34,200 nucleotides of DNA, from positions 1 through 34,200 of the forward strand of contig JAJYTS010000012.1 of NCBI GenBank assembly GCA_021792935.1. The letters are read 5' to 3'. The stretch is from Bacillota bacterium. Its GTDB lineage: Bacteria; Bacillota; Sulfobacillia; Sulfobacillales; Sulfobacillaceae. Below the pieces are notes generated by a model. It saw nothing but the letters and a program-made list of their open reading frames with translations, ran no database searches and was not told the origin of the DNA. This document shows, one piece after another, positions 1 through 34,200 of the stretch. The position numbers and the translations under genes were made by a program. Numbering within the stretch: position 1 is the first letter of the stretch; the number at the start of each line of letters is the position of its first letter.

Positions 1-1
1 C

Positions 2-604
2 CGTCCGAATAGCGAGTACCCCTGGTTTTGGGAGATCCATACGTGGGTAGAGGGCCAGACGGCGCCGATCGCCGCGATCGACGCCATTCAAGCGGCCCAT
101 GACTTGGGGGCGTTTGTGGGGGCGTTGCAACGGGTAAATCTGGACGGCGGACCGTCGGGGCGTGGTATCCCATTGGCGCAACGGGACGCGGACTTCCGCT
201 ATTGGTTGGCGCGGTTTGATGGCGATCCCGGGGTTGTTGCGGTGTGGGATCAAGCGTTGGCTGTGTCGCCGTGGAGTGCTTCTCCCGTGTGGCACCATGG
301 AGACCTGGACGTTCGCAACTGGCTGGTGCGTGATGGGCGCATCAGCGGCATCATCGACTGGGGAGAAATGGGGGTCGGTGATCCGGCGTGCGATGTCATG
401 GTCGCCTGGAAGTTGCACTCGACAGCTGCCCGCGACGCGTTTCGCGCGGTGCTCCCCACTGACGACGCGACATGGGCTAGAGCCCGGGGGTGGGTTGTAT
501 CGCAGGCTGTGGCGATTCTTGCCTATTACACCCCGGAGAATAATCCATGGCTTTACCATGAGGCGCAAAGCTGGCTTGACTTGGTGCTGTCCGAGGACAT
601 GTAG
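2..604 (+). CDS. Aminoglycoside phosphotransferase (APH)-family protein, 5' truncated by window edge
   Basis: Frame 2 is open from base 2 to the TAG at 604; contains the APH catalytic-loop-like motif WHHGDLDVRNWLV and metal-binding-like IIDWGEMGVGDPACD. Confidence 0.85.
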   Translation, partial: RPNSEYPWFWEIHTWVEGQTAPIAAIDAIQAAHDLGAFVGALQRVNLDGGPSGRGIPLAQRDADFRYWLARFDGDPGVVAVWDQALAVSPWSASPVWHHGDLDVRNWLVRDGRISGIIDWGEMGVGDPACDVMVAWKLHSTAARDAFRAVLPTDDATWARARGWVVSQAVAILAYYTPENNPWLYHEAQSWLDLVLSEDM

Positions 605-1116
605 AGTCGCCAATCGCAATGATCCCTCACAAGGCGGCACCGAGCCGTTAGCCATCACGTAATCCCTGGATGGGGTCACACGAGTGGAAGGCTGCCTACA
701 ATGACGGAGCGACGTCGGCCGATCCGCCGTGGGTCAGCACGGCGGTTCCATCATGGGCGAATAGGAGCCATGGTAGCGGTTCATGTCCGTTTCGTTTCAA
801 ATGCGATGGCCCCCTGAAGGCTAATTCTTTTTGTCATCGGGTTGGCGACCAATATTTCGCGACCACCTGGGGGGAATTTCTTTCGCGTCGTATTTAGGGG
901 GAAACGATGTTTCGTGCAGCGGGAAAGCCATGCCTGGCAAGGGATTCATATTATAAAAAACCCTCGAGCGTCATAATAAGCCTTGCGCCACCACACGTGT
1001 ATTTTCTCATCCACGGGTATGACCGACGCGTGACCGAGAGGCGACGGCCTTCACTGGAAATCGTACTGTGCTTACTGCTGTTGCGGTCACAAATGAGGGT
1101 GCCGCGTCGTCATGTG

Positions 1117-1206
1117 GGCAACAAACCTAATGAGGTGAACGATGGCGCTTCGGCCAACATGATAACGTTTTTGGCTGTCAACACCGCTTCGTTGACCTTG
1201 GTTCCC
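1117..1206 (+). pseudogene. Fragment of spore maturation protein A (SpmA)-like gene
   Basis: Translation GNKPNEVNDGASANMITFLAVNTASLTLVP resembles the conserved SpmA segment (recalled B. subtilis: EASRSMITFLAVNTSCITLIP). Homology ends abruptly on both sides. Confidence 0.6.
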
Positions 1207-1209
1207 GCG

Positions 1210-1527
1210 CCCCAGGGCAGCTCCACCGGATAGCGGACGGATGAGTATGAGGGGGACTACCGCAGCCGGGACTCCCACATAGCTTAACGGTTTGGATAGG
1301 ACTGCGATCACGGTGTTGAGGGCGCCCGAGGTCTAAAAAACATTCAGGGCAACCAACATTCCCACCAAAAACGGAATCATGCGCACCGCCATTTCAAACC
1401 CTTCTTGAGCGCCCTCTACGAACGCGTCATAGATCTGAACTTTGCGCAGCCAGCCGTATAACGGAATGACAGCCACGAGAAATGGTATGGCTCAGACGGA
1501 GATGGAATCGATGATGTGATTTGCCAT
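1210..1527 (-). pseudogene. Degenerate spore maturation protein B (SpmB)-like gene with two in-frame stops
   Basis: Minus-strand frame reads MANHIIDSISV*AIPFLVAVIPLYGWLRKVQIYDAFVEGAQEGFEMAVRMIPFLVGMLVALNVF*TSGALNTVIAVLSKPLSYVGVPAAVVPLILIRPLSGGAALG; matches the SpmB pattern (IPLYG..KKV..YE.FVEG.K.G...A...IPYLV.MLVA...FR.SGA...PLALIRP.SG.AALG). Confidence 0.75.
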
Positions 1528-1661
1528 TTATCCCTCTCTATGCCCTCAGAGCGAGTCTCACCTGGTATACTATTCGCGCGCCTGTCGCACCCTGCCGATA
1601 CAGGCGGGGTCTGTCTTACCATATGTGCGGGGGACGCGCTTAATGAACTGGGGGAGATTTT

Positions 1662-2123
1662 ATGTCGGTTTCATCGCGCTTGCGGGAACTTGGAATTGTG
1701 CTGCCTACGCCGCCCCAGGCGGTTGCCGCTTACGTGCCCGCCACTCTATCGGGGTCGTTGTGTTATACCGCGGGACAGCTTCCCTTGAAGGACGGCGTCT
1801 TAATGGCGCAAGGACGGTTAGGTGTGGATCTGGATACGGACACCGCCTATCAGGCCGCGCGCCAGTGCGCCCTGAACGCCATCAGCGTGGCGGCTCAGGC
1901 GGTAGGGGATGTGGACCGCCTGTCTCGAGTGATCAAAGTAGTCGGGTTTGTGCAAAGCGGCGATCACTATCATGATCAACCTAAAGTCGTCAACGGGGCC
2001 TCGGAACTTCTGCAAGAGGTTTTCGGCGACGCCGGGCGGCATGCCAGGTCAGCCGTAGGCACCAATGCCCTCCCTCTTAACGCCGCGGTGGAAGTGGAAG
2101 TCATTTTTGAGGTGAAACAGTAA
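1662..2123 (+). CDS. RidA/YjgF family protein
   Basis: 153 aa ORF; LCYTAGQLPLKDG, NAISVAAQAVGDVDRLSRVIKVVGFV and RSAVGTNALPLNAAVEVEVIFEV are RidA-family features. Confidence 0.9.
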   Translation: MSVSSRLRELGIVLPTPPQAVAAYVPATLSGSLCYTAGQLPLKDGVLMAQGRLGVDLDTDTAYQAARQCALNAISVAAQAVGDVDRLSRVIKVVGFVQSGDHYHDQPKVVNGASELLQEVFGDAGRHARSAVGTNALPLNAAVEVEVIFEVKQ

Positions 2124-2126
2124 GCC

Positions 2127-2999
2127 ATGCGGGTGCGGGTGCAAAGAATTCTTCAACAAGCGGGATTGGCTTCTCGCCGCCAGGCGGAGGAATGGATCGC
2201 CCAGGGCCGCGTGACGGTTAACGGCGAGGCTGTCCGCTTGGGTGCCAGCGCCGATCCGCAAAAAGATGCTCTGTCGTTGGACGGAAGGGCGGTTGAAATA
2301 TCCCGGGAAAAGCCTATCTACTTGGCATTGTATAAGCCTCGTGGATACACGACTTCCCTGCGCGATCGGCACGCCCAGCATCTTATTACGGAGTTGCTGC
2401 CGCAAAAACATGGGCGCTTGTTTCCCGTGGGCCGTTTGGACCGTGACAGCGAAGGGCTGCTTCTTGTCACCAATGATGGAGAGGTGGCCCATATGCTCAT
2501 GCACCCTTCAGGGGGCGTTCAAAAGGTCTACCAAGTCTGGGTTAAGGGAGTGCCAAGGCGCTCCCATCTTGAACGCATACGGAACGGTATTGTACTGGAT
2601 GATGGGCTGGCCAAACCTGATCGCGTCGATATTGTCCGGCGCGAAGCCGACCGCACGCTTTTAAGAATGGTTTTGCATGAGGGGCGCAAACGGGAGATTC
2701 GCAGAATCTTTGACAGCATCGGGCATCCGGTGGAGCAGTTGGTGAGGATCCGGTACGGCAATATTTCCCTTGAAGGACTCAATCCGGGGAGTTCTCGTCC
2801 GTTAAGCAACCGTGAAGTGCGAGAATTGAAGGCGTTAGTAAAGGGTGTGCCAGAAGGGGCGAACAATGAACAGGGAATCACGCGACCAAGATCTCCGGTC
2901 CGTCATACACGATATTCAGGAAGTGGGGCAATTTCACGCGGCCGATCGCGGAATTCGGTCCGCGACTCCGGAGGAGGTACTCGCGGGGCTCACCGCTGA
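2127..2999 (+). CDS. rluB: rRNA pseudouridine synthase, RluB/RsuA family
   Basis: N-terminal S4 domain (RVQRILQQAGLASRRQAEEWIAQGRVTVNG) plus catalytic GRLDRDSEGLLLVTNDGE. The C-terminal ~45 codons overlap the next CDS. Confidence 0.9.
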   Translation: MRVRVQRILQQAGLASRRQAEEWIAQGRVTVNGEAVRLGASADPQKDALSLDGRAVEISREKPIYLALYKPRGYTTSLRDRHAQHLITELLPQKHGRLFPVGRLDRDSEGLLLVTNDGEVAHMLMHPSGGVQKVYQVWVKGVPRRSHLERIRNGIVLDDGLAKPDRVDIVRREADRTLLRMVLHEGRKREIRRIFDSIGHPVEQLVRIRYGNISLEGLNPGSSRPLSNREVRELKALVKGVPEGANNEQGITRPRSPVRHTRYSGSGAISRGRSRNSVRDSGGGTRGAHR

Positions 3000-3945
3000 T
3001 GTTTATTTTGTGGGAACCCGCCAAATTTTAAATCATTTAAAGTTGGACCATCTTCCTGTCACCGCAGAGGTTTTCTGTAATCATGAGGGCGTCTTGGCAG
3101 GCGTCGATGAAGCGATTGCGCTTTTGCGAGAGCTTCCCGTTTCGGTGGAGGCCTTGCCGGACGGCGCGTTATTGGCGGAAAAAGATGTCGTCATGCGCAT
3201 TACGGGACGCTATGGAGATTTTGGTCTTTACGAGACAGCCTTGTTGGGCATTTTAGCTTCCTCCTCCGGTTGGGCCACCCGCACTCGGGAAGTGGTGCAG
3301 TTGGCCGAGCCGGTTCCGGTCATTTCCTTTGGCGCTCGTCATGTACACCCTGCCGTGGCCTCGGTCATGGATAGGGCGGCGTTGGTGGGAGGAGCAGCCG
3401 GGGCCAGCAGCATTTTGGGCGCCAAGCAGGCCGGCCAGGTGCCTTCGGGAACGATGCCGCACGCGCTCCTGTTGATGGTGGGGGATACCGTGGAAGCGGC
3501 TTTGGCTTATGACCAAGTGATGCCGGAAGAGACGCCCAGGGTGGTTCTAGTGGACACCTTCAAAGATGAGGCGGAGGAAGCGCTGCGGGTGGCCTCCAAG
3601 CTCGGCTCGAAATTGAAAGCCATCCGGCTGGATACCCCGCGCGAACGGGGCGGAGTGACCCCGGCGCTGGTCCGGGAGATAAAGGCGCGGCTGCAGCAGG
3701 CAGGGTTTCCCGAGGTGGGAGTCTTCGTGTCTGGCGGGATAACTCCGGACCGCATCGGCTCCTTAAAGGAGGCGGGAGTCACTGGGTTTGGAATTGGCAG
3801 TTATATTGCCGGCGCACCGCCCCTCGACATGACGATGGACTTAAAGGTGGTGGACGGCAAACCGGTTGCCAAGCGCGGGCGTATTCCCGGTCTTACCCCA
3901 TCTCGCCCGTTGACAAGCCGCCTTTCTCAGTTTGTAAAGCCTTAA
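2866..3945 (+). CDS. pncB: Nicotinate phosphoribosyltransferase
   Basis: Full-length ORF with HLPVTAEVF, GRYGDFGLYETALLGILASSSGWATRTREV, SFGARHVHP and FVSGGITPDRI, typical of NAPRTase; ATG at 2866 chosen over upstream 2845. Confidence 0.88.
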   Translation: MNRESRDQDLRSVIHDIQEVGQFHAADRGIRSATPEEVLAGLTADVYFVGTRQILNHLKLDHLPVTAEVFCNHEGVLAGVDEAIALLRELPVSVEALPDGALLAEKDVVMRITGRYGDFGLYETALLGILASSSGWATRTREVVQLAEPVPVISFGARHVHPAVASVMDRAALVGGAAGASSILGAKQAGQVPSGTMPHALLLMVGDTVEAALAYDQVMPEETPRVVLVDTFKDEAEEALRVASKLGSKLKAIRLDTPRERGGVTPALVREIKARLQQAGFPEVGVFVSGGITPDRIGSLKEAGVTGFGIGSYIAGAPPLDMTMDLKVVDGKPVAKRGRIPGLTPSRPLTSRLSQFVKP

Positions 3946-5020
3946 GCACGGTTTCCCACTGTTGCGTGGTGAATAAATGGCGGACGGGTGCCAGTTCTTC
4001 AGGAGACCCCGCATCCCAGGCTAATGCCAAACGATGGGGCAGCCCGGCCGATTCATCCAGCCATTGGATAAGGCGAATCCGGGCTTGCCGCCGCACCCCG
4101 GGTTCTTGAGGAAGCGCGGTTTCCAAAAGATTAATGGCTTGGCTCTTTTGGTCGGCCAGGTAGAGTGCGTCGGCCTGCGCGAGGCGGCCCCGCTCGCTAT
4201 CGTCGAATATGTCCCAAAGGGTTGAGGTAAAACCCGGGCGGATAAGGGTCATATCGCTTAAAAGAGCGCGGTGCCGGTGGACGTTGGGCTGGATGAGTGC
4301 ATTCCTTTCGCACAGTTGCCGAAGCAGGGCCTCAAGCATAAGTGTTGCGGGTTGCCCCTCCAGTCCTAGAAACAGCGAAGACAGATCAAGTTGTGGCTGC
4401 ATCCAATGGAGTAGCGCCCACTGGGAAAAGTCCTGGAGGGGCGCCTCTAAGTACGGTGCGAGCCAGCGGTGAAAGTATTCCCGTACAACAGCATCCTGGT
4501 TCCAAGACGGATGCATCTCCGCCCAAAGCGCTGTTAGAGAATCGCGATGCAGGCGCGGCGTCTGCTTGGGCTGCCGTTCCAGCAGTTGTCCGATGAGGAT
4601 TACGCCCTCTGGGGCAAATGGGTTGCGCCATCTCGACGGACCTTCGGGAATAAGGTGCCAATCGAGACCGGCGGCGAAGGGCCACGAGGCCAAGAGCGCG
4701 GTGGCCTGCACCGCCAATCGCCAGGGCGCTTCTTGATATAAAGGCCGCGATTGTGATAAGTCCAGCAGCAGCGCCGCTCCATGGGGACAGGGCCGCTCTC
4801 GCCTATCACAGTCGCAATACGTGCTCCATACGTTTCCCTTGTCATGGGTCGTCCATACCGTATAGTGGTCGCGATATCCTAAGAGCCGTGCCCCGTATAT
4901 TGTTTCCCCAATCCGGAGCCGACGCGTCAGCCGGTCTTGGGTCAGGTAGTCCTGTCCAGAGCGCCGCACCCACCCTGGAAGCGCGTGTAATGACTCCCGC
5001 AACTGATCCGCGCCTTCCAT
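3893..5020 (-). CDS. SWIM zinc-finger domain protein
   Basis: ORF 3893..5224; likely start is the ATG at 5020 (MEGADQLRESLH). SWIM motif CDCDRRERPCPHGAALLLDL (CxC...CxH). Confidence 0.75.
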   Translation of the reverse strand: MEGADQLRESLHALPGWVRRSGQDYLTQDRLTRRLRIGETIYGARLLGYRDHYTVWTTHDKGNVWSTYCDCDRRERPCPHGAALLLDLSQSRPLYQEAPWRLAVQATALLASWPFAAGLDWHLIPEGPSRWRNPFAPEGVILIGQLLERQPKQTPRLHRDSLTALWAEMHPSWNQDAVVREYFHRWLAPYLEAPLQDFSQWALLHWMQPQLDLSSLFLGLEGQPATLMLEALLRQLCERNALIQPNVHRHRALLSDMTLIRPGFTSTLWDIFDDSERGRLAQADALYLADQKSQAINLLETALPQEPGVRRQARIRLIQWLDESAGLPHRLALAWDAGSPEELAPVRHLFTTQQWETVLKALQTEKGGLSTGEMG

Positions 5021-5150
5021 GGAGTCAACTCCTCGCTGGCAAGTAGGGATATTGTAGCAAATATGCTCGTGACTCTTGAAACTGCCTGCCAATGTGGGCA
5101 CAATGGGAAGACAAGCGCAAGACCGACCACGACAAGGGAGGGTTGCAGCG

Positions 5151-5306
5151 ATGACAGTAAAGTGTCGGGTATGCGGCCGAACGGTTGAAGTGGCACGCTG
5201 GAGTAAGGAATATGAACGCCTCAAAGCGACGGATCACCCGGCGTACGTGTGCGACTCCTGTCAACAGCGGATTCGGACCGACGCGCAAAACCAACAGCCG
5301 CATTAG
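5151..5306 (+). CDS. YlaI-like (DUF2197) small zinc-ribbon protein
   Basis: MTVKCRVCGRTVEVARWSKEYERLKATDHPAYVCDSCQQRIRTDAQ; paired CxxC; RBS gggagggttgcagcg before the ATG. Confidence 0.7.
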   Translation: MTVKCRVCGRTVEVARWSKEYERLKATDHPAYVCDSCQQRIRTDAQNQQPH

Positions 5307-5329
5307 GCGATTTTTTGGAGGGCTGGCAA

Positions 5330-5707
5330 TTGATTCGGGGCATTCGGGGTGCTACCACCGTGGAGCGTGATGACGCCGAGGAAATCTTGTCGCGTACGGA
5401 GGAGTTGCTCCGGGAGATGTCGCGCGCCAATGGCTTGGAACCGGACCACATGGCCAGTATTTTGTTTACACTGTCGCCCGATTTGCATGCGGCATTTCCG
5501 GCGGAGGCGGCGCGGCGGGTGGGATGGCAATTTGTGCCCGTCATATGCATGCGCGAACTTGATGTGCCCCAAGGTCTGAGTAAGACGATACGGGTGCTGA
5601 TGCATGCGGAAACGTTGTTGACCCCCACCGAGGTCAAGCATGTCTATCAAGGGCGGGCTGTCATGTTGCGCGAGGATTTGGATAACGATGTGAATCTGGG
5701 TGGGTAG
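5330..5707 (+). CDS. aroH: Chorismate mutase, AroH class
   Basis: IRGIRGATTVERDDAEEI...SILFTLSPDLHAAFPAEAAR..GW..VPVICMRELDVPQGL..TIRVLMH is AroH-type; TTG start behind tttttggaggg. Confidence 0.92.
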   Translation: MIRGIRGATTVERDDAEEILSRTEELLREMSRANGLEPDHMASILFTLSPDLHAAFPAEAARRVGWQFVPVICMRELDVPQGLSKTIRVLMHAETLLTPTEVKHVYQGRAVMLREDLDNDVNLGG

Positions 5708-6392
5708 TCGGATTGTGGACAAGCGGGGGACGGTTGCCGTAGATGGCCCCGCGGGCGCGGGAAAGAGCACGGTTGCGCGCCGTCTTGCGGCAGCCTTGGA
5801 CTATTTGTATTTGGATACCGGAGCCATGTACCGGGCCTTGGCTTACAAAGCATTGCGACATGGAATTGATTTGCGCGACGGGCCTGCCCTGGCGGCGTTG
5901 CTGCGGGAAACCGCCATTAATCTATATCCCGTTTCCGAGGGCCGCGTCTCGGTTGTCTTGGATGGGGAAGAGGTTACCGAAGCATTAAGAACCCCAGAGG
6001 TCAACGCCAGTGTTTCGCAAGTGGCGGGATTTGAAGCGGTTCGGGGAGAAATGGTGGCGCGGCAGCGGGGAATGGCGGGCCAAGGCGGAGTGGTTATGGA
6101 TGGCCGTGATATTGGGACATTTGTGCTTCCCCACGCCGACGTCAAGTTTTATCTAACCGCTTCATTGGATGCGCGTGCTCGAAGGCGTTGCCTGGAACTT
6201 GAGCGGCGGGGTTTTCCGGTTGAGGTCACTCGCGTTCGCGACGAAATTGCCCATCGCGATATGCTGGATTCCAGCCGTCCTTACGCGCCGTTGGCGCAGG
6301 CCCCGGATGCGGTGTTGGTTGATACTACCCATATGGAGGTTGAAGAGGTGCTGGCGCACGTGTTGAAGATTTGTCGCCGCCGCCTCGCCTGA
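5700..6392 (+). CDS. cmk: Cytidylate kinase
   Basis: VAVDGPAGAGKSTVARRLAAALDYLYLDTGAMYRA; GRDIGTFVLPHADVKFYLTAS. Start may be the GTG at 5715. Confidence 0.95.
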   Translation: MGSRIVDKRGTVAVDGPAGAGKSTVARRLAAALDYLYLDTGAMYRALAYKALRHGIDLRDGPALAALLRETAINLYPVSEGRVSVVLDGEEVTEALRTPEVNASVSQVAGFEAVRGEMVARQRGMAGQGGVVMDGRDIGTFVLPHADVKFYLTASLDARARRRCLELERRGFPVEVTRVRDEIAHRDMLDSSRPYAPLAQAPDAVLVDTTHMEVEEVLAHVLKICRRRLA

Positions 6393-6976
6393 TGCTGGGA
6401 TATTGGTTTTTTTATTGGGCTGTGCGGATTTTGTTTTCCCTGTATTTTCGCATCACCGTGACGGGGTTGGAGAATTGCCCGCCAAGCGGCTCCTATATTG
6501 TTATTGCCAACCATCGCAGCGGTTTTGACCCGCCCATGGTGGGTGCTCTCATGCGGCGTCCCGTACACTTTATGACCAAGGTGGAGCTTTTTTCCTATCC
6601 CCTGCTGCCCTGGGTTTTTAAAATTGTGCAAGCCTATCCCGTCCGCCGCGGTCGTGCCGACCGTGCGGCCATACGCCATTCTCTAGATTTGCTGCGCCGG
6701 GGAGAAGTGATTGTGCTTTTTCCTGAGGGCCACCGTTCGCAGACGGGGGAACTGCAAGAGGCGCGCTCCGGGGTGGTCTTTTTGGCGCAGAAATCAGGGT
6801 GCCTGCTCCTGCCAATAGGCATTAGTGGGAAATACGGGTTTCGGCAAAACATTCATTACGAAATTGGAAAACCGTTTGCGTTGGATTCCACCATGGATAG
6901 AAAAGCGGCGCAAACCCTTATTATGGAAGAGATTCGCGGACTGGTTGAGCGTGGCCAAGCCGGGGAATCCCGATGA
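6392..6976 (+). CDS. plsC: 1-acyl-sn-glycerol-3-phosphate acyltransferase
   Basis: NHRSGFDPPMV (HxxxxD-like block) and FPEGHRSQTGEL; start overlaps the cmk stop (tgATG). Confidence 0.9.
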   Translation: MLGYWFFYWAVRILFSLYFRITVTGLENCPPSGSYIVIANHRSGFDPPMVGALMRRPVHFMTKVELFSYPLLPWVFKIVQAYPVRRGRADRAAIRHSLDLLRRGEVIVLFPEGHRSQTGELQEARSGVVFLAQKSGCLLLPIGISGKYGFRQNIHYEIGKPFALDSTMDRKAAQTLIMEEIRGLVERGQAGESR

Positions 6977-7076
6977 AATGGTTGGATATTCCGTAATTCC
7001 GTTGTAAGATGGGAGAGAATAGCCTTCCCTAGCTATCTTAAGCTATTGTTCGGGAATGGAACTTGGGAGGTCGGCA

Positions 7077-8327
7077 ATGATGGATGAGAGCAAGCAGGAA
7101 GGGGCCATGAGCGACGGGCAAAATGAAATGGAAGCCGCTTTAAACCTCGAAGAGTCCCTGGGCCTGGGGCTTGGCGGTGATGCCCGCCCTGGTGATATTC
7201 TTCGCGGACGGGTGGTTCATATTTCGCAAGATGGAGTGCTTGTCGACGTGGGTGCCAAGTCCGAAGGAATCATCCATCTGCGCGATCTCAGCCATCGTCA
7301 TGTTGAGCGGGCTGAAGATGTGGTGCAGTTGGGAGACATTATTTCTGTCTATGTTCTTGGTTATGAAGGCGACGAAGGAATATTAAAATTGTCTAAGCGG
7401 CGCGCCGACGAGGATGTCGCTTGGGAACGGCTTGACGAGGCTCTCAACCATAATGAGGTATTGGAAGCGCCTGTGGTCGAGGTGGTTAAGGGAGGGCTGG
7501 TTGCGGACGTGGGACTGCGCGGGTTTATTCCCGCCTCGTTAATCGCTCCGGGGTTTGTCCATGATTTACAGCCGTTTCTTGGTCAGACGGTGCGCGTGCG
7601 GGTCGTGGAGATTGACCGGCACAAGCGGCGTGCCATTTTGTCGCGCAAGGACGTGTTGGCGGAAGAGACTCGGGCCAAGCAGGATGAAGTGTGGTCGACG
7701 ATTGCGGAAGGCCAAATTTTGGAAGGTACCGTTAAAAGCTTGACGGAGTTCGGCGCGTTTATTGATTTGGGAGGCGTGGATGGCCTTCTGCATATTAGCG
7801 AAATGTCGTGGAATCGTATTAATCATCCCTCAGAAGTGTTAGAACCCGGTCAGGCGGTACGCGTAAAGGTCATTCGTTTGAACCCGGAAAAGGGCAAAAT
7901 TAGTCTAGGACTTCGCCAGGTTGAGGGGAATCCATGGGATCGCGTTTCCGATCAGTATGGGGAAGGCCAGCTTTATCGTGGGAGGGTCGTGCGATTAGCT
8001 GCTTTTGGCGTATTTGTGCAGTTGGAGCCGGGGATTGACGGACTTATTCACATTTCCCAGCTGGCTGATTATCGCGTCGGTCATCCTTCTGAGGTGGTGC
8101 AAGTGGGCGACGAGATTGCCGTCAAAGTTCTGCAGGTGGACCCGGAACGCAAGCGCATTTCGCTATCTAAACGGGAAGCGGACTTGGAAGGTGGCCTCGA
8201 TGCTCTGGAGAGTCCGGAGGTGAGGGAAGAGGCCTCGGAAGCCGAGGACGCACCCAGAAAAATGACGGCCTATCACGCGGGTGATTGGGACGATGAAATA
8301 GACGGCGACGATACTGAACCGCAGTAA
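7077..8327 (+). CDS. rpsA: S1 RNA-binding domain protein (30S ribosomal protein S1-like)
   Basis: Four S1 repeats (e.g. GTVKSLTEFGAFIDLGGVDGLLHISEMSW, GRVVRLAAFGVFVQLEPGIDGLIHISQLA); cmk-plsC-S1 order is common in Firmicutes. Confidence 0.9.
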   Translation: MMDESKQEGAMSDGQNEMEAALNLEESLGLGLGGDARPGDILRGRVVHISQDGVLVDVGAKSEGIIHLRDLSHRHVERAEDVVQLGDIISVYVLGYEGDEGILKLSKRRADEDVAWERLDEALNHNEVLEAPVVEVVKGGLVADVGLRGFIPASLIAPGFVHDLQPFLGQTVRVRVVEIDRHKRRAILSRKDVLAEETRAKQDEVWSTIAEGQILEGTVKSLTEFGAFIDLGGVDGLLHISEMSWNRINHPSEVLEPGQAVRVKVIRLNPEKGKISLGLRQVEGNPWDRVSDQYGEGQLYRGRVVRLAAFGVFVQLEPGIDGLIHISQLADYRVGHPSEVVQVGDEIAVKVLQVDPERKRISLSKREADLEGGLDALESPEVREEASEAEDAPRKMTAYHAGDWDDEIDGDDTEPQ

Positions 8328-8335
8328 AACAAAAG

Positions 8336-8366
8336 TCCTCAACGTGAGTTGGGGATTCTTTTTTGG
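8336..8366 (+). terminator. Rho-independent terminator after the S1 gene
   Basis: TCCTCAAC-gtga-GTTGGGGA stem followed by ttctttttt. Confidence 0.75.
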
Positions 8367-8572
8367 TGGTTCAGCGCGGGAAATGCGTTGACCACGGTAT
8401 TGATGGGTCAGATCCGTTGGGTACTTGTCCAAAAGGAATTTGCGGCACTTACGGGGGCTCTAGCAGTGTTCTGCCGCTAACAGACGTGCGCGTCTTGACC
8501 GGTTGATTTGCCGCAGGCCATTTCCGACCATCATACGGTGTGGCGTAATTTATTATTTCCGTAGCATGCAAT

Positions 8573-8598
8573 CAGACCCAACAAGGGGTCTTTTTTTG
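8573..8598 (+). terminator. Second rho-independent terminator upstream of pit
   Basis: AGACCC-aacaag-GGGTCT followed by a T7 run (tttttttgg). Confidence 0.7.
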
Positions 8599-8698
8599 GC
8601 CGCTAGCTTGTTCGAATGCGAGCTTTCGCCGCGCCGCAGCGGCGGCGGTAATGACTTCATCCTTTCTTCGGAAAACTATCAATGCGGCTCCGCCAATG

Positions 8699-8738
8699 TT
8701 AAGATTGTGTTAATATATGATTAAGATTAGGTTAAAGG
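8699..8738 (+). promoter_or_regulatory. Four 11-bp-spaced TTAA direct repeats (PhoP-box-like) upstream of pit
   Basis: TTAAGATTGTG-TTAATATATGA-TTAAGATTAGG-TTAAAGG; TTAA starts at 8699, 8710, 8721 and 8732, exactly 11 bp apart. Confidence 0.65.
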
Positions 8739-8748
8739 AGAGATATGC

Positions 8749-9735
8749 CTGACGGCTGTCCACGTTGTTATCTTATTTTTGATTATTGCGTTTGCCGGAA
8801 TATCGGGAGTTAATGACGGCGGCAATCTCATCGGGACATATCTGTCCTCTAACAGTTTGAAACCTTTATTGGCGGTTGTATTGCTTTCCGCGAGCGTGTT
8901 GGTGGGGCCGCTGTTGTTCGGAACCCAGGTGTCCCACACCATCGCGGTGGAGATTGTCAACTTTCAGACGGTGGGATCGCGGATATTGGCGGCCGCCCTG
9001 GCGGGAACCGTGATAACGCTGGCAATCACCTGGTATTGGTCGGTGCCCACCACCGCCACCTTGGCACTTGCGGGTTCCATGGCGGGCGCGGCTATTGCAG
9101 GGGGCCATTTTTCCGCTATTGAATGGAGCGGGGTGGCGAAGGTCGGGATTGGAGTCGTAGGCTCCGTGTTGGTCGGGTTTTTGGTGGGCTATTTCGTTTA
9201 CCGTTTGTTGCGGGTTATTATGGCGCGCTGGCCCAAGGTGGGATTCGCGGGTGGTGTGATGCAGTGGGCCATGGTTGTTTTGCAGGGTCTGGCTTATGGG
9301 GCCAACGACCAGGAAAAGGCGATTGGCCTTATGGCGCTCTTGTTGATGGCGTTGAATCACCACAGCCGCTACTATGTGGGCTGGCCCGCCATTATCGTGC
9401 CTTGGGCGGCCTGGATAGGAGGATTGCTGGTGGGGGGGCTTCGCATCGCTAAGACGGTGAGCGGACATATTGTACGACTCAACGATATTGCCTCCGTCAG
9501 TTCTCAATTCAGCGCTGCCCTGACGGTAGGAGCGGCCGCCTTGTCGGGGCTGCCGGTCAGCAGCACCCAAACTACCGACGGTAGCTTGTTTGGTACGGGC
9601 ACGGCCGTAAATCCTTACAAAGTTCAATGGTCGACGTTGCGAAAGTTTTTACGTATTTGGGCGCTGACATTACCCCTGGGGGCCGCCTTGGGCGGTCTGA
9701 CCATGGTGTTGGTGCGGTTGGCAGGAGCGGTTTAA
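8749..9735 (+). CDS. pit: PiT family inorganic phosphate transporter
   Basis: GVNDGGN near the N-terminus and GANDQEKAIGLMAL in the middle (the duplicated G.ND..... PiT signature), polytopic. Start possibly CTG at 8749 after aaaggag; the ORF track starts at TTG 8779. Confidence 0.88.
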   Translation: MTAVHVVILFLIIAFAGISGVNDGGNLIGTYLSSNSLKPLLAVVLLSASVLVGPLLFGTQVSHTIAVEIVNFQTVGSRILAAALAGTVITLAITWYWSVPTTATLALAGSMAGAAIAGGHFSAIEWSGVAKVGIGVVGSVLVGFLVGYFVYRLLRVIMARWPKVGFAGGVMQWAMVVLQGLAYGANDQEKAIGLMALLLMALNHHSRYYVGWPAIIVPWAAWIGGLLVGGLRIAKTVSGHIVRLNDIASVSSQFSAALTVGAAALSGLPVSSTQTTDGSLFGTGTAVNPYKVQWSTLRKFLRIWALTLPLGAALGGLTMVLVRLAGAV

Positions 9736-9758
9736 GAGGAGCGGTTTAAGAGGAGCGG
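9723..9758 (+). repeat. 14-bp tandem repeat at the pit/DUF47 junction
   Basis: aggagcggtttaag x2 plus partial aggagcgg. Confidence 0.95.
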
Positions 9759-9761
9759 GAG

Positions 9762-10400
9762 GTGAAGGAGTTGCGGTGGCGAGACTTGATTGTGGGGACT
9801 GGTGACGATTTTCCGCAGCTGCTGTCGCGGCAGTTGGATGAAACGTTGCTCATGGTGCAGACAGTCTTGCGTTACATTGACGTCGAGGATGCTGAGGATA
9901 AAGAGCGGATTGCGGTGGAGGCGGGGGAGCGTGAGCATCAAGCTGACGTTGTTCGCCGCGAACTCAGCGGTCGGCTGGCGGAAACGTTTGTAACCCCCTT
10001 TGACCGGGAGGATATCAATGAATTGTCCCGTGCCATTGATGACATTGCCGATTACGCGGAGAACACCATCAAGGAAATACGCCTCTATGAGGTGCAACCC
10101 GATTATTTTATCCACCAGATGGTGTCGACTCTTTATGAGGCCGTATCTGTTTTGGGGGAAGCAGTTAAAGTGTTGGGGCAGGATCGAGAAGCCAGCAATC
10201 GGCACGCGTTGGTGGCTAAGTCCTTGGAAAATCGCATGGAAGGGTTGTACCGCCGTGCCATCGCGGAATTTTCCCAGGACATGCCGGTGCATTACCTGAT
10301 TAAAATGCGGGAGGTGTACCGTCACCTTTCTAACGCGGCCGACCGAGTTGATTTGGCGGCCAATGTTATTAATGCGATCGTGGTAAAAAAGAATCTTTAG
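9762..10400 (+). CDS. DUF47 (PhoU-like) family protein, PiT accessory
   Basis: Helical ~200 aa protein with TPFDREDINELSRAIDDIADYAENTIKEI, typical of DUF47; directly downstream of pit. Confidence 0.9.
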   Translation: MKELRWRDLIVGTGDDFPQLLSRQLDETLLMVQTVLRYIDVEDAEDKERIAVEAGEREHQADVVRRELSGRLAETFVTPFDREDINELSRAIDDIADYAENTIKEIRLYEVQPDYFIHQMVSTLYEAVSVLGEAVKVLGQDREASNRHALVAKSLENRMEGLYRRAIAEFSQDMPVHYLIKMREVYRHLSNAADRVDLAANVINAIVVKKNL

Positions 10401-10430
10401 GGTCGTGTCAAAAGGCGCTTTTTCGCTCGG

Positions 10431-10835
10431 TTAAGACTCGTGAACTCGGCTATCCAAGAGGACATCGGAATACCCCGTCACCGCAACCCGGTCGCCGACG
10501 CGTGCTTCGTGCGTGACCCGGGCGACGCCGCGAGAAAACAGTTGCGCCACCTGGATGGTGATGGTGACTTCGTCCCCCACGAAGACCGGCGCGCGATATT
10601 CACTAGTTTGCACCAGGTAGACACTGCCGGGTCCCGGCAGGCGCTGGCCTAAAAGGGCCGACACCAATCCCATAATCAAGGTGCCATGCGCGATGGGGCG
10701 TCCAAAGCGCGACTGGCTGGCCGCCACTGGATCGAGATGCAAAGGGTTCAGATCTCCTACTAACGTTCCGAATTGCTCCACTAAATCGCGGTTAATGACG
10801 ACTGTCTGGGTTACCGAATCTCCGACCGCTATCAC
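10431..10835 (-). CDS. MaoC-like dehydratase / (R)-specific enoyl-CoA hydratase family
   Basis: LVGDLNPLHLDPVAASQSRFGRPIAHGTLIMGLVSALLG is the hydratase-2 motif. Confidence 0.9.
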   Translation of the reverse strand: MIAVGDSVTQTVVINRDLVEQFGTLVGDLNPLHLDPVAASQSRFGRPIAHGTLIMGLVSALLGQRLPGPGSVYLVQTSEYRAPVFVGDEVTITIQVAQLFSRGVARVTHEARVGDRVAVTGYSDVLLDSRVHES

Positions 10836-10957
10836 TCCGTATCCCCCCCAATCGGTAGAATACCTCTATCGGTATTGAACCACACAAATCCTTGTCTCGG
10901 GAATTCTACGGGAGGAAAAGGAAGCTTTTTCCCGAAGAAACAAGGGGGGGTGAATGC

Positions 10958-11962
10958 ATGTCAGAAAATCGTGTGGTCTACTTTGTCAAGCGACCGTCTG
11001 CAATGGTGGCGCCAGACGCGTTTGAAGTGCGGCGAGAGCCGATGCCGGCTTCTGGTCAAACGGATGCGGTGCTGGTGGAAAGTCTCTACGCTTCCGTGGA
11101 TCCGTATATGCGGGGTCGTATGGCTGATCGCAAGTCTTACACAGCGCCTTTTGAGGTTGGCCAGCCCATGACGGGCGGCATGGTGGGGCGCGTGTTGGAG
11201 AGCTCGACGGAGGGTGTAAGCCCGGGTGCTTGGGTTTTTGGAATGTGGCCTTGGGCGGAATATGCCCTGGTGCCAGCCCGTTCTCTCCGTGTTCTGGACC
11301 CTCATCTTCCGCCCACCACGGCCTTGCATGTGTTAGGGCTAACGGGCTTAACCGCGTATATCGGACTGACCAAGTTCGGACGGCCGCAAGCGGGAGAGCA
11401 ATTGGTCGTTTCAGCAGCGGCGGGCGCTGTGGGGAGTTTGGTGGGTCAAATCGGGAGACTGATGGGGCTTAAGGTGGCAGGAATCGCGGGCAGTGACGAG
11501 AAGTGCCGCTGGCTTCAGGAAAATCTACAGTTTGACACCGCGTTTAATTATCGGGCGGAGAATTTTTCTCGCACACTGGCGGACCATCTAAAGAATGATG
11601 GTGTGGATATCTACTTTGACAATGTGGGCGGACCGGTGACGGACGCGGTGATGAGCCTTTTAAATCCGCATGCTCGCATTGTGGTCTGTGGCCAAATCGC
11701 CTTATATAATCTCGATTACGGACTCGAGGAACGTCCCCGCTTTTCTGATTTGCTTATATCCCGCGCTCAAGCTTCAGGCTTTATCGTGGCTGAGCATCAA
11801 TCAGAGTTTCCCGAGGCTCTCGAAACACTGGGTCGTTGGTATGGGGAAGGCCTCTTAGTGGCGGAGGAGACCATAACTAACGGGTTTGACCATCTTATCG
11901 AGGCTTTTATCGGCCTCTTTCACGGCCAAAACCGCGGCAAGGCGATTGTCCGCATCAAATAG
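10958..11962 (+). CDS. NADP-dependent oxidoreductase (zinc-independent MDR family)
   Basis: SVDPYMRGRMADRKSY, GLTGLTAYIGL, VVSAAAGAVGSLVGQIGRLMG, YFDNVGG; ATG at 10958. Confidence 0.9.
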   Translation: MSENRVVYFVKRPSAMVAPDAFEVRREPMPASGQTDAVLVESLYASVDPYMRGRMADRKSYTAPFEVGQPMTGGMVGRVLESSTEGVSPGAWVFGMWPWAEYALVPARSLRVLDPHLPPTTALHVLGLTGLTAYIGLTKFGRPQAGEQLVVSAAAGAVGSLVGQIGRLMGLKVAGIAGSDEKCRWLQENLQFDTAFNYRAENFSRTLADHLKNDGVDIYFDNVGGPVTDAVMSLLNPHARIVVCGQIALYNLDYGLEERPRFSDLLISRAQASGFIVAEHQSEFPEALETLGRWYGEGLLVAEETITNGFDHLIEAFIGLFHGQNRGKAIVRIK

Positions 11963-12444
11963 GCGGGGGAAATAACGATAGAAATCATTCCGATTGTGGG
12001 GCGCCATGGTTCCCCCAATTATTGACGAGAATGGCGCAGGACGGCTGGAGTGCAACCGCTCCTGCGTTGTCCCGTCGCGCTAACGTGGCGCAAAGCGCTC
12101 TGGTTTGTTGCCCATTTTTATTGCCGTACGCGCACAACGCGAGATGAGGGGGGAGGGGCGCGATATTCTAGAACCGACTCGGCGAGATGCTTGTGTAAAG
12201 TGCTGTCTGCTATGTCTGCTAGTTGTGGCGCCTTTTCGTGACGGGGCCGGCAAACCGAAGGTTACCGGAGGCGGGGCCCATTGGGATAGTCTGCCAATCG
12301 GCAAGGCCTCGTATTCCTCAAATTGTTTGCACACGATTTAGCCGCTCCTCTAGGTTAGCCAGGGGGTCCCGCACCCAACGCAGGGCCTGAAGGGCTTAAA
12401 GGGGCGTTTAGTGCCATTTTCGTTGCAGCAGGGAGGAAACCCCA

Positions 12445-13722
12445 TCACCGCCAGTGATATCCTTTCCAACGCATGTTATCTTGGGAAAAGTGGCGCAGTG
12501 AGCCCTTGGCTAAAATGGGTGCGGCGGCTACCAGTCCAAAGCTCGCCAGTGCCATTACTCCCCGCACGGGCATAAACAAGCTAAGTAACCCTGATACCAA
12601 GGCCCCCAACACCTCCAGACCTCCCCCCAATGCTTGGAAGCTTCCACGAACTTGTCCCAGCCAGTGGTCAGGGGTGACGTCCTGTTCCACTGTGGCCGCG
12701 CCAATTTGCGAAACGGTCGCAAATAAATCGCCGCCAAATTGTGCCGCCAAAAGATAGAGAAAACTTTGCCACAGTAATCCATGGGCCAAGGGTACGGCAC
12801 TATCAAAGAGCGCAGAGGCCACGTATCCCAAAAAAATGGTACGCGGGAGCGACCAGTGCTTTCGGATGCGCCGATATAGGCCGGTACCAACCAAACTACC
12901 CAGTCCCCCGCCGGTAATCAGCGCACCTAGCCATAAGGGGGATAGCGATAACGTCTTCAGCGCGTAAAACTCATAGAGAGCGGAAAAGAATCCGGCAAAA
13001 AAGGAGCTGACAGCCACGTTGTACCATAAAGGGCTTAAGATCGGATGTTGGGCCACTTGTCTCCAAGCTTGGCGGGCGTGCCGAAGGGGCGAGCGGGGTC
13101 CTGTGGTTCTTTGAGTGGTGCCGGGGCGGTCTTCCTGTCGGGAAATGGAGGTGAGCAGTCCCGCCGCGACCAGATTGGCGGCGGCGTCGAATATCATGGC
13201 GAAGGGTGCGCCGAGGCTTTGCATAAGAATGCCCATTATCCCCGGCCCAGTGGTTTCGCCAATGGATTCGGCGGTTTCCAGCAGATGATTGCCGGATTCT
13301 AAATGCGTGCGAGAAACCAAAAAGGGCAGATAGGCATGGCGGGAAATGGCTTGCAGGAGACCGGTCGCGGCTATTAGGACGGTGATTAGGGCAATGAGGG
13401 AAAAATTGAGATGATGGAGAAGGTAGAGCACGGGGACTAGCGCCAAAAGCCCGGTACGGACCACGCTGGCGCCAAGCAACAACGGTCGTCGCGGGGTGCG
13501 GTCAACCCAATGCCCTAACAAATTGCCCAGTAGCAAAGTTGGTAAAGTGGCTAAGGCCGCCAGCATCCCCAATTGCCAGGCGGTTGCCGAGGCCGCGATA
13601 ATGGCTATAATGGGAAGCCCTTCGCGGGAAACGCGCGAACCAATGGCGGCCGCCAACTGGCTTTGCCAAAAGCGCCGAATGTCCGCGTTTTTCAGTAATA
13701 ATCGCGAGTTTAATTGTTCCAT
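12445..13722 (-). CDS. MFS transporter
   Basis: 425 aa with about 12 hydrophobic segments and an MFS loop-like motif LLGNLLGHWVDRTPRRPLLL. Confidence 0.85.
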   Translation of the reverse strand: MEQLNSRLLLKNADIRRFWQSQLAAAIGSRVSREGLPIIAIIAASATAWQLGMLAALATLPTLLLGNLLGHWVDRTPRRPLLLGASVVRTGLLALVPVLYLLHHLNFSLIALITVLIAATGLLQAISRHAYLPFLVSRTHLESGNHLLETAESIGETTGPGIMGILMQSLGAPFAMIFDAAANLVAAGLLTSISRQEDRPGTTQRTTGPRSPLRHARQAWRQVAQHPILSPLWYNVAVSSFFAGFFSALYEFYALKTLSLSPLWLGALITGGGLGSLVGTGLYRRIRKHWSLPRTIFLGYVASALFDSAVPLAHGLLWQSFLYLLAAQFGGDLFATVSQIGAATVEQDVTPDHWLGQVRGSFQALGGGLEVLGALVSGLLSLFMPVRGVMALASFGLVAAAPILAKGSLRHFSQDNMRWKGYHWR

Positions 13723-13784
13723 GGTAGGTGTTATACCATAATGTTTGCGGAATGACGCCCGTCAGCAAAGGAGGGAGACACAAT

Positions 13785-14714
13785 TTGGCAGACGCGGTGG
13801 TTGTGGCTCAAGGTTTGAGGAAACGTTACGGCAACTTTGAGGCCGTCAAAGGAATTGATTTCTCCATTGAATTAGGGGAGTGCTTTGGGCTTTTGGGTCC
13901 GAATGGGGCGGGGAAGTCCACCACGATTCGCATGATTTGTTGTTTGACGGAGGTCACCGGGGGGTCATTGGCGGTCATGGGGCAGCAGGCTTTTCCCGGC
14001 AACCTCACGATAAAGCGCCAATTAGGGGTGGTGTCTCAAGACGATAATTTGGATCCGTCTCTCACCGTGCGGGAAAACGCGGAAATACACGGCCGCTTTT
14101 ACGGTCTGCCCTTTCGTGAATCGCGGCAACGCGCGGACGAATTGCTAGAGTTCATGCAATTGGAATCCCGAGTTGATTCTCAGGTGCGGTCGCTTTCGGG
14201 AGGGATGCGCCGACGTTTGGTGATTGCCCGAGCATTAATGGGACGGCCGCGCTTGCTGATTTTGGATGAACCCACTACCGGGCTTGACCCCCAGGCCCGC
14301 ATGATGGTTTGGGCCAAAATTCGGGAGCTACGCACTCAAGGGGTGACGGTGCTGCTCACCACTCATTATATGGATGAGGCCGAGCGCCTAGCCGACCATC
14401 TGCTGGTTATGGACCAAGGGTTGATATTGGAGCGGGGAACCCCGGCCGAATTAATCCAACGGGTGGTGGGAGAAGACTGTTTGGAAATTCGGGAACTCAC
14501 CGATGGGGCTATGGACGCCATTTGCGCCCAGTTGGCGGATTACAGCGCTTATTTGGAGCGGCAGGTCGATTCCTTGTTAATTTACGGGGAAGAAATGGAA
14601 GCCATTATTGAAAGTCTTTATGGAAAGGGTTTGCTGCCTCGGGGTTATTATCGCCGACGCGCCAGCCTGGAAGACGTGTTCTTAAAATTGACGGGAAAGG
14701 AGCTTAGGGATTGA
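13785..14714 (+). CDS. ABC transporter ATP-binding protein (ABC-2 / DrrA-NodI type)
   Basis: Walker A GPNGAGKST, signature SGGMRRRLVIARAL, Walker B LLILDEPTTGLD; TTG start at 13785 after ggagggag. Confidence 0.93.
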   Translation: MADAVVVAQGLRKRYGNFEAVKGIDFSIELGECFGLLGPNGAGKSTTIRMICCLTEVTGGSLAVMGQQAFPGNLTIKRQLGVVSQDDNLDPSLTVRENAEIHGRFYGLPFRESRQRADELLEFMQLESRVDSQVRSLSGGMRRRLVIARALMGRPRLLILDEPTTGLDPQARMMVWAKIRELRTQGVTVLLTTHYMDEAERLADHLLVMDQGLILERGTPAELIQRVVGEDCLEIRELTDGAMDAICAQLADYSAYLERQVDSLLIYGEEMEAIIESLYGKGLLPRGYYRRRASLEDVFLKLTGKELRD

Positions 14715-15496
14715 GCGCTTTTACGCAAGCGATTCCGCGTTGGTCGCAAGGAACGGTAATGGTGTTTCGCCGCGATTTTTTGGCATGGGTCAAGTACTAT
14801 AAATCATCCGTGATTTTGAACTTTGGCGAGCCTCTGACAAACTTGCTGGCGCTAGGGTTTGGTCTTGGCACTTATGTGGCGACGATGGCCGGCGTTCCCT
14901 TTATTGATTTTATTGGTCCCGGCTTACTGGCGGTTACGGCCATGAATGCGGTCACCTTTGACATGGCCTTTGAGGGCTATGACCGTTTGAATGAGAATGG
15001 AATTTATCAATCCATGATTACGGCACCGTTGACGGTGGGACAAATTGTGGCGGGAGAATATATATGGGAGGGACTTCGAAGTCTGTTATACGGCGTGGTA
15101 TTTGTCGTGGTGTTGGCTGCCTTAGGCTTAGTCAAATCGTGGTGGGCACTGCTGTTGCCCTTGCCATTAGTGGTAACGGGGGTCCTGTTTGCGGCGCCAG
15201 CCCTTTGGGTCGCCTGCCGCGCCAAAAACCATGAGCAACTCTTTTATTACTTTACCTTGGTCATTACCCCTATGTACTTATTTTCGGGGGTGTTTTTCCC
15301 GATTACCCATCTGCCGCCCCTAGTGCGGGACGCCATAGCGATTACACCCCTTTTTCATGCCGTCAATATTATGCGCGCCATGGTGTTGGGTCACTTTTAT
15401 CGAGGACTCTGGTGGGACGCTCTATGGATGTTGGGATACGTCGCGATCTTGGGGTTTCTACCGGTGCGATCTCTGGCCCGTCGCCTGGCTGACTAG
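14711..15496 (+). CDS. ABC-2 type transporter permease
   Basis: Overlaps the ATPase stop; six hydrophobic segments; FGLGTYVATMAG, FSGVFFPITHLPPLV. Confidence 0.9.
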   Translation: MSAFTQAIPRWSQGTVMVFRRDFLAWVKYYKSSVILNFGEPLTNLLALGFGLGTYVATMAGVPFIDFIGPGLLAVTAMNAVTFDMAFEGYDRLNENGIYQSMITAPLTVGQIVAGEYIWEGLRSLLYGVVFVVVLAALGLVKSWWALLLPLPLVVTGVLFAAPALWVACRAKNHEQLFYYFTLVITPMYLFSGVFFPITHLPPLVRDAIAITPLFHAVNIMRAMVLGHFYRGLWWDALWMLGYVAILGFLPVRSLARRLAD

Positions 15497-15693
15497 GGGG
15501 GTAGCGCCAGCAATATTGGTGCTGGCGGTGGGTGGTCTATGTCATTATCCATAGGGGCTGCTAGAGGCGAGTGTTTCTGAGGAGACCATTCTCTAAAGTT
15601 AAAATGTCTGCGTAACACGTGGAATATTGAGGCCGTTACGGGCCGGACTACCCGGCGAACGCTATGTTGTTTAAGGAAACGGAGGATCATTTC

Positions 15694-16161
15694 GTGAAGT
15701 CGTCCAGTGATTTTTTTGAATCCGCCCCGGATATTGAGGATCGAATCCAGTCCAGCTTCGCTAAGCAAACCGTAATGAACCTGATTGGCGCGCGGCTAAC
15801 CAAAGCCCTGCCCGGCGACGTTGAGATTATTCTTCCTTTTCGTCATGATCTGACCCAACAGCACGGTTTCCTCCATGCGGGTATTATCACCACCATCGTG
15901 GACAGCGCCTGCGGGTACGCGGCCTTGGGTCTGATGCCAGCTGGCGCTTCGGTCCTCACCGTGGAATTTAAGGTGAATCTGCTTGCCCCGGCTAAGGGAG
16001 AAAGATTCCTGGCTCGCGGAAGCGTGGTTAAATCCGGCCGGACCATTACCGTTTGCGCGGGCGAGGTATTTGCTCTTGGGTCAGACCAACCCCAGTTGAT
16101 CGCCACGATGTCGGCGACGATGATGATGCTTCAAGGTCGTCCCGGCATTGCTGAGGGCTAG
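15694..16161 (+). CDS. PaaI-type hotdog thioesterase family protein
   Basis: HDLTQQHGFLHAGIITTIVDSACGYAAL is a hotdog/4HBT motif. Confidence 0.85.
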   Translation: MKSSSDFFESAPDIEDRIQSSFAKQTVMNLIGARLTKALPGDVEIILPFRHDLTQQHGFLHAGIITTIVDSACGYAALGLMPAGASVLTVEFKVNLLAPAKGERFLARGSVVKSGRTITVCAGEVFALGSDQPQLIATMSATMMMLQGRPGIAEG

Positions 16162-16596
16162 GAACGTCGAAAGTGTTGTTGGTGAAATTGGGATTCCCGA
16201 CGACACGTCAAGACGAGCACTCCGCTGGATTGGGCCGTGGGGAAACACATTATTCCCTCGGGTTCTGACAATGGTCCTTATTGGCAGCCCGACAAGCTTT
16301 AATGCCCCAACTCTAATCAATGCCGGCTAGAGTGAGATTATTTCAAGTAATCAAAGCGGGTACAGAGATCGTTCCCCCGCTGGAGACTTGGCAGGGGAAT
16401 ACGAATCCGTTTTGGGTCCGCCTTATAGGGCTCGCCGCACGAAGAGTATCAAATCCAGTCCATCGCTATCTAGGGCCAGGCATGTACGGGAAACCGCGAA
16501 CTGGCAAGTTCATTGTCCCCACTTGAGTTGGCGACTCCGTCCCAAGAAACCATCACGCTCCGGTCCCGGACCAGAGCGTGCCGCGTCGAAGTGATG

Positions 16597-17181
16597 TTAC
16601 TGGGATAGAGCGCGTAAGACCTCTTGGGTTGAACGAACTCGGCCAATGCGGGCCAACACATGATTGACGGAAAAGGAGTGCGCTTCGAGAGAAAGGTCGG
16701 AGCACGCGTCTTCCACGAAAATTTGTTGGTATCCGCGCTCGTAGGCGTCCCGAGCCGTGCTTTCCACGCCTATGTTGGTGGCGATGCCGCAAAGGATGAT
16801 GGTGTCGATTCCCCGGCGTCGGAACTGTAAGTCCAGGTCGGTTCCGTAGAAAGCACCCCACTGCCGCTTGCGCACAATGTGGTCGCCTTGTTGAGGCTCC
16901 ATCTCGGGAACAAATTGATCCCAACCAGCGGGAGGGGTACCGGATCGCATGGGGGCATTGTCGGCAAGCGGGCGCAGGGCATCTTTGCCATCGGGTGAAG
17001 GGCCAACGTGAACCAGTACCACGAATCCACCCGCCTGGCGCAGTGCCGCCGCGACCTGAGCTGTGTGCCGAATTACGTCCGCCGCGGAGTAGGGGGCTGT
17101 CGGCATTCCCGTAATCCCTTTTTGTAAGTCGATAACGATTAGCGCGGTTTTTTGCGGGTTAAGTTCCAAGTTGCCTTCCAT
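16597..17181 (-). CDS. Isochorismatase-like cysteine hydrolase
   Basis: TALIVIDLQKGI, VRKRQWGAFYGTDLDLQFRRRGIDTIILCGIATNIGVESTARDAYERGY; start ATG 17181 behind GGAGGCGG. Confidence 0.92.
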   Translation of the reverse strand: MEGNLELNPQKTALIVIDLQKGITGMPTAPYSAADVIRHTAQVAAALRQAGGFVVLVHVGPSPDGKDALRPLADNAPMRSGTPPAGWDQFVPEMEPQQGDHIVRKRQWGAFYGTDLDLQFRRRGIDTIILCGIATNIGVESTARDAYERGYQQIFVEDACSDLSLEAHSFSVNHVLARIGRVRSTQEVLRALSQ

Positions 17182-17652
17182 GAACACCGCCTCCAGTGCG
17201 ATAAGGATGTAAGCCTCTTAACTATAGCAAAATAGCATCTCTCCCTCGCGGAAATTATAATTACCGCCCGCGAATGGGCGCCCGGCCAAATGCGGTTCGT
17301 TGTTTCCTGCCTAAAGCAGCATGGTTATGATGCGAGCGGGGGAGGGAAGAAGCGGGAGCGGGATGTGGGCCCCAACGCGTGTGCCGCCGTTGTCATTCAA
17401 CATGATGACGCAAGGTTGCCACAAACGCCCTAAGGCTTGGGCAGCCGCGCCAATATTGGCACTTGATAATTAGGGGGTGTGTCCGTTACCCAATACGGAT
17501 AGCCAATATGAATTCCGATATTGCCACAAACTGGGTCCACGCCGAGAGCTTGTGTATACCGTGGTAGGGATTAGGGGGAGCCCATCGCCCGCTGTCTCAT
17601 GAGTTATAATACGGTGACGGCAAACTTAAGGTGGAAAGAGGCGGTCGGCAGA

Positions 17653-19773
17653 ATGATTCGGAGGTGGGCGCGCTTTTCCGTGCGACACCGGCGATTGGTG
17701 TTGTTATTGTGGCTAGTTCTTGTTTTAACCACGTTGCCATTGGCCCTTGGCGTCACGAAGCATTTAACTCCTAACGGGTTTGAAACTCCGCATAGCCAGG
17801 TGCAATGGGCAACCAATGTCGTGAGCGGAATATCGGTTCCACCTACTCCCGAACCGCTTCTCATTCAACATCTGTCCTTATCGCGAACACGGGGACTAGG
17901 TCAAGGGCTAGGAATTTCCGCGACAGCCTTTCATCGGGTAGGCCCTCATAATGTTCTCTTTGTTCCGCCGCCGTCCGTTACTCTTGCTCAGTCTCATCAA
18001 TTGCGGCACACCATTTCCCGCGCGAGCGGGACTACGAAAGATGTCTCGCAATTTGCCATTGGGGACCTTGTCACCCACGATGCCACCAAGACGCTGACGC
18101 AAAGCGGCATTTTAGCCATGCCGATTTTAGCGTTGCTTTTACTATTTGTGTTTGGTTCGGTCATGGCCATGAGTCTTCCCTTGATTATGGCTTTGGCGGG
18201 ATCTGAGGTTGCGTTGGCCGCGGTTAGTCTAATTTCGCGGCATATGCAGCTTTCCGTCTTTCTCACAGACATCGTGAGTTTTTTGGCTTTGGGTGTCGGG
18301 GTCGATTACGCACTCTTCATTAGCACCCGCTTTCGGCAGAACCTGGATGACGGTCGCGATGTGGAAAGCGCGGTGGTGGATAGCATGAGCCACGCCGGGC
18401 GATCGGTGTTGTATTCGGGAATTGCGGTTGCCCTGGCAGTGGCCACCTTGGTGTTTGGCAGCAACGCCTATTGGCGGGGACTCGCCGTGGGGGGAGCCGT
18501 GGCTATATTTGCCGTATTGTTGGCCACCCACACGCTTCTGCCCGCGATTATGGGGCTCATTGGCGAACGCGTGCATTGGGGACGGGTAAAACGTATTGAT
18601 TTTCATCTGTGGAAATCCCTGGCCGGTTGGGTGACACGCTACCCCGCTTGGTCAGTGGCCGTTAGTCTGTTGATTTTGCTTCCCTTCGCGACGCTTGCCC
18701 CAAAAATACAGATGACAACTCCGGCAAATTTAGCCACGATGCTCCCGCGCTCTGACCCCTTGCGTCAAGCGGTGGAGGCGCAGCAAAAAGTGCAGGGAGC
18801 GGGTGCCATCGCGCCCATTGCCGTCGCGGTGCGTCTGCCGACTTCCTTGACTAAACCTCAAAGTTGGACCGCTATCGCGCGGTTGACTCGGCATCTGCAA
18901 GAGACGAAAGACGTGGCGTCGGTCGGTTCGCCAACTCTTATGCACATCCCCGACGCGGAACTATCCGTGGCCGTGTCCAAGCCCCGGTTGGCGCCTGAGT
19001 CGCTACAAAAGGCCTTGCGGCAGTTTGTATCCCCTCACGACATGCGGACTTTAGTGGTATACGTGGTGGCTAAGAGTGGGCCTAATAATTCCCGCACCGA
19101 CGCTTTGGTCGGACACATCGATTCGCATCTGTCCCAATGGCTGCCACCAGGTTCACGGGCGTATTGTGGCGGGTTAGTTCCGGTGTTGCGTAGTTTTAAT
19201 CAAACCACACAAAGTCGCATTCCGCTTATTATCGCTTCCGCCCTGGCAGTCGCCTTGGTGGTGCTGAGCGCGGCCACCGGTTCAGGTTTGCAAGCGTTTC
19301 TCGGGGTTATTTTTGACGGGCTGGTGGCATTATCTACGGCGGGATTTATGGTGTTTGTGGATCATCATCAATTATTGGGATTTGAGCGCCAACCGCTGGA
19401 CTCTTCTATTACCCCCTTGATTTTTGTGCTGTTGTTCGGATTATCGATGGATTACGAGGTTATTTTGCTGCATCGCATCCAGGAACGGACCGCCCATACC
19501 ACTTCCATGCGTGAAGCCGTGGAACATGGAGTCGCCACCACTGGATCCATGATTACCGGGGCGGGAATGATAATGGTGGTGGTTTTCCTGGCCCTGCTAA
19601 TAAGCCCGCTACAAATAATGAAAACCCTGGGAGTAGGATTATCCTTCGCGGTGCTGGCCGATACGTGGATTGTTCGTTCGCTGCTGGTGCCTAGTACCAC
19701 CGTCCTATTTGGCCGCTATGGCTTTTGGCCGTGGCGAATGAAGAGCGCGCGCGGTCAAACGCTTATCCCTTAG
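17653..19773 (+). CDS. MMPL/RND-family transporter
   Basis: Two halves each with SFLALGVGVDYALFI / LLFGLSMDYEVILLHRI type motifs; ATG 17653 (MIRRWARFSVRHRR) preferred because the track start 17599 overlaps a TATAAT. Confidence 0.9.
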   Translation: MIRRWARFSVRHRRLVLLLWLVLVLTTLPLALGVTKHLTPNGFETPHSQVQWATNVVSGISVPPTPEPLLIQHLSLSRTRGLGQGLGISATAFHRVGPHNVLFVPPPSVTLAQSHQLRHTISRASGTTKDVSQFAIGDLVTHDATKTLTQSGILAMPILALLLLFVFGSVMAMSLPLIMALAGSEVALAAVSLISRHMQLSVFLTDIVSFLALGVGVDYALFISTRFRQNLDDGRDVESAVVDSMSHAGRSVLYSGIAVALAVATLVFGSNAYWRGLAVGGAVAIFAVLLATHTLLPAIMGLIGERVHWGRVKRIDFHLWKSLAGWVTRYPAWSVAVSLLILLPFATLAPKIQMTTPANLATMLPRSDPLRQAVEAQQKVQGAGAIAPIAVAVRLPTSLTKPQSWTAIARLTRHLQETKDVASVGSPTLMHIPDAELSVAVSKPRLAPESLQKALRQFVSPHDMRTLVVYVVAKSGPNNSRTDALVGHIDSHLSQWLPPGSRAYCGGLVPVLRSFNQTTQSRIPLIIASALAVALVVLSAATGSGLQAFLGVIFDGLVALSTAGFMVFVDHHQLLGFERQPLDSSITPLIFVLLFGLSMDYEVILLHRIQERTAHTTSMREAVEHGVATTGSMITGAGMIMVVVFLALLISPLQIMKTLGVGLSFAVLADTWIVRSLLVPSTTVLFGRYGFWPWRMKSARGQTLIP

Positions 19774-20029
19774 CCGTGCGCCGCATCCCGGCTTGAGTAG
19801 ATTCTCTTTGTCGTTGGTTTAGAGGGCCTCTAACAATTCAGCCTCAAGGTGGCTCCCACATCGTGGGGGTCTTATTCGGGGGCCGCCCAACAGGGGGTTG
19901 AGAAAGGTCATGTGGGTAAGAAAATCCCGTGCCAGTTTTTTCACGCCGTACCGGGCCCACACCAACCGTCCGCAGAATATGGCCCCGGTATGGGTGTATC
20001 TTCGCCACGCTGCAGTGACGGTCTTAAGA

Positions 20030-20066
20030 CAAAGGAAGGGCTCCCGCCTTCCAGTGACAGGAGCCC
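20030..20066 (-). terminator. Terminator downstream of the paa genes
   Basis: Minus strand: AGGGCTCC...GGAGCCCT followed by TCCTTTGTCTT. Confidence 0.6.
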
Positions 20067-20087
20067 TGGCAATGAATGATATGCCGG

Positions 20088-20531
20088 TTAAACCTTTTTC
20101 CAGGCCTCGAATGGTTGCTGGCAACTCTCGCAATAAAAGATCGATCGGCAGAGGGTTGACCCAAATTGACTGCTGCGATGGGTGTCGGTGGATCCGCACA
20201 TGGGACACTCGACCAAATCGGAATGCAGTTGGGGTGGCGCGATGCCAGACACCCGTAGTTTTTCCCGTCCTTCGTCGGTCAAATCCTCCTGGGACCAGAT
20301 GCGGGTCATATCATAGTGCACATGAGAGGCGAGAGGCTTTAGCGCCCGCTGCACCCGCATCTTCATCCAGTCAAGACCGGGACAGCCGATAAAGGTGGGC
20401 TTTAGCGTGACGTCCGCCTCATCACCATCGAGGGAGAACTCAACAACCATGCCGAGGTCCACAATGCTTACGCCGGGCATCTCGGGGTCATCGACGGTCT
20501 TGAGTCGTTCCCACAATTCCTCTTGGGTCAT
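20088..20531 (-). CDS. paaD: Phenylacetyl-CoA epoxygenase subunit PaaD
   Basis: DUF59-like N-terminus (VDDPEMPGVSIVDLGMV...PTFIGCPGLDWM) plus C-terminal CPMCGS...CESC. Confidence 0.92.
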   Translation of the reverse strand: MTQEELWERLKTVDDPEMPGVSIVDLGMVVEFSLDGDEADVTLKPTFIGCPGLDWMKMRVQRALKPLASHVHYDMTRIWSQEDLTDEGREKLRVSGIAPPQLHSDLVECPMCGSTDTHRSSQFGSTLCRSIFYCESCQQPFEAWKKV

Positions 20532-20546
20532 CCTATGCCGCCTCCT

Positions 20547-21320
20547 TTACCACGCGGACGCTGGGGCGATGGTGCGCACGGAGCGCATTTCCGTTAGGAG
20601 AGCTTCCAGCTCGGCGGAATTGTCATGATGGCGTGCTTCGCGACGGGCGGGTCCAATATCACCCGGCCAAGACAATCCCCATTTGTGGAAGTCTTGGCGC
20701 ACAGTGGCTTCAAATTGACCGCGCATGGCGCTGGGCGCCAGCACACCTGCATCCCAAACCACCCAATGCTCATCGGGACCTGTCCATTCGAAAAGGTCGG
20801 GAAGGAGGGGCCAGACATCGGCCACCGCTTCATTAAGATACCCGAAGCTTTCGGAGCCGCCATACGCCATCGCTGCCATGACCGATCGTTGGTGGGCAAC
20901 ATGATAAACCTCTTCACGGTCCATTTTGCGAAGAGCGGCCACCAACGGTGGATAAGGGACGTGAGAGAGGGCGCTGCGGCGAATTTGGTCAAACACTTCG
21001 TAAAAATAGCGGCGGACTGACCACTCTGCCCAACCTTGCCGGGGCCTAGTGGTAAGCGCGGCATGATGCCAGTGGCTTGCGTCGCGCGAAAAAATGCGTT
21101 CATCAGCGGATGGTTGACCTAACTCCTCCAATAACTCGTAGAGGAGTTTGGCATGCCCCATTTCGTCCTGGCTGGTAGAGCTCAGGGCCAAATCCTCTTC
21201 CAGATCGGGAGCCAAGGCGAGCCATTCCGAACCTCGATGGCCGATCATCCACTCGTCGTCGGCCATGGGGATGAGCAAATGTTCTAAACTGCTTACTTGA
21301 TCATGGGTTGGACGTTCCAT
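20547..21320 (-). CDS. paaC: Phenylacetyl-CoA epoxygenase subunit PaaC
   Basis: MADDEWMIGHRGSEWLALAPDLEEDLALSSTSQDEMGHAKLLYELL is PaaC-type. Confidence 0.92.
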   Translation of the reverse strand: MERPTHDQVSSLEHLLIPMADDEWMIGHRGSEWLALAPDLEEDLALSSTSQDEMGHAKLLYELLEELGQPSADERIFSRDASHWHHAALTTRPRQGWAEWSVRRYFYEVFDQIRRSALSHVPYPPLVAALRKMDREEVYHVAHQRSVMAAMAYGGSESFGYLNEAVADVWPLLPDLFEWTGPDEHWVVWDAGVLAPSAMRGQFEATVRQDFHKWGLSWPGDIGPARREARHHDNSAELEALLTEMRSVRTIAPASAW

Positions 21321-21335
21321 GTATTAACCCCCCGA

Positions 21336-21668
21336 TTATTGTGCCGTCATGTTTTCCGATTCGCTAGGATGAAGCGCCTTCATCTTCTTCCACATGAGGC
21401 TATTGTCATAGCCGCTGGTTAGCCGATAGCCTTTGTCCTCACGGACTGGCGGAAGAGTTTCCGGGAAATTTCGAGCATGGAGAATTTGGTCCTGGGGAAC
21501 GACCCAGATGTCGAAGGCCGCGTCACGCCTAAAATAGGCTTCGCGAGCCATTTCCAAGGCGTCTTTGGCCGATGATGCGCGAACGCTGCCGACGTGAGTG
21601 GCAAAGCTTAGCGCTTCGGCTTGCGTGAAAATCTCATAAACCGGAACATCCTTAATATCTGCCGACAT
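21336..21668 (-). CDS. paaB: Phenylacetyl-CoA epoxygenase subunit PaaB
   Basis: VYEIFTQAEALSFATHVGSVRASSAKDALEMAREAYFRRDAAFDIWVVP. Confidence 0.92.
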   Translation of the reverse strand: MSADIKDVPVYEIFTQAEALSFATHVGSVRASSAKDALEMAREAYFRRDAAFDIWVVPQDQILHARNFPETLPPVREDKGYRLTSGYDNSLMWKKMKALHPSESENMTAQ

Positions 21669-21692
21669 TGGAGCACCTCCTGGATTTATTGG

Positions 21693-22643
21693 TTACGCGC
21701 CAACCGAGGCGTCAACTTCAACTGCGCGCATGCGTGCCTCACGAAACCACCGCAAGTCGTTGTGAGCCTGCCGGCGTAGTGCGATGCGTTCTTGTGATTT
21801 GGGACCGACGTTGTTGTACACTACGTTGGAGTACCATTCCCAGTCAGGATCGGTGTATGACCATACTCCGGTGTCTGGATCCTGCTTGGCGGCTGGGTCG
21901 GGAACCTTTAAACCGAGGGTCTTAATGCGGGGGATATAGCGGTTAATAAACTTTTGCCGCAATTCTTCATTAGTTTGCGACCGAATGCGGTAATACATCA
22001 TACGCTGAGAACCCTTGCCCATCTCACGAGGGCCAAAGAAGAACATCATGGTTGGCCACCAGCGATCGATAGCGCCTTGCAGCATTTCACGCTGTTCCTC
22101 TGTTCCGGATGCCAGAGCCAGGATAATCGCCTCGCCATACTGCATGTGGAAGCTTTCCTCCGCCACGATGCGCTTCAGCATGCGGCCATACGGGGCATAA
22201 GAGCTGGTGAGCAGGGAAGTTTGGGTAACGATAGCGCCTCCGTCAACCAGAAAGCTCACAACGCCAGCATCAGCCCACGTAGGCGCCGCCATATGAAACA
22301 CATTGTGAAACTTTACGCGCCCTTCAATGACATCGCTCATGAGGATTTCACGTCCGCGATTATAGGGGCGGCTAAGGTCTTCGGCTAAGCGCATGAGTAT
22401 TTGACCATGCCCAATCTCGTCCTGGATTTTCGCGTTTAACGCCAGCTTACGCTCAATGGTAGGAGCCTTGGTGACCCACTCCCGCTCCGGGTAGGCGCCC
22501 ATAATTTCACTAATCCCGTGCATGTGGATTTGCTTAATTAAGAGCTTGCGGTACTCCTCAGGCATCCAATCTGTCGCCTCGATAAGCTCTCCGGCCTCGA
22601 TGCGCTCCATGAAGCGTGTTTCCGCCGCTTCAGACATCGCCAT
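21693..22643 (-). CDS. paaA: Phenylacetyl-CoA epoxygenase catalytic subunit PaaA
   Basis: QDEIGHGQILMRLAEDL and IVAEESFHMQYGE diiron ligand motifs; ATG 22643 (MAMSEAAETRF) preceded by TTGGAGGG. Confidence 0.94.
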   Translation of the reverse strand: MAMSEAAETRFMERIEAGELIEATDWMPEEYRKLLIKQIHMHGISEIMGAYPEREWVTKAPTIERKLALNAKIQDEIGHGQILMRLAEDLSRPYNRGREILMSDVIEGRVKFHNVFHMAAPTWADAGVVSFLVDGGAIVTQTSLLTSSYAPYGRMLKRIVAEESFHMQYGEAIILALASGTEEQREMLQGAIDRWWPTMMFFFGPREMGKGSQRMMYYRIRSQTNEELRQKFINRYIPRIKTLGLKVPDPAAKQDPDTGVWSYTDPDWEWYSNVVYNNVGPKSQERIALRRQAHNDLRWFREARMRAVEVDASVGA

Positions 22644-22652
22644 CCCTCCAAT

Positions 22653-22668
22653 ACAAGCGCTTGCTTGT
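22653..22668. promoter_or_regulatory. Inverted repeat next to the paaA -10 element (candidate operator)
   Basis: ACAAGC-gctt-GCTTGT perfect 6+6 dyad; minus-strand TATAAT lies immediately upstream. Confidence 0.5.
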
Positions 22669-23179
22669 TTATTATATAATATCTTTAACGCTTTTACGGA
22701 AGAAATGCAAGAGCCAATCTCGTCTTTATCGTCGAAAAATTTTTGCAGGGAAGTGGGCAAGGGACGGCCTAATCCCTTGAAAACTGGTGGTTTTCGCGTC
22801 TTACGGCTTAGAGCCCGCAGAAACTATCTCGCTCAAGGATGCAAAAACTTTACGAAATACGTGAATATTATGGTCGCGCATTTCCTTTCCCGCCGATTCC
22901 GGGGGAGGTCAAGCGGTAGCCAGGTGCTATGGTGGCTGTCATCGCCGGACTTCCGCCATCAATGTGTGGGGTTCAGACTGATCGGGACCGTCATCGGGTC
23001 GTGGGCCATGACGAGTCGCGCACCACGGGGCTTGGCGCGACCGGTCATCGATGATGGGGAGCCTTGGAACAAAGACGGTTCCGACGTTGTTGGCGGGGCG
23101 CTTTTTGCATGAGCGGGGATGGGTGAGGATACGCTAATGGGTAGGGAGAGCGGGCTTGCGTCTCGCGTGGACCAGGTTC

Positions 23180-23193
23180 GTGATCACGATCAC
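23180..23193. promoter_or_regulatory. Crp/Fnr-type box upstream of the DUF2249 operon
   Basis: GTGAT-CACG-ATCAC perfect dyad; TACACT candidate -10 at 23215-23220. Confidence 0.6.
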
Positions 23194-23276
23194 AGCGTTT
23201 TTAGGCCTATCTCTTACACTAATGGTAATCTCTCGCGGGGTTGATGCCCCACGCGATTCGCTACAAGGGGGCAGTT

Positions 23277-23777
23277 ATGGAACCGGTGGTGGTGGAAGTA
23301 AAAAGTGTCCTAAGGCAGGGCCTTTCCCTATTGGGCCATATGATGGACACCGTCAATAAACTGGAACCGGGTCAAAGTCTGATTGTTAAGTCGACATTTA
23401 ACCCACGTCCGTTAATGTCGCAAATGAAGAGGCGCGGATATATCATTACTCAAGACAAGGTGGGCAAGATGCTTATTACCACCTTTCGGCCCGGTGAACC
23501 GGGTGCCGAGGTTCAAGGCGCGCCCGGTGAATCGACTGCCGACGTCCCTATTGAGGGGCCCGAAGAGTTCCTGGATAATCGCGGGCTGGTGCCGCCTGAG
23601 CCGATGCAGCGCACTCTGGCCAAGCTGGAGGAGATTCCGGTCGGAACCGTATTGAAAATACATAATGACCGCGTCCCGATTTTTCTTTTGGGCCAACTCG
23701 ATGATGACGGATATCCTTATGAAACAGCGGCCCAATCGGACGGATCGGCGATAGTCCGTATTTTAAAGGCTCATTAG
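23277..23777 (+). CDS. Double-DUF2249 domain protein
   Basis: C-half LDNRGLVPPEPMQRTLAKLEEIPVGTVLKIHNDRVPIFLLGQLDDDGY is canonical DUF2249; N-half VNKLEPGQSLIVKSTFNPRPLMSQMKRRGY is a second copy. Confidence 0.75.
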   Translation: MEPVVVEVKSVLRQGLSLLGHMMDTVNKLEPGQSLIVKSTFNPRPLMSQMKRRGYIITQDKVGKMLITTFRPGEPGAEVQGAPGESTADVPIEGPEEFLDNRGLVPPEPMQRTLAKLEEIPVGTVLKIHNDRVPIFLLGQLDDDGYPYETAAQSDGSAIVRILKAH

Positions 23778-23797
23778 CGAAACTAGGTGGGTTTTTC

Positions 23798-25066
23798 ATG
23801 GAACAGCGGCCAGACGCGCCGGCTTATAAACCAACGGTAAATATTGAGCAGGCTCCGCGAATGGCGGTGCCTTTCTTATATGTGTTGTCCGCGTACGGCT
23901 TCTTGGTAGCGGCCGCGATTTTCGTGATTCGGGAATCTCATTGGTTGGCGTTTGGCATTTGGGGCAACCCCATGGTGATACTCACCGTCCACCTGTTGAC
24001 AGTGGGGTTTTTGTCGATGACCGCAATGGGCGTTTTGAGCCAATGGATCCCGGTTGTATTTGACGTTGATGCTTTATCCTTGAAGCGGGCCACCATCGTT
24101 TTTTTAGGCTACTTGCTGGGGATTTTGGGGTTCGTGGTCAGTTTGTCCGCCCAACGGTGGTCTCTTCTAGCGGCAAGCGCCAGCTTGTTGGCGCTGGTCA
24201 TTATTGTGTGGAGCGGCTTGGTGATCCGCCAGCTTAATAGCTCAGCTAAACCTCGCGATTCCGTGTACCTTGGCATTGTGGCGGCGGTCATCGGATTTAA
24301 TTTGGTCTGGATATTCGGCGTATTTATGGCACTTTCATTTTTGGGTTGGTGGCCCGAATTCGCGGTGTTGCCGGTCCATATCGCGACGGCGCTGGTGGGG
24401 TGGCTAGGGCTTTTGGTGTTGTCGATTCAGCAAAAGCTTAATCCGATGTTTTCCATGTCGCGGGCAGAAGGGATTCGCTTGGGATTGCCCATTTATCCGG
24501 CAATGGCCGGCGTGCTGGCAGCCTGGTTATCTTTAGCCGTGGGTCAAATCGCGCTGAGGATCGGTGCCGGTCTTTGGGTCTTAGCCGCGATTATATCCGT
24601 CGTGCAATCTATTCGGGTGATTAGACAAGGGAAGGCCAAGGCATTTGATCCCGTGTTTTTAGGAGTCGGGGCGGCATGGATGTTGCTGACAGCGGGTGCC
24701 GTAATGGCGGCTTGGCTTAATCCCTTGGCCGTTCTGCTAGCGTTTTGGGGGCTGTTTACTTTAATATTTAGCTATCAATCTCGCATTTTCCCGTTTATCG
24801 TGGCGGTGGCGGTTGCCCGCCGTCTTCCCGGCCCCATCTATAAGGCCTTTTTTATGGCGCAGGCTATGCACGCGAAGAAGCAGCCGCTGGCAGTGGGACT
24901 GTTGGGAATCGTGGGTGCCCTCTTTATGATGGTAGGGCGGATTCAGCACCAGCCGTTCTGGATGGCTATGAGCGGCGGGGTGGCGTTGTTGATGGTGCTC
25001 TCACAAATTACTAACTTAACCATGGCCATGGTTCAGGGACGAAAGAAGGCACCGCAGCGCCCGTGA
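23798..25066 (+). CDS. Polytopic membrane protein resembling heme-copper oxidase subunit I-like/NnrS-like proteins (copy A)
   Basis: About 12 TM segments; VILTVHLLTVGFLSMTAMGVLSQWIPVVFDVD and LPVHIATALVGWLGLLVLSIQQKLNPMF. Confidence 0.6.
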   Translation: MEQRPDAPAYKPTVNIEQAPRMAVPFLYVLSAYGFLVAAAIFVIRESHWLAFGIWGNPMVILTVHLLTVGFLSMTAMGVLSQWIPVVFDVDALSLKRATIVFLGYLLGILGFVVSLSAQRWSLLAASASLLALVIIVWSGLVIRQLNSSAKPRDSVYLGIVAAVIGFNLVWIFGVFMALSFLGWWPEFAVLPVHIATALVGWLGLLVLSIQQKLNPMFSMSRAEGIRLGLPIYPAMAGVLAAWLSLAVGQIALRIGAGLWVLAAIISVVQSIRVIRQGKAKAFDPVFLGVGAAWMLLTAGAVMAAWLNPLAVLLAFWGLFTLIFSYQSRIFPFIVAVAVARRLPGPIYKAFFMAQAMHAKKQPLAVGLLGIVGALFMMVGRIQHQPFWMAMSGGVALLMVLSQITNLTMAMVQGRKKAPQRP

Positions 25067-26346
25067 CTTTCAAAAGGGTAAAAAATCTTAAGGTAGGCCG
25101 TGCCTTTACACACCACACCTCACCCATGGCGACGCCGTTCTTGTTTTGGGCCACTGGTGTCATAGGGATTGTGGCAGGCTTGGGGCGGCTGGTCTCCGCA
25201 CGCCAACTTCTCTTGTTGGGGGTGGTGGGTTCCGGCCCCATTATCTCCGCCACCCATCTTTTTACTTTGGCCGGCTTCACCATGGTGATGATGGGGGCTT
25301 TATATCAACTAACCCCGGTGTTGTTTGACTGTGATCCCCTTCCCTTCTGGCGTGTATTTGTTCAGTGGGCGCTATATTCGGCCGGGGTGGGGTTGTTTGT
25401 TATCAGCCTGTCAGGCCATTGGTTTATCGGCACGTTGACGGGCGCGGCCGGTCTGGTGGCGGGATTAATCCTTTACGTGATTAATTTTTGGGAACGGGTG
25501 CGCCGTCGTTCCACCTGGAATCTGACCGCTTGGTTTTTTATCTCCGCGGTTTTTTACTTAAGCCTCACCATTATCGTGGGTGGCCTGGTGGCGATTCACT
25601 ACACTACCGGGTTGCTGCCGTTCCCCAATGAATTGGCCATTCATCTTACCATCGCGTTAGGCGGATGGTTCGGCTTGCTCATGGTGGGCGCCAGTTTTCG
25701 CCTCTGGAATATGTTTGGGCGTCTGCACCATGAGCCGCGCTATTGGGCCTTGACCGCAATTTTGATCCATTTGGCCATTTGGGTAATGGTGGCCGGAGAT
25801 CTGAGCCAATTGTCATGGCTTAGCCGGGTAGGATGGGGGCTTCAGTTGGCCGCCTTTATCTTTTATAGTATTGATGTCGCCCAAGGAGGACTGTTCGATC
25901 GGCGCACCATGAAAGATCCCGCCCTGCGCGCTTTATTCGCCGCCATGTTTTTCTTGCTCCTATGGGAGGTATTGGGGAGTGCGGGCCTTTTTGGCCAAGT
26001 GCGGGGCGTATGGATTGAGGCGTTGTTAGCCTACGGATTAGGCTGGGTCGGGATGACTTTCATGGGATTCGCGCAGAAGATTGTCCCGTTTATTATCTGG
26101 CTGCACCGCTACGCCTACGTGCGGGGCAAGGGGAAAATGCCACGGCTTGACGATATTTTGATACCGGCTTGGGCGTATGGGCCGATTGTGGGCGCGACCG
26201 CGGGTCTCGTAGGGCTTCTTTTGGGATTGTGGGCTCACTGGGACTGGCTTTTGACGGCGGGCATTATTTTAGAAATGGCGGGATGGTTGTCATTGTTGGC
26301 CGTAGGAGTGCGAGTGGTTCGAGGTCCGCATCGCCGGCCACAATAG
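25063..26346 (+). CDS. Polytopic membrane protein resembling heme-copper oxidase subunit I-like/NnrS-like proteins (copy B)
   Basis: ISATHLFTLAGFTMVMMGALYQLTPVLFDCD, LAIHLTIALGGWFGLLMVGASFRLWNMF, QKIVPFIIWLHRYA; GTG start overlaps copy A stop (GTGA). Confidence 0.65.
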   Translation: MTFKRVKNLKVGRAFTHHTSPMATPFLFWATGVIGIVAGLGRLVSARQLLLLGVVGSGPIISATHLFTLAGFTMVMMGALYQLTPVLFDCDPLPFWRVFVQWALYSAGVGLFVISLSGHWFIGTLTGAAGLVAGLILYVINFWERVRRRSTWNLTAWFFISAVFYLSLTIIVGGLVAIHYTTGLLPFPNELAIHLTIALGGWFGLLMVGASFRLWNMFGRLHHEPRYWALTAILIHLAIWVMVAGDLSQLSWLSRVGWGLQLAAFIFYSIDVAQGGLFDRRTMKDPALRALFAAMFFLLLWEVLGSAGLFGQVRGVWIEALLAYGLGWVGMTFMGFAQKIVPFIIWLHRYAYVRGKGKMPRLDDILIPAWAYGPIVGATAGLVGLLLGLWAHWDWLLTAGIILEMAGWLSLLAVGVRVVRGPHRRPQ

Positions 26347-26366
26347 CGGCGGATGAGATTCTGATT

Positions 26367-26380
26367 GTGACCGGCATCAC
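26367..26380. promoter_or_regulatory. Crp/Fnr-type box upstream of the orphan ORF
   Basis: TGTGA-CCGGCA-TCAC; imperfect inner dyad. Confidence 0.45.
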
Positions 26381-26427
26381 GATTGTTTCTCGCATTGCTG
26401 GTTAAGGTGTTGTTAGGGGAAAAGGCG

Positions 26428-26775
26428 GTGGTCTCTTTGGTTCGACTGAAGTCGACAAAATGGATCCACGAGGCATGGGAATTGCGCTTTGCGGTGCGTG
26501 AAGGCGTCTATTTTCTGGAGGACTATCCGGTGCGCGTGACGCATCTCGCCTATACCGACGATATGGAGTTGCGCCAGGCCTTAGAGACGGTAGTCACCGG
26601 ATTCTTGCACCGTCATATGCGGCGGGGGGCGGTGCCGCCTCACGCCATGGTCATGGACTGGGCTCGGGCTCATCGCCTTTCCGAGGGGGCGGCTCCCGAG
26701 GTGATTAGCGCCTGCGCCAAATTGAACAGTACGCTATTGCATGGCGTCGGACCGTCTATCTCCAATTACTTTTGA
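26428..26775 (+). CDS. Hypothetical protein, no recognised family
   Basis: Open frame with natural composition between the HCO-like pair and DUF2249; GTG 26428 (MVSLVRLKSTKWIHEAWELRF) behind aggggaaaag. Confidence 0.55.
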   Translation: MVSLVRLKSTKWIHEAWELRFAVREGVYFLEDYPVRVTHLAYTDDMELRQALETVVTGFLHRHMRRGAVPPHAMVMDWARAHRLSEGAAPEVISACAKLNSTLLHGVGPSISNYF

Positions 26776-26832
26776 CCCGGAATATCGTGGCGATGGGTTG
26801 ATGCCGATTGGGCACACACGTATACTAGCCCA

Positions 26833-27072
26833 TTGAGGGAGGTGACGGAGTTGAAGGAATTGGATGTGCGTCCTATTTTGGAGGCTGGCGGCGAGCCGTT
26901 TAATGACATTATGGAGTTTGTGGACGCTCTCGAACCTGGGGAATCCTTTCGCATTTGGGCCACTTTTAAGCCCGAGCCTCTCTTTGCCATCATGGCGTCC
27001 AAGGGCTACCGGGGCGAGGCCCAGGAGACGGAGGACGGGAGTTGGGCGGTTGATTTCGCGCCGGAGGATTAA
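26833..27072 (+). CDS. Single DUF2249 domain protein
   Basis: ELDVRPILEAGGEPFNDIMEFVDALEPGESFRIWATFKPEPLFAIMASKGY. Confidence 0.8.
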   Translation: MREVTELKELDVRPILEAGGEPFNDIMEFVDALEPGESFRIWATFKPEPLFAIMASKGYRGEAQETEDGSWAVDFAPED

Positions 27073-27153
27073 CCGTAATGAGAAAAGGGGCGAGAGAAAA
27101 CGATCGTTCGCACTGGGCACCAACTGGCCATATAATGGTGCGGGGGTGAACAT

Positions 27154-27810
27154 ATGCCGCTAAATGATCTTCAGATACCGCTATTAAAACTGATCCCGGA
27201 TGCCAGCCGTTCTGACATTCTCGTGATCCGACGCTACCAGTCGGGGGAGCGAATATTTGAGCAAGACGACCCCACCACCGGACTATGGTTTGTGATGGAC
27301 GGGCGCGTCGCGATTGAACGCATTGGAGCCGATGGCAATTTAACCACGACTGGGGTGTGGATTGCTGGGGATATTGTTGGCATTGCGGGTCTGTGGGATC
27401 GTTCCGGCTATCCAGGGTCCGCGCGGGCTCTTTCCAACCCCACCGTGATGGGCTGGATTGCGCGCGAAGTCGTTTTGCGCTTGCACCAAGAGTTACCGCA
27501 GTTTGGGTTGGAGATTAGCCGCATGTTGGCGGAGCGGCTGCGATATGTGCAGGAAGCGGTCTCGAGCCGCCAAGGGCGTCCAATCGTCAATCAGGTGGCG
27601 TCGGTATTGTTGACGCTATCGTCGCGCATGGGTCCACTCATTGCATTGACGCATGAAGATTTGGCGCATATTATTGGCACCCATCGTGAAACGGTCAGCC
27701 GCGCTTTGCAGGAACTGACCCGCGAGGGTGCTGTTAATTCTCGTCACGGTGCCATCGATATCGTTGACCGCCATAAGCTGGAAGATTGGAGTATGGCGTC
27801 TGACAAGTAG
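27154..27810 (+). CDS. Crp/Fnr-family transcriptional regulator
   Basis: cNMP-binding-like fold (GERIFEQDDPTTGLWFVMDGRVAIERIG) and HTH LTHEDLAHIIGTHRETVSRALQEL. Confidence 0.95.
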   Translation: MPLNDLQIPLLKLIPDASRSDILVIRRYQSGERIFEQDDPTTGLWFVMDGRVAIERIGADGNLTTTGVWIAGDIVGIAGLWDRSGYPGSARALSNPTVMGWIAREVVLRLHQELPQFGLEISRMLAERLRYVQEAVSSRQGRPIVNQVASVLLTLSSRMGPLIALTHEDLAHIIGTHRETVSRALQELTREGAVNSRHGAIDIVDRHKLEDWSMASDK

Positions 27811-27858
27811 CAGCCGGCGGAATGCACGTAAACCGGGCGTGGTGCAGCCAATTTTTCC

Positions 27859-27872
27859 GTGACAACCGTCAC
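27859..27872. promoter_or_regulatory. Crp/Fnr-type box upstream of tpx
   Basis: GTGAC-AACC-GTCAC perfect dyad; TATGAT at 27895-27900 places it at -41.5 of a predicted start at 27907. Confidence 0.65.
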
Positions 27873-27996
27873 AAAAATTGCCCATATCTGGATCTATGAT
27901 GACAGCATCCTTAGATCCTGGGCTATGTTCTTGCGTTGGTTGGTGGTAGGGCTTTTCTGGGTAGGGAAATGACGATGTGATGATGGAGGCGGAATG

Positions 27997-28527
27997 ATGG
28001 CTGAAACTGAAATCCCGCGTTTTGTGACGTTTACGGGTGCGCGCATGGCTATCGAAGGACCCCAAATTCGAGTGGGCGATGCAGCCCCTGGATTTTCTTT
28101 GGTCAACGGTAAGCTGGAAGCGGTGTCGCTGAACGATTTTCAAGGTCGGATACTGCTCTTGGCGGCGGTGCCTTCACTGGACACGGGCGTTTGTGACATG
28201 GAAACGCGCCGTTTTGAAAAAGCGGTAGCGGAGTTGGATGACCGCATCGCCTATGTGACTGTGTCGATGGATCTTCCGTTTGCGCAAGCGCGGTGGTGTG
28301 GTGCCGCCGAGGCTCATCGCGTCGTGACCCTAAGCGATTACAAGCACCATCTTTTTGGCAAGGACTATGGGGTATATATTCCCGAGTTGGGACTCTTGGC
28401 GCGGTCGGTGTTTGTGATTGATGCTAAAGGCGTGGTGCGGTACGTGGAAATCGTGCCGGAAGTCACCCATGAGCCTAACTACGATGCGGCCCTAAATAAG
28501 GCTAAGGAATTGGCGGCGGCGTTGTAA
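27997..28527 (+). CDS. tpx: Thiol peroxidase (Tpx-type peroxiredoxin)
   Basis: VGDAAPGFSLVN, VPSLDTGVCDMETRRF peroxidatic Cys motif, YVTVSMDLPFAQARWC. Confidence 0.92.
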   Translation: MAETEIPRFVTFTGARMAIEGPQIRVGDAAPGFSLVNGKLEAVSLNDFQGRILLLAAVPSLDTGVCDMETRRFEKAVAELDDRIAYVTVSMDLPFAQARWCGAAEAHRVVTLSDYKHHLFGKDYGVYIPELGLLARSVFVIDAKGVVRYVEIVPEVTHEPNYDAALNKAKELAAAL

Positions 28528-28695
28528 TCGAACGCCACCGATGTGGTGGCGGTTCGGACAACGGCTTTCATTGGGCGGCGTATACAAATCATGGACAATA
28601 TGGGGGGTTTGGTTCCGACTGGTGCCCAGACCCTCTTTTTTGCGCCAACCGCTGCGTTAGGGTGGCTGTTGGATTGAGAAAAAGGAGGAGATTTC

Positions 28696-29130
28696 ATGGA
28701 TTTGACCTTTCACGTGCGGGCGGATTGGAACGGGGTCGGTAAAGAAGGCGAGGGAAAGATGCAGGCTGGGGGACAGGACATCGCCTACAGCGCCCCGGCT
28801 AGTATGGGAGGAAAGGGCGTCGGCACCAATCCGGAGGAATTATTGCTCTCAGGGGTGACAGCCTGTTACAGCGGCACTCTTATGCGCATTCTAAGCCGTC
28901 AGGGACTTCCCGGTTCGGCGGTCACCATTGACACCGAGGGCCTCATCACCGATTATCCCGGGCATGCTGTATTTTCCGGCATTACTGTTAATCCCACCAT
29001 TGTGGGGGGCGACCCGTCGCGCTTGCAGGATTATGAGGCGGCGGCGGAGTCGGCTCGTGAGCAGTGCTTTATTGGACGGGTGGTGCGGGACTATTTGCGA
29101 TACGCGGTAGGAAAAGTCATGGTACAGTAG
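28696..29130 (+). CDS. OsmC/Ohr family peroxidase-like protein
   Basis: GTNPEELLLSGVTACYSGTLMRILSRQGL; RBS aaaggaggag. Confidence 0.9.
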   Translation: MDLTFHVRADWNGVGKEGEGKMQAGGQDIAYSAPASMGGKGVGTNPEELLLSGVTACYSGTLMRILSRQGLPGSAVTIDTEGLITDYPGHAVFSGITVNPTIVGGDPSRLQDYEAAAESAREQCFIGRVVRDYLRYAVGKVMVQ

Positions 29131-29146
29131 AGGCGGAAGGAAAGGG

Positions 29147-29338
29147 GTGTCCACCGTGGCTATTGGGGTTGGCGCACGGGTGTTTGACCCGCGGCTGGAC
29201 GATGGCCAACGTGCCGGGACGGTGATTTATGTCCATGTGAATCCGGTCTGACTGATGCGAACATTGGTCGTCCGGTGGCACGACGATATGACCGAGGAAG
29301 AACTGGAAGAAATTGAATTCGGCCCGCTGGAAGACTAG
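29147..29338 (+). pseudogene. Small ORF (64 codons) interrupted by in-frame TGA
   Basis: MSTVAIGVGARVFDPRLDDGQRAGTVIYVHVNPV-TGA-LMRTLVVRWHDDMTEEELEEIEFGPLED; both halves share one frame. Confidence 0.55.
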
Positions 29339-29412
29339 CGTTGGGGTCTGAGTGGTGTTGGCAAGGGCGCGCCTTCATGGGCGCGGCTCCTCTGTTCGAT
29401 GAGGTGGTATAA

Positions 29413-29772
29413 GTGGAAATTACGATTGGGCGGATCGGTTCGCCAACGATAGACGGAGTGCAGCGAATTCTTGTTGACCGTCTATGGCCACGGGGGGTGG
29501 CCAAGGTCACCGCGCCCTGGGATGTTTGGCTGAAGGAACTTGCCCCCACCACGGAATTGCGTAAATGGTACGGTCATGAGGCGGTGCGCTACCAGGAATT
29601 CCGCGAACGCTACTGGCAGGAATTGATTGAACAGCCAGTTGAGCCGCAGGAGCGGATTATCACGTTGGCCAAGAGCCATCCTGTCATGTTGCTGACGGCC
29701 ACGTCCCATTTAGAGGCGAGCCATCTTCCAATTCTGCGCGATTATTTGCTGAATCTTGGTGAAGAAGCCTAA
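29413..29772 (+). CDS. DUF488 family protein
   Basis: RILVDRLWPRGVAKVTAPWDVWLKELAPTTELRKWYGH...FRERYWQEL is DUF488-typical. Confidence 0.9.
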   Translation: MEITIGRIGSPTIDGVQRILVDRLWPRGVAKVTAPWDVWLKELAPTTELRKWYGHEAVRYQEFRERYWQELIEQPVEPQERIITLAKSHPVMLLTATSHLEASHLPILRDYLLNLGEEA

Positions 29773-30031
29773 AATGGGTCCTTAAGAGGCTTTGGTGTCG
29801 GAGGGTGGCTTGGAGGTGGGCCGGTGTCTGTCTGTGGATGTTGAGAGAAGGACTTGACACATCACATGGCCAGGGCGGCAGCATATGGGGGTCCATTTTT
29901 TTTGACTGGAAGTTGGTCTCCCTGGGGGAAGAGCCCGTATAATTTTGCTTTGGCAACCAAGCGCGGGGGCCTGGCGGAATGCGCGCTACGATGACAACGT
30001 ACCTGGGCTCGTTTCAGGAAAGGGGCTAACG

Positions 30032-31072
30032 ATGGGGCTGACAGATAAACGATTTTATACAGCGTATTTTGCTTCCGTGATGGCAACCGGGATTGTGTCG
30101 ACCGCCATGTTCATCTATCACCAGATTTGGCTGTCAGATATATTGTTGGCGATTGGCGTGGGATTATACCTGGTGTTGTGGTACGCCTATGCTGGGCGGC
30201 TGGTTCTAGCCCCCCGGGAAATGTGGCGGAATCTTACCGATCCTTCTACGACTTTTGGGTTTTTTACCATCGTCGCGGGTTCCAATGTTTTAGCGGTGCG
30301 CTTCATGCTGGCGCACTGGGTGGGGCTCTCGGTGGTGTTTGGCACCATTGGTCTCGTGAGCTGGGCTGTCTTGTTCTATACGGTGATGACCGCGTTGATT
30401 ACGGGACCGGCGGCCGATCTTACCTCCGTCAACGGTGGGTGGCTCATTGCCATTGTGGCCGAACAGTCTATCGCCACCTATCTTGCCTCGATGATTGGCG
30501 TGGTCCCTGGCCATGTGACCATCTTGTTTTTGGCCTCTGCCACTTTTTGGGCCATGGGCCTCATCCTTTATCTCGTGTTTATCGCCTTTATTATGAATCG
30601 CCTCTTGTTTCAGACCATAGACCCGCAAGACATGCAGCCTCCTTACTGGATTAATATGGGCGCCACCGCGATCAGCGTGTTGGCTAGCTCCCGGTTATTG
30701 GCGGTCCCCGTACATACCACCATCTTGGTAACCTTGCGCCCCTTTTTGGAAGGCGGCACTCTGATGTTTTGGGCCTGGGGCAGCTGGTGGATCCCGCTGT
30801 TGGTGATCTTGGGGATTTGGAAGTACTGGCGGGGGCACGAGCCTATCGCCTATCATCCCGCCCAATGGAGCATTGTCTTCCCGTTGGGAATGTACGGGAC
30901 CGCCACCACCGCCATGTCGAAGATTCAAGGCTTTCTCCCTTTGCACTGGGTCGGCGAGGGCTTCGCTTGGATTTCCCTGGGGGCATGGACCTTGGTGGCG
31001 GTATTGGGACTGAGACATATGCGGCAGCGAAGCCAAGTGCCCGCCAACCAGGCGCTGTCGTTGGAACAGTAG
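30032..31072 (+). CDS. TDT-family transporter (TehA/Mae1/SLAC1-like)
   Basis: About 10 TM segments; FYTAYFASVMATGIVSTA, QWSIVFPLGMYGTAT; ATG 30032 after gaaaggggc. Confidence 0.75.
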   Translation: MGLTDKRFYTAYFASVMATGIVSTAMFIYHQIWLSDILLAIGVGLYLVLWYAYAGRLVLAPREMWRNLTDPSTTFGFFTIVAGSNVLAVRFMLAHWVGLSVVFGTIGLVSWAVLFYTVMTALITGPAADLTSVNGGWLIAIVAEQSIATYLASMIGVVPGHVTILFLASATFWAMGLILYLVFIAFIMNRLLFQTIDPQDMQPPYWINMGATAISVLASSRLLAVPVHTTILVTLRPFLEGGTLMFWAWGSWWIPLLVILGIWKYWRGHEPIAYHPAQWSIVFPLGMYGTATTAMSKIQGFLPLHWVGEGFAWISLGAWTLVAVLGLRHMRQRSQVPANQALSLEQ

Positions 31073-31090
31073 CAAGTTTTGGGAAGAGAA

Positions 31091-31125
31091 TGAACGACGG
31101 CCCTCTTAATGGGGGCCGTCGTTCA
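31091..31125. terminator. Bidirectional terminator between convergent TDT and Moco-domain genes
   Basis: TGAACGACGGCCC-tcttaatgg-GGGCCGTCGTTCA perfect 13-bp stem with AT-rich flanks. Confidence 0.85.
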
Positions 31126-31145
31126 ATAATTTTGCTAAGAAGGAT

Positions 31146-31580
31146 TCAAATATCTTCAGCTTTGCCGATTCGCGTGAGAGAGATTGTCCGTGCCGTTTCG
31201 CCCCGGTCGTCATTGACGACGGTGATGCGATCAACGCCCTTGACACTGTTGTAGCAAGGGCCGCCTGAAATGACCAGCCGCCAGCTGCCCTCGCCCAGCG
31301 AGTGGCCGTTCTGGGTGTCGGCCAGAAGAGCCTGGGGAAGGGCGCTTAAGGGTAGAACCGCCACGAAGTCACCCGACGCCACTTCGACGTAGCGCGCTTC
31401 CTTCGTGGGTCCTGCCAGCCGCACCAAGTCGTCCATTCGGTATCCAGACCACGCTTGATCCGGCTTAGTCCATCCTTCCAAACAGACAAAATCTTCGATG
31501 CGCTCGATGCGTTGGGATGCTAGGGCATCGGGCGGAATATCAAATGGTCTTTCGACCAGACCGGTGAGCGTCAGCGCCAT
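31146..31580 (-). CDS. Standalone sulfite-oxidase-type molybdopterin-binding domain protein
   Basis: FVCLEGWTKPDQAWSGYRMDDLVRLAGPTKEARYVEVASGDFVAVLPLSAL...WRLVISGGPCYNSVKGVDRITVVND follows the Oxidored_molyb (SUOX family) pattern including the Cys in FVCLEGW. Confidence 0.8.
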   Translation of the reverse strand: MALTLTGLVERPFDIPPDALASQRIERIEDFVCLEGWTKPDQAWSGYRMDDLVRLAGPTKEARYVEVASGDFVAVLPLSALPQALLADTQNGHSLGEGSWRLVISGGPCYNSVKGVDRITVVNDDRGETARTISLTRIGKAEDI

Positions 31581-31599
31581 GGATTTTTCCTCCTTCGCG

Positions 31600-32397
31600 T
31601 TACGCCTTATCGTCGGCGTTGGCCTCTCTCTTGCGCTTGCGGTTGTATGCCCACTTTTTCAGAGGATCGTAATAACGGTCCGCAACCCGCTCTTTAAGCG
31701 GGATGATGGCGTTGTCCGTGATGTGAATACCCTGCGGGCATACCTCGGTGCAGCAGCCGGTGACATTGCACATGGCAATGCCGGCGTCGCCGTGCAAGAG
31801 GGGGATGCGGTCCCCGGCATCCATTGGGTGCATCTCGTGTGAGGCAATTAGTGTCATAAACCGTGGCCCATAGTACTTATTGAACCCTGCATGTTCGCGC
31901 AATACGTGGCACGTGTCTTGACACAAGAAGCACTCGATGCATTTGTGGAACTCCTTGACCCGTTCAACATCTTCGGGATACATGGTGAATGGCGCCTGCT
32001 GGGCCGGCTTAAACGGCGGAATAGTCTTAGCGACTTCATAATTCCAGTTGACGTCGGTGACAAGATCCTTAATCAAGGGAAAAGCTTTCATGGGCGCCAC
32101 GTTAAGGGCTTTGCCGGTAAATTCGTCGACGCGGGTCTTGCACAAGAGCCGCGGCCGCCCGTTAATCTCGGCGCTGCAGGAGCCGCAGTGGGCGGCCTTG
32201 CAGTTCCATCGCACGGCTAAATCGGGCTGCTCATGTTCTTGAACCCATCGTACAGCGTCTAACACCACCATGCCCGGGGTGTAGGGCACTCGATAGGGCT
32301 GGGGGCTTAATTCCTCTTTGGTGTCACCCCGCATGATGCTTAAATCAATCCATGTCCGCTCGCTCTCAGCGGTAGGTGTTTCAACACTTGTTGCCAC
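31600..32397 (-). CDS. Succinate dehydrogenase/fumarate reductase iron-sulfur subunit-like protein
   Basis: 2Fe-2S CKAAHCGSC...C; CIECFLCQDTCHV; CNVTGCCTEVCPQGI; GTG start at 32397 behind caggaggagac. Confidence 0.9.
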   Translation of the reverse strand: MATSVETPTAESERTWIDLSIMRGDTKEELSPQPYRVPYTPGMVVLDAVRWVQEHEQPDLAVRWNCKAAHCGSCSAEINGRPRLLCKTRVDEFTGKALNVAPMKAFPLIKDLVTDVNWNYEVAKTIPPFKPAQQAPFTMYPEDVERVKEFHKCIECFLCQDTCHVLREHAGFNKYYGPRFMTLIASHEMHPMDAGDRIPLLHGDAGIAMCNVTGCCTEVCPQGIHITDNAIIPLKERVADRYYDPLKKWAYNRKRKREANADDKA

Positions 32398-32476
32398 AGG
32401 GTCTCCTCCTGGCACTTAAATTATGCTAGTAATTATATTAACCGCCGTCTATCCTAAAGAGCAAGCCTTTTGCATG

Positions 32477-32494
32477 CTGTGACTTCTGTCACAG
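32477..32494. promoter_or_regulatory. Crp/Fnr-type box in the divergent SdhB-like / methyltransferase intergenic region
   Basis: CTGTGAC-TTCT-GTCACAG perfect 18-bp dyad matching TGTGA-N6-TCACA. Confidence 0.75.
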
Positions 32495-32557
32495 TACTGG
32501 CCGCACGTTTGCGGGTAAATGGCTATGGTGCGGAGTGCTAGCGAGGGGAGTACGGTT

Positions 32558-33514
32558 TTGGCGAAAATTTCCGAGTTCAGCGGTAATCGCTTGATTGAAG
32601 CCGGTATAGGGGACACGGAGCAGACCCGCGAGGTCCCCGCAGGGCGTCACGCATTTTGGCTGGCCCAAGGGCAAGCCATCTGGACAGGTTCAGACGGCGT
32701 GGGCATTCAGTGGGAGGCGGCAGATACTGTCTATGAGGTATCGGGGCCGGGAGTGCTGAAAGTCATGGAGGCGTGCCGCTATCTGTGGTTGGAGGGATCT
32801 GATCCCTTAGGGTTTGGGTTGCGCGCTATCTTGTACCGTACGATAATGGAACCGCGCAATTATGGGGTGGGCAAGGCTTTGGCGCAAGGGCTCAGTTTGC
32901 CCTCCGATACGCTATGGGCCGATATTGGAACCGGAACCGGGGCTATGGTGAAAGCGCTGCAGGAGTTGTCGGCGCCGCCTGGTCTGATTGTGGGCGTTGA
33001 TCAGTCGGTGCGAATGATGAGCCAAGCCCTGGACGAGGCTGTACCGACAGCGCCTTCCTGGTTTGTGGCGCACGATGTCTTAACGCTGAGATGGCCGAAA
33101 GATTTCTTGGATGGAATTAGCGCCCTTTTGCTGTTTCATTTGGTTGACAAAATAGATGACCTCATCGCGCGATTGTATGCCGCCTTAAAGCCGGGAGCAA
33201 TGTTAATTTATGCGGTAAGTTCGGATTCCAATCCATTTGTTCGTATGATTATGCGGCAGTTAGAAGGGCCCGGTGATTTTTTTAAGCAGGGACAGCAAAA
33301 AATTCGGGAAAGTGTGCTGGCGGCAGGATTTCAGATTGTCCGTTCCGATCCCTACCGCGATGAAATCGCTTTGGAAAATCCCGACGCCATGCGGACTCTC
33401 ATTTCCAGTATCGGAGGACCGGCCAGTCGCGGTATTCGTGCCGATATTGTGCCGCCCAAGAGCATTCAACGGATATTCGATCTGGTCTGGGCGCAGAAAC
33501 CCCCAGCCAGTTAA
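32558..33514 (+). CDS. Class I SAM-dependent methyltransferase with ~100 aa N-terminal extension
   Basis: Motif I LWADIGTGTGAMVKAL, VDQSVRMMSQA; TTG 32558 behind gaggggag; ORF track start 32519. Confidence 0.8.
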   Translation: MAKISEFSGNRLIEAGIGDTEQTREVPAGRHAFWLAQGQAIWTGSDGVGIQWEAADTVYEVSGPGVLKVMEACRYLWLEGSDPLGFGLRAILYRTIMEPRNYGVGKALAQGLSLPSDTLWADIGTGTGAMVKALQELSAPPGLIVGVDQSVRMMSQALDEAVPTAPSWFVAHDVLTLRWPKDFLDGISALLLFHLVDKIDDLIARLYAALKPGAMLIYAVSSDSNPFVRMIMRQLEGPGDFFKQGQQKIRESVLAAGFQIVRSDPYRDEIALENPDAMRTLISSIGGPASRGIRADIVPPKSIQRIFDLVWAQKPPAS

Positions 33515-33528
33515 GGAGGTGCAAGCTG

Positions 33529-34200
33529 TTGGAAAACGTGTTTGACCGTTTTAACCGGCCACTTCGCGATTTGAGAATATCTTTGACCGACCGTTGCAAC
33601 TTTCGTTGTGTCTATTGCATGCCTAAAGAAATCTTCGGCACCCCGACCCACTTTATGCCCGTTGAGGAAGCGATGTCCCGCGCCGAGATTGTCACCATTG
33701 TGGGGGCGCTCAGCCGGCTGGGGGTTCGCAAGGTGCGTCTCACTGGCGGAGAGCCTCTACTACGGGACGACATTGTTCCCTTAGTGGCCGACTTGAAGCA
33801 AATTCCCGGTATTGAGGATATTGCCGTCACCACGAACGGGTCCACGTTAACCCGGGCCCGGGCGGCCAGTCTTAAAGAGGCCGGGTTGAGCCGAATCACG
33901 GTAAGCTTGGACTCTTTGGATGCCGAGCGCTTCGGCGCTATCAACGGGGTTGGATTTACGCCGGCCCGGGTATTGAAAGCGATTGACAATGCCGCCGAGG
34001 CGGGGCTCAGCCCCGTCAAAATTAACGCCGTAATCAAGCGGGGCATGAATGAGGTGGACATTGTGCCTTTGGCGGAGCACTTCCGGTTTACCGGGCACAC
34101 AGTCCGCTTTATTGAGTTTATGGATGTCGGAACCTCCAATGGCTGGGAACTTAAAGATGTGGTATCGGCCGCAGAAATGCTGAAGATGATTGGAGAGCGC
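33529..34200 (+). CDS. moaA: GTP 3',8-cyclase MoaA (partial, cut by window end)
   Basis: DLRISLTDRCNFRCVYCMPKE radical-SAM motif and VRKVRLTGGEPLLRDDI; RBS aaggaggt; frame open to 34200. Confidence 0.95.
   Translation, partial: MENVFDRFNRPLRDLRISLTDRCNFRCVYCMPKEIFGTPTHFMPVEEAMSRAEIVTIVGALSRLGVRKVRLTGGEPLLRDDIVPLVADLKQIPGIEDIAVTTNGSTLTRARAASLKEAGLSRITVSLDSLDAERFGAINGVGFTPARVLKAIDNAAEAGLSPVKINAVIKRGMNEVDIVPLAEHFRFTGHTVRFIEFMDVGTSNGWELKDVVSAAEMLKMIGER

Follow-up and report, generated by a model that had tools for sequence, protein, structure and literature searches.

A tandem pair of oxidase-like membrane proteins without catalytic ligands, associated with a predicted nitrate-respiration regulon in a Sulfobacillus-type acidophile

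The tandem membrane proteins HCOH-A and HCOH-B, encoded on a 34,200-nt stretch of DNA (here called the window), can by their predicted fold be assigned with good support to the heme-copper oxidase (HCO) superfamily; they are of the "HCO homology" (HCOH) kind and not NnrS proper. With heme, relay and Crp control included, they are tentatively read, at somewhat less than even confidence, as non-catalytic superfamily members within a nitrate-respiration regulon of Sulfobacillus-type acidophiles. The fold, the histidine pattern, the topology, the conserved neighbourhood and an operator in common with nar were all obtained by computation. The identity of the pair is well supported; its mechanism is what we infer. 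The common operator and the narGHJI linkage are new here, beyond what a preliminary description of this DNA could see.

Every gene reported in that description for 23277-27810 was found complete on the + strand, in the order DUF2249-DUF2249 protein, two coupled 12-TM proteins, small ORF, second DUF2249 protein and Crp regulator. The module continues beyond 27810 with a thiol peroxidase and an OsmC-like gene, and a common operator ties it to genes as far as the window end. The features are:

23180..23193, no strand: Crp-type operator GTGATCACGATCAC, an exact GTGAYNNNNRTCAC, 83 bp 5' of the first ATG
23277..23777, + strand: double DUF2249 protein, 166 aa from ATG 23277 (PF10006, E=3.5e-22)
23798..25066, + strand: HCOH-A, predicted 12-TM HCO-fold protein, 422 aa, invariant His 65 and 194
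25063..26346, + strand: HCOH-B, predicted 12-TM HCO-fold protein, 427 aa, start overlapping the HCOH-A stop (GTGA)
26367..26380, no strand: operator GTGACCGGCATCAC, before ORF130
26383..26775, + strand: conserved orphan ORF (ORF130), 130 aa, its relatives preceded by a box in 6 genomes
26833..27072, + strand: single DUF2249 protein (PF10006, E=5.8e-17)
27154..27810, + strand: Crp/Fnr regulator (HTH_Crp_2 PF13545, E=2.3e-17; PF00027, E=5.3e-13; PDB 4ev0, E=9e-19)
27859..27872, no strand: operator GTGACAACCGTCAC, before the thiol peroxidase
27994..28527, + strand: thiol peroxidase (Tpx), regulon member (NF001808, above cut-off; box 5' of Tpx in 3 genomes)
28696..29130, + strand: OsmC-like peroxiredoxin (TIGR03563, E=2.6e-19, under cut-off; cluster of 10 loci)
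31600..32415, - strand: SdhB-like 2Fe-2S/4Fe-4S protein (PF13085, E=3.3e-24), divergent from the methyltransferase gene
32479..32492, no strand: operator GTGACTTCTGTCAC, between the SdhB-like and methyltransferase genes
32519..33514, + strand: class I methyltransferase (PF08241, E=1.5e-9), 5' of moaA-narGHJI in relatives (synteny)
33529..34200, + strand: MoaA-like radical SAM protein (molybdenum cofactor; PF04055, E=3.5e-34, and PF06463), truncated at the contig end

The upstream Paa cluster is on the opposite strand and was excluded from the module. Both DUF2249 assignments exceed the curated PF10006 cut-off (78.5 and 61.7 bits against 29.5). In the double protein the second domain passes the Pfam cut-off and the first is weak in the whole-protein scan, with 27 bits against 29.5 when scanned alone (23343-23444); no DUF1858 was seen in it, a difference from the Thermus DrpA/DrpB proteins. 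A search with the window DUF2249 protein as query found no relative of solved structure. The orphan ORF, whose true start is probably some 45 bases downstream of the annotated one, had no family match in Pfam/NCBIfam scans. The OsmC-like peroxiredoxin gene adjoins the module in several species.

HCOH-A and HCOH-B match no Pfam or NCBIfam model, unlike the described HCOH families. That they are HCO-like, as first proposed, is borne out by structure prediction and a profile check. The AlphaFold2 model of HCOH-A (pLDDT 89.7) finds NOR/cbb3 among known structures (Foldseek E about 1e-4, prob 1.0), and the closest solved fold to that of HCOH-B (pLDDT 90.7) is CcoN (TM 0.75). A profile built from HCOH-B relatives matches 3mk7_A (CcoN) at E=1.7e-5, and COX1 is matched by 6 of 29 B-type relatives (best E 7e-7). 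Both proteins have the 12 TM and two conserved His of the HCOH three-unit type. In an alignment TM1-4 of HCOH-B match CcoN TM9-12, and H65 falls on H347; a circular permutation of the HCO chain is nevertheless not supported as such, and the register is ambiguous, because HCOH-B units 1 and 2 both best resemble HCO unit 3. Identity with NnrS, also raised at the outset, was rejected: hhalign profile comparison gave E=0.26-0.35, none of 61 genomes had PF05940 above its curated cut-off, and only 2 of 30 A members matched this family, weakly (best E 5e-4). NnrS is likewise HCO-like, with a similar H-x4-GF-x6-G-x6-P spacing in TM2, but this heme protein of NO regulons has further conserved motifs of its own that are missing from the window pair.

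The four His motifs quoted in the preliminary description occur exactly and contain H65 (TM2) and H194 (TM6) in both membrane proteins. Across clades A to D these are the two invariant His (in all 30 A and all 17 B proteins), lying in cofactor-lining helices, and they are kept in relatives from Ensifer, Mesorhizobium, Arcobacter, Thermus and Haloferax. The 31 true HCOs aligned alongside have six. The pattern of an HCO/NOR catalytic subunit (two low-spin, one high-spin and three CuB/FeB His) was not found in either protein, and compared with CcoN, the catalytic subunit of cbb3, the pair lacks the heme b3 ligand, the CuB ligands and CcoO/CcoP. Among the Pfam-scanned neighbouring ORFs there is no CcoO/CcoP, NorC or CuA partner, and neither COX1 nor NOR was matched in the window genome, an incomplete assembly. 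Since the pair lacks a high-spin heme ligand, CuB/FeB ligands and any partner of the cytochrome c or CuA kind, it cannot reduce O2 or NO in the manner of an oxidase or NOR; the earlier view that this is not a terminal oxidase and has no catalytic or Cu site thus stands, and a NOR is ruled out likewise. Positive-inside charge counts of 22:3 and 24:3 place both His at the outer membrane face. Their depth and side fit one bis-His heme per protein and no active site. Each protein is predicted to carry a single low-spin b heme between H65 and H194, near the outer face, and the two, translated as a coupled pair, would probably form a heterodimer. The pocket between TM2 and TM6 is a pore not known to be occupied in true oxidases.

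The palindrome GTGAYNNNNRTCAC has four exact sites in the window against 0.04 expected, and 96 in 650 kb against 1-3 expected. It is found 5' of HCOH-A in 26 of 30 loci and 5' of narG in 13 of 16 nar loci, where about 0.2 sites would be expected in nar upstream regions. Since the box precedes both the operon and narG, the module and nar make up one predicted Crp regulon. In the window genome itself, no operator lies in the 2 kb 5' of narGHJI (contig C6). Box sites elsewhere in this genome are mostly uninformative, a radical SAM gene being the exception. An FNR-type box (TTGAY-N4-RTCAA) was also considered; allowing 2 mismatches it occurs 50 times against 36.6 expected, slightly above chance, and several of the matches were actually the GTGA box. 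The Crp/Fnr regulator at 27154-27810 has no Cys and has the recognition helix HRETVSR; proximity and recognition-helix logic make it a candidate reader of the operator. In HcpR Crp/Fnr regulons of nitrogen-oxide genes, as here, a TGTGA-N6-TCACA motif with flanks goes with an Arg at the base-reading helix position (PMC1274295). The targets here are nar, DUF2249 and HCOH genes, and the likeness to HcpR is one of motif and helix only.

Members of the pair occur in 38 and 41 of 61 relatives, and the order DUF2249-A-B-(ORF/DUF2249/Crp) recurs across Sulfobacillus and its order, so that the neighbourhood proves to be conserved; with H65 and H194 also invariant, the arrangement is not due to chance. 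Module, Crp and narGHJI are contiguous in S. harzensis and on one contig at a second locus (L187). Strict dependence of the module on narG is not significant (Fisher p=0.09), and the role is not strictly tied to NarG, because 13 of 16 narG-less genomes of the order carry family members.

Pei, Li, Kinch and Grishin (2014, Protein Sci 23:1220, doi 10.1002/pro.2503; cited by PMC11218638) reportedly described HCO homologues with 12 TM and two His, along with their setting in denitrification. Mutant phenotypes of the Thermus DUF2249 proteins DrpA and DrpB are known as well (PMC6282519), so the label "undescribed" given to this module is only partly true. Like the window pair, the HCOH three-unit type has 12 TM, an HCO fold, two conserved His, likely one heme, and denitrification/DUF2249 neighbourhoods; what sets the window pair apart is the tandem, coupled A/B arrangement within a single operon that has a Crp of its own and an operator in common with nar. 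The proposed association between denitrification and DUF2249 or HCO-like proteins (PMC11218638, PMC6282519) is supported by HCOH relatives of Ensifer, Mesorhizobium, Thermus and Haloferax, located in nar/nir/nor/nos clusters and homologous to HCOH-A and HCOH-B at E=4e-25 and 9e-62. Their neighbours are narGHI, nor, nirK, nosZ or NnrS genes, in most cases together with genes for DUF2249 and DUF59 proteins. These relatives and those on Aliarcobacter plasmids show full-length homology (tblastn, ~22-28% identity to HCOH-B) and have the same pair of His, and most of them lie next to a DUF2249 or DUF59 gene, but they are single-copy at each locus, several beside nor/nirK/nosZ/narGHI. In Thermus thermophilus, as at window-type loci, single and multi-domain DUF2249 proteins are tied to narGHI, and in Thermus their loss alters nar expression (PMC6282519). 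At window-type loci the DUF2249 genes are linked to nar and have an operator in common with it. The Thermus system uses DnrS/DnrT and not a window-type Crp. In T. thermophilus JL-18 an HCO-homologue lies three genes 3' of drpB.

The pair could then be an accessory unit with heme b, sensing or relaying redox or NO state. Its heme would exchange an electron or ligand (quinol, NO), and its state would be passed on to the cytoplasmic DUF2249 proteins, a signal or redox transfer that we infer. The neighbouring Crp would turn on the module and narGHJI via GTGAYNNNNRTCAC, and nitrate reductase would be made, matured and protected only when nitrate respiration is safe.

A possible though doubtful alternative is protection from NO or nitrosative stress, in which the hemes would bind NO, hand it on or mend nitrosylated metal centres, as proposed for NnrS, with DUF2249, DUF59, cupin and peroxidase as a repair crew. 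A NOR relative occurs in only one (G035) of 34 genomes of the order, so that another sink would be needed for NO from acid nitrite; the common operator is shared by the genes for thiol peroxidase, the OsmC-like protein and FeS assembly and equals the HcpR motif of nitrogen-oxide stress regulons (wTGTGAnnnnnnTCACAw; PMC1274295); and the module is retained in genomes without narG. Bis-His hemes, however, are usually closed to ligands, and NnrS is not the closest family. Absence of narG from some genomes with the module counts against a further, unlikely reading, that the pair, DUF2249 and DUF59 deliver electrons, sulfur or heme for NarGHI assembly (Mo cofactor, FeS clusters, heme b), as does the maturation of most nar systems (e.g., E. 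coli) without such a module. In its favour, Thermus drpAB mutants make NarG with about 1/10 of the nitrate reductase activity (PMC6282519), DUF2249 resembles TusA (PF01206, E=1.3e-5), and FeS_assembly_P, MoaA and radical SAM genes have the operator or locus in common with the module. That the pair is a transporter or structural protein without cofactor, its His structural, is improbable: HCO-fold homology by itself is no proof of cofactor retention, but exactly two His, in the HCO cofactor-lining helices, are invariant across phyla while the rest has diverged to ~20-30% identity. A degenerate oxidase on its way out would explain the lost catalytic ligands, but is scarcely credible given intact frames, ~420 aa conserved across order and phyla, and a fixed operon and operator.

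For the accessory-unit reading, a wider and rather speculative extension is that the pair is the missing membrane part of a widespread nitrate/NO sensing system, from alphaproteobacteria to haloarchaea, with the TM2-TM6 heme reading quinol redox or NO at the outer face and signalling through the membrane to DUF2249, so setting nar expression and maturation. If true, this would explain how the external DrpA of Thermus communicates with the internal DrpB, and the pair is a candidate for the unexplained transmembrane step of the DrpA/DrpB model. More generally, the oxidase look-alikes and DUF2249 proteins of denitrifiers from several phyla are here tied to a nitrate-respiration regulon by a common operator, beyond neighbourhood, and form a defined unit (a predicted A/B heme pair, DUF2249, Crp and box) in extreme acidophiles. 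Under such acid conditions NO forms from nitrite non-enzymatically, and hardly any NO reductase was found in acidophiles of this kind. The module points to a poorly studied support system of nitrate respiration in an acidophile.

The genes that the preliminary description placed between 23277 and 27810 are all present, and the histidine motifs quoted there occur exactly in the sequences of HCOH-A and HCOH-B, the paired 12-TM proteins of the module.

23277–23777, + strand, double DUF2249 protein
23798–25066, + strand, 12-TM protein HCOH-A
25063–26346, + strand, 12-TM protein HCOH-B
26383–26775, + strand, orphan ORF (ORF130)
26833–27072, + strand, DUF2249 protein
27154–27810, + strand, Crp/Fnr regulator

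The HCOH-A stop codon and the GTG start codon of HCOH-B share a GTGA. As contig C3, the window belongs to a 2.0 Mb genome that is ~60% complete; relatives of HCOH-A come from Sulfobacillus where the genome has a species name, and otherwise from MAGs, mostly labelled Bacillota. Divergent from the module (20088–22760, − strand) is a phenylacetyl-CoA epoxidase-like cluster with two PaaA_PaaC proteins and, by eye only, PaaB-like and PaaD-like proteins, the latter with a C-terminal CxxC zinc-ribbon-like part.

Neither membrane protein has a Pfam match above any cut-off or an NCBIfam match, and HCOH-A has no sequence match in the PDB as a single sequence or a profile. The two are paralogues (hhalign E=4e-46), and in a tree of 67 family members within the order the A clade is well separated, the others being clades B, C, and D. 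The profile of B-type relatives matches CcoN of cbb3 oxidase (E=1.7e-5), and for 6 of 29 B-type members there is a hit to Pfam COX1, the best at E=7e-7. AlphaFold2 predicted both structures with high confidence (pLDDT 89.7 for HCOH-A, 90.7 for HCOH-B), and Foldseek finds heme-copper oxidase (HCO) catalytic subunits for both, which supports the earlier HCO-like reading: NOR and cbb3 are the best matches for HCOH-A (E ~1e-4, prob 1.0) and cbb3 CcoN for HCOH-B (TM 0.75, E ~4e-6). Units 1 and 2 of HCOH-B each resemble HCO unit 3, so its chain register relative to HCOs is ambiguous. NnrS is a different family (profile comparison E 0.26–0.35). Clade C, the third clade of HCO homologs (L058:6537–7844, L025:6472–7788, and others), has its own operators in several species and, with its YKIVPFLTW motif, most resembles the rhizobial relatives in style.

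All 30 A and all 17 B proteins that were aligned have His65 (TM2) and His194 (TM6), and these are the only positions with fully conserved histidines in clades C and D; B proteins additionally conserve His348, close to the end of TM10. In the CcoN alignment, His65 falls on His347, a low-spin heme b ligand. Lysine and arginine distributions of 22:3 and 24:3 in the two proteins put the N-terminus inside, and therefore both residues in the first turns of helices starting at the outer face. This fits one predicted bis-His heme b per protein. The pattern and placement speak against an active site of the oxidase or NOR kind, and the suggestion that this is not a terminal oxidase holds up, with two invariant histidines versus the canonical six in 31 true HCOs. 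No COX1-family oxidase or NOR was found in this 60% complete genome, while most relatives have several.

Four copies of the palindrome GTGAYNNNNRTCAC lie in the window, versus 0.04 expected. Genome-wide there are 12 sites (4 for a control pattern), a third of them therefore within these 34 kb. Around the family there are 96 in 41 sequences, versus 1–3 in Markov shuffles. When not forced, the Y and R were present in 154 of 167 GTGA-N6-TCAC sites; T precedes GTGA in 43%. The box is found upstream of HCOH-A in 26 of 30 loci (null 0.007 per kb), and close upstream of the double DUF2249 gene in 19 genomes, HCOH genes in nine, and the orphan ORF in six, as well as of genes for a FeS_assembly_P (DUF59) protein, a cupin, and thiol peroxidase, and of a methyltransferase and SdhB-like gene pair. 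The module Crp has no Cys and a helix HRETVSR; Arg at that recognition-helix position accompanies GTGA half-sites (HcpR comparison, PMC1274295). Elsewhere in this genome (C77:13836–13849) an operator lies at a radical SAM/SPASM gene resembling a heme-synthesis (NirJ/AhbD-like) enzyme, and genome G014 has, on a contig separate from the HCOH pair (L177:1028–4896), four operators within 3.5 kb alongside cupin, DUF59, methyltransferase, and ORF130 relatives.

The same box links the module to nitrate reductase genes: at 13 of 16 nar loci it lies no more than 2 kb upstream of narG (null 0.007 per kb). In S. harzensis a single run reads DUF2249-A-B-ORF-DUF2249-Crp-(MarR-like)-OsmC-(hemerythrin-like)-narGHJI. 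At L187 one contig carries the module, then SdhB-like, methyltransferase, MoaA, and hemerythrin-like genes and narGHJI, and other species share the order methyltransferase, MoaA-like, small genes, narGHJI; the window ends within moaA, and so stops where nar follows in these relatives. The genome's own narG is on contig C6, with no box in the 2 kb upstream. Within the order, 18 of the 34 genomes searched have narG (one truncated copy counted); relatives of cNOR NorB were found in only three of 42 genomes, one of them inside the order. Among compared Sulfobacillus genomes, NarGHJI was reported in only one (AMDSBA3), without other denitrification genes (PMC4378227). A SLAC1/TehA-type anion channel (window 29945–31072, L185:11999–13006, L187:7621–8709, L190:8680–9885) repeatedly adjoins the module or directly follows narI, and is a candidate nitrate/nitrite channel. 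A small protein at 31146–31580 (− strand), beside the SdhB-like gene, has PF00174, the sulfite oxidase molybdopterin-binding domain, as its sole domain.

A tblastn search of plasmids with HCOH-B gave matches, mostly annotated "hypothetical", in Ensifer, Sinorhizobium, Mesorhizobium, Rhizobium, haloarchaea, Aliarcobacter, and Thermus. Six loci were inspected. The relatives there align full-length with HCOH-A (E=4e-25) and HCOH-B (E=9e-62) and keep the equivalents of both His65 and His194. Those of Ensifer, Sinorhizobium, and Mesorhizobium adjoin DUF2249 genes and lie in or next to nor, nirK, or nosZ clusters that also carry NnrS and Crp/Fnr genes; that of Thermus is surrounded by narGHI, DUF2249 genes, and a gene of the DUF59 type (metal-sulfur assembly); that of Haloferax has a DUF2249 gene nearby, along with one annotated "cbb3-type subunit I"; and a metal-sulfur assembly gene is the only such neighbor in Aliarcobacter. 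In Thermus thermophilus JL-18 the HCO homolog is three genes downstream of a drpB-type gene. Its neighbor, a 144-aa hypothetical protein (L143:6810–7244) flanked by the drpB-type gene on one side and a protoglobin gene on the other, has a match to the final part of COX1 and is likely a single-unit HCO homolog.

Two-His, 12-TM HCO homologs and their denitrification context were reportedly described by Pei et al. in 2014. That work is cited for a DUF2249-HCO link in PMC11218638. What this analysis adds is the coupled A/B pair, the lack of any family model for it, and the operator joining it to narGHJI. NO protection and enzyme maturation are the main alternative roles for the module. A purely nar-bound role is disfavored because 13 of 16 narG-less genomes of the order keep family members. 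The Thermus DUF2249 proteins DrpA, located outside, and DrpB, located inside or at the membrane, influence both the expression of nar and the activity of nitrate reductase; how they communicate was left open (PMC6282519). Given this action on nar and the HCO homolog near a drpB-type gene in JL-18, the role favored for the HCOH pair is a heme-based accessory or relay one, which it would play within a nitrate-respiration regulon.
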